A stretch of 64,000 nucleotides of DNA. Origin: Thraustochytrium sp. TN22. Its lineage: Eukaryota; Sar; Bigyra; Thraustochytrida; Thraustochytriidae. The first letter of the stretch is position 1. Each line of letters starts with the position of its first letter. The stretch is from contig JABLUY010000035.1 of NCBI GenBank assembly GCA_013306675.1, forward strand, positions 122,764-186,763, in the 5' to 3' direction. Below the pieces are notes generated by a model, which saw nothing but the letters and a program-made list of their open reading frames with translations, had not been told where the DNA came from and searched no databases. Made by a program: the position numbers and the translations under genes. This document shows positions 1 through 64,000 of the stretch, in pieces.

Positions 1-822
1 ATCAGGCCTGATCTGGGTGGCGGCTGGCCGGGGTGCCGCGGGGAGTGGCGCGCGCAAGTGGCGCGGACCCGCCGCGCCGCGCCGCGCCGCGCTCGCGCAG
101 TGCTGCTGCAGGAGACGCCAGGAGGACGTGCAGACAGACGTGCGGCGAGCTCGTCAAGCAGGCCGGCCACCGGACGAGGAGCGTGGTGGTTTCCAGGGCA
201 GGAGGCACTTGCCGAGGAGGTGAGGTGATCAGAAAGGGCACAGGCGAATCGAGAGCTCGGCCAACGCGCCAACCGCCAACCGCGCGACCAACGTTCGTAC
301 CAGCGTACCACGCCGCGAGCCTCATTGTAGCAAGCCGGCGAGCGCCGCGGTGGACCACGAGACGTCCTCACTCATCTCATCTTGCAAGTTGCAACTTGGC
401 CGCGCCTTCAAGTTGCAACTTCGTTGGTGGTCCTGGTGTACTGGGCACCCGTGGTACTGCTGCAGCCCAGCCGCCGCCGCCAGAAGCGAGCCGCGGCTGC
501 GAGGGCGTGCGAGCGGGCGAGCAGCCCGTCAGCCAACGGCCAGGCCTCCCTCCCTCCCGCCCGCCCAGGCGACCAGGCGCCCAGACGCCCGGCGCCAGCG
601 CGAGTCGTGGTACGCGGCGGCCGCGGCGGCGAGCAGGAGGCCAACAGCCGCGACCACCACCTCGCTATCCATCTATCCATCCAGTCGCCCAACTCCGCTC
701 ACCAGGCGCGCGCGGCGGCGGCGGCGGCGCGGGCGGCGGCGGCGCGGCGGCGGCGGCAGCGGCGGCGGCGGCGGCTGCGCGCGGCGCGCGCGGCGGCGGC
801 GGCGAGCGGCGGCGGCGGCGCG
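1..822. other. 5' intergenic region with GGC-rich repeats
   Basis: No gene is supported here. The open frames on both strands are made of Arg/Ala/Gly/Pro-rich translations of GC-rich DNA and have no recognisable domain. Between about 700 and 820, GGC/GCG triplet runs lead directly into the start codon of the PRPP synthetase gene. This is probably its promoter and 5' untranslated region. Confidence 0.5.
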
Positions 823-2328
823 ATGCGGGCCGCGGCGCGCGCGGCGGCGCGGTGGCGGCCGAGCGGCGGCGCGCGCGCGCGCAGAGCGCGTGGGCGCGCG
901 CGCGCGACGGCCGCGCGCGCGCGCGCGGGCGCAGGCGCCTGGGCGGCGACGGCAGCAGCGGCGGCGCGCGGCGGCGCGGCCGGGCTGGCGCTCGGCGCGC
1001 TCGGCGCTGGCACGGCGCTGGTGGTGCTGCCGGCCGCGCTGGGCGCCAGCGTCGTGGCGCTGCACGAGGACGAGGAGGAGCAGGACGAGGAGCTGCTGCA
1101 GCAGGCGCGGCGCTCGGGCGGCGAGGGCCAGCAGCAGGGGAAGCAGACGTTGAAGCAGAAGAAGAGCCAGGCCGGCTCGGAGCCCGGCGAGAACGTGCTG
1201 CGCAGGCCGCGCGAGGAGGAGGAGGAGACCGAGGTGGACGAAGAGGAGGGCGACTCGGACTTTGGCGACGGCATCAAGTACTACATTCCGCCGGCGGAGG
1301 AGGCGCGCATGAAGATCTTCAGCGGCAACGGCAACTGGCACCTGGCAAATGAGGTGTCCATGCACCTGGGCGTGCAGCTGGGCCGCGCCACCGTGAAGCG
1401 GTTCGCGGACGGCGAGGTGTCGGTGAACATCCACGACAACGTGCGCGGCAAGGACGTGTTCGTGATCCAGCCGCTGGGCCCGCCCGTGAACGAGAACCTC
1501 ATGGAGCTGCTGCTCATGGTGTCGACGCTGCGGCGGTCGTCCGCGCGCAACATCACGGCTGTCATCCCATACTACGGCTACTGCCGCTCGACGCGCAAAA
1601 ACGAGGACACGCGCTCTCCGATTGGCGCCGCGGACGTGGCCAAGATGCTGCAGGTGGCCGGCGTGGACCGCGTCATCGCCGTCGACCTGCACCACTCGCA
1701 GATCATGGGCATGTTTGGTCCCGGCACGCCGGTGGACAACCTGGATGTCTCCAGTCTGGCCATCCCGTACTTTGAGACCAAGTTCCTGCGCCGCCCGGTC
1801 GTGGTGTCGCCGGACGCCAATGGCGCGGCGCGCGCCAAGATCTTTCGCGACAAGCTCATCCGCCGCAAGATCGACTCTTCGCTGGCCATCATGGTCGACC
1901 ACGATTCCAAGCAGCGCGGCTGGGAGAAGAACTCTGCCAAGGGGGACATCCGCGACTGGACGGCCGAGGACCTGGAGGGGATGGAGCTCGTCGGCGACGT
2001 CGAGGGCCGCGACTGCATCATCTTCGATGACATGGTGGACAGTGCTGGCCGCATCACTCGCGCCGCCAAGAAGCTCAAGCTCGCCGGCGCCCGCCGCGTC
2101 TTTGCCTTCACCACCCATGGTCTCTTCCTCGGCAACGCCTACGAGCGCATTGAAAAGTCCGAACTCATCGAGGTCGTGTGCGTCAACACCATCCCGCTTG
2201 CTACTTCCACTGTCCGCGGCGTCAACAGCTGGGTGTACTCTAACAAGGTTCATCAGCTTTCGGTGGCTGCCCTCCTCGCCGAGGCCATTCGCCGCATCAA
2301 CAAGAAGAAGTCCATCTCCAAGCTCTGA
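823..2328 (+). CDS. Ribose-phosphate pyrophosphokinase (PRPP synthetase) with N-terminal extension
   Basis: Makes 5-phosphoribosyl-1-pyrophosphate from ribose 5-phosphate and ATP for purine, pyrimidine and NAD synthesis. The conserved core starts near residue 163 (MKIFSGNGNWHLA) and runs to the end at residue 501. It includes the conserved region around VIPYYGYCRSTRKNEDTRSP and the PRPP-binding loop DDMVDSAGR at 402-410. The core alone is about 339 residues, close to the usual family length. The first 162 residues are unusual: a strongly Arg/Ala-rich leader, a hydrophobic stretch near residues 55-85 that could span a membrane, then an acidic Glu-rich linker. This looks like an organelle-targeting or anchoring extension, although the frame lies in a GGC-rich region. 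The start at 823 is the first ATG in the open frame. The enzyme call is very secure; targeting is inferred. Confidence 0.95.
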   Translation: MRAAARAAARWRPSGGARARRARGRARATAARARAGAGAWAATAAAAARGGAAGLALGALGAGTALVVLPAALGASVVALHEDEEEQDEELLQQARRSGGEGQQQGKQTLKQKKSQAGSEPGENVLRRPREEEEETEVDEEEGDSDFGDGIKYYIPPAEEARMKIFSGNGNWHLANEVSMHLGVQLGRATVKRFADGEVSVNIHDNVRGKDVFVIQPLGPPVNENLMELLLMVSTLRRSSARNITAVIPYYGYCRSTRKNEDTRSPIGAADVAKMLQVAGVDRVIAVDLHHSQIMGMFGPGTPVDNLDVSSLAIPYFETKFLRRPVVVSPDANGAARAKIFRDKLIRRKIDSSLAIMVDHDSKQRGWEKNSAKGDIRDWTAEDLEGMELVGDVEGRDCIIFDDMVDSAGRITRAAKKLKLAGARRVFAFTTHGLFLGNAYERIEKSELIEVVCVNTIPLATSTVRGVNSWVYSNKVHQLSVAALLAEAIRRINKKKSISKL

Positions 2329-2986
2329 CCGATGCATGGGGGCACGATGGACCGCCAACGGAAAGAGTAGTAAGCTTAGTACATTTACACACATTGCAAC
2401 AAGCTGTGCTCGCACGACTGCACCGACCATGTACAAGAGGAGCACCATGCGCGTGCGTGCAAGAAGAGGCAGATCACACAGCCGCACACGCATGGTGCAA
2501 GAACAGGCAGATGACACCGTCTCGATGCTCCGCCTTGCCAGCGTGCCCATAACCACGAGGCGCGTCCACGGGCGTGTCCGGGATTCGCAGCGACGGCTCT
2601 TGACGTTCTGCTGCTGCGACCGCCGCGGCACGCCACCGGGTCGGCTTGAGGTGTCGCTCGGCCCTCCTGCTCTGTTGCTCTTGCAGTCGGTCTATGGTTC
2701 GAAACTCTCTTGTGTGTTGTTGTGCCTCTCTCTCTGTCTCTGTGGAAAGAAAGCCTTGCGCACTGCCAAGAGACCACATCTTCTCTCCTCTTTTTCATCA
2801 TCATCATCAGGGTCAACGCACGTCTCATGACAAAAAAAGGTGGGCTAGCTAGAGAACGTGCTGGCTGGCTGGCTGGCTGGCTGACTGCTGGCTGGCTGGC
2901 TGGCTGACAGGTGGCTCCAATATGAAGCGTGTGAGGCAGCGAGCACCGCAACGCAACGCAGCGCACGGGACGTGGAAGCGTAGGTA
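2329..2986. other. Intergenic region between convergent genes
   Basis: Separates the 3' ends of the PRPP synthetase (plus strand) and NDUFA9 (minus strand) genes. Frames here lack domain features. It contains pyrimidine-rich tracts and a GGCT tetranucleotide repeat near its right end. Confidence 0.5.
2860..2906. repeat. (GGCT)n microsatellite
   Basis: Tandem GGCT units in two blocks, interrupted by a short ctgactgct segment. It lies in the shared 3' intergenic region. Confidence 0.85.
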
Positions 2987-4171
2987 TTACTGCTGCTGAT
3001 GGTGGGGATCAGCATGCTTGAGGTCGGCGTAGTGGCCACCCTCGCGGTACGAGTAGAGGAACTTGAAGGCCTTGGTCTCGAAGTCGGCAACGTCGTTGAT
3101 GCCGAGGTTGGCGAAGGACTTCTCGTCGCCGGTGGCAGTGGGGCAGACCTCGTGCATGAGCTTGACGGTGTCGTGGGTGATCATGGGGCGGGGCAGGAAG
3201 TTGAGGGCCTTGCCGGTGAGCTCGGCGGCGGCGTTGGGGACCTCGACGAAGTCCTTCTTGACGCCGATCTGGTGCATGACGTACTCCCAGATCTGCTTGT
3301 GGGTGTAGGCGTGCTTGCCGCTGAGGTTGTACGTGTAGCCGGCGGTGGCGAAGTTCTCGGCCGCGGTGGTGATGCCGCGCGCGACGTCGCCGACGTAGAG
3401 CGGGTAGAGCTCGGCGTCGCCGCCGCCGACAAGCGGGACGTAGGGGAGGTTCTTGGAGACGAAGGCATAGAGGTTGAGGAAACGGTCCTCCTCGCCGTAG
3501 AAGACGTTGGGCTTGATAATGACGGCGCCGGGGAACTCCTCGGCGACGAGGGCGTCGCCCTCGGCCTTGGTGCGCGCGTACTCGGAGGCGGAGTCCGGGT
3601 TGGCGTAGGCGCACGAGGTGTGCACGAGGTGCTTGCAGTTCTCCTCGCGGGCGATGCGCGCCACGAGCTTGGCGGCGTCGACGTGGACGTCGCGGAAGCT
3701 GCTGTTGATGATGGTGGGCGCGTAGTGCTTGGTCTCGTAGTACTTGCCCATGAGGTTGATGACGGTGTCGCAACCGCGAATGGTGGCGCGCACGGACTCC
3801 TCGTCCTTGATGCTAATGTACGAGGCGGAGAGCTTGCCGTAGTCGGCGCACACCTTGAGGTGGCGCCAGCCCATGTCGTCGCCGCGCGTGCCGATGACGA
3901 TGTTGTTGCCGGACTTGCCCAGCTCGTTCACCACGTAGGCGCCCAGGAAGCCCGTGGCGCCAAAGACGGCCACGTTGCGCCCGGTCCGCGAGTGGCGGCC
4001 GCCCGTGCCCGCCGGCACGCCGTTGTACATGTGCATGCGCGGCACGTGCGAGCTCGGCGGCTTGTCGAGGCCGGTCGAGTCCGTGCTCATGAGCCGCGCC
4101 GCGCCGGCCGCCGCGCCGCACCGCCGCACCTCACGGCGCGCGGCCGACGTCGCCACGTTCGAAAGCATCAT
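2987..4171 (-). CDS. NADH dehydrogenase [ubiquinone] 1 alpha subcomplex subunit 9 (NDUFA9-like)
   Basis: Accessory subunit of mitochondrial complex I with an atypical short-chain dehydrogenase/reductase fold that binds NADPH. The 394-residue protein starts with MMLSNVATSAARREVRR, an Arg/Ser/Ala-rich mitochondrial presequence with a plausible cleavage near RLMS. The nucleotide-binding loop GATGFLG is at 71-77. Family stretches follow: VINLMGKYYETK, the HLVHTSCAYAN segment, then KPNVFYGEEDRFLN. The catalytic Tyr-x3-Lys is present as YARTK, though the family is not thought to act as a dehydrogenase. The open frame extends upstream to 4468, but that part is low-complexity Arg/Ala and the presequence begins at the Met-Met at 4171. 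The role is confident by family. Confidence 0.92.
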   Translation of the reverse strand: MMLSNVATSAARREVRRCGAAAGAARLMSTDSTGLDKPPSSHVPRMHMYNGVPAGTGGRHSRTGRNVAVFGATGFLGAYVVNELGKSGNNIVIGTRGDDMGWRHLKVCADYGKLSASYISIKDEESVRATIRGCDTVINLMGKYYETKHYAPTIINSSFRDVHVDAAKLVARIAREENCKHLVHTSCAYANPDSASEYARTKAEGDALVAEEFPGAVIIKPNVFYGEEDRFLNLYAFVSKNLPYVPLVGGGDAELYPLYVGDVARGITTAAENFATAGYTYNLSGKHAYTHKQIWEYVMHQIGVKKDFVEVPNAAAELTGKALNFLPRPMITHDTVKLMHEVCPTATGDEKSFANLGINDVADFETKAFKFLYSYREGGHYADLKHADPHHQQQ

Positions 4172-4628
4172 CCCTCCCTCCCTCCCTCCGGCCGCGCTCG
4201 CGCTCGCGCTCCGCCGCTCGGCGCCGCCGCGCCGCGCCGCTGCCTGGCCGCCGCTGAGCCGCGCCGCTGCCTGGCCGCCCGCCGCCTGGCTCGCCGCTGC
4301 CGCGCCCGCGCGAGTCTGCGCGCGCCCGCGCGCCTCGCCTCGCCGCGCCGCCTCGCCTCGCCTCGCTCGCCGCAGCCGCGCAGCCAGCCGGCCGGAAGCG
4401 CCGCCACTGCGCAGGCCCCCCCTCGGCGGAACCCGCGCGCGCGCGCCGGCGGATCCTCGCCCTCTCACAGGAAAGACATCAACACTGCAGCGCAGAGCAG
4501 GCTAGGCTAGTACCCGGCGGAGCAGGGAGACTCGGAGCGCAGCGCGCTGGGCCTGGCCGCTGGCGGGGGAGGAGCGCGACCTGCGCGGCGTCACGCAGGT
4601 AAACGTGCTTGAAGCGTAGATTGGCTCT

Positions 4629-4724
4629 AGGACCGCCAAGGACCGCCAAGGACCGCCAAGGACCGCGCCAAGGACCGCCAAGGACCGCCAAGGACCGCCA
4701 AGGACCGCCAAGGACCGCCAAGGA
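4629..4724. repeat. 10-bp minisatellite (aggaccgcca)
   Basis: Nine tandem copies of aggaccgcca plus a partial tenth. The fourth unit is expanded to 12 bp by an extra GC. Copies are otherwise identical, which suggests recent expansion. Confidence 0.95.
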
Positions 4725-4947
4725 GCAAGGCTTGGGAGGCGGGAGAGGTTAGACTTGCAAGGCGGCAAAAATGGCGTGTGGGACAGGAAGTGATGGGCGA
4801 CGACCTGAAGCTGCGCTGCTTCTAAAGGCTGTGGCCGTGGACCATCTTGTCGCGCGATGAAAAGCCGCAAGGGAATAGAGTGGGTGCCTGCCTGCGCCCT
4901 AGCAGCGAAAGCACAAGGCTTGCTTGCTGGCGTTGATCGCCCGCCCG

Positions 4948-4998
4948 CTCGCTTGCTCGCTTGCTCGCTTGCTCGCTTGCTCGCTTACTCGCTTGCTT
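4948..4998. repeat. 8-bp tandem repeat (gcttgctc)
   Basis: About six tandem copies of gcttgctc, with one substitution in the fifth unit and a diverged last unit. It lies upstream of the small gene at 5179. Confidence 0.85.
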
Positions 4999-5178
4999 TG
5001 CTCCACACTCCGTGAGGTCAGAATTCCGTTCAGGGGTTGGGACATTACTGTCCAGTCCTCTTGGAGTGACCGTGTCAGCGGCGTCAGCGTGCGTGCGCGC
5101 GAGGTCCGCGGCGGAAGAGATCGAGCAGGAGCAGGAGCAGCTGCGAACTGCGATTGAGCAGGGGAAGAGCTGGGCAAG

Positions 5179-5568
5179 ATGCCGAGCAGCTTCTTCGAGG
5201 GCGAGGAGGAGCGGCGCGAGCGGCGGGCGCTGGTCAAGGCGAGCGTGCGGCAGGCCAGGGCGCAGCTGGACGCGGAGAGCTCGCGCGTCAAGGTGCTGGA
5301 GGCGGCAGCGGAGACAATCGCTGGGCTGTTTGGGGAGCCGGCGCCGAGCAGCGCGGACCCGGACGCCTTCAGGCGACACCGCGCCAAGGTGGGCAAGACG
5401 GCGAGCGAAGGCCAGAGCTACCCGCGTATTCCATCCGAAATGACCAAGCAGCACGAGTACTCCAGCTTGGGCAAGGAGTCGCCGGCGCGCGACTTTCCGG
5501 ACGGCTCGGACGGCTGCTACCGCATCAAGACGTCGTCCCTCCATGCGGCGTACAAGAAGCCTGCGTGA
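5179..5568 (+). CDS. Small hypothetical protein, 129 aa
   Basis: I do not recognise this protein. Residues 5-60 are charged and helical (EGEEERRERRALVKASVRQA), possibly a short coiled coil. The C-terminal half is less charged and ends in a Lys/Tyr-rich tail (CYRIKTSSLHAAYKK). There is no signal peptide or membrane segment. Residue composition is more protein-like than the overlapping frames, which are Arg/Gly-rich shadows, so this frame is the best choice. The ATG at 5179 follows an in-frame GC-rich leader. It could be a conserved lineage-specific protein. Confidence 0.5.
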   Translation: MPSSFFEGEEERRERRALVKASVRQARAQLDAESSRVKVLEAAAETIAGLFGEPAPSSADPDAFRRHRAKVGKTASEGQSYPRIPSEMTKQHEYSSLGKESPARDFPDGSDGCYRIKTSSLHAAYKKPA

Positions 5569-5673
5569 GAAGGAAAACACACAATGATCAATGAATGGGG
5601 TTTACAGGCAGGGAGGGAACGGACGGCAGTATGAACGAAAGTAGGGTACCGGAGCGCGCGACCACGACCGCGG

Positions 5674-6237
5674 TCATGGCGGCGCAGCTTGCCTTGAAGG
5701 AGCTGATGAAGATGGGTCTGGTCTTGAGGAGGCGGCAGCTGTGGCTTGGGCTTGGCCCATGTGGGCGGCGTGGCCGTTGAAGAGCGTCGGGTCAGGGAAG
5801 CTCTCGAGGTCCATGTAGCCGCCCACGCCATCGCGCGACCGCACGACATTCTCGAAGCGGGCTCCGCGCGGGCTGCCTCCTGTGGAGGAGAAGACGGCGA
5901 CGCCGCGATGCGAGGCGGGCCTGCTGCGCTTGTCCTTGGCGCGAATGGAGGTCTGGTTGTTGTCGTCGCCCGGCTCGAGGTTGAAGGCCGTCGAGGTGGG
6001 CCCGAAGGAGAACCAGCTGGCGCGCGCTTGCCTGTCCTCGCGTCGCGCGAGCTCGAGGTCCTGTGCGACGCGGCGCACCTCGGCCTCCTGCTTGCGCACC
6101 TTTTCTATGGGCGGGTCGGCGACTTTCTCACCGCGTTGCTGCTTTCGCAGCAGATAAAACCCATAGAGCAGCGTGAGCGCCAAGAGGCCGACGAAGCCGA
6201 GCGCCGCCGCAAAGTACGCCATCGGGGCGCGCTCCAT
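5674..6237 (-). CDS. Single-pass membrane protein of unknown function, 187 aa
   Basis: The protein begins MERAPMAYFAAALGFVG and has one clear transmembrane segment at about residues 8-30, followed by basic residues (LLRKQQRGEK). This predicts a short lumenal or outer N-terminus and a cytosolic tail. The tail has a charged helix (EKVRKQEAEVRRVAQDLELA, about residues 46-65), then a Ser/Gly-rich region and a Pro/Ser/Ala-rich C-terminus. The open frame runs upstream to 6612, but that part is Arg/Ala-rich repeat DNA, so the Met directly before the membrane segment is chosen as start. No family was recognised. The protein is arranged like tail-anchored or signal-anchor adaptors, but its role is unknown. 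Confidence 0.6.
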   Translation of the reverse strand: MERAPMAYFAAALGFVGLLALTLLYGFYLLRKQQRGEKVADPPIEKVRKQEAEVRRVAQDLELARREDRQARASWFSFGPTSTAFNLEPGDDNNQTSIRAKDKRSRPASHRGVAVFSSTGGSPRGARFENVVRSRDGVGGYMDLESFPDPTLFNGHAAHMGQAQATAAASSRPDPSSSAPSRQAAPP

Positions 6238-6265
6238 CTTGACGACGAGGTTGGGGGGGGGACGC

Positions 6266-6352
6266 AAGCTGCGAGCTGCGAGCTGCGCGCTGCGAGTTGC
6301 GCGCTGCGCGCTGCGCGCTGCGAGCCGCGAGCCGCGAGCCGCGAGCCGCGGA
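6266..6352. repeat. 7-bp degenerate tandem repeat (gcgagct/gcgcgct/gcgagcc)
   Basis: About a dozen 7-bp units that shift from gcgagct to gcgcgct to gcgagcc along the array. It lies just upstream of the start of the 6237 membrane-protein gene. Confidence 0.8.
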
Positions 6353-6820
6353 GGTGAAGTCGAAGCCCGCGGCCGGAGCGTCCGCCGTGGCAGCCTCCGG
6401 CGCGCAGCCTCTGCCGCCACTCTCGATGGCGCGGCCGCCGCCGCCACCGCCACTGCCGCCGCTGCGGCCGCCGCGGCCGCCGCGGCCGCCGCCAACCCGC
6501 GCCCGCGCGCGCGCGGGCGCACGCCGCAGCCGCCCCGCGCGCTCGCTCGACGCGCGCGCGCGCGCCGGCGAAAGTGGACTGGCCGCGCAGGACGAACAAA
6601 AAACAGGCGCAAGTCAGGCGAAAGTCCGAGTCCGAGGCATCATGATGTGCACAGGCACCCAAGGAAGCATGTGCACCTTGGCTTCGACGAATCGTCCGGC
6701 ACGGGCAGCGCCAACTTGAAGAAATCAAATCTGCTTTCGACTAAGGTTTTGCTTGGCGTGGCGTGGCGTTGCGATGTGCATTGCGTTGTGCGTTGCATGG
6801 CGCGCGGCGTACCCGGGTCC

Positions 6821-8806
<1,986 letters not shown>

Positions 8807-10090
8807 ATGGCGCAGCACGCGGAGCTGCACTGGAGCAGGTGGAGATATGAGGAGAGCACGCGCACGTACGAGGGCCATGTGACGCGGCTCGTGGCGGGCA
8901 TCAAGCCGCACGTGCCGAAGTCGTCGCGCAAGGAGCCGAGCTATCGCACGCGGTACGTGGAGCACCGCGCGGCGAGCCGCGTACTGCGTCAGCGGCGCGA
9001 GGACGAACGCATCGCGCGCGAGAACCTGAGCCTGGGCAAGAAGATCGCCGAGGCGGAGAAGGCCATTGACACGGAGCCGCGCGCCAGCCTGCTGCCGCCC
9101 GCGCGCCAAGATACGCTACGCCACAAGGAGCTGCTGGCCGACAACGTGGCGCTCCTGCGGCGCATTGTGGCAGCGCGGCCGTTCCTGTCGCGGCGCGAGG
9201 CCGAGCACGACGCGCAGCGCAACCAGCTCGTGCTCGAGCGCCTCGAGCGCGCGAGGGTCGAGCGCCTCGCCGTGATCCAGCGTCGCATGGACCTGTGCAA
9301 GGAGATCAAGGCACGCTTTGCGGCAACGCAGACCGCCGCCCTGAAACTTGCTGCTACAGGCGGCCACCACCAGCACGTCCCGGCGCGGCCCCAGGCGAAG
9401 CGGCTCGCGCCGCGCGCCGCTGTTTCTCCTCTTATTCGCAATCTGGAGCGCTACAAACGTGACGCTGCGGCGCGTCGACACGCTCGCGCCGCGCCGCCGC
9501 TCGGCACGCCCGCGTCGTCACGCCTCCACGTTGAGTTCGACCTCCTCAATAAGGAGTTCGACCGAGTCTTGACCAAGCAGCAGGCCGCCAGCCTGATCAA
9601 GAAGAAGAAGAAGATCAAGAAGAAGAAATTCCTGAACACCACCAAGCAGAAGAAGAAGGAGAACGACAAGAAGAAGAATGGCACGAGCAACAAGCGCACG
9701 GCCACCTCCCGCGGTAAGCTCCTGGCGCAGGGTGTCGCTGAGATGGCACGCCACGTCGCTGCCTCTGTGGTTCGCCGTGCGCTCGCCAACGTGAGCAACA
9801 GCCCGCCAGCCGCCGGCGCCAGCACACCACCAGACGAAATCGAAACCCATCCCTCCAAGAGCGTCGCCGGTCTCGCCGCCTCTGTCGCTGCCTCTGCCAT
9901 TTCCTCCGCGTTGCACTCCGTCGCAGCCCGGCGGCACAGTCCATACAAGCGCGCCACGCCGCAGCGCCGCGCCGCCCGCGACCCGCGCAGCAAGACTGCG
10001 CTCATCGTCTCGCACAAGGCCCACGTCGTGGCCCAGCTCCGCGACTTGCACCACGGCGACACCTCTGGCCTCGGCGCCTACGTAACGTAG
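8807..10090 (+). CDS. CFAP97/Hemingway-like domain protein (probable ciliary)
   Basis: A 427-residue basic protein. Residues about 67-140 match the CFAP97 (KIAA1430/Hemingway) pattern of paired helices: ERIARENLSLGKKI, then after a spacer HKELLADNVALLRRI, then RPFLSRREAEHDAQRNQ. Family members act in flagellar and axonemal biology in animals and protists. The middle has a lysine-rich tract (about 265-300) that could be a nuclear or tubulin-binding segment. The C-terminal third is Ala/Ser-rich. The open frame begins with a GTG at 8738; the first ATG at 8807 is taken as start. The family call rests on motif spacing only. An alternative is a generic coiled-coil protein. Confidence 0.6.
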   Translation: MAQHAELHWSRWRYEESTRTYEGHVTRLVAGIKPHVPKSSRKEPSYRTRYVEHRAASRVLRQRREDERIARENLSLGKKIAEAEKAIDTEPRASLLPPARQDTLRHKELLADNVALLRRIVAARPFLSRREAEHDAQRNQLVLERLERARVERLAVIQRRMDLCKEIKARFAATQTAALKLAATGGHHQHVPARPQAKRLAPRAAVSPLIRNLERYKRDAAARRHARAAPPLGTPASSRLHVEFDLLNKEFDRVLTKQQAASLIKKKKKIKKKKFLNTTKQKKKENDKKKNGTSNKRTATSRGKLLAQGVAEMARHVAASVVRRALANVSNSPPAAGASTPPDEIETHPSKSVAGLAASVAASAISSALHSVAARRHSPYKRATPQRRAARDPRSKTALIVSHKAHVVAQLRDLHHGDTSGLGAYVT

Positions 10091-10698
10091 CGTAGTGAGG
10101 TAACTTATAAATGAAAACTGGCTGCCGCCGCTGCCGTGCCGCCAGCCAGCCCAGACTCGGTCGGAGGGAAGTACTAATTACGTCCAAGTAACACGCCCTG
10201 CTACCAGTCGCGACACTGCGACATGATTTCTGATGCGAGCCAAAGCCAGAGTGACAGTGAGTGCCACACAGAAGTTGGCTGTCCTTTACCTGCCACTGCC
10301 TGGTCATGGCTTGCCAAAGAAGCCTTGCCGCGAGCCTCGCCCCGCCTCGCCTCGCCTCGCCGCGCCTGGCCTCGCCTCGCCTCGCCTCGCCTCGCCTCGC
10401 CTCGCCTCGCCTCGCCTCGCCTCGCCTCGCCTCGCCTCGCCTCACGAGCCTGACATAGCCCGAGCAGCCTGATCCAGCGGCCATGGCCGAGTCTTGACCG
10501 GTCCAGTCTCGGTCGGCACTGGTAGCCTCAAGTTGGTGAGCACACCGCACGCGCGGCGGCTGACTCGGCGGAGCACGACCAAGACTTGAAGACCAAGCTT
10601 GCCATAGCTTGGCCTGGCACGGCAGCAGCCCGAGCGAGGCAGGCGGCAAGCCCGCAACGCGGACGAGCAGGCGCGGCGCGGCGGCGCGGGCGGCGAGA
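10091..10698. other. Intergenic region with pentanucleotide repeat
   Basis: Separates two plus-strand genes. It contains the CTCGC array and the presumed promoter of the acyltransferase gene. No coding frame is supported; the frames through the array are simple Leu-Ala-Ser-Pro-Arg repeats. Confidence 0.5.
10343..10443. repeat. (CTCGC)n microsatellite
   Basis: Roughly twenty near-perfect tandem CTCGC units, perfect from about 10371 onward. The left edge is degenerate (cgcgcctgg interruption). Confidence 0.95.
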
Positions 10699-12330
10699 AT
10701 GGCGGCGGTGAGCGCGCGCGTGCAGGACGCGGAGCTGGAGCTGGAGCTGGAGCCAGAGCCCGTGAAGCGGCAGGAGGACGTGGAGACGGAGGCCAGCGAG
10801 GATGGCCTGGAGGACGGCGCCAGCGGCGCGGCGACGCGCGACCAGGAGGAGGAGGAGGAGGAGGAGGAGGAGTACACGTACGGGCCGCTGTCGAGGACGG
10901 TGACGAACCAGTCGCGGCCCGGGCGCAAGCTGCGCGCGAGCATGATGACGAGGCTGAACGGGAACCTGCAGCGCGAGCACCAGAGCAAATCGGCCTGGGT
11001 CACGGGCGTGCTGTACTTTGACCACGACCCGGGGTTTGAAAAGGTGCAGGCGGTGGTGGGCGAGCGGCTCATGGCCATGCCGCGGTTCCGCGCGCGCATG
11101 CGCGCGCGGGGCTTCCCGCTGCCGCAGCGCTTCCACTTCCAGGAGATTGACCTGGCCGACTTCGACATCGACTACCACCTGCAAAAGGTGCTGGACGACG
11201 GGCCGACGCCGCCCTCGGAGGAGGAACTGGTGCGCTTCATGGAGAGCATGTACGAGGGCTGGGTCCCGGACCTGAGCAAGCCGCTCTGGCAGCTCCTCTA
11301 CGTGCCGCAGCTGGACGACGGCCGCGCCGTGCTCATCACGCGCATCAGCCACGCGATCGGCGACGGCGTGTCTCAGATCGAGGTGCTGATGCGCATGCTC
11401 GACCCGCCCGAGGACGAAGCGGCGGCGCAGCAGATCATGGACTCGCGGCCGCCGCGCAAGCGCGCCACGCGGCCGACCTTCGGCCCGCTCAACCGCTTGC
11501 GCATCTTCGTGGGCGGCGTGTGGAGCGGCGTCTTCAACGTCTTCTCGGCTCCTGACCGCGCCAATGCGCTGCGGCCGGCTTCCAGCCGCGACGTGTCCGG
11601 GGCGCGCCGCTTCGGCTTCACGGACAAGATCTCGCTGGACCGCTTCAAGGCCGTCAAGAGCAAGCTGCAGGGCGCCACCATCAACGACGTGCTCATCCTG
11701 CTGCTCACGCTCACGCTGCGCCGCTTCTTCCAGGAGGCCGGCGACACGGCGGTGCTCAACGGCGCCAAGGTATCGGCGCAGTTCCCCATTTCGCTGCGCG
11801 GCCGGGACGAGCACCCCTTCCGCGACGACGACCCGCACAACCAGTGGTCGTACGGTTTCTTGCGCTTCTACATTGCCTACAAGGGCTCGGACCTGGACCT
11901 CTTTTGGAAGATCAAGCGTGACCTCGACAAGATCAAGCTCTCGCCGGCGCCCGTCGTGACGAGCCGCGTCGGCGAGCTGCTGCTCCCCATCTTGCCCATG
12001 AAGATGGCGAACAACATGGCGCTCAACGCCGGCAACAAGAGCACAGGCCAGCTGTCCAACGTCGCCGCGCCCTCGCGCGCCGTGCGCATCGCCGGTGCCA
12101 CTGTCACCGACATGTCCTTTCTCATCTTCTCGCCGCTCGCCCTCTACATGGGCATCCTCTCCTACAACAACTTTGTTTCCGCCTCCATTTGCCTCGACGC
12201 GGCCCTCGGTGTCGACCCCAACGACATTGCCAAGCACTGGCTGCCCGAGTTCGAGCGCTTTGAGAAGACGATCCTCGAGTACCCGGACGACCTCATTCCG
12301 CAGCGTCGCTCCTGCCTCGACTGCCTCTGA
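10699..12330 (+). CDS. WS/DGAT-family acyltransferase (wax ester synthase/diacylglycerol O-acyltransferase-like)
   Basis: A 543-residue member of the bifunctional wax ester synthase/DGAT (plant WSD1-like) family. Such enzymes acylate fatty alcohols or diacylglycerol to make neutral lipid. The active-site motif HHxxxDG appears as SHAIGDG, with Ser217 replacing the first His and His218, Asp222 and Gly223 kept. Plant WSD proteins also often vary the first His. The conserved Asn-Asp motif is present as TINDVLI, and the C-terminal WS_DGAT_C region carries the family pattern VPGP-like to GILSYNN. An acidic, low-complexity N-terminus (residues 1-60) precedes the catalytic region. A weak hydrophobic patch near VWSGVFNVF could associate with membrane. 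The substrate cannot be told from sequence. Confidence 0.88.
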   Translation: MAAVSARVQDAELELELEPEPVKRQEDVETEASEDGLEDGASGAATRDQEEEEEEEEEYTYGPLSRTVTNQSRPGRKLRASMMTRLNGNLQREHQSKSAWVTGVLYFDHDPGFEKVQAVVGERLMAMPRFRARMRARGFPLPQRFHFQEIDLADFDIDYHLQKVLDDGPTPPSEEELVRFMESMYEGWVPDLSKPLWQLLYVPQLDDGRAVLITRISHAIGDGVSQIEVLMRMLDPPEDEAAAQQIMDSRPPRKRATRPTFGPLNRLRIFVGGVWSGVFNVFSAPDRANALRPASSRDVSGARRFGFTDKISLDRFKAVKSKLQGATINDVLILLLTLTLRRFFQEAGDTAVLNGAKVSAQFPISLRGRDEHPFRDDDPHNQWSYGFLRFYIAYKGSDLDLFWKIKRDLDKIKLSPAPVVTSRVGELLLPILPMKMANNMALNAGNKSTGQLSNVAAPSRAVRIAGATVTDMSFLIFSPLALYMGILSYNNFVSASICLDAALGVDPNDIAKHWLPEFERFEKTILEYPDDLIPQRRSCLDCL

Positions 12331-12725
12331 TCGGCGCAGTCGGCGCAGCGCACTTCGCTCCTCTGCTGCTGCTGCTGCTGCTGCTGCTGCGCATTTCTCT
12401 CATTCCCAGTCTGTATGTGTGTCTGTGTGTCGTCGATTTTGTTGACGTGCCTCCTTGATCTTTCTGTGCGAGTCGAGAGGCAGGCGCCACTGAGTCACAG
12501 CGCTTCGCACGATCGTTACAAGGTGGTGGTAGCATCCTGTTTGCAGTGCGTTATTTCGGACTTGGACTCATGCGCGTGCCTGGAAGACTTCTAGCTTCAT
12601 CTTACCGCCCTTGTTCTGCGTGATACCGTTGCCCTGACTCGGACATCTGTTGTAGCTCGGACATCTGACCTTTCCTTTTTCCATGGCTCTGCCTTTCCCC
12701 CCCTTCAGCTTAAGCGTGGTTTATC
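12331..12725. other. Intergenic region between convergent genes
   Basis: Lies between the 3' ends of the WS/DGAT-like gene (plus) and the coiled-coil protein gene (minus). It is less GC-rich than coding DNA and has a CTG triplet repeat near its left end. No gene was seen. Confidence 0.5.
12363..12390. repeat. (CTG)n triplet repeat
   Basis: About nine uninterrupted CTG units shortly after the stop codon of the acyltransferase gene, probably within its 3' untranslated region. Confidence 0.9.
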
Positions 12726-14270
12726 TCAATCGGTGGAACTAAAGACATGGTTGACCATGGCGTCCGTCTCCATCTGGCGGAGTTTGCCAAAGTCGAGGTG
12801 CCGCTTGAGCTCGAGAATGAGGTCGTCGTTGTTGTCCATGTCACAGTGACCGAAGGAATCAACAAAAGTCTTGGACGGCAGCATGGATGGTGGCCTTTCA
12901 CCGGTATTGCCGGACTTGGAAAGGTGCACGGGAATGTTGGCAACATACTTGGAGGCGCCCACAATTGTCAGGAGACTCTCGCGCAGGTAAACGGGAATGC
13001 GCGCGCGCGCGACAGCAGCGTGCAGGATGGTCGCTGCCGTGAAGCCCAAGAAGCCCTTCTTCTCAAAGTACCTGTTGGCCAGGCCGATGAGGACCGCAGA
13101 GGCCTGCTTGGCACGAGCGTCGCGCCACGCGTCGCTGTCTACCGGCGCCTCGTCGCTGAGGCCGTCGTAGTCGGCAATGTGCGCGAAAGCCTTGCAGGCG
13201 CGCAGTGCGCGCACCTCTTCAAGCTCCAACACGTGCGCCAGCGCCGGGCTCTCGCTGTCGTCGAGGTCATCCAGGTACGCGAAGAGGAGGTCCACGAGCT
13301 TTTCGCGCGCGGCGTAGGCGGCCTCCTCGGCCCGGACGTCCGCCGTGTCCTTTTCGTCCTTCTCGGGACTGGCTGCGAGCTGCGCATTGACGTGGCGCTG
13401 CCGACTCCCCATCGCGTGCGGCGGGGCCTCCATGAGCGTGTTTTGCGCCTGGAGGTCCTGCTCGTGGCGCTGCAGGAGCGCCTGGAACTTGGTGCGCGCG
13501 TCCGCAGCTTGCAGGAGGCGGCGCAAGACGGCCTCCAGCAGGGCAGTCTCGTGCAGCAGCGCATCGAGCCGCCGCAGCCGCTGGCCCGCTGATTCCGGTT
13601 CCGTCTGGCGCCCGGCCTTGAGCCCATTTTGCGATCTTGCCATCTCCGCGGCCGCGCGCTTCGCAGCCTCCGTCGGCGAGAGCTTCTCCCTCTCCTGCAG
13701 CCGCAGCTGCAGCCGCCGCAGCTCTTGCTGCTCGTCTCTCTCCTGCCGCAGCCGCCGGTGCAACGCGAGCCTTTCCTGCTTCTCCTTGCGCTCCTTGTCT
13801 TCCCGCTGCTTGCGCAGCAGCGCCAGCGACGACAGCCGTGTGTCCGTGGTCGACGGCTGCGAGGTCGACGAGGACGCAGATGTCACGCGTGGCGCCTCCG
13901 CGGATCTCACGCGTGGCGCCTCCGCGGATCTCACGCGTGGCGCCTCCGCGGATCTCACGCGTGGCACCTCCTCGGTCGCCGTGTAGTCCGAGTCGCCATC
14001 GTCGTCCTCATCGCTCGACGAGATCCCGGGCTCCCATACGCCGTCGTCGCCGCTCGTGGCCTTTTCCTCCGACGACATTGACATGTGGTCAGCTTTCGAG
14101 GCGGGAGAGGAGTTGGACGACGCACGTGTCTTCACTGCGGACGATGACGCCGACGCCGCAGACGCCGCCGAAGCTCTTCTCGTCACGCGACGCTGCCGCG
14201 CCTTGGCGGCGAGGTACTCATCGTCGCTGTCCGCGCCCGAGTCCAGGGCCAGGTCCGGCTTGCCCGACAT
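12726..14270 (-). CDS. Coiled-coil protein of unknown function, 514 aa
   Basis: I do not recognise the family. The N-terminus (1-90) is Ser/Asp/Glu-rich and probably disordered. Around residues 98-127 there are four tandem 8-residue units (PRVRSAEA, last one PRVTSASS), encoded by nearly identical 24-nt repeats. Residues about 140-290 are Arg/Glu/Gln/Leu-rich and predicted to form a long coiled coil. The C-terminal 200 residues look globular and mainly helical, ending with KTFVDSFGHCDMDNN and a charged helix. The frame upstream to 14339 begins with GTG and repeats; MSGKPDLAL at 14270 is the first ATG. The composition resembles a cytoskeletal or scaffold protein, but there is no direct evidence of function. 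Confidence 0.65.
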   Translation of the reverse strand: MSGKPDLALDSGADSDDEYLAAKARQRRVTRRASAASAASASSSAVKTRASSNSSPASKADHMSMSSEEKATSGDDGVWEPGISSSDEDDDGDSDYTATEEVPRVRSAEAPRVRSAEAPRVRSAEAPRVTSASSSTSQPSTTDTRLSSLALLRKQREDKERKEKQERLALHRRLRQERDEQQELRRLQLRLQEREKLSPTEAAKRAAAEMARSQNGLKAGRQTEPESAGQRLRRLDALLHETALLEAVLRRLLQAADARTKFQALLQRHEQDLQAQNTLMEAPPHAMGSRQRHVNAQLAASPEKDEKDTADVRAEEAAYAAREKLVDLLFAYLDDLDDSESPALAHVLELEEVRALRACKAFAHIADYDGLSDEAPVDSDAWRDARAKQASAVLIGLANRYFEKKGFLGFTAATILHAAVARARIPVYLRESLLTIVGASKYVANIPVHLSKSGNTGERPPSMLPSKTFVDSFGHCDMDNNDDLILELKRHLDFGKLRQMETDAMVNHVFSSTD

Positions 14271-14708
14271 GGATGGCGGCCGCCGGTACCAGGCAGGCGA
14301 CGCCGACGCCGAGACAGACGCCAACGCCGACGCCGGCACAAGACGCCGACGCCGACCAAGACGCCGACGCCGCAGCGAGCACGAGCGACAGCACGAGCGG
14401 CAGCGACGCTGCGAGCCTGCGACGGCGAAAAGTGGTTAGGTTGCTCGTGGTCGTTAGACCTCGGGGGCCGGGAGGTTTTACGACGTCGTGCACAACAAAA
14501 AATACGAACAAAGCGAGCAAAGATCAGATGTAAATGCGAACCGCCCATGAGCGAAAGGCCGATCGCCACATGCAACACGCGCGCAACAGAGGCCAGGAAG
14601 GACACGTGCTGCGCGAGAGTGCTCGCCGCCGTGCTCCCAACCAGGCTGAGCAAGTCTGCGCGGCTGCGCCCAGCAGTGCGCCAAGCAAAAAAAAAGAGGA
14701 AAAAAGAG
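14271..14708. other. Intergenic region between a gene start and tRNA-Ala
   Basis: Contains GACGCC-type repeats next to the start of the minus-strand coiled-coil gene and an A-rich tract near 14687-14705. No protein gene is supported. Confidence 0.45.
14687..14705 (-). terminator. RNA polymerase III terminator of tRNA-Ala
   Basis: On the minus strand, directly 3' of the tRNA, there is a run of six T, then CCTC, then a run of nine T. T-runs of four or more are the usual Pol III stop signal. Confidence 0.8.
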
Positions 14709-14780
14709 TGGACAATGTGGAGATCGAATCCACGACCTTGAGCATGCAAAGCTCACACTCTGCCTCTGAGTTAATTGCCC
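14709..14780 (-). tRNA. tRNA-Ala (anticodon UGC)
   Basis: Full cloverleaf read by eye on the minus strand. The acceptor stem GGGCAAT pairs with ATTGTCC and includes a G3:U70 wobble pair, the identity element of alanine tRNA. The discriminator base is A. The D stem is ACTC/GAGT, and the anticodon stem TGAGC/GCTCA encloses loop TTTGCAT with anticodon TGC. The variable loop has five bases, and the T stem GTGGA/TCCAC encloses TTCGATC. There is no intron and no encoded CCA. It reads alanine GCA codons and wobble partners. Confidence 0.95.
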
Positions 14781-15240
14781 AGGCAGGGCCCAGATCTCGC
14801 GGACGAAAACAGGCCATTGTGTGGAGGTCGTCTCTCCAGGCACATGACCTTGCGCATGCAGCGCACCATGCAGGGGTCGCCGACAGGCTGCGCTGCTGCG
14901 CGCCGCAGCTGCTCCGCGCCGCAGCTGTAGTAGACAGCACGGCGTTGTAGTAGACAGCGCGGCGTTGTAGTAGACAGCGCGTCGCAGCATTTGCGTTGCA
15001 AGTTAGATAGCGGGGCGCAGCCGTTGCGCTGTAGGAGATCTTGCGTCGCAACGGCGCGGACAGGACACTCGGCAGCGCACTCCTGCGCGTACCATCATCT
15101 CAAAAGCAAGGGCTACACGTGTGACAGACAGTGTCAGAGGCAAAGGAGGACACTTTTGCAGCGTCGCGTCTGACTGTGAGAGGACAGGGGAAAAGCAAGA
15201 TTCTTGGTCATGCTGTGCATCAGCTCATGCGTAATCACAA
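14781..15240. other. Intergenic region with 20-bp repeat
   Basis: No gene seen. Contains a short tandem repeat of about 20 bp and the presumed upstream region of the tRNA gene. Confidence 0.45.
14921..14980. repeat. 20-bp tandem repeat, three copies
   Basis: Three adjacent copies of a unit containing gttgtagtagacagcgc. Copies two and three (14941-14980) are identical; the first differs at a few bases. Confidence 0.85.
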
Positions 15241-16287
15241 TCAGGGGATGGCGCAGTCGCCGGAGGTGAGCTTGTCGCCACCTCCGGTGACGGGGGGTGT
15301 CCGAGCGGCGGTGAGGCGGCGCATGTCCTGCTTGGAGAGGCGAAAGTCAAAGATCTGGGCGTTCTGCACGATGTGCGCCTCGTCGGAGGACTTGGGAATG
15401 ACGGGGATGCCCTGGTCGACCTGCCAGGCGAGCGAGATCTGCGCGCCGGTCTTGTTGTACCTGGCTCCAATGGAGGTGACCAGCTCGCCGCTGATGAGCT
15501 CGGAGGTGCCACACGGCCCGCAGAGCGGGCTGAAGGACTGGTAGAGGATGCCGAGGCTCTCGTCGAAGTCCCTGTCGTCCGTGGCGTTGGGCCCCGCGAG
15601 GCCCATGCCGACGTGGAATTCGACTTGGTTCACGTGCGGCGCGGGCAGCCCGGCGTGCAGGAGGTCCTCGATGTGCCGCTTGCAGTAGTGGGACACGCCG
15701 ATGGCCCGGGCCTTGCCCTTTTCGTAAAAGTCGAGCATGGCCTTGTAGCCCTGCACCCTCATCTCGGGCCCGCCCTGGCCCTGGGTGTCGGAGGGGAAGT
15801 GCGTGAGCATGAGGTCGACGTAGTCGAGACCAAGGTCGTCCAGCGCGGCGTACAGGGCGTCCTGCGCGGCGGAGTAGTTGAGGCCGCCCGGGATCTTGGT
15901 GGTGACGAAGATGTCCTCGCGCTTGCCGTTCAGCTTGGACTGCCACTCCGCGATGGCCTCGCCGACGCCGTGGTGGTTCCCGTACATGGTCGCGGTGTCG
16001 ACATGCGTGTAGCCAACGCTGAGCGCGATGAAGGTCGCCTGCTTGGCCACGGAGTTGTTGTACTCCCACGTGCCCAGGCCCACCATGGGCATGTCCACGC
16101 CATTGCGCAGCTTCGTCGTCGGTATCTTGCCCACGAACGGCCTCGCGCCGTCACGCGCGCCGGCGCCGTCGCGCGCGCCGCGCAGGTGGGCCGTGTCCTG
16201 CAGCTCCTCCACGACCGCCGCGGCCTCTGCGTGCGCCGCCGCGGCCACCACGGCCAAGGCCACCGCCGCCAGCGCCGCTGCCCTCAT
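15241..16287 (-). CDS. Aldo-keto reductase with signal peptide
   Basis: NADPH-dependent carbonyl reductase of the AKR superfamily (348 residues). The catalytic tetrad is complete: Asp97 and Tyr102 in HVDTATMYG, Lys131 in VTTKIPG and His163 in LMLTHFP. The nicotinamide-binding IPVIPKS signature is near the C-terminus. Unusually for this normally cytosolic family, the protein begins with an Arg then a long Ala/Val hydrophobic stretch (residues 4-24) typical of a signal peptide, so it is predicted to enter the secretory pathway. The closest textbook arrangement is the DkgA/prostaglandin F synthase-like AKR group. The substrate is unknown. Confidence 0.93.
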   Translation of the reverse strand: MRAAALAAVALAVVAAAAHAEAAAVVEELQDTAHLRGARDGAGARDGARPFVGKIPTTKLRNGVDMPMVGLGTWEYNNSVAKQATFIALSVGYTHVDTATMYGNHHGVGEAIAEWQSKLNGKREDIFVTTKIPGGLNYSAAQDALYAALDDLGLDYVDLMLTHFPSDTQGQGGPEMRVQGYKAMLDFYEKGKARAIGVSHYCKRHIEDLLHAGLPAPHVNQVEFHVGMGLAGPNATDDRDFDESLGILYQSFSPLCGPCGTSELISGELVTSIGARYNKTGAQISLAWQVDQGIPVIPKSSDEAHIVQNAQIFDFRLSKQDMRRLTAARTPPVTGGGDKLTSGDCAIP

Positions 16288-17078
16288 TTCGCCCTCCCCT
16301 CTCGCCGCCGCCGCCGCCCGCGCGCGCCCGCGATCCGCATCTGCCGCCGCTGCGAGAGGCTCACGCCGCCGCCGCCGCCGCCGCCGCCGAAGCGCCCCAA
16401 TCGCCGCAACCGGCCCAAGGCCGTCGCGGACCGTCCGCGACCGTCCCGCCGCCGCGCGCGTACTATTCTATCGGCAAGGCCCGGTACAGAACCCGCCGCG
16501 GGACTCGGAAGCACTGGCAGCCTGTTCTAAACGAAGTAGGTAACAAGCTACGCAGCGCCGGTGGTAACGACCATGCCGTCGCTTTCTAACCCACGCTCGC
16601 CGGCCCCAGCTCAGGCTTCAAGGCTCGCTTGGGCGGCTCGGGCCTTCTCCGAGGCTCCTGGGCGAGTCCTCGCCTCCTGTGCCAGCGTCGACCGTGGCGA
16701 GTTTGATCGCCCGTGCCATGTGGCCTGCCTGCGAGCGCGCGCGTCATGTCATCATCCCCGTGTATGTCACCCACCGCCTCGCTCGCTCCCTGTCAGCGAT
16801 CAAGGCCAGCCTGAGCAGGCGCGGACCGGCCAGAGGAGGGGGCACCTGCGCGGCGCCTCTTGCGCCCGCCGCACCCGGCGGCGCCGGTTCACGCGGCGCG
16901 CGGCGCGGAGCGAGAGGCGCCGCGCGGCGGCGCGCGGCAGAGCAGAGGCGGCGGCGGCGCGCGCGCAGAACGGCTTCGCGGCGCGGTGGCGGCGCGGCGC
17001 GCGGCGGCGGCGGCGCGCGGGCGCGGCGCGGCGCGGCGCGGAGGCGGCGGCGGCGCGTCGACGTGGGGACCGGCCGCC
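16288..17078. other. Intergenic region, divergent promoters
   Basis: About 790 bases between the AKR start (minus) and the Gag-like gene (plus). It contains GCC triplet runs near 16365-16390 and very GC-rich DNA up to the Gag-like start. Frames are Arg/Ala/Gly-rich and unsupported. Confidence 0.5.
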
Positions 17079-17933
17079 ATGATGGCGGTGGAGATGGGCG
17101 GCGGCGTGCGCGTGGAGCTGGCCGTGCCGCGCGTGAGGGGCGCGCTGAGCGTGCAGTGGAGCACGTTCAAGAAGGAGCTGGAGGGGTTCATGCGCGTGGC
17201 GGGCGTCGCGCCCGAGGAGGTGGCGGCGCTGCCGGCTGGGAGCGAGCGCGCCAGGAGGGACGCGCAGCTGCTGGCGGTGCTGACGACGGCGCTCGGCGAG
17301 CGCTACGCGCATCACGCGACGCGGGACAACCCGGACTTCTCCGGCGTGCGGGCGTGGCGCAACCTGCAGGCGCGCTTCGACCGGCCGCCCACCGTGGCGC
17401 AAAAGTATCGCCTCTTCCGCGAGGCGCTCGACCACAAGCTCGACTTCTCCAGCGCCGACGCGCTCGAGGAGTCCGTCCTGGCAGCGCAGGAGCTCGCGGC
17501 GCGCCTCGAGCGCTCAAACGCGTCCATCGAGGAGGTGCTCATCGCCGCTCTCCTGCGCCAGGCGCCGACCGCGACCGCCTCGGCCTCGCACGCGCTCATG
17601 TCCTCCAAGCTCACCTGGTCGGACGCGCAGGAGGCCTTTGACTCCATCGGCGCCACGCTCTCCTCCACCTCCCACATGACCATCGAGGAGCAGGTGCGCT
17701 CCGCGCCGCGGCCCCCTCCTCGTCGTCGGAAGCGCGATCGCGATGTGTGCCGCCGCTGCGGCGCCGCGGGCCACGACGCGGACGACTGCGAGTTGGATGC
17801 TGACCGCGTCTGCGGCTTTTGCAATGAGGAAGGCCACCTCTCTCGCTGCTGCCCAGCCCGTCATATCCCTAATGCCTCCTCCTCCGCCTATGACTATGAC
17901 TCCGATCACCCGTACGACTCATTGGCCTTTTGA
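17079..17933 (+). CDS. Gag-like protein with two CCHC zinc knuckles
   Basis: A 284-residue protein with a Ty1/copia-type Gag arrangement. A helical region (about residues 20-190, containing a WRNLQARFDRPPTVAQKYRL segment like the UBN2/retrotransposon-gag fold) is followed by a basic linker and two perfect C-x2-C-x4-H-x4-C zinc knuckles at 224-237 (CRRCGAAGHDADDC) and 245-258 (CGFCNEEGHLSRCC). The frame is intact and GC-biased like its neighbours. No protease, integrase or reverse transcriptase frame follows and no LTR was seen, so it may be a domesticated (host) gag gene rather than a live element. The Met-Met at 17079 is the first start after an Arg/Ala-rich leader. It probably binds nucleic acid. 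Confidence 0.75.
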   Translation: MMAVEMGGGVRVELAVPRVRGALSVQWSTFKKELEGFMRVAGVAPEEVAALPAGSERARRDAQLLAVLTTALGERYAHHATRDNPDFSGVRAWRNLQARFDRPPTVAQKYRLFREALDHKLDFSSADALEESVLAAQELAARLERSNASIEEVLIAALLRQAPTATASASHALMSSKLTWSDAQEAFDSIGATLSSTSHMTIEEQVRSAPRPPPRRRKRDRDVCRRCGAAGHDADDCELDADRVCGFCNEEGHLSRCCPARHIPNASSSAYDYDSDHPYDSLAF

Positions 17934-18310
17934 TGTACCTAAGTTACCACAACGAACACCGTGACGAACCATCCATTTTTATTGTCTCATCATGATCCTG
18001 CCGGCGGGCCATTCAACCGCAGCGTGCGTGCAGCAGGCGCATGGACTCTTTGTCAGTTGACAGCCAGGGTTTCGCAAGCTCTCTGTCTCCGTTCTGTCAT
18101 ACGTGGGATGGCCCTGCCTCACTCAACCGTGCTTCTCGGCCGCGCAGCTTGCCAAGCTCCCAGCGGTCCCAGCGGCGTCTCGCAAGCACGTTCCGCATCG
18201 TCCGTGTCGCACGGGGCAAGGTCACAGGCAAGGTCACGGGCTGAGCTCGAGGCAACTTGCAAACCTCGTTTCGCTCGCCTACGACCGCTCTGCCTGTGCA
18301 GGCCAGAACC
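17934..18310. other. Intergenic region
   Basis: 377 bases between two plus-strand genes, presumably the 3' UTR of the Gag-like gene and the promoter of the TM2 gene. No other feature seen. Confidence 0.45.
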
Positions 18311-19198
18311 ATGCTGTCTCCGGGGCTGGACGCCGGCGCGCGCGCGCCCCTGCGCCTCGACCATGCCGTGCAGCGCGCAGACCAAGACGGGGCCGAGGTC
18401 CCGGATGCCATCGTGGTACATCACGTCGACTCGGACGCGGAGGACGGCGCCAAGAGCAAGACGGCCGCGGAGGCGGCAGCAACGGCGACGAAGGCGGCGG
18501 CGGGGACTGCGACGACGGCTGCCTCGCATGATGACTTTGACCAGCACGCCGTGGCGGTGACGCTCTTCGACGAGGAGGCCTCGCGCTCCGATCTGTACCT
18601 CCTCACGCTCGTGTTGGGCTGGGTTGGTGCGCACCAGTTCTACCTTGGCCGCGTCAAGTGGGGCATCCTCTACGCCTTTTCGTGCGGCTTTCTTGGCTGG
18701 GGCATCCTCGTCGACCTCGTGGCGGTGCCCTCGTTGCTCGCCTCGCGCAAGCGCCACATGCTGCATGACGGCCACAACAACTTCTTCGTGGACCCCACCG
18801 ACGTGCGCCAGCGCATGTTCGACTGCTACGTGCTTTGGATCTTTGGCTTCCTCGGCCTCCACCAGCTCTACCTCGGCCGCAAAACCGTCGCCCTGCTCTA
18901 CCTATGCACGTTTGGGCTCTTCGGCATGTACATCTTCGACTTTTTCCGCATGTCGCGCCTCGTGCGCCAGGACCCCCGCGACGTCTCCCACGTCGAGACT
19001 TACCTTTGCCTCCTCCCTGGCGGCTTCTTTGGCCTCCACCACTTTTACCTCGGCAACACGCGCCGCGGCATCCTCTATCTCTGCACGCTCGGCCTCCTCG
19101 GCGTCGGCGTCCTCGTTGACGCGCTCCAGGTCCCGCGCCTCGTTGCCGCCGCTCGCCTGCGTCGCGGCCTCATGGTCGTCTCCGCCGTTCCAGCATGA
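18311..19198 (+). CDS. Triple TM2-domain membrane protein
   Basis: A 295-residue protein with three TM2 domains in tandem, at about 95-143, 169-220 and 228-282. Each has the family pattern of two helices joined by a short turn with a Gly-x-His-x-Phe/Leu-Tyr-Leu-Gly motif: GAHQFYLG, GLHQLYLG and GLHHFYLG. Residues 1-90 are Ala/Asp-rich and probably cytosolic and disordered. TM2 proteins usually carry one such pair of helices; in animals TM2D proteins act in Notch/amyloid-related pathways, but most microbial copies are uncharacterised. The longer frame upstream starts at a TTG, so the first ATG is used. Confidence 0.88.
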   Translation: MLSPGLDAGARAPLRLDHAVQRADQDGAEVPDAIVVHHVDSDAEDGAKSKTAAEAAATATKAAAGTATTAASHDDFDQHAVAVTLFDEEASRSDLYLLTLVLGWVGAHQFYLGRVKWGILYAFSCGFLGWGILVDLVAVPSLLASRKRHMLHDGHNNFFVDPTDVRQRMFDCYVLWIFGFLGLHQLYLGRKTVALLYLCTFGLFGMYIFDFFRMSRLVRQDPRDVSHVETYLCLLPGGFFGLHHFYLGNTRRGILYLCTLGLLGVGVLVDALQVPRLVAAARLRRGLMVVSAVPA

Positions 19199-22100
19199 AG
19201 CCCCCTTTCGCGCGGAGCGGCCCTGCTCAGCGCTGACCTGCATCATCCTTTGCTTTTGACGTTGCTCGCTTTCTTGTTGTTCAGTTGCAGCGGTGGCTTG
19301 CTCACTGTCAGTGAGCTCGAGCATAGAAGAACTCCTGTGCTGCGGACCGCATGGCCTCAGCCTTCGCCCGACAGCTGCGCATCGCAGTGAAATGGACGTC
19401 TGTCGACCAAGTGACTCACGCGGCGGCTTGCTTTGATTTGCTCAGGCAGAGCTGCTACGTCACCGAGTTTCGCACCAGGAGGAAACCTTAGCTACGTGCG
19501 CAACGACGAGTGCTTCTCGGACCAGGACACAGCCAGTCATAGTCAGGCTGCTCCGGCCAGGCCGCGCCCAGAGAGACGCGCTGCTGACGGATTTATTAAA
19601 AGACCTCCACATCTTGCGCGGTTGGAGGAACAGGGCTCAACCTTTCGAGCCAGAGACCATCGGCCTGCGGAAAGAGGATACAAGCACAGCGCTCCACTCC
19701 CTACTTTCCCAGAGGACCCAGGCGCGGTCGCTACCGAAGAATGTGCGCTCCCTGTGAAATCAGACAAGGATTTCTCGTTGCTCTGCAGCGCATCCTCGTA
19801 GTGACCGCATTCGTCACACGTAAGGCTGCCATGTGCTAACAGTAAGAGCTCTCAACAAAAGCCCGAAGGATTTTTCGAAGCACCGCAGCCCAGGGCGGTC
19901 CTGCTTCTTGTACTCCGCTCCAAAGCTTCGTCACCACGTCAGCATGCCGCTTCTTTCCAGATCAACCAGATTTCTTCCTAGCACCGCAGCGCCTCCTTGC
20001 TCTGAGTTTTGTACACGGTGCTGTCCATGCTCATGATTGTATGCTTGCAGCTTGCAGGTGAGGCGGCCGTATAAAACGTCAACTGGCGTCATGCGGACAT
20101 CATCGGAGCAGGCTGCCAGCTGGCCTCATCTCAACACCCGCTTCAGCCGACCTTCAGCCTGAGGATTTCTATTGATTACGGACGGTCTGTGCGATCCGTT
20201 CGATTTCCAATGCCTCAAGGTTCTGCAAGACGTCGTCGTAGCTCTTTGCGTATAGACCAAGCAACTGACTTGCGCATGCACCCGATCTGAGTCAGCTCGC
20301 CGCGCTGCATGGCCTGATCCCTATCAGCGGCAGCAGGTCGTCCGCATGCACCCGATCTGAGTCAGCTCGCCGCGCTGCATGGCCTGATCCCTATCAGCGG
20401 CAGCAGGTCGTCCACGTGCCTTGTCCTCGTTTGCTCTCTCGATCGTTGTCACGCGTACCGAAGCGTCTCGGCAGAACCAGCGCACTGGCGTCGAAGCGCG
20501 CGAAAGTCTCGGCTTTTAGAAAAGACGCATTCGCGAAGCCTCCGCGTCTCGAGAGCCGAGGACGCCCACGAGGCGCTTGCCGACGGTCGGCAGAGGGAGA
20601 GGGGGTCCTCGATCGAAGCGCGTGCGAAACGCGTGCGCATGGCGACCAGCTCGGTGATGATCTCGGAGCGATCTTTGTCGCGCGCCTTTTGGGCCGTCGC
20701 GCGCTGACGCCATGCACTCCTCGTTCTCCTCGTGGCCCCGGACCCGGTCCACGAAGATTTGGCGCGCAGAACGTCGTAGCCGAACGTCGTAGCCGCTTGC
20801 TACGCGTTCTTAAGCGTGATTCTTTTCATCTCATGCTCCGCTGGCTCCCGATCAAACACAGGCCAGCTGCAGCCGCGCGGCGGCCTGCCGCTGCTACGGC
20901 TGCAGGCATTCCCCCTCTCCACCGCATTCCTGGGCTGGGGCCTGGAACGATTCCGTGCTAATAAATCCTCGTCGTTTCGCTTCGTTCGCTTCTCTCTGCG
21001 TTTCATCCGCGGCCGCCGCCGCCGCCGCCGCCGCACGGCGCTTCCTTGTGCACCACAGATGCCCGGGCGTTCATCGCGCGTGTTTGTCACGCGCCAGCTC
21101 AAGCTGATCCGAGAGCACGTGCGTAAAAGAGTCGTGATCGCCAGCGCGGGCCGCAACTTAGACGCGCACCAGGACGCTGCGTGTCTCGACGATCATCGGA
21201 CGATGGCATGCGCGGCATTGCGCGCAACTTGAAGCGGCCCTGGCAGGCGGCGGCGTCCCGCCGGCTGGCGCTCAGGCTGCCAGTGGCGCGCGCCCCTCAG
21301 CTGAGCCGCTGTCACGGACACGGTGTGGGACACGGCGGGCCGACGGCTCGTTCATTGCAATCTGGAGGTATCGTTACCTTAGTACTAAGCTAGGCTAGCT
21401 CTTCCAGTGGCCCGAGCCGACGGCTCAGGCTGAGTCGAGCCGCCTCGAGCGAGCCGTCTCGAGCCGCTGCGACTCGGTTGGTTGGGTGGCTGCGCCGCTG
21501 CGAGCGGCGCGATCTTTGATCGGAGGCGCGCGCTGGCCTGGCCTGATCCGGCCAGGCCCGGCCCACGTCACGTGCAGCGCTCAGCGCTGGCCTGGACGCA
21601 GCCCAGCCCGGCCTCGCGTGCACCAAGGGTCGTGATCGGTCGCTCTTGCAGGCGTGGCCCACGTGGCCCGGGGACCGTGGGTGGGCCGTCGTCAACGCGC
21701 TGCTGGCCGCCTGCTGCGCAGTGGCTCGAGACGGCTCGGGGCAAACGAGCTGACGGAGTCTGCCACTGGCGAGTCGGGCCTGGGCGCCGGCCAGTGGGCG
21801 CGTCGTGCTTCCCCTCGGTCGAGCCTGGAGTCCTGGACGGGGTCCTCGGCGCTCGCTGCTACTAGTACCGTGGGTGCTTCCCCTGAAGATGACGCCAAGA
21901 TCCATCACGAGAGCCGGAAATGGCGGCAACGTCTCGTAGTGAGAAAGAGTGGGCGGCCATGTGTCCACGTCCTGGACGCCCATGAGGTGTCAAAGGAGTG
22001 GCGGCTCAGGGGCCACGGGACGCGGCTCGTGGTTTCGTCCGGGCCGGAATCGAAGCAAGGCGCCCTCATCTCATCACTCTCAGGCGAGCGCGGCTGGTGC

Positions 22101-22273
22101 AGCAGGCCTTTCTACCACGTAGGATCGGCGGACGGGACTCTGGCTGGCCCGAGTCCGGAGCTCACGGCAGAACCTGAACGATCGAAAGGACTCGGAAAGG
22201 ATAAAGAAAGGAAGAGCAGCGCTGCGCTGCACTGCACTGCGCACTGCACTGCACTGCAGGCTGGTAACCAACC
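19199..22273. other. 3 kb region with no supported gene
   Basis: Less GC-biased than the surrounding genes. Short frames (such as 19433-19801, 20416-20961 and 21654-22328 on plus) lack domain features and a coding-like composition. Contents include a 70-bp tandem duplication, a TATAAAA sequence near 20070 without an obvious gene downstream, and gagccg-rich repeats around 21415-21470. It could hold decayed mobile DNA or unrecognised non-coding RNA. Confidence 0.5.
20273..20412. repeat. Perfect 70-bp tandem duplication
   Basis: A 70-bp unit beginning cgcatgcacccgatctgagt is present twice head to tail (20273-20342 and 20343-20412) with no differences, so the duplication is recent or is an assembly artefact. 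Confidence 0.95.
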
Positions 22274-23569
22274 ATGGTCTCGCTGCTGCACCGCATCACC
22301 GCCGTCTCGGCAATGGCCGCCGTGCTGATCCAGACGGCAACATCGGAACCTGCGTGCGGCTATGGCGAGACGGCGAGCGGCTCGGAGTGCGTGCAGTGCG
22401 GCTTGCGGCTGAACCCGGCGTGCGACAACGGCGTGGACCCGGCGTGCGTGGGGGGGCTCAACGAGGTGGACGGGAACTGCGTCCCGTGCGGTGGACTCAA
22501 CAACCTGCCTTGCGAGCAGGGTTGTAGCGCGTGTGGGCCCGGCCTCGCCATCGCCATGGACGACGATGGCAGCCTCAAGTGCAGTCCGTGCGGACGGTTG
22601 AACTCCAAGTCCGGCTGGTGTCTCAATGAGGACGAGAACCTGTGCAACCCGGGTTACCGCCCCGAGTTCGTGCCCTCGGAAGGCAAGGACCCGCTGAGCA
22701 CCGTGGAACGCGTCTGCAGCCCGTGCGGCTTTACCGGCGCCAACCAAAACACCCAGACCTACCCGCCGTGCTCCAACTACGGCCAGATCCTCGCCGAGTT
22801 CTTCGAGGGCGACGATTCCGGCGACAACTACGACCTGGACGGTGTCCGCCTTACCTTCGTTCCGCTCGGCGACCCCAGCACCGAGACCAAGGTTACCAGC
22901 TACCGCGTCGACAAGAGCACAGGGAGCGAGACCTACTTCAAGGACGATTTCAAATACAGCAAGGTGTACTCGTCGAAGGACGTTGTCACTGTGGACACCA
23001 CCCTCATCGGTTTCACTCCGCGTGTGTATGATCAGGAGTACCCGCAGCTCTGCATCCACTACCAGGGCTACGTCAGCTTCGAGGAGCAGAAGGACGGTTC
23101 AGTGCTCTGTCCCACCGCCACGAAGATCAACCGTCTCGAGCACTTCATGGTCGAGCGTATTAGCCCGTACTTTTCCCTCTGGGAGAAGCCCAACACCAAG
23201 AACACCAACAAGGGGCGTCTCTGGTACTTCACGGGCACCACAACCGACGGAAAGGCCTACCTCTCCGTCGTCTGGCGCGACATGCAGCACACCGAGTCCT
23301 CGGACATTCGCGGCACCTTTGAGATGGTCATTCTTGATGACGGCACCATCATCTTTAACTACCCGTCGCAGGACGACCCTACCTTTGACGCCCCAGTTGG
23401 CGTCATGCCCAGCGACTTTTCCACCTCGCCTGGCGTCGTTGGCCTGGTCTACCCGCCCCTGCAGTTCCAGAGCAAGAAGGTCCCCGATGTGGACTTTTCC
23501 AGCTCTGGCTGTCGTCCGGGCTTTGTCGCCTCTGCGGACGGCACCTCCTGCGACCCCGTCGTGCCTTGA
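22274..23569 (+). CDS. Secreted cysteine-rich protein with NIDO-like beta domain
   Basis: A 431-residue protein with an N-terminal signal peptide (about 1-24, hydrophobic MAAVLIQ stretch). Residues about 27-165 are Cys-rich, with repeated Cys-x2-Cys-Gly or Cys-x-Pro-Cys-Gly spacing typical of extracellular disulphide-rich modules. Residues about 170-405 look like an all-beta domain. The segment GRLWYFTGTTTDGKAYLSVV followed by TFEMVILDDGTIIFNY resembles the nidogen (NIDO) extracellular beta domain pattern, but I would not assign it firmly. No transmembrane helix is seen after the signal, so it is secreted or matrix-bound. The ATG at 22274 directly precedes the signal peptide. Confidence 0.75.
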   Translation: MVSLLHRITAVSAMAAVLIQTATSEPACGYGETASGSECVQCGLRLNPACDNGVDPACVGGLNEVDGNCVPCGGLNNLPCEQGCSACGPGLAIAMDDDGSLKCSPCGRLNSKSGWCLNEDENLCNPGYRPEFVPSEGKDPLSTVERVCSPCGFTGANQNTQTYPPCSNYGQILAEFFEGDDSGDNYDLDGVRLTFVPLGDPSTETKVTSYRVDKSTGSETYFKDDFKYSKVYSSKDVVTVDTTLIGFTPRVYDQEYPQLCIHYQGYVSFEEQKDGSVLCPTATKINRLEHFMVERISPYFSLWEKPNTKNTNKGRLWYFTGTTTDGKAYLSVVWRDMQHTESSDIRGTFEMVILDDGTIIFNYPSQDDPTFDAPVGVMPSDFSTSPGVVGLVYPPLQFQSKKVPDVDFSSSGCRPGFVASADGTSCDPVVP

Positions 23570-23755
23570 AACTGAGGCTCGGAATCGAACACTACTGGTA
23601 CCTCACACGTTTGCAAGCAAGAAAGTTTCCTTTTCATTTTCCGTTCCTCTGCATGGCTAGCTGAGTAGCTGGCTAGAATGCCACGGGGAGGCAAAGGCTG
23701 GCTCAGCTTCGTGGGTGGGATACCGCCCGGTACCCGTACCACCACCACCCCCTAA

Positions 23756-26700
23756 TCATGCGACAATGGTTGCGCCAGTGGCGGGACCCACGGTGGTGTC
23801 ACTGCCGTCGCCAGCTGAGACGGCGGGATTGTTCGCCTTGAGAGACGCATCAGGCTTCTCGGGATGAAGGACGCAGAGATGCTTCTGGAGCTCGCGGATG
23901 AGGTCGTCGCGCGCCTTGAGCTCGGAGTCAGACTCGCGGAGCTTCTGTTCGAAGAAGTCAAAGTTGCGCTTGGCCTGAGTGCGCTCACGCTCGAGGTCAA
24001 GGGTGAGCTGATCCAGGACGTTGGCCATGTACTCCTTGGCGTCCTGCGTATCCTGCTGCAGGCGCGAGAGGCGAGAGATCTCGTCCGACTGCGCCGCGAG
24101 CTGGAGCTGCTGGGACTGAATGATGGAAACCAGAGAGGCGAGCGAAGCGGCCTCGTCGTTGCTGAGCGAGGCGGCCGTCACGGGGCCGCGCGCCTGAGGG
24201 ACGCGCGTGAGCGCGGCTCTCTCGCGCTCGCGAAAGTCGCGCTCCATGTCGAGCATGCGCGTCGTGAGCTCCGTGATGCGCGCCTCGCGCTCCGCGGCGA
24301 CCACCTTGTACTCCCAGCAGCGTTGCTCGGCCTCCTCAAGCTGCACACGAAAGCGGTCCTTTTGGTCTCGCGCCACGGCTGACGCCTGTTCGCTCTCGCG
24401 GAGAGCGGCCGTCAGCCGCGTCGCCAGCACCTGGCTCGCAAACAGGCCGTGCGCCTTGGCCTTGAAGGTGTCGATGGCTTCTGGGGTCAACCCAGTGCCG
24501 ACCCTGCCCGACTCGCCAAAGACCTCGTCCGCGAGGCGCACGCACTGCTCCATCGACGTGGATTTCACCGCCGGCGCCAGGTCGTCGTCTTCGTTGAATG
24601 GCCGCACGTGAACGGCGAGCACGCCGCCGGCGTCCTCGTGCTGGTGCGAGTGCTGAAGACCGCGCGCCACGCTGCCGCGACGCCGCTGCCGGAAGCTGTC
24701 TACAAAGGACGTGACCTGACGCGGGGAAGACGGTGGCGACTTGCGCCAGGACCGCACGCGCTCCAGCAAGTGCTCTTGCACCTCCTTAATCTTGGCCTCG
24801 GCCTTGGCCTCGGCCTTGGCCTCGGCCTTGGCCTCGGCCTCCTCCTCCTCGAGCTTCTTCTTCTTCTTCTTTGCCATGACCTCGGCCTCCTCCTGCTGCG
24901 CCTTGGCCTCGGCCTCCTCCTTAGCCTCCTTCTGGGCCTTGGCCTCCTCCTCGGCAGCCTCGGCGATCCTGGCCCTCTCCTTCTCCTCTTCGGCGGCCTG
25001 CTGCTCGCGCAGGAGGCGTTCCTCCTCGGCACGCCTAGCCTGCTCGGCGCGAAGCGCCTCGAGACGGCACGCGAGCTCGCGGCGCGCGTGAACGGAGCGC
25101 ACAAAGCACTGCAGGGAAATCGTCGCCTCGCGGTGCATGAGATAGTCCATGCGCGCCAGGTGGCCCCGGACGAGGCGCTGCATGGCAAGGGCCCCGGCAC
25201 GGCGCGCACGGAGCGTGAGCAGCCGCTGCTCAAAGTGACGCGCCGCCATTGCCTTGGCGACGCACTTGCGCCAGAGCATGCGCACGTAGTACAGCTTGAA
25301 GCGGTCGATGACCCACTTGCGCTCCGCTTGCGACTTGGCGTCCGTGGGCTCCGCGGCGGACCACACCTTGGACGCCTCAAGAATGCGGTCGAGCATGGAC
25401 AGCTGCCCGTTGCGGAAGAAGACACGCGTCACGCCGCACCGGTACGTGGTGTGCGGCACGTCAAAGGCCCAAAAGAGCGCCTTGGTGAACTCGCGCGCGT
25501 TGCCGCCACCCAGCTTGCGCCACAGACGCAGCGCCTCGCTCGGCAGCGCCTCCGAGTACGCGTCAATCAGCGCCTGGTACGGGATGCGCGTCGGCAGGCC
25601 AGACTTGAGCACCTGGGCGGTCTGCTCAATGCTCAGACACCGCAGCTGGCTGACGACGAGGGCGCGGTCGAACCATGGCTTGTCGGCCTCTCGCTTCATC
25701 TGCACGTTGGGCTTGACGCACCGGATGAACGAGCACTGCGTCGCCTCCAGTGTGCTCACCAGCTCCTTGATCTGCTGCCCAAAGGTCGACACGATCGACT
25801 GGACCTTCTTCTTCTTCTTGCGGCCCGGCGCCAGCGGGGGCGCCCACTCCTTTGCGGCGTTGCTGTTCGCCGTGCTGACAGCCGGCCCGGTCCAGGCGAC
25901 AGCCACGTTGCCGGCCGCAGATAGGAGCGCCTGCGCGCGCTCCGGCAGCTGGTCGTTGTTCTTTTGGATGAAGCCGTCCACGTTGTACAGAACCTTGCCT
26001 GGGTAGTGTGCCACGAGGAAGCTCGTGCGTACGTCCTTCGGGTGCGGCCGCGGGAAGCATGCGTGGCTGCTTAGCTTGCTCTGCAGTGCCTGGTTCAGCT
26101 TCTCGTCCGTCGGCTGCGGCGCGCGGCTCACCTCGTCCACGAGCGCCAGGAGGCCGGGCGCCCCCGGCGAGCCGTGGAAGAGCGAGACGCACGCGCTCGA
26201 GGCGCGCGGCGGTGGGAAGTCCGCGTCCTTCATCACCAGGCCCTCTGCCTTGTACAGCGCCACTTCTGCCTCGAAGACCTGCCGCACAAAGGTGTCCTGC
26301 AGTGCTTCGTTCGTGTAGTTGATGAGCAGCTGCTCGAAGCTGTTTTGCTGCATCGACTCGAACCCGAAGATGTCCAGCACGCCAATAAAGTGCGCGCCTG
26401 CGCCCTCCGCCTGGCCCAGGCTCGCGTTCACGTGGTGCAGCACCCATTCGAAGACGCGCGCATAAATCGCCTTGGCCACCGCGTTGCGGTTCTGCCGCGC
26501 GCGGTCCACGCCCTCCGGCGTCACGATCGGCTCGCGCGACCCGGGCACGCGGACCTCGCGCTCGCACAGCAGCGCGCGCAACGCCTCCTGGTTCTCCAGG
26601 CCCAGAAGAGCGCAGCACGTCTCGGCGCCGGGACCGCCGATGCGCGCCTCGTCCGCGTCGCCCTCGAAGGTGACCTCGAGCAGGTGCAGCACGCCAGCCA

Positions 26701-27823
26701 GAGCGCGCAGCAGCGCGTCCTCCTCCACGCCCACCGTGGCCAGCGCGCGGCGCAGCTCCGTGAATCGCGCCGTGTCGCTCTCGCGGGCGTGCGGGTTCTC
26801 CATACCGCCCAGTTCCAGCGCCGGCAGCTCCGCAGCCGCGGCGCGCAGATAGTGCAGCACGTGGAAGCTGCGCTCCGAAGGGCCCTGAAATACGACGCGG
26901 CTCTTCTCCAGCAGGTATGTCTCGATGCGCGCGCCGCCGATGCTCCACCCGGACCCGTCCGCCCGCTTCTGCAAGAAGACCTTGGTGTACTTGCCAAAGC
27001 GCGACGAGTTGTGGTTCATGCAGGTCGACGCGTTGCCCACCGCCTCCAGAATCGGGCTCACCTGCAGGAGCCGCTCCTCCAGCGCGTCCCCGCCGTCCGC
27101 CTTGCCGTGGCACCGCGCCACCACGTGCCGGATCACGCGCTTCGCGCTCTCCGTCTTACCCGAGCCGGACTCGCCGCCGATCACAATCGACTGCGCCCCG
27201 GACCCGCTGCGCGCGCCCAGCTGCAGCTGCTGCAGCGAGGTTTCCGCGATCGCAAAGGGGCCCTTGGCCGCGCTCGTCCCGCACCCGTAACCGGACTCGT
27301 CCAGCTCGCGCAACGGGTTCACGCTCACCAGGACCGGGCCCATGAAGGTGTATGGCGCGTCATCCATCGCGCGCAGCCGCAGGTTTTCCAAAATCCCCGG
27401 CTCGTGGATGTGGTGCAGCGCCGTCATGTCCTCCTCCACGCCGCGGTTCATCACGTACACCGCGTCGCTCGCGATCACCGTCTCCTCGCCGCTTCCGGAC
27501 GCGGCGCGGACCACCACATCGCCGCCGCTACCGCCGACGCTCGCCACCACCACGCCAGTCTGCCAGCTGCCGTCCTGCTCGCCGCCGTGCCACACGCGCA
27601 CGCCCTCCTCGTGGACGGCCACCATCTCCTCGGAAACCCCTCTTTCCCGTGGACCACCAGGACGACGCGCGCCGACTCGGGTTTGGTGGCAAGAACTCCG
27701 TCTTGCTCGTCGCCCAGCCAGGTCCTCGCGTGCCGGCCCACCGTCTCCTTCCAGGTGCAGCAGCAGTCCTGCTCCGCCTTTTTGGCCCGGTCTCTCTCCG
27801 CTCGGCTGCAGGTCCTTTGCCAT
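23756..27823 (-). CDS. Unconventional myosin heavy chain
   Basis: Actin-based motor of 1,355 residues. The motor domain includes the P-loop GESGSGKT (217-224), switch I NHNSSRFGKY (270-279), the relay/switch II region LDIFGFE (near 480), the C-terminal actin-binding segments and the converter ending in GVTRVFFRNGQLSMLD (near 797). A neck of IQ-like helices follows (about 842-922), then a long Glu/Ala/Lys-rich helix with AEAKAEAKAEAKAEAK repeats (about 922-1027). The rest is coiled coil (about 1128-1322) with no recognised cargo domain, so I cannot assign a class. The first 66 residues of the frame are Gly/Arg-rich and unlike myosins. Met67 (27625), directly before HEEGVRVWHG, is an alternative start. 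Confidence 0.95.
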   Translation of the reverse strand: MAKDLQPSGERPGQKGGAGLLLHLEGDGGPAREDLAGRRARRSSCHQTRVGARRPGGPRERGVSEEMVAVHEEGVRVWHGGEQDGSWQTGVVVASVGGSGGDVVVRAASGSGEETVIASDAVYVMNRGVEEDMTALHHIHEPGILENLRLRAMDDAPYTFMGPVLVSVNPLRELDESGYGCGTSAAKGPFAIAETSLQQLQLGARSGSGAQSIVIGGESGSGKTESAKRVIRHVVARCHGKADGGDALEERLLQVSPILEAVGNASTCMNHNSSRFGKYTKVFLQKRADGSGWSIGGARIETYLLEKSRVVFQGPSERSFHVLHYLRAAAAELPALELGGMENPHARESDTARFTELRRALATVGVEEDALLRALAGVLHLLEVTFEGDADEARIGGPGAETCCALLGLENQEALRALLCEREVRVPGSREPIVTPEGVDRARQNRNAVAKAIYARVFEWVLHHVNASLGQAEGAGAHFIGVLDIFGFESMQQNSFEQLLINYTNEALQDTFVRQVFEAEVALYKAEGLVMKDADFPPPRASSACVSLFHGSPGAPGLLALVDEVSRAPQPTDEKLNQALQSKLSSHACFPRPHPKDVRTSFLVAHYPGKVLYNVDGFIQKNNDQLPERAQALLSAAGNVAVAWTGPAVSTANSNAAKEWAPPLAPGRKKKKKVQSIVSTFGQQIKELVSTLEATQCSFIRCVKPNVQMKREADKPWFDRALVVSQLRCLSIEQTAQVLKSGLPTRIPYQALIDAYSEALPSEALRLWRKLGGGNAREFTKALFWAFDVPHTTYRCGVTRVFFRNGQLSMLDRILEASKVWSAAEPTDAKSQAERKWVIDRFKLYYVRMLWRKCVAKAMAARHFEQRLLTLRARRAGALAMQRLVRGHLARMDYLMHREATISLQCFVRSVHARRELACRLEALRAEQARRAEEERLLREQQAAEEEKERARIAEAAEEEAKAQKEAKEEAEAKAQQEEAEVMAKKKKKKLEEEEAEAKAEAKAEAKAEAKIKEVQEHLLERVRSWRKSPPSSPRQVTSFVDSFRQRRRGSVARGLQHSHQHEDAGGVLAVHVRPFNEDDDLAPAVKSTSMEQCVRLADEVFGESGRVGTGLTPEAIDTFKAKAHGLFASQVLATRLTAALRESEQASAVARDQKDRFRVQLEEAEQRCWEYKVVAAEREARITELTTRMLDMERDFRERERAALTRVPQARGPVTAASLSNDEAASLASLVSIIQSQQLQLAAQSDEISRLSRLQQDTQDAKEYMANVLDQLTLDLERERTQAKRNFDFFEQKLRESDSELKARDDLIRELQKHLCVLHPEKPDASLKANNPAVSAGDGSDTTVGPATGATIVA

Positions 27824-28911
27824 CGTCCGCCTCCAGGTGCCTGGGCTAGCAAGCTAGCTAGCTAGCTAGCTTACGCGCGAACTTGCGAGCTGCGCGAGAC
27901 CTCTCTTGACCCTCCCCAGTTTTTCCTTCGACGAGTGCTCCTGCTGAGCACATTCGCCATGTTTTCAACGAGCTCAACGAGCACGCAGATGGCGTCCCCA
28001 TCTTTCTTTTCATACCTCCCCTTTCCCTTTGCTTGCAGCCGCCGCACACGCGCCGCGGGGCCACCATCATCATCGCCAGCTCGCCCCTGCTGATGCGCCT
28101 CCGCGAGCGCGCGAACGACCCCCCCTCGTCCCCCTCGCTGCCGCGCGAGTAGGGCCCTCCTCGCTCCGGACACCGGGGCGCATAAGGAGTCACATCAGCG
28201 AGTCCCGCGTGGACGACCGCGACTCGGCGCGGAGCTTCAAGTCGAACTCGGCGCCCCGGGCGCGGGGCTCTCCTGCCCGTTGCCGAGGCTGATGTGACGC
28301 CCTCGGCGTCCTCCCGGGCCATGCGGTTCGACTTCGTGCCACGCGCGGCGGCCTGAGGGCCTGGTACTTGTGCAACTTTAGCGCCGCGACGGTGGAGTAG
28401 CGCAGCCAGCGCTTGCTAGCTAGCTAGCTAGCTAGTAGAGCGCCGCCGCGAGCTCGGAGCGGAGAAGCGACAGCCTCACGCCAAGTGCTGCTCGCCGCTG
28501 CACGCGCGGCGCTTGCATGCCGCGGGTAGTGGGAGTGGCCGAGCCGGCATTCAGGCAGGCAGGCAGGCACGCAGGCACGCAGGCAAGCTCGCTCGTGTCC
28601 TTTGATCTTTTCGCGCGACGCAGCTTGCCGGCGAGCGCGCTCGCACGCCAAAGGCTCGGTATGCCTGCGCGCGCTGCCGCAGCTGCCTCCGCAGGTGATG
28701 ACCACATGACGCGCTGAGCGCGCTGCTGCGCTGAGAAGATGCGAGCAGCGCGCGCAAGCTAGCTGCAGGCAGACCTGCACGGCGCGGCGCGCGCAGCCCG
28801 AGGCCAGCTCGACCCCACGCGCGGCGTGCAGTCACACGCTTGCGCCTGCCGCTGCGCCTGCGACCTCGCGCGCGCTGGCTGCCGAGGTCGGCCGCCGTCC
28901 ACACGTCAACA
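27824..28911. other. Intergenic region, divergent promoters, with GCTA repeats
   Basis: About 1.1 kb between the myosin (minus) and AIG2-like (plus) starts. It contains two (GCTA)n runs near 27846-27872 and 28414-28436 and a caggcaggcacg repeat near 28555-28585. A minus-strand frame at 27858-28322 has no domain features and is not called. Confidence 0.5.
28414..28436. repeat. (GCTA)n microsatellite
   Basis: About five GCTA units; a second similar run lies at 27846-27872. Both are self-complementary. Confidence 0.85.
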
Positions 28912-29442
28912 ATGGCCATGAAGGTGTTCGTGTACGGCAGCCTCATGGAGGAGCGCGTCATCGCGGCGGCCATGGGCCGGCTGCCGGTCATGCGGCCGGC
29001 CACGCTTGCCGGGTACACGCGATACGGCATCCAGGGCAGGCCCTACCCGGGTATCCGGCCGCGCACGGAGCCGGGCGCCGCCGTGCAGGGCATCCTCGTG
29101 TCCGAGCTCACGGACGTCGAGATGGACCGTCTCGACAAGTATGAAGACGAGGACTATGAGCGCAGGGAGGAGGCCGTGCAGACCGAGGACGGCACCAAGC
29201 ACGACGCCTTCGTGTATGTGTGGAAGCAAGAGCTCGAGCACCTGCTGACGCCGTCCTGGGACATCAACAAGGACCTCATGCCGCACATTGACGCCTACCT
29301 GGCCAGCACGCGGGCCTTTGCTGCCGCAGGCTACGCGTGGGACGATGCGGAGAGCTCCATCCACCCGGATGACGAGCCTGTCAGCGCGCTCCCTGTGGAA
29401 GCGGAGACCGCGACGGAGTCCACGACCTCCTCTTCGGCCTAA
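28912..29442 (+). CDS. AIG2-like gamma-glutamylcyclotransferase family protein
   Basis: A 176-residue protein with the GGCT-like beta-barrel fold. The substrate-binding YGSL motif is at residues 8-11 (KVFVYGSLMEE) and the conserved acid is Glu78 in DKYEDEDYERRE. A GGCT-family Gly-rich segment is also present (GIQGRPYPGIRP). Related enzymes release 5-oxoproline from gamma-glutamyl amino acids or gamma-glutamylamines, whereas plant AIG2 proteins are only loosely characterised. The C-terminal 40 residues are acidic and Ser/Thr-rich and probably disordered. The start MAMKVF is favoured because the barrel begins immediately. It is predicted to be cytosolic. Confidence 0.85.
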   Translation: MAMKVFVYGSLMEERVIAAAMGRLPVMRPATLAGYTRYGIQGRPYPGIRPRTEPGAAVQGILVSELTDVEMDRLDKYEDEDYERREEAVQTEDGTKHDAFVYVWKQELEHLLTPSWDINKDLMPHIDAYLASTRAFAAAGYAWDDAESSIHPDDEPVSALPVEAETATESTTSSSA

Positions 29443-29770
29443 CTTCAAATACAAGAGCAAGCGCTGGTGGGGTGGTGCCTGGCTCTTGTGAGTGAGGCTT
29501 CCGTAGAAAGGCGGCGTGCGCTTTCTCTGCAGGCAGTGCAGGCAGAGACTGGGCTGGGTGTAACTCAAGAGCGGGGCAGCTGATCCATTCTTTTTAAAAA
29601 ACATCTTGTCTTTTCTCACTCCTGGCCCTCGCACTGCCGCTTGGCCTCCTTGATCATGACATCGTAAAAGCAGTCGTCTGTGAGAGTACGCGCATCGCAT
29701 CACATACACGGTTAGTCATTTTCACACTGCACCCCCCATCACCCCCATCCACTCTTCGACATGCGCACCT
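29443..29770. other. Short intergenic region between convergent genes
   Basis: 328 bases separating the 3' ends of the AIG2-like (plus) and BART-domain (minus) genes. It is relatively AT-rich, as expected for 3' untranslated DNA. No other feature was seen. Confidence 0.4.
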
Positions 29771-30223
29771 CTACAACGTACACTCGCCAGACGCCACGAG
29801 AAGCTTGACAAAGTAAGCATCGCCCGCGCGGCCGTGGTCCTTGGCGGCCTGCAAGGCCTCGTTAAACTCCTTCAGGGTGATGCCCTCCTGCTCGAGCCAA
29901 GTCTCCATGGTCGACTCGTACAGCTCCAGGTAGTCCCGGAAGAGGTCGTGGTACTCAAGCTTGTGCTCGTCCTCGCCACTGCGCACCGTGTCGTAAAAGA
30001 GGTATGCATTCTCGCGAATGTACTTTTCAAAGACGCCAATAAAGCTCGAGCTGAAGCAATACTTGGATGCACGCTTCAGCACCTCCAGGTCCTCGCCTTG
30101 CTTGCCCTCCTCCTTGCCTCGGCCGCGGCTGCGCGGCGGCTCCAGCTTGGACTCGTCCTCCTCGTCCTCCACGGGCTCCGCGAACTTCGACTCCACCTCC
30201 GCGAACTTCGACTCGCCTGACAT
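29771..30223 (-). CDS. BART-domain protein (CFAP36/ARL2BP-like)
   Basis: A 150-residue protein. Residues about 50-145 match the BART domain (binder of ARL2): SSSFIGVFEKYIRENAYLF, then EDEHKLEYHDLFRDYLELYE, then a terminal helix with KEFNEAL. The conserved EHKLEY core is intact. BART proteins bind the small GTPases ARL2/ARL3; CFAP36 members are ciliary and ARL2BP acts on mitochondria and cilia. The N-terminus is acidic and contains two short repeats (ESKFAE). MSGESKFAE at 30223 is chosen because the upstream part of the frame is Arg/Gly-rich. Confidence 0.82.
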   Translation of the reverse strand: MSGESKFAEVESKFAEPVEDEEDESKLEPPRSRGRGKEEGKQGEDLEVLKRASKYCFSSSFIGVFEKYIRENAYLFYDTVRSGEDEHKLEYHDLFRDYLELYESTMETWLEQEGITLKEFNEALQAAKDHGRAGDAYFVKLLVASGECTL

Positions 30224-30650
30224 GGTCCCGCGCTCGCGCCCGCTCACTCGCAGCTCTGTTTCGCCGCAACCGGACCCCGCTGTGCGCTGCGCTGCGCTGC
30301 GCCGCGCCACGCTGCGCCGCGCCGCGCTGCACCGCGCTTGCTCGCGCTGGCGCCGCGCCTGAGTCCACTTTCCGAACCACTTTCACGTTGACGTGCGCGC
30401 AATGCACACCCCGTTGCTTTGCTCGCCAGTGACAATCGAAGCCACCTGACCAACGTAAGTGGCCTGGCCTCACTGCAGCTCCGCGCCGCGATTCGCTCAC
30501 GCACGTGACGACTTGGCTTGAGCCAATGCAGAAAAAATGCACCTCGTAGAAAATGCCTGCCTGCTTGCCTGCCCGGGCCGAAACGGCTAGTCTCGACGTT
30601 CTCCTCGCACAACTCGCACAACGAAGTCCCCAAGCAGCAGACCGGCGAGG
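30224..30650. other. Divergent promoter region of BART and K+ channel genes
   Basis: 427 bases. A GCTGCGC-rich repeat lies next to the BART gene start, followed by a less GC-rich stretch before the channel gene. No gene seen. Confidence 0.45.
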
Positions 30651-31652
30651 ATGACTTCCTCGGCGGCGCTGTCGTCGCGCGCAGTGGCGCCAGCGCCGAC
30701 GGCCAAGGACCAGCCAAGAGGGTCCGAGACGCCCTCGCGCCTGCAGACGCTGACGAGCCTCGCGCGACCAGCACAAAGGGGCAGAGTCACTGTCGTCGCA
30801 GCCGCCCAGGTGCAGCATGACTCCAGGCACAGAATCTCCGTGGCGATCACCTTCGTGGCCGTCCTTGTGCACTTCGCCGTGGCGCTCCTGGTCGGCGCCT
30901 TGCTCGAGGAATGGTCCGTCCTGACCAGCATCTATTTTAGCATTGTCACACTCACAACCGTGGGCTACGGCGACGTGGCGCCCAGGACACGGGCCGGTCG
31001 CTTCATCGTGGCGCTGTACATTCTCTACGGCGTCTTCCTCATTGGCTGGGCCATCTCGACCGCGACCGCCATCGTCGCCAAGCGAGTTGAGGCCTTCAAG
31101 AAGCTCAGCGTCGTATCTCTCGAGCAAAAGCGCCGCATCCCATTTGGCGCTTCCGTCTGCCTCTCCATCGGCGTGCTCATCTTGCTCGGCATGGCCTTTT
31201 TCTGCGGCCGCGAGCGCATGGATGCGGTCGACGCCTTCTACTTTAGCGTCGTCACGCTCACGACCGTCGGCTACGGCGATATTAGCCTGCATGACAACAT
31301 CGGCCGCGCCTTTAACATTTTCTACCTCGCCGTCGGGACCGTCATCATGGCAAGACTTATTGGAGACACCATCGACGTTGGCCTCGAGTCCGAGCGCAGC
31401 AGGCAGCGAGCCGCCATCCTTCGGCGCCGTCTCTCCACGCGCGAGCTTGCCGAAGCCGATGCTGATGCCTCCGGCGCTCTGACTGAGGCCGAGTTCATCG
31501 TCTTCAAGTTCCAGCAGATGGGCATCATCAAGGCCGAAGAGCTACGTCAAGTCCAGGCGCAGTTTTACGAGCTCGACAAGGATGGGAACGGCGCCATCAC
31601 ACTCGAGGAGGCCGCAAGAGCAAACACCAATGCTCATCTTGACGATGCATGA
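30651..31652 (+). CDS. Two-pore-domain potassium channel with EF-hands (TPK-like)
   Basis: A 333-residue membrane protein with two pore loops, each with the selectivity filter TVGYGD (residues 103-108 and 205-210), and four transmembrane helices flanking them (M1 near 62-82, M2 near 117-137, M3 near 165-185, M4 near 220-240). Two EF-hand calcium-binding loops follow at the C-terminus: D270 to E281 (DADASGALTEAE) and D309 to E320 (DKDGNGAITLEE). This matches the plant TPK architecture, in which calcium activates vacuolar K+ channels. The N-terminus is basic. It is predicted to sit in an internal or plasma membrane and carry K+ outward or equilibrate it. Confidence 0.94.
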   Translation: MTSSAALSSRAVAPAPTAKDQPRGSETPSRLQTLTSLARPAQRGRVTVVAAAQVQHDSRHRISVAITFVAVLVHFAVALLVGALLEEWSVLTSIYFSIVTLTTVGYGDVAPRTRAGRFIVALYILYGVFLIGWAISTATAIVAKRVEAFKKLSVVSLEQKRRIPFGASVCLSIGVLILLGMAFFCGRERMDAVDAFYFSVVTLTTVGYGDISLHDNIGRAFNIFYLAVGTVIMARLIGDTIDVGLESERSRQRAAILRRRLSTRELAEADADASGALTEAEFIVFKFQQMGIIKAEELRQVQAQFYELDKDGNGAITLEEAARANTNAHLDDA

Positions 31653-32212
31653 ACACAATCATCCTGTATGTATACATTCGCTCTGTCTCGGCGTTTGTGC
31701 GCCCCTGCAGCGCGCGGTGACTTGTTGCCTTCGACACCGTACACCGATGGATCTTTCGCTCACGAACGATGGATGATGCGAAAGACGAACTGCCAAAGCC
31801 TGCGGGTGCCACTGGCAGGCAGTGCGAAGCTGAAGTGGATGGTCGCGGCCAGGAGGGCTGAGTGATCAAGCGCGAAATATCAGTCGCATGCCCAAGTGAG
31901 GAAAGAAACATCCCCAGCGCATCAGTTGCGCCATGCTGAAGTGGCCCCGCAAGTGTCCGAAGCCGTCCTGGAGATGGGTCGGTCTGGAGTGCCCGCGACG
32001 GTCCCTTCGCACTGTAAACACAAGCTGACTTCCAAACTGTTTCTGACCGCAACGAAGAGTCTAGCTGTACCCCGAAGGGCAACGGAGTTTGTCTGGGGGT
32101 GCCGACACGCGGGCAGACCTGCAACCGCGTGGCACCCAGTCGGAGGTGGCGCAAGGCGTGGTCGCGCAGCAGCAGGAGGGGAGGGCGGCCAGCGCGTGAG
32201 CGGCTGGACGTG

Positions 32213-32252
<40 letters not shown>

Positions 32253-32604
32253 CTTCTTTGTTTGTTCTTGTTCTTCGCTAACGTTAGTGCGGTCAGGAAG
32301 GGCTCACACCTTCCGGGCGAGCCGCCGCGACCTCGGCTCCTCTCTCCCAAACCTCACTCTCTGGCTCCGAAGGAGCTCAGCTTCCTCTGCACAGGCGACA
32401 GCCGCGCGCTGACTCCCGCCCAAGGGGAAGCACCGCAAAAGACAAGTGCCGCATCACCCAAGGAACCGCAGCACGTGAAGGAGGGCTGCGATGTGCCGCA
32501 CACGCAATCACACGAACATTCACTGCAAACAACAGAACAAAACATGAGTTGGACTCGAACGTCTCAAAACCACACTCGCAGTGCGACACATGCAGTCGCG
32601 CGCA
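31653..32604. other. Intergenic region between convergent genes
   Basis: About 950 bases between the channel gene (plus) and the TIR end of the ROCO locus (minus). It contains a (CT)n run and AT-richer DNA near 31870-31900. No gene supported. Confidence 0.5.
32217..32247. repeat. (CT)n microsatellite
   Basis: About fifteen CT units, followed by a T-rich stretch (ttttttcttctttg). Confidence 0.95.
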
Positions 32605-34848
32605 TCAGCGCATCGCCTCACTGGAGAGCACGACGAATGAGCTCGGCCAAAAATCCTCCTCCTCGTAGTACCGGCGACGCACGGGCAGCGACTCCTCCTC
32701 GAGAAAGAGCCCCGCGCAAAAGTCGGGCGTGGTCTTGATGTAGTCGCCAAAGGGAGCATAGCCCGGGCGGTCCGGGATGGACTCGTTCACGCACAGGATC
32801 CTCTTGCCGCAGTCCACGGCCTGGCGAAGCTCGCGGCGCACAGCGGCGCTGCTAAAGACGCCCTGCGTCAGGACGAGCACGAAGGTGCGCGTGTCGCGCA
32901 CGCCGTCCATCATGGCCTGCATGTTGAGGTTGCCCCGAAAATCCTGCGAGATCCAAACGTCGAGCCCGCGGGCGCGGAGCCGGTCCGAGAGCAGCTGCGC
33001 GAGGTCGCCGCCATAGTCCTCCTTGTGGCTGAGAAAGACGTGGCTCGTGAGACCAGGAGGGAGCACGGGCACCGTGTACCGCGGCACGTCCGTACCACGC
33101 TCGTCCGAGTTGAGCGGACCGATGCCGTCGTCAAAGAAGGGTGCAAAGAAGGCCGTTGCTGCAACCTCCACGTTCCCGTCCGGGTCCGTGCCCCAGACGT
33201 CCTTGTCGCGGACGTGGCGCGCCTCGGCCACGTCCTCATATCGCACGCGCACCACCCGCGAGCCGGGGCTGCGCAGCAAAAGCTGCGGGCTGAGTCCGTG
33301 GAAGAGTGCCTCCTTCTGCCCCTCAAACATGGACACGAGCAGCTTGACGATCTTGGCCGGGCGCTCCACGTCGGTGCGCACCGTGATGCGAATCACGTCG
33401 CCGAGGACCTCAAGCAGGAAGCAGTCGCGCCCGAAAAAGACGCGCGCCGTCTTGCGGTCCACCTCGGGCGGCAAGGGCTGCCGGGAACGAGACGTGGAGA
33501 GGACGCCCTCGCTCAGCGCGTAGGTCGCGCACTGCGCCACGAGGCGGTGAAAAACACCGTTCGGCAGGAAGAACGACGAAAAGTCCAGGTCGCACGAGGC
33601 GCCACGCTCGAAGCTCGAGGTCTTCACCTCCTGGACCGAGTCCGACAGCAGACCCGAGACCAGGTACGAGTCGGACCCATCGAAGCGCCACGCGCACAGC
33701 AGCAGGTTGGCCTCCATGAAGGCGATCAGGTAGTCCACCTGCTTGCCCCCCCAGAGCCAGTCCAGCAGCGCCCGAGACGCCACGCCGTCCTTCTCGCGCA
33801 TGCGCACCAGCGCCGAAAGCAGCCCGGCCGCCTGCAGCGCCTCGTTGCTGTACAAGCCATGCATGTGCATGTCGTCCGCAATGACGCGCGCCAGCTTGTC
33901 CAGCAGCCACTGCGGCTCCAGGACGACCACGCGCGCCAGCGTCTCCGACCCGCGCAGGTGCACCACCACGCCGAGACCGTGAAAGTACCGCAGCATCGCG
34001 TCCACGTCCGCGCCAGAGCGGCCGTACCGGGCCGCCAGCTCCAGGACGGCCTCGTACAGGACAAAGGGCTCCTTCGTCAGCAGGAGGTCCTCGTGCACCT
34101 TGAGCCACGCCAGCGGCACCTCCTGCTTCATGTAGTCCTGCTGCACCGCCGTTGACACGACGGCCTTGCGCAGCTCCGACGCGCGCTCCGGGTCGTGGCT
34201 GCTGTTGTCCACCGCGAAGAACTGATACCCGCCCTTGGGCTTCACCAGCGTCGACATGGCGTCCAGCTCCAGCTGCGACAGCAACACGCGGTCCACCTTG
34301 CGCAGCTCCGCCTCGTGGCTCACCTGGTCCAGGTAGGTGCCCACCAGGAGCACCGGAGCGCCCGGCGCGTGCAGCCGGATGCTGTTGAGCCAGAAGCGCA
34401 GGTACTCCACCGCCGCCTCGCGCGACTCGCGCCCCAGGACCTCGCGCATGTCGAAGACCACCAGGTACAGGCCCTTGTCCGTGAGGAAGATGTGGTGCAG
34501 CGCGTAAAACACCTGCTGGCCGCCGTAGTCCCAGATCGTGAAGCTCACGTCCGATCCCACCTTGGCCTCCCCGCGCAGCACCGCCTGGTCCGCCTCCGTC
34601 AGCTCGAACTGCTGCGCCGTCTCCTCCTCCGACAGCACCGGGGGGGGCGCCGGCGCGCCCGACGACGACGACGACGACGACGTGCCCGAGACGCGACGCA
34701 GCGAGGCGCGCACGCTCTGACCCACGGCCTGGACCGCCTGGCGCAGCGCGGCCGACGCGCGACGGGTGCGTCCGGCCGGCGACGGCTCCATCGCCGCCGC
34801 CAGCAGCAGCAGCAGCGCCTCCTTGCGCACCTGCATGAAGAGCTCGCC
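32605..34848 (-). CDS. ROC-COR-TIR protein, C-terminal part (5' end lost at assembly gap)
   Basis: Downstream part of a ROCO-family protein, open from the gap edge to its stop. It begins inside the ROC GTPase domain at GELFMQVRKEAL and contains the switch II signature WDYGGQQVF and VGTYLDQV. The COR region follows with its hydrophobic helices. The C-terminus is a TIR domain (about 33051 to 32770): strand and BB-loop SHVFLSHKEDYGGDLAQLL, then WISQDFRGNLNM, then VLVLTQGVFSSAAVRREL. The glutamate of RREL (codon 32830-32832) sits where catalytic Glu lies in NADase TIR domains (RPS4 Glu88 position). ROCO proteins are large GTPases; TIR domains can hydrolyse NAD or scaffold. A role in immune-type signalling is inferred. 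Confidence 0.85.
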   Translation of the reverse strand, partial: GELFMQVRKEALLLLLAAAMEPSPAGRTRRASAALRQAVQAVGQSVRASLRRVSGTSSSSSSSGAPAPPPVLSEEETAQQFELTEADQAVLRGEAKVGSDVSFTIWDYGGQQVFYALHHIFLTDKGLYLVVFDMREVLGRESREAAVEYLRFWLNSIRLHAPGAPVLLVGTYLDQVSHEAELRKVDRVLLSQLELDAMSTLVKPKGGYQFFAVDNSSHDPERASELRKAVVSTAVQQDYMKQEVPLAWLKVHEDLLLTKEPFVLYEAVLELAARYGRSGADVDAMLRYFHGLGVVVHLRGSETLARVVVLEPQWLLDKLARVIADDMHMHGLYSNEALQAAGLLSALVRMREKDGVASRALLDWLWGGKQVDYLIAFMEANLLLCAWRFDGSDSYLVSGLLSDSVQEVKTSSFERGASCDLDFSSFFLPNGVFHRLVAQCATYALSEGVLSTSRSRQPLPPEVDRKTARVFFGRDCFLLEVLGDVIRITVRTDVERPAKIVKLLVSMFEGQKEALFHGLSPQLLLRSPGSRVVRVRYEDVAEARHVRDKDVWGTDPDGNVEVAATAFFAPFFDDGIGPLNSDERGTDVPRYTVPVLPPGLTSHVFLSHKEDYGGDLAQLLSDRLRARGLDVWISQDFRGNLNMQAMMDGVRDTRTFVLVLTQGVFSSAAVRRELRQAVDCGKRILCVNESIPDRPGYAPFGDYIKTTPDFCAGLFLEEESLPVRRRYYEEEDFWPSSFVVLSSEAMR

Positions 34849-34854
34849 NNNNNN
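34849..34854. other. Assembly gap (6 N)
   Basis: A run of six N lies between two near-identical ROC segments, so the local order and copy number are uncertain. Base counts across it may not be real. Confidence 0.99.
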
Positions 34855-37800
34855 TGCAGCGCGTAAAACACCTGCTGGCCGCCGTAGTCCCAGATCGTGA
34901 AGCTCACGTCCGATCCCACCTTGGCCTCCCCGCGCAGCACCACCTGGTCCGCCTCCGTCAGCGCGAACTGCTGCGCCGTTTCCTCCTTTGAGAGCACCGG
35001 GGTGCGGGGCGTGTCCGTGGGCACAGGCGCGTCCCTCGCCGTCGAGGGGCCGCCCGAGCCGCGACGCAGTGAGGCGCATACGCCCTGGCCAAGAGCCTTG
35101 GCGGCCTGCCGTAGCGGAAGCCACGCGCAACAAGTCCTTTCGACCGACACCGGCTCCGGCGCCTCCAGCAGCAGCAGGAGCGCCTCTTTGCGCACCTGCA
35201 TAAAGAGCTCACCAATATCCGACTCAATCTCCACCAGATCCTCGCCCTGCACGCGCGTACGCAGCACGTCCGCCACCTGCGTCGACACGTGCTCTGCCAC
35301 CGGCGCCTGCTTGCACATGGACCGCTGCGTCGATGTCTTGCCTGCCTCGCCCTGGCCCACGATCATCAGCTTGCACCGGCCCCACGGCCGCTTGCCCCCG
35401 CCCTGCACGGCTGCCTGCAGCGCTGCGCCATAGCGCGAGCTGCCAACCATCTTTGGCGCATCCACAGGTACAGGGTTCCTTCTATTCCGTGCGAGCGCTG
35501 CCTCGATCCTGGCCAAGATCGACGGCTCGGTGATGTTATTGCCATGGATGCTGCAGGATTTGAGCGTTTTGCGCAGAAGAGGTCAGCTTTCGATTTCACC
35601 GGTCAGCATGCAGGAAAGCGCTCGCGCCGATCGATGCGCTCGCCTTGCTCACAACGAGCCAAGGCCGACAGGCAGAGGAGATGAACGTACAACAGGTCCT
35701 TGATCCAGTAGTTCTCCTCGAGGACCTCGGCCAGAGCCTCCGCGCCATCATTGCCGATGACGTTGTGTTGTAGGCTGTCAGCACAGAGCAGCGGGCATTC
35801 TCGTTAGCCATGGCGGCCCTATTGCGCTTGAAGCCCGCCGTGGCGCCATGCAAATTGACCACACGGCTCGCTCGCTCGCTCGCTCGCTCGCTTGGCGGCC
35901 CCGCTCGCACTCCAGCACGCTTCACCTGTTGCACGTAGTGCAAGACAGTTCGAACCCACCTCAGCGACCTCAACGACCGATTGCGTTGCAGAGCGCGCGC
36001 AAGTGCCTGCGCGCCTTTGTTGCCGATAAAGTTGCTGGAGAGTCTGCGGTAAAACATCATGAGAACATGCTCGGTCAGTTTGTATGCTGCGCGCGCGCCG
36101 CGTCTCCATGCACCTGAACCGCTTGCGCGGCGTACCCAGACCGCCAGCATGCCCGTGTGCCCGCCCACCTTCTCTCCACGTGCCCGACGTACTCCAGATG
36201 GACAATCACAACGCTGGCAGCCAGCCAGGCCGCCACTGCTTCGGCGCCGGGGTCGCCCATGTTGTTGTCGGCAAGGCTGTCGTCCGCGAGCAGCCGTTCA
36301 CGCAGTATGAGCCCGCCCGGCACATCAGTCAACATCTCGCCGTCATCTCTCCGAAGTATTTCTCTATCGCGCGCCTCGCTGCGGGGACACACCGGGCTGT
36401 TCGGTGAACGTATGACCACGTCTCGACAGCCCACCGACGGGTCTGCCGCGCCGAGCCACGCCAAGCCCCCGCGCGTGGCTTGAGCTGCTGCGAACGCGCG
36501 GACTGCAAGCAGTTCACACCAAGCGCTCAGACGGGTTGCCGTCTGGCCATAGCGCCGGGCATGCCGCTGCCATGGACCTTACTTACCCCAGATCCCAGAG
36601 GGTGGTGTTGCCTTGGAGCGCCCTGATCAGGGCCGTCGTGCCCGCAGCACGAAAATTGTTACCCCATAGCCCAATCACACCTCTATGCTTACTCGTATCC
36701 GCCTACCACGCGGGGGTCCCTCGGTGACGCCCGGCACAGGGGGCACTAAAGCGTATTAAGAGGGTACTTTACTCCCGATTTGCTCCAAAAAAGTGGCCTA
36801 GAGTCTGGCGAAGTTAGTTCCGCATTCGATCAAAAACGCAGCGATGGGGCCGAGCTTGAAGAGGCCCACTCGAAGCGACCCAAGGCTCCTGCCCCCTATT
36901 CATTTTGGCCGAAGGCGTGGTGGTTAGGATGAGATGAGCTCGGCAGTTCGCCCAGAGCGGCTTTGGGGGGAGCTCGCGCGCGACTTCGTCGCGGAGCGCG
37001 CTGGAGCCGCAGGCGCTGCGGCGCGCGGCTGCAGGCGGCCCTGGCGGGTGCCTTGTGCCTGCTCTCAGCTCGCACGCCCCTGCCGCAGCGCTTGGACGTG
37101 GAGTCGGGCCCGCACTGCGACATCATGGCATCGGCGAGGCCTAACCACCGCGTGGAGGACGACAGCGACAGCGACAGCGACAGCGAGTTCGTGCCCCTGG
37201 ACAAGCGGGACACAGGGGACGAAGACGAAGAAGGAGAGGAGCTTGGCGACGAGGATGCTCGTGCTGAGGCCGCTGCGCAGCAAGACTTCGAAGACATACT
37301 TGCGTTGGTCGACGAACCGACGCGTGGTGCGAGTGCATGTTCGAGGTCGGCCTCATTCAGCACAAGACCGTTCCGGGGCTCGCAGTCTCGCCGGATGGAG
37401 TCGCTCGCGTCCGGCTTCCAGGCGCGGAGTGCGACGCATCGTCAGTACTATGCAGCGTCGAGATCAAGACGCGCGTCGCGCCTGGAGGCGCGGTAGACGC
37501 ACGTATCGTGAGCACCCAGATGAACACGTGGGGGACGAGACTTGGTGGAAGGCCATACCTGCCGAGCACCGCGCGCAAGTCTTGCACCAAGCTGTGGTCC
37601 TCCAAATCGATCACGTGCTCTACGTTGCTGCCAGCACGAGTTCGTGTTTGTACGCCTGCCTCGTTGAAGTGCCTCCGGACGCCCGGCTCGCCATGGAGCG
37701 CGCTCTGAAACCGTGGGCGGACAAGCTCACGACATGGGCGCACCAGAGCATCGACAGCGGGTGCGCCGCCCAAGCCACCTGCCATCTTCGGCGAGGAGGA

Positions 37801-39459
37801 GGGGGCGGTGCTGAGCTCGCACTTCCGGCTGTGGCGCGCCATGCGCAAGCTTGTCGCTCTGAAGGGGCCCATGCGGCCCGTGCATGTCATCAAGTGCTTA
37901 CCGCAGGAGCTATACAACGTCGCAAAGGGCGGCGTCGACGGAAGCACACAGTACGTGGAGCAGATCACCAACACGCAGTGCATGAATCTGAGCTGCGACC
38001 AGAACATCGCGTTGCGCACGTACAAGCAGCTCGTTGTCAACGCCATCGTGGTCTACCGCTACTTACAGGCTGCGAGGAAGAGCAACCTCGAAGACAGCGA
38101 CGGGCTAAAGGCCCTCCGCGACAAGGTGAACCGCTCTGAAGCGCTCAGCACTGTCTCGTTCCGCCTCACTGTCGACATGGTCCGTCACGTCTACAGGAGC
38201 AGGCAGCTCGATACGGCGCAGGTGGAGTTCAACATGCAGCCAAGCATGCCCAAGCCCACTGGGCTCACCAGGGAAGCGGCGAGGGACCTCGTGACCGCCG
38301 GTAAGCGCAAGCGAACCCCCGAGTTGCAGAAGTTCTTCAACCACGGCCAAGCCCGCGACATCCGCCTCGATGCCGCACTGCAACATGACTCAGAGGCAGC
38401 GGGAAAGGCATCCTTCAACGCCAACAACAAGAGGATTCCCGCCAAGCGGCTCTGCGTCATCTGCGGCAAGCAAACGCACCGTCGTTGCACCATCTGCGGT
38501 GTGCCTCTGCACGTGTTCATGAGAAAGAATGAACGCACAACCTGCTTTTCCAAGTGGCACACGCGCGTGCGCGTCGAGCCTCACGAAGGCTTCAAGAAGC
38601 GCAAGACAAACGTCAACGGAACACCTTCGCCCATTTGCCTCGATCATGTCGATTCGAGCAGCGCCAGTGCCTCGTCCGGTACCCCTACAGCGCAGAGCAG
38701 GAACGACCACGTAGCCCAAGCCAGCTACACCGACACCCCATCAAGCCATAGTTCAAGATCCTCTCGCAGCAGCCTCAGCACGAGTCCATCGTGCCCTTGA
38801 TGCAGCCCAAGTTGGCCTCAGCATCCGCACAGGCCAGTCGGAAGTGACCAACACTTTACGCTTCCATACAAACCCAGTAGTTGAAAGTTCCAAAAATGAT
38901 TAGAATCATGATAGCAACAGGTCAGTCGAGCGCAAGCAGGAGAGCCGATTTACTAGGGATAATATGGCTATCCTGATTAAACTCCGTCTAGGGCGATGGG
39001 ATTGGGATAGACTGCTTTCGACGAACGCGCAAGCGCGTCCTTGGCTCGTCAGCTTCTCGTTCCTTGGTCGACTCGCCCCTCGCCCACGCAGATTGCCAAC
39101 ACACTGCAGCTCTGTGACGCTCCTGTTGCCTTTGAGCGCCTTTGCCACTTTGAGGGCTCCCGCCTCCCCGATGTTCTTGTAGTTCAGCCTACTCCCGCGA
39201 ACGATGCCGCAGGCAGCGCCAATCCATAATCAGTCAGCCAGCCGCCGCTCGTCCGTTCGCCCTCTCACCCTCTCTCTCTCTCTCCCTCATCTTTGTCTGC
39301 CGCAGCGCTTGTACAATGGAACTAGTACTTATCTAGCCGTCTGCCTCCCCCCGCAACGCACTTGAGACTGGTATTGAAGATCTCCCCGTTCTTGATGATC
39401 CGGACGAGCTCGGCCGCCGTGGCAACCTCTTTCCACTCCAAGAAGCCACGCCCAACCAT
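34855..39459 (-). CDS. LRR-ROC protein, N-terminal part, spliced (5' half of ROCO locus)
   Basis: Assembled by eye from exons on the minus strand: 39459-39362, 39188-39105, 36670-36587, 36276-36193, 36043-35960, 35774-35691, then 35550 to the gap. Each internal exon is exactly 84 nt, one 28-residue ribonuclease-inhibitor-type leucine-rich repeat (for example LSSNFIGNKGAQALARAL), and all introns share the same phase. Donors are GTGCGT, GTGTGT, GTAAGT, GTACGT, GTGGGT and GTACGT; acceptors are AG except at 36671-36672 (see findings). The last exon carries an LRR-like cap (NNITEPSILARIEAAL) and the ROC GTPase P-loop GQGEAGKTS, ending at the gap with DYGGQQVFYAL. The start MVGRGFLEWKEV at 39459 fits the first LRR helix but is tentative. 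Intron 2 contains a mobile element. Confidence 0.7.
36756..38980 (+). mobile_element. TTAA-flanked PiggyBac-like element (decayed), inside an LRR intron
   Basis: TTAA occurs at 36756-36759 and 38977-38980. PiggyBac elements insert at TTAA and duplicate it. If this 2.2 kb segment is removed, the host intron (from donor 39104 to acceptor near 36671) shrinks to a size like the other LRR introns (about 140-310 nt). The interior carries the PiggyBac-like pseudogene described separately, on the strand opposite to the host gene. Clear terminal inverted repeats were not found by eye, so the boundaries are tentative. Confidence 0.5.
37125..38800 (+). pseudogene. YqaJ-nuclease/PiggyBac-type transposase-like pseudogene
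   Basis: A disrupted reading frame that shifts phase at least three times (near 37325, 37500 and 37785). In order it has an acidic Asp/Ser-rich N-terminus (DDSDSDSDSEF), a stretch resembling the YqaJ/lambda-exonuclease PD-(D/E)xK core (GLAVSPDGVARV then VEIKTRV), and a PiggyBac C-terminal region: a GGVD motif (VAKGGVDGSTQ) and a Cys-rich knuckle near 38454-38560 (CVICGKQTHRRCTICGVPLH, then CFSKWHT). The PiggyBac DDE catalytic core was not seen. Because frames shift repeatedly, the gene is non-functional or the assembly contains errors. The nuclease-plus-PiggyBac combination is unusual. Confidence 0.6.
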
Positions 39460-40376
39460 GGCGGCACGCGGGCAGGGCAAGGAACCCTGTGACCCACCCT
39501 GGTTGCCTGCGGTTCCCTCGCTGCCTCTCCAGCTAGACCTAGTTAGTCGGTGCCTGTAGGCGCCTGTTGAGGCCCGGGCTCGTTCTCGCTCGCTCGCTCG
39601 CTCGCTTGTCTGCTCGAGCCTCGCGGCCTGCTCGCGCCTGCTCGCGCGCGGCGCGAGGCGAGGCCGCGCTCCCCTGCGCGCGCCGCGCGCGCCGACCTTC
39701 TCGCACGCGCGGCGCAGGCGGCGTGGGCAGCGAGGGCGGCGAGAACGGCGCGGCGGAGATGGAGGTCTGCCGCGCCTTGAGCAAGGCCGCGCCACGCCAC
39801 GCCGCGGTCGAGAGCGGCGTCGCGGCGGCCGTGCGCGGCCGCCGCGCGCGGGAGGTGCGCGGCCAGGCAGGGCGGCCGGGTCGGCCGTGCGCCGCACGCG
39901 GGCGACCGCCAGAGGCGCGCGGAGTCTCGCCGCGGGCCCACGGCCCCACGTGGAGGGGGCGGGGTGGGGGGTTTGCCGGGACGAGCTGGGAACGGTGGGA
40001 ATGACTCGGAGTCCGAGTCAGGCTACGGCGTGGTGGTGGCCTCGAGCGCAGAGTGGCGCTTTCGCACGTGCGATGCAGCGGGGCTGAGACGGCCGGGTCC
40101 ATGGCAGCAAAGCGAGGGAAAGGAGCGAAGGTTTGTGGGGAGTGCAGGCGGAGCAGGGCGCAAAGGTTGGGCCAAGCGGGGTTCGCCTGGTTCGGCCGAG
40201 ATACACCGTTGCGCGGAGCTTCTCGAGGACGGCGGAGCTCGGAAGGACTTGGGTCGTGTATGCGAGCAGCACGACGTGCGTGCTACAGACGAGCTCGAGT
40301 GAGCGGCCCTTAGCGTCTGGCATCTCGTGATCGTCACCGTCGACGACGACGACGATGACGACGACGACGACGACGA

Positions 40377-40416
<40 letters not shown>

Positions 40417-42082
40417 AACGACAACGACGACGACAACGACAACGCCTCGGCGCTCAGGCTTGGGGCCGTGGCGGAAGCGCGCGCCATGCCGTTGCAGGCC
40501 AAGGCGCGGCTTGAATGAAATTGGCGACCCTTCCTGTGCGAATCGCCTGGACGCGCATCCGAGGTTGGGTCGATTGACTCCTTTGAACGGCAGAAGGGCA
40601 GCCAAGAGACCGGGATCACGCTCATATCCTTCCAGAAAAGACATACAAAGACGGCGGCAACTGAATTTGGAGATGACTGGCTATTGCCTGAAACACCGAG
40701 CGCCCATACAAAGCGCTCAGCTACCGCGTCAGCTTCAGAGCGCAGGATGTCATCATACCTGAAGGGAGGGACTATGATCGTCCGATCTCTCCGTTCGCTT
40801 CGTTTTCTGTCTCGTACAAGAATCTTCGCGCTTGCGCACACGCACGCTTGGGCTTGCGTACGTTTTGTCTTTCGAGTTCTCGCGCGCTCGTTTGATCTCA
40901 TTGCCAGAGCCAGCCAGAGCCAGTCAGAGCCCCGAAACCTTCGTATTCGTTCTCACATCTTCACGTCTTCTTTGACTTACTACACAAACTCCTCGTCACG
41001 CGGACACACATATTTGAGCACGACAAGACGTGCGCGGACTGTCACGTCTACGCGGCGCTCATCCTCACGCTGCGACCGCTCAAAGACTACTCGCACGCGG
41101 CAGACTTCATTCCCAGCGAGATGTACAGCGCTCTCGCAGGCGGCCCAGGCAGTCTCGGTGCGGCGTGCTGCATCCGTCAGGAGGTTATCGCGGCCCACAA
41201 TCTCCAACGCCATGACCTAGACGCCTGGCTTGTGTGCGACGCCCTCCAGGCGTGCGTCCGCACACTTTATTGTCGCAGCAACCGCTTCCATGGCGTGCCG
41301 CCAGGTCCCGTGCAGGTGCGCCTGGTGTGGGTTTTGCGTTTGCATCATGCGCAGCTCCACCTCGGCCTGCAGGGCGCGATGCTGCGCGTAGCTAAAGGCA
41401 AGCGCCAGGCGTTGGCTCAGATCGTAGCTCGCCGCGCCCGGCATGCTCCGCACTGCTCGCGAACCTCACCGGCAAGCGGCGACTCTGGCTGCAGCGGCAG
41501 CGTCGACACGAAGTGCCTTTTGTCGAGATCACGGCTCGCAGCGGCGGCCGCCTGCATGCTGCCCACGGCGTCATGGTGGGCGGTCCTGCAGGCCTGACGC
41601 TCGCCAAAAAGCGATACTTCGAGACGCGAGGCCTGCGCGAGCGCTCTAGCCAGCGCCGCGAGAGAGCGGGCGGCCTGGGCCGGCTGCGCAGACGGCCGGC
41701 AGATGCGCGCGGGGCCGCACTGCGAGGCGAGGGCGGAAAAGTTGCCGCAGGTGCAGGGGAACAGGGGGGGACAAAAGTGTGCTCGGGATCTTGCGTCAAT
41801 AAGGTTAGATTCGGCGGTTAGAGGCGCCGTATGCACGCCCGCGCACTCCTGGCAGCCTCACGCCACGCAAAGATCGTTACGCTTGCGCGCGCCTCTTCAT
41901 AACAACACAGAACATAATGTTCACTTCACTGGTGTCCAATGTCACACCGAAATGCTCGCTTGATCCGCCCGTGCGCACAGGAGAAGGCTCAGCTCCCCCA
42001 GTCCCCACAGAGCGACTGACTGATTGTCTGCCTGACTGACTGCTGATGTGACAGTGATCAGAGTCACGTGACTGGCTCCAAA
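39460..42082. other. 2.6 kb region without a supported gene
   Basis: Lies between the presumed start of the LRR-ROCO gene and the 3' end of the giant SAM/LRR gene. It contains CGCTCGCT runs near 39585-39605 and an acidic triplet microsatellite. Two overlapping frames near 40980-41600 (plus) and 41217-41453 (minus, with a helical YDLSQRLALAFSYAQHRALQ segment) look somewhat protein-like, but neither has an ATG-anchored domain or homology I can name. Confidence 0.45.
40341..40442. repeat. (GAC)n/(GAT)n triplet repeat
   Basis: About 34 triplets, mostly GAC with occasional GAT and AAC. It encodes poly-Asp in one frame and poly-Thr in another, but no gene is supported around it. Confidence 0.95.
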
Positions 42083-45000
42083 TCACTCGTCAGGGGGCTG
42101 GATGGCGGGGTCGCAGCGGATGAGGCGCTGCTTAAAGTCCTCGATGGAGCGCTCGGTGCGATAGGGGTCGATGCCGTGCGGGACCCAGAAGCGCATGAGC
42201 TCCGAGAAGGAGAAGGTGGCGCCGTCGATCTCGACCGGGTCCTCGATGGCGTCGCCGTAGAGGTTGGTGCGGGAGAGCGAGATGCGCTTGTGGTTGGTGG
42301 GCAGGGACTCGTAGGTGGTGGCCCTGGAGTAGTCGAGGCGGTTCTGACGCTGCCACTCGGGCCACTCGGCGAGCCATGCCTCAAAGTCCTCCTCGGAGAT
42401 CGCGCGGATCTTGCGACAGACATCAAAGACCTCCGAGGTGGACAGGTCGGTATAGTTCATGTAGACCATGCCGCGCGAGGAGACGGGCAGGTTGAGCGGG
42501 ACGCGCAGGTCGATCTCAAAGCGTAGGTAGACGCAGACGTCGTCGACGCCGCGGTAGCCGCCGCGTTTGGCGATGGAGAGCGCCGCGGCCTCGTGCACGG
42601 CACCGAGACGCATGATGCGGCGGCCGACCTCGCGCAGCTTATCGCGATCGCCGCGGGCGCCGACGATCTCCTTGAGCACGTGCATCTGGTTGAGCGCCCA
42701 GATGGGCTTGTCCATGCAGGCGTCCACGCTGTCGACCATGCGCAGAATGAGCTCCTCGCGCGCCTCCTCCTCGTCGGCCAGCAGCCGTAGAATCACCATA
42801 ATGCGCTCGCCCAGGTTGCGCCGCATGGCCTTCTTGCGGAACTCCTGCGCGTCGCGCAGCTTGTTGAGGAACATGCGCACGCCGCGTACTTCGCCGGGCG
42901 CCACGCACTTGTTCAGGTCCAGGAGCGGGCGCACCTTGCGCTTGCCGTCGCGACCGCGGCGGCTGCTCGAGCTGCTTGTGCTGCTGCGCGCGCTGCGCCG
43001 CCGGTCGCTCGCCGAAGAGGATGCAGCGGCAGCACCGCCATCGGCGGCAGCGCCTCCTGAGACCTCTTCGGCTCCAGGACCCGCCTCCGCGCCCTCGGCC
43101 TTGACGCCATCGCGCGCCTCCAAGATGGCCCGCGCCTCTGGCGAGGTGGGGTTGCCCTTCTTGTCCACCCAGCCGGCCGTGACGCTCCAGAAGCGCACGG
43201 CATCGTCCAGGTCGTTGAAGCTGTCGTCCGAGTCGTAGTCCGAATCGTCGTCCGAGCCGCCGTTGTTGCCCTGATAGTCGCTACGGCCCTCATGGTGCTC
43301 AATGGTCGCGATGAGGTTGGTCACGCGCTCGCGAAGGCTCTCGTCCGCGAAATCGCTGGACCACCGAAAGTCGACGTTGGGCGGGAATCCCGAGTCCTTG
43401 CGCCAGCGCTTAATGCACTCCGACTCCTGCGAAATGGCCGTCGTGGCGAGCGTGATCGCGTGCTGAGGCGTCCACACCACGTCCGGAACATCCACCTTGG
43501 CCGCCTCGTCGCGCAGCCGCTCCTCTTCCTCCTCCGCGAGCGCCAGCTGAGTCTGCAGGTGTTCCACCTCCTCGATCTCGGCCGGCGCGAGGTACATGGC
43601 GTCCATCTCGGGCCGCCAGCTTGCCGAGGAGGAAGCGCTCGCCGCCGAGACCACCGAGGTCACCGAGGGCCGCGGCATGCGCCAGTGCCGCGCGAAGCGG
43701 CCCAGGACGCGCCGCGCGTTCGAGGACGCCGACGACCCGCGGCGGGCCGGCGGCGAGGGCGGCCCCGGCATCCCGGCCTCGCCGGTGGGCTCACCCGCCG
43801 AGGCAGCCGCCTCCTCGACCTCGGCCTCCTCCGGGAGCGCGGGGAGCAACACGGAGGCATCCTCGAGGCCGCCGTCGCTGGCCTCCATGGCCGCGGCCTC
43901 AGCGGCCTTGCGCGCCTTGCGCGCCTCGGATCGCGCCTTGCGCCGGATCTCCTGGATCGCGAGACGCGCCATCTTGCCGCGCTTGGCGCAGCTGTCCGCA
44001 TTTGCTTCCAGCACCGACCGCGCCGTGGCGCGCTCCTCGCGTAGCGCCGTGGCCTCCGTCACGGCCTTGGCGTGGTCGATGACGCGCTGCACAATGCCCT
44101 CCGGCAGGTCGTCCAGCATGACGCAGCCCGTCAGGTTGAGTTGGGCGCTCACGCGCAGGTCCTCTGGAAGTTCCTTCAGATCGCCACAGCCCAGCAGACC
44201 GAGCGAACCATTCACGTCGAGTCCAGACGGGACGGAGTTGAACTTGACGCAGTCAATCACGTACAACGAGACCGCCCCGGCCCGCGCACCGGCGCTGCGG
44301 CTGTCCTCGAGGTCCTCGAAGCGCATCGGCGCCTCGTCCGACTCGTCCGGCTCCTCCGCGTCCGGCTCCTCCTCAGGCTCCTCCCCCGCCGCCTCCGCCG
44401 CCGCCTGGGCCGACGCAGACTTGGATTCGGACAGCGCCACCATGTACTGGTCCTGGATGCGCGCCTCGATGCTCGAGCGGCTCCTGAGAAGAGGCGGGCG
44501 CCCGAGCCTGCTTGCCACGGCGCTGGCAAGCCCACCCTTGCGCGAGGACCTGCGCTCGCCGCCCGTGGGCAGTGCCATGGGCGCCGGCGACCACTTGGTC
44601 GGGAGCGTTTCCAGCTCCGGGCACTCGTTGATGATGAAACGGCTCGCGCGCACATCACGCGAGATCTTCTTGAGCTTGAGGCAATTGTGCAGGATGGCGT
44701 CTCCCGCAACGTCCAACGCGCCGATGGACTCGCACTCATCTGCCATGCCAAGCACAAGCTGACCAAAGACAGTGGTCTTGCGCGGGAGCGCCTTGAGGCT
44801 GCTGCTGCCAACGACCCTGAAAAACACATTGGTCATGGCGTCCGGGCGCTTCATCAGCGCCGGGTAACCCACGGTGACCTGGGCATGCCCCAGCGATTCG
44901 AGCGCCATGCAATAGTGCATGTCGATGCCCTCATAGCAGATGATCTCCGACGGCATCACCTGCAGCGAGGTGCAGTGCTGGAGGTGCAGGGACCCATCCG

Positions 45001-48000
45001 GAACGCGGTTGTTCTGCTCGAAAAAGTGCAGGCCGGGGTCAGGAATGCCAATCTCCAGGCGGTCCGCGCCCAACTTCTCCAACACGGAGCAGTGCGAGAG
45101 GTGGAGATCGTGCAGCACGCGATCCAGGTTGACCTCCTTGAGCAGCGGGCAGCGGCGGAAGTTCACTTTGCCGCCCGTGACGATGCCTCGCGCCGCCGAC
45201 TTGATCTGGCCCACGAGCGTACCACCGTGCACCGTGAGTAGATTCGGCATGGCGCTCGCCTTGAGGTCGCCCAGTACGCGCACCGGGTGCAGCTCGCGCA
45301 GACCGGCGCCGGCGAGCGTCAGCGTGCCCAACACCTCGCTCATGCCAAAGTGCTCGAGCGCCGTGCAGCCCGTGAGGTCCACGTCGCCGTTGGCCTCCGG
45401 GTCCACGACAAAGTAGCCATTCTTGAGGCGCTTGAGCACGCGGCCAACGCGGAGGCCGCGCGGGACGATGCGCAGCGACGTGCAGTGCTGCGCCGTGAGC
45501 GATGCCAGGTGCGCCGTAGACGGAATGCTGCGCAGGGCCGGGCAGTCCGAGACGTTCAGATGCAGCTTGCCCTCAGAGCGGCCCAGCGCCTCGGCCGGGA
45601 GCTCGCGCAGGTTGGTGCACCGCTGAACTTTGAGGTGCTTGAGGTTCGGTGGCAGCGCGTCCGGGATCGCGACCAGATCCTCGAAGCCACTCAGCGTCAA
45701 CGTCGTGAGCGCCCGGAATCGCACGCTCAGATGCTCCGCGAGCTCTACGGACTCCCGGAACAGGTTGGAGCACCTCTGGATCGACAGCGTCGTGAGCTGA
45801 TCGAAGCCGTCCTCTGGCAGGTCAAAGGCCGTCAGCTTCGGGAGGTCTTCCAGCGCCAGGGTGCTCTCCAGGCTCGACACAGCGCAGGTCTCCAGGTTAG
45901 CAAGCCGCATCAGGCTGACCACCCCTGTCACCGTGTAGGGGGGTCCGAGCTTGCGAAGCGCGTTGCAGTCCTCCACCTCGAGAAACGCCAGCGTGGGCGC
46001 GCCCTTGAATTCGATCGCTTCGAGGACATCGCAGTACCTCACAGTGACCGACAAACGCTCCCCGACGACGACGTCCTCTTCGACCAGCTTCTCCATCGCG
46101 GACATGTTCGTGATGCTCAGGGTGGTCCCGTTCTGCGGGGTGCCGGTCACCTCCAGGTTGCGCGCAATCGTCTTGAGGGCCGGGCAGTTCGTGAAGCGCG
46201 TGTCAGAGGTGCACACGAGGTCGCCGGCCGCCACGCGCTCCAGCTTGTTGCAGTACTCGACCGTGAGCATACCAGGCACCTTTGCGACCTGGTCCTTCTG
46301 CGACCACAGCTGGAGGACCTCATTGCAAGAGCTAATGGAGACGACGGAAACCTGCTCCCAGTCCTCGTTGCCCTCTTCGTCTTGCGATTCGCGGATCGTG
46401 AAGCGGACGCCGTCCAGCGAAAACTTGCTTCGCAGGCCGGACAGGTACATCTTCTCAAAGACCTCGATGTTCTCGAAGCCCTGCACCGCGTCGCAGCGGT
46501 CCATGAAGAGGCTCCCCACGCGCACGTTGCGCACCGAGTCAAAGGCCGCCTCGGTGCGGGCCGTCTCCTGCTTGACACGCAGGGTCTCGCGCTTCTCGCG
46601 CCTCGCCTCGCCGCGCTGCAGGTGGGCGCGCCACTGCTCCCGCTTGTGCCGCCGGCGCGACTTGCGCTGCTGCTCCTTGCGCACAGCGATGCGCTCGTCG
46701 CGCTGCGCGCGCCGCTCCGCGCGGCCTGCGCGCCGCGCCTCGCGCGCCGCGATGGCGTTCTCGTCGTCACCGAGGTCGTCATCCGTAGAGTCATCGGACA
46801 CGAAGTCGCGCGTGTCGAAGCTCTGCGCCGCGTCGATGAAGCGCCCGCGCATCGAGAAGAGCGGGACGCCGATCCGGCGCAGGTCGGTGTGGGTGGCGTC
46901 ACGGCAAGCCTGCATGGTCCGCAAGCCGCTGCTCAGCACCGTGTCCGCGTCATAGTATTCCTCTGCGTCCGAGTAGCCGTCCAAAAAGTCGCGCAAGAAA
47001 TAGCGCACCATGGCCTCGTCGCGGCGCGCCTCCCGCTCGCCCAAGTTCCCGCTGCCGCCCGCCGTCTCCAGGGGGATGCGGCCGAGCTCCGCCAGAATGC
47101 GCTGCCGCTGCGCAGGCAGCTCGATGCCACACGCCTGTAGGTCAGAGTCCGTCACGCGGCGTGCCTGCAGGACGGTGCGGTAGCCGTTGTCCGTGAAGCG
47201 CGTGAAGAGCGGCGCCTCGCCCGCGGCGCAAAAGGCGTCAAAGAGGGCGCGCATCTCGCCCGAGAGGGACGTCGGGTCGATGCCTGCCGAGTTCCCCATA
47301 TCGCCGCTGCCGCCATTCGCGTCGGCCTCGGCTACGTCACTCAGATGCTCGTAGTCCGAGGCGCTCGAGGCCTCGTCCGACGCCTGCTCCGCGTGCGCGA
47401 AGAGGGCCAGACACGTGACTTGCTCCGCCATGGTCATGCCGCTCCGCGCAAAGGGGCGACGCTCGCCCTGCTGCGAGAGCGCGCGCAACTGGCGCAGCGT
47501 CACGAGGCCCTCCGATTCCAGGCTCGGCCAGTACGCCTGTAGACCGTTCTCGCGCAGCATCCGCTGCACGCGCGCCGACGCCGTGCGCGCACGCGCCTCC
47601 CAGAGCGCGCCCATGAGCGTCGCGCGGTCGGCGAAGCTGTCCACGCCCAGCGCCAGGAGGCTGGCGTGCGAGAGCCGCGCGGCGGCGTGAAGCGGCTTGC
47701 GCCGTGAGCGCGCCACCCGCGCCAGCACCGCGTCCGCGAAGTGCTCCATGCCGGCACGCGCCAGCACCTGCCGCACGTGCCGCCGCGACCCGTACGGCGG
47801 CCGGCGCGTGCCGGCGGCGGCGGCGACGGCGTCCTCCAACTCGCCCTCTTCCTCTTGTGCTTCGCTGCTGGGCACGCCCGCTTCGCGAGTCTCCTCCGCC
47901 TCCTCGGCCGAGCTCTCCCCGATGTCGGCCTGCGCCTCGTCGTCCTCGAAACCCGAGCTCACCGAGCTGTCCGAGGAGACCGCCGCCGCATCCTGCTGGG

Positions 48001-51000
48001 CGCCCGGCAGGAGCTGCGCGCGCCGCAGCGCCTCCATGATCGCCTCCCGGGTGCCCCAGTCGAGAACGCCGCAGCTGCGCAGGTCCATGCGAGACATGGT
48101 GCGCGCCGCTTCCACCGACGCGAAACCGGCCTGCACAATGGCGTTGTGATAGCGCGTGGCCTCCACCACGTCAAGGACCTCGCGCAGCGCGCGCGGACCG
48201 TCGGCAAGGTTGATCACGACGGCAGACTGCACCACGCCCGCCCGCCGGCGCACGTTCGCATCGGCGTCGTTGCCGTCCCGGGAGCCCGAGGACTGGCTCG
48301 AGGACGCCCGTGAGCGGCCATGTCGGCGCCGCCGGCGCTGCCGCTGCGTGTCGCGCGCCTCAGGCACGCGCGAGCGCCGGCCCTGGTTCTCTGGGGACGG
48401 CACATTCTGCAGCACCTCCATGAGCCGAAGGCGGAATTGGTAGTCGTTGAAGCCGCAGGCGCGCAGCTGCGCGTGCGTCGCGTTGTGGCAGCTGCGCGCC
48501 GTAGTGAAGCGCGCCGCGAAGAGGATGCGCTCGAAACGCTCCAGGCCAGCCGCGAGGAGCGCCGCCCGAATCGCCCCCTCCTCTGAGCCGTCTTCCGCGC
48601 CTGAGTCCTCGGTTTCGCCGGGCCCGGCCTGGCCCGACTCGCGCAAATGCTTTCGAACGCGATTCTTCAGCGCCTTGAGCGTCGTGCGCCTCCGAATCCC
48701 GGCCTTCGCCCTGAGCTCGTCCACCTTGAGCTCATCGAGGGCCCGAAGCGTCACGATGCCGTTCCTAAAGAGGGTCTGAGGATCAGCGCCGAGCTCAACA
48801 AAGATCTGAGCAATGATGCTGCGATCGTCGGGCTCGGCCTCGGCGCCCTCAGCGCCTTCGGCGGTCTTGTCGCTGCCTTCCTCGACCAGGTCCTCCGGAA
48901 GATCGGCCTCTTGAAAGGCCTCGATGATGTCGTGGCGATCCGCGTAGGCGACGATGCCGCAGCGACGGAGGTCGTCGTGCGTCAGCGCCTTGAGCTTGGC
49001 CGTGCTGCACATCCCGTTGCTGGAGAGCGCCGCGTACGCCTTGGTCTGGCCAGCGCCAGCCAGCGCCATGTAAATGGGCGAGGCCTCGAGCGCGCGCTGC
49101 GCCTCCTCGGCTGCGTGGCGCGCCGCCTCGGCGGCCTCGCGGGCGAGGCGCAGCGAGCCGGCCACCTTGTCGGCGTCGCCCGAGCGCTCCACCTTGTCAA
49201 CGATCTCCAGCGTGAAGGCCTCGTGGAGCGCCGTGAGGATGCGCTGGCGCTGCTCGAAGCGGAGGATGCCAAAGTCCCGCATGCGGCCATGCGAGAGGTG
49301 CATGGCCGCGTCGCGCACGGATCGAATGCCAGACTGCGCAAGCGCAAAGCTGAGGCCCTCCGCGTCGATCTCCAGGAGCACCTCGCGGAGCCGCTCCGCG
49401 TCGCGCGACCTGCGATGCGAAGACAGCTCGGACTTGAGCTCCGCGGGCACGCGGCCGCAGCCAATCTCGCGCAGCGCCTTGATACAGGCCTTGCGCTGCG
49501 CCTTCTGGTACATGCCCAGGGACTTGAGATCGCTGTGGGACGCGTTGCGGCACTTGGCCGGGTTGTCGAAGCCGGCGCCCATGATGGCGTCGTAGTGCTC
49601 GCCCAGCCCGAGCGTGTCCAGGACGCGCCGCACCATCTCTTGGTGCTCGAAGCCACCCTCGCTGGAGCTGCCGCTACCATCACTCTCGGACCCGCCACTG
49701 CGGCTGCTGCCGCGGCTGCGGCTGCGGAGGTTCCTTTGGGCCGCCCTGAGAGCTCGGGCACGAAGACCGCCGCCCCACTGCGCGGGGGGGGAGGCGTTGC
49801 TTCCACTATGGCTCGAGGCCCCGCTCGAGCTGCCATCCCCACTGTCGCCACGCTGGCGCTGCCGGTGTCGACGGCGACGCTGCTGCGACGGGCCCGTCGT
49901 GGTCCGCGTCGAGGCGCGCGGCGCCTCGCTCGGCGCCAGGCTACTCACGTCGGACTCGGAGGAGGCGGGGCTCGCACGCGCGGCGGCCCGATGGCGCGGG
50001 GCAGCGGCAAAGGCCGCCAAAATGGCGCGGCGGTCGACCAGGTTCCAGACGCCCAGCCTGCGCAGGTCCTGGTTGGTCAGCCGGCGGCACATCTCCACCG
50101 TGGCGCATTCAGGCAGGCGGCGGAAAAGGTCCACATAGACGCTCATGCCGGCGTCCAGGAGAATCGAGACCACAGCGGCCGCACCGTCCTCGGGCCGGCC
50201 GCGGTCGGCGTCCGGTTCGGCGCCGCCGTCAGCCGCAGCGTCGGCGTCGGCGTCGTTCGTGGAACTTCTCATTGCGCGATACATATCGCGAAAGTGCGTG
50301 ATGATTTCGTCGCGCTGCATGAAGGTACTGACGCCCCAGTTCGAGAGCTGCGCGTGAGTGACGTTGCTCATGTTGGCAATGGAGGTGAAGCCCGCCTGGC
50401 GAATCGAGGGCTCGATAAAACTCGCGTTCAGCGTGTCCAGGGCCTTTCGAATGGCCTCCTGCTCGGAGCCCGCCTCCGCCGTGGTGGCTTCGTCTTCGCT
50501 CTTCTCGCTGGGCGTGTCGCTATCATGTACACTGAAGGCGGACATGTCGGTTGTGCGCTCGCCAAAGTCCTCGAGAGCGAACCAGTCCGTCGGCGTGCAG
50601 TAGTTGACGCGCAGCGACCTGACCTCGAAAACCTCGCCCGAAACGGCGAGCCCGCGGTTGAGGCGGGCATTCTGTATCGAGATGGAGACACGATCGCTGG
50701 AGGCCACCTCGATGGTCCCAGCCAGCGCGTCCATGGCGTAGACGTAGTAGATCTCCACGCTGAGATTCATCGCGGGCAGCGGGTTCAGATACATGGTGTC
50801 CTCCGTGAGAACGTCCATGTTGCGACAGTTGGACACGAAGAGCGCCTCCGTCACCGCGAGCGGGCCCTCACAGATGGCCTTGATCTCCTCGCAGTAGTTC
50901 ACGCGCAGCTCTTGCGCGCTCACCGAGCCGCCCGCCGCGCGCTCCACCTTGTTGCAGTACTCGACCATCATGGTCCCAAACACCGTGAGCGCCCCTGGCG

Positions 51001-52591
51001 TGATCTCCTTGAGTGCCGGGTTCTGGTTCAGGTTGAGGCGGCCCACGCGGAGGTCGCGCGGCGAAATCTGGCGCAGCTTCGGGCAATACTGCACCGAGAC
51101 GGCCAGCGCGCCATCCAGGAGGCCGGCGGGCAAGGTCGTGAGGTCGTCCATGTTGGAGATGGTGAAGGTGCCGCTCACGTGCGCGCAGGCGAGCCAGGGC
51201 GCGGCGCCCGTGACCTTGTTCATGGTGAGGTTGCTCAGCTTCCAGAGCGGGTCCGCGTCGGCGGGGGGCTTGGGCAGCGTGCAGTTCTCGATGCGGACGT
51301 CCTTGCGAGAGCGCAGGCAGGGCGGGAGCGCCGGGAGCTGGATGCCGTCCAGCACGAGCTGCTTGCGCAGGCGCAGGCCGCGCACCTCGGGGGGCCCGTG
51401 CTCGGCCTCGAGAAGTGCGAGGCGCTCGCGCCGCGCCCGCACCAGGCGCTTGTGCTTGCGCCGCCGGCGCCGCTGTCGCTGCTCGCGCGCCACCTTGGCC
51501 AAGACGCGCTCCCGGGATCGGCTGCCGTCAAAGGCGCCGATGATCTGCTGGCGCTCCGCAAAGGTGCGGAAGCCGGCCTCGCTCAGCGGCAGGTGCGTCA
51601 GCGCGCTGCACTGCGTCAGCGTCGTCCACCCGTTCTCCTCGAAGATCGGCAGCCGGTCCTCCATGCCGATGGCGCGCAGCACCTGCCGGATCATGGCGCG
51701 GTCCTCGTCCTCATCGGCCGGCGTGTCCTCCTCGTCGCTCAGGTCCTCGGGCGCGAACTCCTCCGAGGTGTCGCGCTCCTCGTTCTGTGCGTGCCGCGCC
51801 GCGCGCGCCTTGGCCAGCAGGGCGCGCATGCGCTCGCGCTCGCCAAAGGACATCAGACCCACGGTCCTGAGCTCCTCGTGCGTCACCTCGCCACTGAGCG
51901 CCGCCTCCACCAGGCCATTCGCGCTAAAGGCCGCCACGAGGTCGCCGAAACCGCCCTGCTCCAGCGCGCGCGTCAGCTCCGCGACCGGGTCCGTCTTGCC
52001 CGAGTCCTCGTCCGTGTCGTAGTCCACGCCCAGGTCCAGCTTGGGCGCCGCGGCCAGGAGGGCATCCCGCACACGGTTCACGGCCTTCCAGTCTGCGCTG
52101 TCGATGCGCGCGGCCCAATCCTCGATGTACTCGCGTGTCTTCGCGTCCACGATCTCCTTCTTCTTGGCCTTTTCCTGCCGCCGCTCGCGCCGCTCGCGCG
52201 CGCGCTGCTCGCGCGCCGCTCGTCGCGCGCGCCGCCGCGCGCTGCGCGAGCTCGTCGTGCTGCCGCTGCCGTTGCTGCTCGACGCCTCGCTCTCCGACTC
52301 GCTCTCCTCCGACACCGGCGCGCCGTCCGAGTCCGAGTCCGTATCGTCGAAGAGCAGCGCCATCTCCTCCGCCTCGTCCTCGGCCGCCTGCTCGCGTCGC
52401 GCCCGGTTGCGGCCCTCCTCGTCCGAGTCCGGCGGCACCACCACCTGCTCGCCGTCGCCGGGGCCGAGGCCGGCCTCCACCAGGCTCGCGGCCAGCGCCG
52501 CGGCCAGCATATCCTCATCGCTCTGCCCGTCCTGCTGCTGCCGCAGCGCGCGCAGCAGGTACCCGCCGCCGTCGCTGTCCTCGTCGCTCAT
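42083..52591 (-). CDS. Giant multi-domain protein: UIM, 14 SAM-like repeats, LRR-like blocks, NEL-like E3 ligase C-terminus
   Basis: Intronless frame of 3,502 residues. Order: acidic N-terminus with a ubiquitin-interacting motif (residues 24-41, SDEDMLAAALAASLVEAG); about 14 SAM-like repeats of roughly 65 residues starting near 203, 301, 713, 805, 986, 1068, 1173, 1258, 1341, 1466, 1604, 1676, 1783 and 1861, with a recurring ATHxDLRxxG core; two blocks of LRR-like strands with Cys-Asn/Cys-Pro caps (about 400-664 and 2024-2831, such as LTVEYCNKLERV); a charged linker; and a C-terminal domain (about 3240-3502) whose CMDKPIWALNQM (Cys3292) and GRRIMRLGAVHEAAALSIA segments resemble the bacterial NEL E3 ligases. 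NEL enzymes transfer ubiquitin through a Cys-x-Asp cysteine. If the resemblance holds, this is a eukaryotic ubiquitin ligase. The function is inferred. Long frames on the opposite strand are codon-bias shadows. Confidence 0.9.
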   Translation of the reverse strand: MSDEDSDGGGYLLRALRQQQDGQSDEDMLAAALAASLVEAGLGPGDGEQVVVPPDSDEEGRNRARREQAAEDEAEEMALLFDDTDSDSDGAPVSEESESESEASSSNGSGSTTSSRSARRRARRAAREQRARERRERRQEKAKKKEIVDAKTREYIEDWAARIDSADWKAVNRVRDALLAAAPKLDLGVDYDTDEDSGKTDPVAELTRALEQGGFGDLVAAFSANGLVEAALSGEVTHEELRTVGLMSFGERERMRALLAKARAARHAQNEERDTSEEFAPEDLSDEEDTPADEDEDRAMIRQVLRAIGMEDRLPIFEENGWTTLTQCSALTHLPLSEAGFRTFAERQQIIGAFDGSRSRERVLAKVAREQRQRRRRRKHKRLVRARRERLALLEAEHGPPEVRGLRLRKQLVLDGIQLPALPPCLRSRKDVRIENCTLPKPPADADPLWKLSNLTMNKVTGAAPWLACAHVSGTFTISNMDDLTTLPAGLLDGALAVSVQYCPKLRQISPRDLRVGRLNLNQNPALKEITPGALTVFGTMMVEYCNKVERAAGGSVSAQELRVNYCEEIKAICEGPLAVTEALFVSNCRNMDVLTEDTMYLNPLPAMNLSVEIYYVYAMDALAGTIEVASSDRVSISIQNARLNRGLAVSGEVFEVRSLRVNYCTPTDWFALEDFGERTTDMSAFSVHDSDTPSEKSEDEATTAEAGSEQEAIRKALDTLNASFIEPSIRQAGFTSIANMSNVTHAQLSNWGVSTFMQRDEIITHFRDMYRAMRSSTNDADADAAADGGAEPDADRGRPEDGAAAVVSILLDAGMSVYVDLFRRLPECATVEMCRRLTNQDLRRLGVWNLVDRRAILAAFAAAPRHRAAARASPASSESDVSSLAPSEAPRASTRTTTGPSQQRRRRHRQRQRGDSGDGSSSGASSHSGSNASPPAQWGGGLRARALRAAQRNLRSRSRGSSRSGGSESDGSGSSSEGGFEHQEMVRRVLDTLGLGEHYDAIMGAGFDNPAKCRNASHSDLKSLGMYQKAQRKACIKALREIGCGRVPAELKSELSSHRRSRDAERLREVLLEIDAEGLSFALAQSGIRSVRDAAMHLSHGRMRDFGILRFEQRQRILTALHEAFTLEIVDKVERSGDADKVAGSLRLAREAAEAARHAAEEAQRALEASPIYMALAGAGQTKAYAALSSNGMCSTAKLKALTHDDLRRCGIVAYADRHDIIEAFQEADLPEDLVEEGSDKTAEGAEGAEAEPDDRSIIAQIFVELGADPQTLFRNGIVTLRALDELKVDELRAKAGIRRRTTLKALKNRVRKHLRESGQAGPGETEDSGAEDGSEEGAIRAALLAAGLERFERILFAARFTTARSCHNATHAQLRACGFNDYQFRLRLMEVLQNVPSPENQGRRSRVPEARDTQRQRRRRRHGRSRASSSQSSGSRDGNDADANVRRRAGVVQSAVVINLADGPRALREVLDVVEATRYHNAIVQAGFASVEAARTMSRMDLRSCGVLDWGTREAIMEALRRAQLLPGAQQDAAAVSSDSSVSSGFEDDEAQADIGESSAEEAEETREAGVPSSEAQEEEGELEDAVAAAAGTRRPPYGSRRHVRQVLARAGMEHFADAVLARVARSRRKPLHAAARLSHASLLALGVDSFADRATLMGALWEARARTASARVQRMLRENGLQAYWPSLESEGLVTLRQLRALSQQGERRPFARSGMTMAEQVTCLALFAHAEQASDEASSASDYEHLSDVAEADANGGSGDMGNSAGIDPTSLSGEMRALFDAFCAAGEAPLFTRFTDNGYRTVLQARRVTDSDLQACGIELPAQRQRILAELGRIPLETAGGSGNLGEREARRDEAMVRYFLRDFLDGYSDAEEYYDADTVLSSGLRTMQACRDATHTDLRRIGVPLFSMRGRFIDAAQSFDTRDFVSDDSTDDDLGDDENAIAAREARRAGRAERRAQRDERIAVRKEQQRKSRRRHKREQWRAHLQRGEARREKRETLRVKQETARTEAAFDSVRNVRVGSLFMDRCDAVQGFENIEVFEKMYLSGLRSKFSLDGVRFTIRESQDEEGNEDWEQVSVVSISSCNEVLQLWSQKDQVAKVPGMLTVEYCNKLERVAAGDLVCTSDTRFTNCPALKTIARNLEVTGTPQNGTTLSITNMSAMEKLVEEDVVVGERLSVTVRYCDVLEAIEFKGAPTLAFLEVEDCNALRKLGPPYTVTGVVSLMRLANLETCAVSSLESTLALEDLPKLTAFDLPEDGFDQLTTLSIQRCSNLFRESVELAEHLSVRFRALTTLTLSGFEDLVAIPDALPPNLKHLKVQRCTNLRELPAEALGRSEGKLHLNVSDCPALRSIPSTAHLASLTAQHCTSLRIVPRGLRVGRVLKRLKNGYFVVDPEANGDVDLTGCTALEHFGMSEVLGTLTLAGAGLRELHPVRVLGDLKASAMPNLLTVHGGTLVGQIKSAARGIVTGGKVNFRRCPLLKEVNLDRVLHDLHLSHCSVLEKLGADRLEIGIPDPGLHFFEQNNRVPDGSLHLQHCTSLQVMPSEIICYEGIDMHYCMALESLGHAQVTVGYPALMKRPDAMTNVFFRVVGSSSLKALPRKTTVFGQLVLGMADECESIGALDVAGDAILHNCLKLKKISRDVRASRFIINECPELETLPTKWSPAPMALPTGGERRSSRKGGLASAVASRLGRPPLLRSRSSIEARIQDQYMVALSESKSASAQAAAEAAGEEPEEEPDAEEPDESDEAPMRFEDLEDSRSAGARAGAVSLYVIDCVKFNSVPSGLDVNGSLGLLGCGDLKELPEDLRVSAQLNLTGCVMLDDLPEGIVQRVIDHAKAVTEATALREERATARSVLEANADSCAKRGKMARLAIQEIRRKARSEARKARKAAEAAAMEASDGGLEDASVLLPALPEEAEVEEAAASAGEPTGEAGMPGPPSPPARRGSSASSNARRVLGRFARHWRMPRPSVTSVVSAASASSSASWRPEMDAMYLAPAEIEEVEHLQTQLALAEEEEERLRDEAAKVDVPDVVWTPQHAITLATTAISQESECIKRWRKDSGFPPNVDFRWSSDFADESLRERVTNLIATIEHHEGRSDYQGNNGGSDDDSDYDSDDSFNDLDDAVRFWSVTAGWVDKKGNPTSPEARAILEARDGVKAEGAEAGPGAEEVSGGAAADGGAAAASSSASDRRRSARSSTSSSSSRRGRDGKRKVRPLLDLNKCVAPGEVRGVRMFLNKLRDAQEFRKKAMRRNLGERIMVILRLLADEEEAREELILRMVDSVDACMDKPIWALNQMHVLKEIVGARGDRDKLREVGRRIMRLGAVHEAAALSIAKRGGYRGVDDVCVYLRFEIDLRVPLNLPVSSRGMVYMNYTDLSTSEVFDVCRKIRAISEEDFEAWLAEWPEWQRQNRLDYSRATTYESLPTNHKRISLSRTNLYGDAIEDPVEIDGATFSFSELMRFWVPHGIDPYRTERSIEDFKQRLIRCDPAIQPPDE

Positions 52592-53826
52592 GGTCCCCGC
52601 CTCGCCCGAGGCGCCTCCTCAGCTCCGCCGCGCTGCGCCCGGTTGCGCGTCGCTGCGCGTTGCTGCGTGTTGCTGCGCCTCTCGCGCCCGGGTCCTCCTC
52701 GCGTAGCTCGTCCTCCTCGTCCAGTAGGTCGCGGGCGGCGGCGTACACGCGTAGGCGCGTGCCGCTCTCGATCCCTCGCCCGCGCGGGGAGGGGGGGGGG
52801 CCGCGCCGCCGCGCCGCGCCGCGCTGCGCCGCGCCGCACCGCGCCGCGCCGTGCCGGCCGCTCGCGGGCCTGCCGACCGCCTCGCGCGCCGCGCCGCGCG
52901 CCGCCGCCTTGCCGCCGCGCGCGCGCAGCCGAGCGCGAACGGGTCTGCTTTGCTTGGTTTGAATGAATGGCCAATTCGAAATTCGAAAATGGCACGTGCA
53001 CGCGCGCTGGCTGGCCGCGCCGCGCCGCGCCGGGCCGCGCCACGCCGCGCGCGTCTCGCCGCCGCCGCGCCGCGCAGGCCGCGCCGAGGGGCGGGGCCGC
53101 TCGCCGCCGCTCCGCGCTCGCCTGCGTCTGCCCGCGCGCGCGCGCGCTTCTGCGGCCGCGCGCGGGGGCGGGGCCGCGGCCTCGACCCTCGCTCTCGACG
53201 CGGACGCTGTGCGCACCCCCCTGCCCGCTCTCCCGCGCCGGCGCAACCAGGCACGCCGCGGCGAGGGCCCCGCTCGGGGGGTCAGGCCAGGACTCCCCGG
53301 TGTGCGTTCCGCGGGCGTGCCGCAAACGTTCCTGCCCGAGGGGAGCGCGGCCGCGGCGCCACAAGCAGGGCTTGTGCGCTAACTAAAAGGATGCTCAGGC
53401 TCGAAGTCGGCCTCTCTCAGGCTACTACGCTTCAAGTTACGTGCACGTCACGGTGCAGGCCTGCAGCAGGCGAGGTCGCATCATCAAGCTCGAGGCTCTT
53501 CCCCAGACACCTCTCGGGATCTCGTGCATTTTTTCCTGCCTGCGTTGGCAACTGGTAGTCGCGGAGGCGCGCGTCTTCTTCGACGAGACTTCAAGGTCCG
53601 CGTCGTACGTGGGCATGCACTGCAGGGGTGACGGCTCCGCCTTGCAGCACGTGCAGCTGCGTGCCCGAGTCGCAACCTGAAAGGTCGACACCGCTTGGTC
53701 CGCGAAGTTGTCGCTCGGCTTGCGGTCCGAGGCCGAGGCCGGGTCAACGTTTATCCAAAAAGTCGCGGCGCGGCGGCGTCAGCGGCTAGACCTGAACAAT
53801 CCCGCTCGGCGCGCGGCGCGGGCGCA
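52592..53826. other. Intergenic region, divergent promoters
   Basis: About 1.2 kb between the giant gene (minus) and the hydrolase gene (plus). It is very GC-rich with gccgcgccgc repeats, then a more mixed segment from 53380 onward. No gene is supported. Confidence 0.5.
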
Positions 53827-54987
53827 ATGGAGGCGGTGGCGGCGTGCGGGCCGGGCGGGCCGTGGGTCGCCGCGGCGGTCGCCGGCTTCGCGGCGTGCAC
53901 GGTGCTGGTGTGGCTGCATGGGCTCTTCGAGCGCGCGGTCTTCGGCGCCGGCATGCTGGCGGGCCAGACCGAGGCCTCGGCCCGCGGCCACTTCGTCAAC
54001 ACGGCGCGCGGCCGCGTGCATTATGTCTTTCTGGACAAACACGCCGCGACGCCGGCGGAGACGCCGCCCGCGCCGAGACCTGGCACCGTGTACGGCGCCT
54101 TTGGGACTCCGCTGCTGGCGGACCACGAGGCACAGCAGCGGCGGCAAGAGCAGCGCCGCGCGGGCGAGCTGCTGCGGCCCGGCGCGGTGCACGGCGAGCT
54201 CGTGGTGATCGTGCACGGGTTCGCCGGGTCGAGCGACCCGTTCGTGAACGAGGCGCGCTCCGGGTACGCATCCTTTTTGAACGCGCACGACTTTGCGGTC
54301 CTGGTGCCGGACCTGTACGGCCACGGCCACTCGGACGGCCCGGACACGTCGTACAGTAGCGAGCTCTTCGCTGAGCAGCTCGCCGAGCTCTGCCTGGTGT
54401 TCGGCATCAACAAGCCGTTCGACCTGGTGGGCTTCTCCATGGGCGGCTCGGTGGCGCTCATCTTCGCGCACCGCTACCCGCACCTGGTGAAGCGCCTCGT
54501 GCTGCAGGCGCCGCACATCGTTGAGGCGCCGCTGCGGCCCAGCCTGCAGGTGGCGCTGCGAATACCCTTTTTCCGCGAGGTGCTCGCGCGGTTCATCATC
54601 GCGCGCATTGGGGAGAATCGCGGCAACGCGGCGGCTGTGCGCGCCAGCTACCGCCTCTTGTGCACAAACTTGCGCGGCGGCGGCCGCTGGTCCAGTCCGG
54701 GCCGCGGCGGCTCCACCAAGGAGATGCTGCGCGCCGTCGCCGAGGGCGACTGCATCCCGGTCTTCCTGCTCTGGGGCGAGCGGGACACAACCGTTGGTAT
54801 TTCGCAGTCGCGCAAGGCGCTCAGCATCGCGCCGCGCAGCCACCTCGTTACGCACGCCTCCGCGGGCCACATGTGCTTTGCGGACGGCGACGCCGACATC
54901 CGCGAATTCTTCCGCACCAGCCTGCTCTCCTTCTTGCGCACTCCGGCGCCCTTTGGCGCGGACCGCACGCCCGAGGGCAGCTACTGA
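53827..54987 (+). CDS. Membrane-anchored alpha/beta hydrolase
   Basis: A 386-residue serine hydrolase of the alpha/beta-hydrolase fold with an N-terminal transmembrane anchor (about residues 12-32, AAAVAGFAACTVLVWLHG). The nucleophile elbow is GFSMGG with Ser204, the acid is Asp320 in WGERDTT and the base is His348 in HASAGHM, so the triad is complete. The oxyanion region HGFAGSSDP precedes the elbow. It is likely an esterase, lipase or epoxide-hydrolase-like enzyme facing the cytosol or ER lumen. The substrate is unknown. It lies head to head with the giant gene and tail to tail with the LRR/IQ gene. Confidence 0.88.
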   Translation: MEAVAACGPGGPWVAAAVAGFAACTVLVWLHGLFERAVFGAGMLAGQTEASARGHFVNTARGRVHYVFLDKHAATPAETPPAPRPGTVYGAFGTPLLADHEAQQRRQEQRRAGELLRPGAVHGELVVIVHGFAGSSDPFVNEARSGYASFLNAHDFAVLVPDLYGHGHSDGPDTSYSSELFAEQLAELCLVFGINKPFDLVGFSMGGSVALIFAHRYPHLVKRLVLQAPHIVEAPLRPSLQVALRIPFFREVLARFIIARIGENRGNAAAVRASYRLLCTNLRGGGRWSSPGRGGSTKEMLRAVAEGDCIPVFLLWGERDTTVGISQSRKALSIAPRSHLVTHASAGHMCFADGDADIREFFRTSLLSFLRTPAPFGADRTPEGSY

Positions 54988-55090
54988 TCACTTTTCATGG
55001 TACCCCAGGCAACTTTCCAGCAAATTTGACAATTCCCATTCACGACCACCACTGCAGGAGCGTTTACTTTTTATGCACTCTCTACGAGCT

Positions 55091-58000
55091 TCAAGGTGCA
55101 TGACTACGCGCCAAGCCTCGCAGACCCTTGGAGTGCTCGATGCGAGCGCGCCGCTTGCGCTCCTCCGCGTCGCGGCAGGCCTTTGCTTTGGTCTCCTGCA
55201 GCTGCTGAAACAGCCGGTACACCATGGCGTCCTCGCGACGCTCCTCGCACACGACCTCCTTGGCGTGCGCTATGCTTTTGGCGCGCTGCGCGGCCTCCTC
55301 GCGGGCCTCGTTTACGTGTTGCGCCGCAACCTCGGCGCGACGAAAGACCAGCGACCGATGCTGCCGCCGCCGCTCCTGCTTGTCTAGCTGCAGGACGGCG
55401 CGCGAGAAATCGCCACTAGCCGCGAGGAACCCTTTGGCCTCCACACGACGATCGCGCTCCCGCTGCACCTGCTGCCGCAAGGCGGCCTGTCGCTCCTCCT
55501 CTCGGTCCGCGGCCTCGAGTTTGGCGATCCCAAAGGCGGCCTCACGAGCGTCCACCAGGGCCTGGGGCTTACGGTCCACAACCCAACGCCCGCGCAGCGC
55601 TGGTCGCTGCGCGGCGCCCCCGCCTGCCCCTCGCGAGGGCAGTGGTGGCCTGGTGGCCACCTCATTCGGCTCCACGATGTCCTCGTACACGCGAAGCCTC
55701 TCGAGCTCTAGCTCGTAGTCGTCGATGCCACCGTCGGTGGACGGCTCCACGGGGAGCTCAGGCTCCACCTCGCACTGTGACAACTTCGCCGCGGGGCGTG
55801 GACTCTTTCTCTTGCGGGCGGAGCGAACGAAGGCGGTCTTGGCGCGGGCTTCGGTGGTGCCAGCCACGCGAAGGTGCGACTTGAGCCAAGCGCGCTCGAT
55901 CCGCACCATCTCGGACATGTGCGGGGTCTCGGCCGCTGGACCGCCGGCATTCGACGGCGATCCCGGTGCACGCTGCGCCTTGAGCATCGACTCGAGCGTG
56001 TGTCGTCCCCCAGGCAGGTCCTCCGTGGACGGCGCGAGGACGTCCCCGTCAGCGATCGCCAGCACGGGCGTCTTGGCGAGCTGCGTGAGGCGCTTCTGCA
56101 GCTGGCGCGCGCTGGCGTGGCCCGTGTCGCGCCAGGCCGACGTGCTCTCGGGGCGCACGGCGCCGCGCGGGCTGGAGATCTCGCGCGCCACGCTGCGTCG
56201 TCCAGCGCCTTTTCGGTTGAAGGCGTCAAAGGCGGCCAGCTGCTCGGCGAGCTGCGCGGCCACGCGCTTGTCCTCCTCGGCCTGCCTGCGCTCTTCAATG
56301 TCACCGTCGCTGGGGCCTGCCTTGTCCGGGAGCGAGCCCTTGGCGGCGCTCTCGGCACGCGTCGCCTCGGTCTCGGCCTCGTCCGCGTCCTTGTCGGCGG
56401 CCTGACCCTGGTCGGCTGCGGCCGCCTCTTCTTGGGCCACGAGGCGCCGGCGACGCCGGCCCTGCAGCGTACTCGCGCGGTGGGCGTACTCCGAGGAGGT
56501 GACGGCGGCCTTGGCGCGCCGCGCCTCCTCGTCCATGAAGTCGTACTGCTGAATCGAGCTTCGCACGATGCTCGCAAACGTGGACGGGATGCAGCCCCAG
56601 GCGCCAGGCGGCTCCTGGGCCGCCAGGACGTGGCGGCCCCTGTCCGCGTAGGCTTCCCGGAGCATGTGCTCCGCCACCAAAAAGAGGGTCTCGCGCGTGC
56701 GCGCCTGCCACGTGCGCGCGAAGCAGACCGCGGCGCGAGCGCGTGCCTCCGCGTAGCTCTGGTACTTGAGGCGGACGAGCACGATGCCTGTGCGCACGAG
56801 GCCGGCCTGGGCCTCGCCGCCGTCTGCCTCGGCAGACCTGCTCGGGCTTGCGGCTTTCGGTCCGCCATTGCCGCCGCCGGCGCTCTCCGCGAGGCGCTGC
56901 GCCATCGAGATCTTCTCAAAGTACTTGCCTGTGTCCGAGGCGGCATCCCTGGGAACGACAAGCTCCCCCGAGGTGAGGATGGCGCCCCGAGTGATGATGC
57001 GGCACAGGTCCGCGTTCGCGGTGGTGGCGTTGCGCTGCGTCGCCTCCAGCAGACCGGGCTTGACCTCGAGCCAGTCCGGGATGCCCACGCGCAGGAGCGC
57101 TGGCGTCGTCGCATCGGCGGTGCCGATGCTCGACTCCTCGACGAAGTCGTCCTCCGCGTGCACGACCCCATGTCGCAGGTATGCTCGGTGGCTCGGCGGT
57201 GGTCGAATCCAGTAGGCCGCGCTCTCGCCGTCCCACGAGGTAATGTCCTCCGGGCGCTCCGCGAGCACCTCCGACGCCAGCGCACTTGGCGAAGACCGCG
57301 TCGACAGCAGACGCAGCGCGTTCGAGTAGCTAAAGGTGCAGTCGCTCGCCAGCGAGGTCTCCTGCGCCGCAAAGGCCGAGCTCGCGTCGCGCAGGAGCTT
57401 GCGCCCCTTGAGCCGCCGCACGACGCGAAGCACGGACTCCTCCATGTACAGGCAGGGCGACCGATTCGCCTGCACCGTCGGCTCCTCGCGGCGCTCGCCG
57501 ATGGCGTCCCCGTCCCCGCCGAGCCCAAAGCTCTTCCCGCTGCTGTCGATGGAAGTCTCCAGCCCCAGCGTCGAGTGGCCGCGCGCATCGTTCGGAAGCA
57601 GGAAGAACGCAGACCGAAAGGTCATGGCCTCGAGCCGCCGCAGGTACAGCGCGAGCGCCTCCACGAACGCGAGGCGCGCCCTCAGCGGCGCTGAGCGCCA
57701 TGCGCGCTGGATGCAGACCGCCGCACGGCGCTCCACCTGCCTGCGGTGCACGCGGTGCTCCATGCGAACCGCGTGTGCGCGCCAGACCCGCTGAACGGTG
57801 CGTGCCCCGGCCTCGTACAGCACGGTGGGGGCGGCCAGGACCTCGAGCAGGGCGCCGTGGCCTCCGTGCGCCGAGGAAATAACAGGCCTCGCGCCAAGCC
57901 GCAGGCGCTTCGCCAGGTCCGGGCGCAGCATGAGCGCCCGGAGGGCCTGCACGGTCCTCGCCAACACGTTCGGATCGGCTGCGATGCCTCGGACCTCGAA

Positions 58001-60132
58001 AACGGTGTGCAGACGCCGGCCCCGCGACGCGCCCATGCCTTGCACGTCCACCATGTGGCGCTCGGACCATCGCGCGCGCTCGTCCATCTCGCGCAATTGG
58101 CGTTCCTGAAGCTGAGATCGCACCCGCGGCGGCCGGAGAACGCCGGTTGCCCTTCGGCGCAGTGCCCCGAGCTGCGGCTCGCAGGCTTGTCCTCTGCGTG
58201 CAAACCCGCACGTGCGGTCCTCAGGGTGCGTCATGGCTCGGTCCCTGCACCGCTGGAAGGCGGCCTCCAGGCGCTGGCGCTCCCACGCAAAGGTCTCGCG
58301 GCCCGTGCGCTGTCGGTGGGTGCGCATTGCGGCGATGCGCGCCGAGAGGAAGCGACCGCGCACGTCGACCAACGCGTCGCCCTGGACGAAGTTGAAGGAC
58401 CTAGCAGCACCACTGGCCTCCAGCGCGCTGTCCCCAGCGACGCCGGCCCCGACGCGCTCCTCCACGGCGCAGGTTGACACGTAGCATTCCGCCAAGCAGG
58501 TATCAAAGCGGTCCTGCGGGACGTCCGGGTTGTTGCGGCCCAGGTGAATGCGCAGCGCCCTGGCCGTTGCGTAGCGGAGCATGTCCCAGAAGACGGCGCG
58601 GTCCACATTGCGGTGCGGCACGAAAAAGGCGGACGCGCCACTGCGGAAGCCGACCTCACGTAGGCCCCTGTGTACTGGTGCAGGTGGAGCACGGAAGCCC
58701 GAAAGAAGCGAGCGATTGCGGTAGCACTCACGGCGCGCGAGGTGCGGGAGTTCTGCTTGATCCAGCGGCGCTGGATGATGGTGGCGGCCTGGTCCTCAAT
58801 GGACCCAATGCCCTTGAAGGCCCGCTTGCGCCCGGCACCGGCCGCGCGCGTGACGGCCACTGCATTGATGCGCGGCGCGGGCCTTCCCGTGTAGTGTGCC
58901 AGACGCCGGCCGAGGCTGTCAACCAGCAGGGACGGGTCTAGCTCCTCGAGGAGCTCTGCTTCGGCGCGGCGCAGCTCCGCGCGCAGGCTGAAGCCGCGAA
59001 AGGTAGCCTGTATTCTGCGCGCGGACGCCGCTCGGTAGGCCAACTCGACGACCAGCTTGCGCCTGCAGCGAAAGCCGCGCCAGCGGCGCTGGATCGAAAG
59101 AGCGGGCGAGGTGGCCTTGCGCAGGCGCAGCATCGCGCGCACGTGTACGTTCAACTCAGCAATAAGACGGCGTTTGGGGCAGCTGACCTGCAGGTCCGTA
59201 CCCTGCTCCGCCACATAGGCCCCAGCATATGTGAGCCCTCCGCGGCCCGTCTGGGCGTGCGCGAAGGTGAAGGACAGCTGCTTGGCGCAGGCGCCGTCAG
59301 CAAAGCGCGCGTGTGCGCCTACGGCCCGCTGCGCCTGCCGGCGCGTTTTGCAATTCGGGCAGGTATGCTGCTCCGTGTCCGCGACGACGTGGTCGTCCAG
59401 GGCCAGGAGCTGGGGGATGCGCTCCAGAACCGCCTCGCGATATCGCGAGTTATGAGCAAGCGGGTTGCCTCGTAGGGTGAGGTGGCGCATTGAGCGGCAG
59501 CCCAGCAGGGCCAAGAGGTCGGCGGCTCGCGCGAGCTTGTTGTCGTGCAAGAAGAGCACCTGGAGCCGCACGAGGTGGGACCACACCGTCTCGCTGCTCG
59601 GGAGCGTCTCCATGCCATTTCGTGACAGGTCCAGCACGCGCAGTGAGTAGCCCAGCGTGTGTAAGTCCGGCAGTGCGCGGAGGTGGTTGGCGCTCAGCTT
59701 GAGCACGCAAAGGCGCGGTAGCGCGCCGCAGCACAGGTCCAGCAGGTCGTCGTCCTCGAGGTCTTCGCCTGCAAGCTCCGCAATGCGCACCTCCGGGAAC
59801 TGGTGCGCGAAGCTCCGCGCCGCGCGCTTGGTGACGCGGGTCCGTCCGCGGTCCTGCAGATCCTGCAGCGCCTCAAGCGCCGCGAGCGGCGCCTCCATGA
59901 TGCCGGCCTCGCGAAGCACGCGCGCAAGGACAGTCCTGCGCACCTTGAGCGGCGCGTGGGCATCCACAGCGCGCCCCACGCAAGGCACGCTCAGACCCTC
60001 GCGCGCTTCGTCAAAGTGCGGAGACGACGGCAGCTCTTGCCAGCCGGGCCACGTGCCCGAGAGCTCCGCCGTCGCCTCATCCTCGGCCTCGCCGCTGCCG
60101 CTCTGCGCCCACGCGGGCGGCCCTGCCTCCAT
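55091..60132 (-). CDS. LRR and IQ-motif protein (LRRIQ-like) with internal frameshift
   Basis: Two overlapping minus-strand frames join into one gene of about 1,680 residues. The N-terminal frame (start MEAGPPAWAQ at 60132) carries leucine-rich repeats of the SDS22/LRRcap type (LCVLKLSANHLRALPDLHTL, then LRVLDLSRNGMETLPS) and IQ calmodulin-binding motifs (SIQRRWRGFRCRRKL, RIQATFRGF, IIQRRWIKQ). At about 58659-58663 the frame must shift by one base to continue into the long C-terminal frame (GFRSGASAFFVPHRN onward), which has another IQ motif (CIQRAWRSA) and a Glu/Arg-rich coiled-coil tail. Human LRRIQ proteins are ciliary or testis proteins, so a flagellar role is plausible. The shift is either a sequencing error or a real mutation. 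Confidence 0.75.
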
Positions 60133-60199
60133 GGCGCCGCCCGCGTGAGCCCTGTCGGTTTGTAGCAAGCGCCAGCGCCAGCGCGCTAGCGCGTCAACG

Positions 60200-60274
60200 T
60201 GAGCGCAGGCGTGAGCGCAAGCGCAAGCGCAAGCGCCAGCGCCAGCACAACCACAAGCACAAGCGCAAGCGCGC
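60200..60274. repeat. 6-bp degenerate repeat (gcgcaa/gccagc)
   Basis: Around a dozen 6-bp units mixing gcgcaa, gcgcca and cacaag near the start of the LRR/IQ gene. Confidence 0.75.
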
Positions 60275-60847
60275 AGAACCCTGTGCCAAACTCTCTTGCA
60301 TCGCACCGTGCACGGAATCCGAACCACAGCACTTCACTCAACGGCTATCGTGATGGCGGAGCTGGCAGGAGACGCGTAGCGGAGGGAGACTGGGCTAGCA
60401 GGTTTGGAGACGCTGGTGGCCTGCGCCGTAGCAAATGCTGGTTTTGCAACGAGTAAGAGCGAACGCCTTGGCGAGCACTGGTGTGGAGAAATCTGTTCAG
60501 GCGGCATGCACGATGCAGAAGCGGAGCAGCGCCGACATCTCGGTCTGTGTGCCTTGCGTGGCGATGTCCGCCGGCGCGGACCATCTCTTCCGTAGAAAAC
60601 GCCGAAACCTCCAGTGCGTCGTGCTTTCGACTTTCTCGGTGACCTTGCAGCCCGAGACCTCATTTGTCTTCTGCGCCAGCGAGCCGCTGCGCCAACGAGC
60701 TGGGACAAGGCAGCATACCCGTTTGCTTCAGTTCCAGCGCGCGATGGTGTTCTTTTGGAATTGTGAGGACGTCATTTGGCGCTACGTGCAGATCATGGAC
60801 AAGGGTGCCTCGATCCACATCCCAAATGCCGGTCCCCACTGGCGCAC

Positions 60848-60855
60848 TATAAAAA
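60848..60855 (+). promoter_or_regulatory. Possible TATA box upstream of MYST gene
   Basis: tataaaaa lies in a relatively AT-rich stretch about 390 bases upstream of the chosen MYST start. Its distance implies a long 5' UTR, so its use is uncertain. Confidence 0.3.
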
Positions 60856-61243
60856 AGATCGGCTTTGCCTGCTCGCTTCCTGCCTGCTCGCTTCCTTGCG
60901 CCAAGCAGCTCCTGCCACCAACCTCATTACGCACGCGCCCTCCCCTCCAGCGAGAGTAGTTTTCACGCACCGAGTCATCCTTGTGCCCTACACGCCCATG
61001 CCAATTCCTTCAATTCTCACGTCGTCCACGTCCAGGAGCATGTCTCGCCGCCGCCACCGGGTGCGTCTCGGCGTGCCATTCTCCATGCGCCGTGCCCATG
61101 CGCTCGCGTTCACGCCCATTCGTCCACGTCGCCCTCGTGTCGCCCTCGTCCACGTCCTCGTCCTCGTCCACGTCGAGGTGGACGGCAAAGCCCGTTTCCA
61201 AGGAAGAGCAAGGAGCGGCGGAGCGTACTCCGCGCGCGCGGCC

Positions 61244-62524
61244 ATGGGCGAGGAGGCGGACGGCGCGGGCGGCGCGGCGAGCGGCGGCGGCGCCGCCGGC
61301 GAAGCAGCGGCGGCGGCGGCTGCTGCGAGCGGCGATGCGCATGGGGATGGCATCGAGGTGGGCAAGACGTATCTGTGCTCGCGGCGCAGCGGGCAGGAGG
61401 GCGTGGTGCACCCGGCGACCGTGGTGCAGCGGCGCACGGCGGCAGGCTCGGGGCGTGCGGAATACTACGTGCATTTCGCGGAGCTGGATCGGCGGCTGGA
61501 CCGCTGGGTACCACGCGAGCGGCTGGGCCAGGAGGTGGTGCTGCCGGCGCCGCGGTCGGATCGCAAGCGGCGCGGCGACCGGTCGGAGGCCGGCGGGAGC
61601 GGGCTGGCACGCGTGGAGAGCGAGTCAGGCTCGCACCGCAAGCGGTCGCGGTCAGACCACTCGCACGAGGTGACCAAGGTGCGCAACATCAACCGCGTGC
61701 AGCTGGGCAAGCACGAGATCGACTGCTGGTACTACAGCCCGTACCCTGAGGGCTTCGGGCGGTGCGAGAAGCTGTACATTTGTGAGCTCACGTTCAAGTA
61801 CTTTGCCACGCGGCGCGGCTACGAGGCGTACCTGGATGCGCACGCCGGCCAGGAGCGCAAGCCGCCGGGCAGCATGATCTACCGCGACCCGGCGCGCAAG
61901 ATCTGCGTGTACGAGGTGGAGGGTTCCAAGAACGAGCTTTTCGGGGAGAACCTGTGCCTCTTCGGCAAGCTCTTCATCGAGCACAAGACGCTCTCGTTCG
62001 ATCCGTTGCCGTTCTTCTTTTACGTGTTGTATGAAGAGGACGAGGAGGGCCTGCATCCGGTGGGGTACTTTAGCAAGGAGAAGGACTCCAAGGAGAACTA
62101 CAATTTGGCCTGCATCGTGACGCTGCCGCCCTTTCAGCGCAAGGGCTACGGCAAGTTCATCATTTCGCTCTCCTACGAGGTGACCAAGCGGCGCAAGGAG
62201 ATCGGCAGCCCGGAGAAGCCACTCTCGGACCTTGGCAAGCTTAGCTACCGCACGTATTGGACCTACGTCCTGCTGGAGCACCTGTCCGGTCTCTCCGACG
62301 AGGACCTGGGCGCGCTCACGCTGGAGGCGCTTTCGCTGGCGACCGGCCTCAAGCCCGAGGACATTCTCAGCACCCTGCAGGCGCTCTCGCTCATTTATCA
62401 CCTCAAGGGCCAGTATGTGGTGCGTATCCAGCGGGATCAAATTCGCGCTTTGCTCGCACCTTACGTGCAGCGCAAGTTCGCCAAGTCCTTTTGCAAGCCC
62501 GAGCTCCTCCACCTTGACCTCTAA
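61244..62524 (+). CDS. MYST-family histone acetyltransferase (Esa1/TIP60-like)
   Basis: Acetylates histone lysines, typically H4 and H2A, in NuA4-type complexes. The 426-residue protein begins with an Ala/Gly-rich leader, then a Tudor-knot/chromo barrel domain (YLCSRRSGQEGVVHPATVVQ to RLDRWVPRERL). The MYST catalytic domain follows: the acetyl-CoA loop QRKGYGK, the catalytic Cys290 in NLACIVTLP and the general base Glu324 in GSPEKPLSDLG. The usual C2HC zinc finger is degenerate (LYICELTFKYFATRRG lacks the second Cys), as in yeast Esa1. The start is the ATG at 61244; an in-frame upstream extension is low-complexity. Confidence 0.95.
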   Translation: MGEEADGAGGAASGGGAAGEAAAAAAAASGDAHGDGIEVGKTYLCSRRSGQEGVVHPATVVQRRTAAGSGRAEYYVHFAELDRRLDRWVPRERLGQEVVLPAPRSDRKRRGDRSEAGGSGLARVESESGSHRKRSRSDHSHEVTKVRNINRVQLGKHEIDCWYYSPYPEGFGRCEKLYICELTFKYFATRRGYEAYLDAHAGQERKPPGSMIYRDPARKICVYEVEGSKNELFGENLCLFGKLFIEHKTLSFDPLPFFFYVLYEEDEEGLHPVGYFSKEKDSKENYNLACIVTLPPFQRKGYGKFIISLSYEVTKRRKEIGSPEKPLSDLGKLSYRTYWTYVLLEHLSGLSDEDLGALTLEALSLATGLKPEDILSTLQALSLIYHLKGQYVVRIQRDQIRALLAPYVQRKFAKSFCKPELLHLDL

Positions 62525-62542
62525 GAAAATAATAACATCTCA

Positions 62543-63832
62543 TCATGGAGGAGGAGAGGCAGCAGCAGGAGCAGCAGGAGCAGCAGGAGCAGCAGGAGCA
62601 GCAGGAGCAGGAGACGGAGCGTCCGCTGGCGCGGGCGAAGAAGAAGAAGAAGACGACGACGACGATACTGACTTTTCCGTTGCGCTGTCTTTTCGCTCCG
62701 GCTGTGTCGCGGCGAGCTCAGCCATGGCAGCCCGCACCATGTCAAAGTCGTGGTCCTTGTCGAGTGCGTTGCGCAGGAGGTCCTCGTTGAGCGGGAACCA
62801 GCGGCGCTCGCGCAGCAGCGACTCGGGCCAGAGCCCATCATCGAGAAAGTCTTCGGCGTGAAAGACAAAGGCGGTGGTGAGACTGCGCTTGCCGCTCTTG
62901 CGACTGGTGCTGGCGAAGTCGCCGAGGCAGGGGCCGACGCGGCCCATCACGCCGGCCTCCTCGTATGCCTCGCGGCTCGCGGTCTCCGCCGTCGTCTCGC
63001 CGTGCTCGCAGCCGCCGCCCGGGAGCGACCAGGAGCCGTGCGGCTTGGCGCGGCGCTTGATGAGCAGCACCTCGGTGGCCCAGCACGTGAAGCGCACGCA
63101 GACGCAAGCGGCGCGCAGGTAGTCGCCGACTGCGTTGTTCACGCGCGTCTGGTCCGCCTTGTACTTGACCTTGCCCTTGGCTGTGCTGCTGCGGTGGCAG
63201 AGCACGCGCAGACCGCCAACGCGGCCCTGCAGGACGAGGTCGCGCAGGTAGGCGGCGCGCGAGCCCGCCTCGCAGCGCGCTTCGCAGACGGCGGACTGCC
63301 AGCTGCCCGGCAGCTCGACGGCTTCGACGGCCTCAAAGCCGGCAGCCGCCAGCTCTTTGAGCAGCGCCGCTGCGCGGGGTAGCGCGATGTCGAGGCCGGC
63401 GCCAGAGCCCACGTCCACAAGAAACTCCGCGAAGAAGCGGCCGCCGGGCCGGAGCCGCTCGTGCACGGCCCTGAGCGCCTTGGCGCGCTCGCGCGGCGCG
63501 CTCCCGTGCAGCGCGTACCACATGGCGACAGCGTCAAAGCCTCGCGCGGGCAGCGCGCCGACCAAGGCGAGCGCGTGCCGCTCGACGCGCACGGAAGGCG
63601 CCAAGGGTCCCAGCAGCGGGCCTCCCATGCCCACCTCGAGCACCGCTCTCCTGTCCCTGCTGCCGTCGCCCTCATCTCCGAGGCCCTTCTCGGGGGCATC
63701 CGCCAGGCACAGGTTCCACGCCGCGGCGCGCAGGGCCGCGTCCCCGTAGCTGCCCGGCGTCTCCGCCACGGGCGCCGCCGCGCCCTCCTTAAGAAACCAC
63801 CTCGTGAAGCTGTGGCGCAGGACGAGGCGCAG
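62543..63832 (-). CDS. Methyltransferase-like/Nudix fusion protein, 5' end unresolved
   Basis: The C-terminal half is a Nudix hydrolase with a complete box, GGCEHGETTAETASREAYEE plus AGV (G-x5-E-x7-REAYEEAGV), preceded by SWSLPGG. Nudix enzymes cleave nucleoside diphosphate-linked compounds. The N-terminal half looks like a class I SAM methyltransferase: LEVGMGGP, then FDAVAMWYALHG and RLRPGGRFFAEF, although the motif I region seems shortened. The tail is Ser- and Ala-Pro-rich. No in-frame ATG exists near the 5' end; the frame opens after a TGA at 63848, with a CTAAC branch-like sequence and a possible AG acceptor at 63833-63834. A GTG at 63769 is an alternative start. The upstream exon is probably outside or near the window edge. 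It converges with the MYST gene with only 18 bases between stops. Confidence 0.75.
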   Translation of the reverse strand: MRLVLRHSFTRWFLKEGAAAPVAETPGSYGDAALRAAAWNLCLADAPEKGLGDEGDGSRDRRAVLEVGMGGPLLGPLAPSVRVERHALALVGALPARGFDAVAMWYALHGSAPRERAKALRAVHERLRPGGRFFAEFLVDVGSGAGLDIALPRAAALLKELAAAGFEAVEAVELPGSWQSAVCEARCEAGSRAAYLRDLVLQGRVGGLRVLCHRSSTAKGKVKYKADQTRVNNAVGDYLRAACVCVRFTCWATEVLLIKRRAKPHGSWSLPGGGCEHGETTAETASREAYEEAGVMGRVGPCLGDFASTSRKSGKRSLTTAFVFHAEDFLDDGLWPESLLRERRWFPLNEDLLRNALDKDHDFDMVRAAMAELAATQPERKDSATEKSVSSSSSSSSSSPAPADAPSPAPAAPAAPAAPAAPAAASPPP

Positions 63833-64000
63833 CTCGCGCGCGTTAGTTCACCTCCGGCCCCCGCCGCGCCGCCTCGGCCGCCGCCGCCGCCGCCGCCGCC
63901 GCTCGCCACCTACAGGTCGTCCTCGCCGGCGCCCGCGCACGGCGCCGCCTGCGTCGCGCGCGCGCGCCGCCGCCGCCGCGCGGCGACGGTGGCCGCGACG

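Follow-up and report, generated by a model that had tools for sequence, protein, structure and literature searches.

Layout of the locus

The window, that is, the whole 64,000-nucleotide stretch of Thraustochytrium sp. TN22 DNA analysed here, carries a gene for a giant protein with a NEL core near its C-terminus (Table 1). Its SAM repeats were recognized by Pfam SAM_2 (E = 1.3e-28) and SAM_1 (E = 1.6e-25), and both models (PF00536/PF07647) passed their cut-offs (99.4 bits versus 20.5 and 89.7 bits versus 23). A repeat HMM, all nine seeds of which were drawn from this same protein, listed 14 matches, 13 of them with E < 0.01. The LRR-like blocks were located with an HMM built from the LRRs of two other NEL proteins (P0006 and P0012), which gave a full E-value of 2.4e-22 and its best match at residues 2787-2828. 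The Pfam LRR models gave matches below the cut-off only; by eye, each repeat follows a 21-residue LPxxLxVxGxLxLxxC pattern. The blocks are followed by a linker, the NEL core and a C-terminal tail, and the order of LRR and then NEL that had been proposed in a first-pass annotation of the sequence was thus borne out. An open frame of 1439 amino acids (48647-52966, + strand) overlaps the gene in antisense, and is most probably a by-product of the high GC content.

Table 1. Features of the NEL gene, in window coordinates.
Feature	Position	Strand	Description
NEL gene	42083..52591	-	Uninterrupted 3502-aa frame: about 13 SAM repeats, LRR-like blocks, NEL core, U-box-like tail
SAM repeat region	46817..51967	-	Residues ~209-1925; Pfam SAM_2 and SAM_1, repeat HMM
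LRR-like blocks	44108..45655	-	Residues ~2313-2828; HMM from LRRs of P0006 and P0012
NEL catalytic core	42317..42910	-	Residues 3228-3425; Pfam match 3240-3415
Cys3292 codon	42716..42718	-	Presumed thioester nucleophile
Asp3294 codon (CxD motif)	42710..42712	-	Conserved alignment column
Asp3350 codon	42542..42544	-	IpaH9.8 Asp397 counterpart by alignment and spacing from Cys
U-box-like C-terminal domain	42086..42280	-	Residues 3438-3502; occupies bacterial E2-ubiquitin-binding thumb position

Given that the catalytic core is known from bacteria, we considered whether the gene represents bacterial contamination or an assembly artefact. The window also carries a myosin gene and, at 32605-35133 (- strand), an 842-amino-acid frame that combines Roc, COR-A and TIR domains and possibly encodes a signalling protein of immune type. 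An E2 gene lies on the same contig. In the genome as a whole there are 28 E2 matches, 30 ubiquitin-domain matches including tandem copies, and one Ufd2/UBE4-type gene. The GC3 of the NEL gene (0.885, and 0.916 in the NEL part) is close to that of three neighbours (0.867-0.879). Within the reach of these analyses, contamination or misassembly is refuted by these myosin, Roc-COR-TIR, E2 and ubiquitin genes together with the matching GC3. A collinear relative (P0022) and Hondaea proteins that cluster with the family, both described below, argue in the same direction, and the probability that we leave to such an origin is negligible.

The NEL core and its catalytic residues

The first-pass annotation had placed a NEL domain at the C-terminus of the giant protein and had named a search with PF14496 and a structure prediction as checks. 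The search gave a significant match on residues 3240-3415 (E = 1.7e-24; 86.9 bits versus a curated cut-off of 24), and the predicted core fold is all-helical and matches solved NEL structures. Comparison of the gene product with PDB sequences gave 14 matches at E <= 1. They comprised SlrP (8.4e-10), SspH1, SspH2, and nine IpaH or ‘invasion plasmid antigen’ entries at 5e-5 or better; the remaining two matches were weak and unrelated.

Cys3292, which had been singled out from the letters alone, is encoded exactly at the stated codon (42716-42718), with Asp3294 following it in a Cys-x-Asp motif. Counting along the alignment pairs Cys3292 with position 332 of the SspH1 chain, which is 540 residues long. 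Because the SspH1 construct covers residues 161-700, this position is C492, which the accessible text of PMC12506513 describes as the catalytic cysteine. The CXD motif is named for NELs in the retrieved part of PMC9320238, where Asp339 and Asp397 of IpaH9.8 are described as important for activity. As judged from the alignment, Asp3294 and Asp3350 are the probable counterparts of these two residues, and both are conserved. Cysteine occupies the column of Cys3292 in all 45 eukaryotic and in 27 of 29 bacterial rows; aspartate occupies that of Asp3294 in 45/45 and 28/29 rows, and that of Asp3350 in 44/45 and 24/29 rows, respectively. The structure prediction places Cys3292 and Asp3294 on a loop that connects two helices (model residues 63-67), which is where the catalytic loop should be. 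Cys3292 would be the residue of thioester catalysis.

The first-pass annotation had also compared a W-P-x-W segment with the C-lobe of the NEL domain. This comparison did not hold: homology to SspH1, SspH2 and IpaH stops at or near the W-P-x-W motif, which instead ends the catalytic core. The structural alignment to SspH2 ends at model residue 198, corresponding to SspH2 residue 715, whereas SspH2 itself extends to residue 788, and the segment that follows in our protein is unlike the bacterial thumb. The 3502-amino-acid protein belongs to the NEL core family but falls outside the canonical type of bacterial LRR-NEL effector, which ends in a helical thumb.

A U-box-like tail in place of the thumb

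Bacterial NELs end in a helical subdomain, the thumb, that binds E2-ubiquitin (SspH1 residues 623-697, according to the available sections of PMC12506513). In its place, our protein has a conserved segment of about 65 residues, which is present after the core in all 25 own-genome NEL regions aligned. Using hhalign, we found no resemblance between this tail and the bacterial post-core segments (scores 7-11). Against seven U-boxes of the same genome, however, the tail scored 24.8 (E = 4.7e-4, probability 32%), with maxima of 15.9 (n = 100) and 18.1 (n = 200) for column-shuffled controls and scores of 11.6 and 13.2 for reversed profiles. The score was 21.3 (probability 13%) when the Ufd2-type U-box was left out, and 19.4 (probability 16%) with trimmed alignments. 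A trimmed profile of 15 of the 45 tails, selected and trimmed once a U-box was already suspected, was compared with 177,635 PDB sequences, and E4B U-boxes ranked first, second and fourth among eight matches (E = 0.14-0.8). A longer profile of nine tails retrieved no U-box from the PDB. A U-box profile retrieved 160 PDB sequences at E <= 10, RINGs among them. The Pfam U-box model (PF04564) had no match in the 25 full proteins at E <= 0.1 and none in nine tails at E <= 10.

The model of the tail predicts a beta-hairpin, a helix and a strand over about 62 residues, with U-box structural matches at modest Z, and the tail shares a DPV motif with U-boxes. Among the structural matches, 22 rows are confined to positions ~211-275 of the model, and nine of these are spliceosome chains without a molecule name. 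TRPV, KCNQ1 and comparable helical proteins were matched as well (rmsd ~6-8), which we took as chance. The tail is modelled as U-box-like, with weak but consistent sequence support, and we call it U-box-like without formal membership in PF04564. By this likeness, it may be the part that docks the E2.

Another reading is that the tail is a structural appendage of a NEL-type E3 in which E2~Ub binding falls to the core on its own or to a different part. The lack of Pfam U-box matches and the modest structural Z would fit such a role, as would the higher dN/dS of the tail than of the core in eight of the 10 paralogue pairs analysed below. However, the tail follows the core in every one of the 25 aligned regions and occupies the place of the bacterial E2-Ub thumb, and U-boxes are favoured by the sequence profiles as well as by the model. 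We therefore regard a mere appendage as rather unlikely, and prefer an E2~Ub dock.

A NEL family in thraustochytrids

We also analyzed the whole Thraustochytrium genome (37.9 Mb, 453 contigs) and found 25 PF14496 matches, all above the cut-off and none with stops. Some are clustered, with four each on C335 and C453 and three on C158. In the alignment of their cores and tails, the cysteine and the aspartate of the CxD motif are invariant (25/25). Fourteen control genomes yielded nothing, but as E2 and ubiquitin searches in them came up empty too, they are uninformative about other eukaryotes. Neither this family nor its differing C-terminal domain was part of the first-pass annotation. Of the 25 full frames, two matched SPRY in Pfam, two or three matched LRR models and one matched Arm, and a SAM match was confined to the 3502-amino-acid protein; these counts are a lower bound because at least three frames run off a contig end.

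Protein database searches for relatives found at least 20, four and at least three, respectively, with the best 8000 candidates scored in the first and third. The closest named relatives are from Hondaea fermentalgiana and reach 77% identity when the NEL region of one paralogue is compared. Besides the Hondaea entries, the named relatives comprise two MMETSP transcripts and one Durusdinium entry. The database names of the Hondaea relatives (disease resistance protein, importin, tubulin, nephrocystin, ryanodine receptor and others) are corrected by this analysis. The first-pass annotation had held that a chromosomal protist NEL would be new. This needs qualifying, as one Hondaea hypothetical protein is already named NEL domain-containing in UniRef, with PF14496 precomputed on relatives.

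The relative P0022 (3458 amino acids) is collinear with the 3502-amino-acid protein, with 47% identity over the stretch 3014-3499, 60% between the NEL regions and 30-33% elsewhere. It contains 12 SAM repeats at E < 0.01, as detected with the HMM seeded from the 3502-amino-acid protein. In two Hondaea proteins, P0024 and P0025, the NEL is joined to kinase/TPR or to SPRY domains and is internal rather than terminal; the core and tail therefore look like a movable module. P0007 is filed under the dinoflagellate Durusdinium trenchii, lies inside the thraustochytrid clade of the tree, and is probably a contamination of that assembly.

Selection on the paralogues

Next, we compared paralogue pairs among ten genes from four contigs. 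In each of the 10 pairs, the core had a lower dN/dS than the N-terminal part (0.07-0.39 versus 0.40-1.00 over all pairs), although in one pair the difference was slight (0.39 versus 0.42). The values are rough, because each gene was assumed to start at its first Met, a contig end truncates one of the genes, and the pairs do not represent independent comparisons. The core is under stronger purifying selection than the N-terminal part. This pattern fits a recognition family sharing one enzyme. Fast change at the N-termini and the presence of neighbouring copies would suit immune-type recognition, although other roles fit too.

In two pairs of neighbours, L041/L047 on C158 and L029/L030 on C453, the core dS is far below the N-terminal dS (0.038 versus 0.643 and 0.113 versus 0.372), a hint that the enzyme part has undergone gene conversion in these pairs. 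In two of the 10 pairs, core dS was higher than N-terminal dS.

The NEL fold might also be catalytically dead and kept as a protein-interaction scaffold, a role that the SAM/LRR architecture of a 3502-amino-acid protein would suit. The low core dN/dS speaks against this, and so does the retention of the cysteine and the CxD aspartate in every eukaryotic row and of Asp3350 in all but one. We consider a dead scaffold to be very improbable, and an active enzyme remains our preferred reading.

Origin of the NEL core

In a tree of 45 eukaryotic and 29 bacterial cores, a single branch separates all eukaryotic sequences from the bacterial ones (support 100/99, recovered in 100% of 200 bootstrap trees). 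The 3502-amino-acid protein pairs with a 2047-amino-acid paralogue on C188 (100/97). The bacterial rows represent 29 of 33 loci (L062-L094), after removal of L067 and L082 (stops) and of L090 and L094 (partial); L055-L061 were unused, and P0022-P0028, found later, are absent from the tree. Two of the 29 bacterial rows are without the catalytic cysteine.

NELs were found in nine of 398 Pseudomonadota genomes and in two Bradyrhizobium genomes, one of which is among the 398. A plasmid search gave three records, all from Bradyrhizobium, with 26-29% identity. Many of the Pseudomonadota NELs lie in open frames of ~1570-2430 amino acids (L071-L075, L077-L081, L084-L086, L088, L089, L092 and L093), far larger than the studied effectors. 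On a Bradyrhizobium plasmid (L055, 2464-4284), a NEL protein of 606 amino acids is encoded downstream of T6SS VgrG and Hcp genes. Its C-terminus has, by eye, the look of a C48/Ulp1-type protease, so that it may be a NEL-deSUMOylase fusion. Pattern scans gave no viral relative in IMG/VR (28 pattern matches) and no close bacterial donor in GTDB genomes (59 pattern matches); both are weak negatives, as the patterns are family-specific.

The simplest reading is that the family arose from a single old transfer of a bacterial NEL, followed by expansion, with the transfer presumably running from bacteria to the eukaryote. A bacterial source is most likely but not proven, because the tree is unrooted. 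With eukaryotes and bacteria each on one side of one branch, a core of eukaryotic origin that moved to bacteria would also fit this unrooted tree. However, among the eukaryotic matches found here, those with an organism name are from Hondaea and the one Durusdinium entry, and the bacterial NELs have longer branches among themselves. We thus consider a eukaryotic origin to be improbable. A core known mainly from bacterial effectors, apparently joined to a docking domain of eukaryotic type, points to the domestication and re-fitting of a bacterial tool.

Proposed function and comparison with known systems

Taken together, we propose, with a probability of roughly 0.7, that the protein is an endogenous eukaryotic NEL-type E3 of bacterial descent, one of 25 paralogues, with a U-box-like tail as its E2~Ub dock. 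In this scheme, a bacterial NEL gene would have been gained once, then multiplied and re-fitted. The SAM repeats would assemble the protein, and the LRR-like blocks would bind the substrate and restrain the core. E2~Ub would dock on the U-box-like tail, which would replace the bacterial helical thumb. Ubiquitin would then be transferred to the core residue Cys3292, with Asp3294 and Asp3350 assisting, and from there to a lysine of the LRR-held substrate. Bacterial NELs are restrained by their own LRR, according to the consulted part of PMC9320238, and the mechanism is debated in that of PMC12506513. By analogy, LRR autoinhibition is possible in the 3502-amino-acid protein.

A broader proposal, for which we judge the odds to be about even, is that thraustochytrids possess a chimaeric class of E3s, in which a domesticated NEL thioester core is combined with a UBE4-like U-box replacing the thumb. 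An RBR-like relay would then have arisen independently and expanded into a recognition family in which the core is conserved and the LRR ends change fast, perhaps in the service of cell-autonomous immunity.

In the portion of PMC12506513 at hand, the NEL catalytic domain is presented as a class that some bacteria evolved, without structural homology to eukaryotic E3s. Among the matches listed in the open PMC library, we found no paper on eukaryotic NEL ligases other than PMC7145615. That paper likewise claims a bacterial NEL-like domain in a eukaryote, namely in NLR-like genes of Klebsormidium, from an LRR-type superfamily domain that is called highly homologous to NEL. In contrast to the family described here, no catalytic motif is mentioned in the text available from it, and on that text the grounds for the claim appear weak. 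A NEL family that is endogenous to a eukaryote, with 25 matches in a single genome, would demonstrate that such a core can be domesticated.

The bacterial LRR-NEL effectors (SspH1, SspH2, SlrP and IpaH; PF14496) share with our protein the helical core, the CxD motif, the second conserved Asp and an LRR before the NEL. They differ in that the thraustochytrid proteins are encoded, with 25 matches, in a eukaryotic genome, reach 3502 amino acids, carry SAM, SPRY or Arm domains in some cases, and appear to have a U-box-like domain instead of the helical thumb. With RBR and HECT ligases, the protein would share a two-step transfer via an E3 cysteine after docking of the E2. This likeness would be one of working only, as the RBR and HECT catalytic folds are not known to be related to the NEL core. 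With the U-boxes of Ufd2/UBE4, CHIP and PUB ligases (PF04564), the tail appears to share a beta-hairpin-helix-strand fold, as predicted by the model, and it shares the DPV motif, but it is missed by the Pfam model and is fused to a thioester-type core; U-box ligases themselves, to our knowledge, form no thioester. If the tail does dock an E2, then the family would be a natural experiment in which a bacterial thioester core has been joined to a eukaryotic E2 dock.
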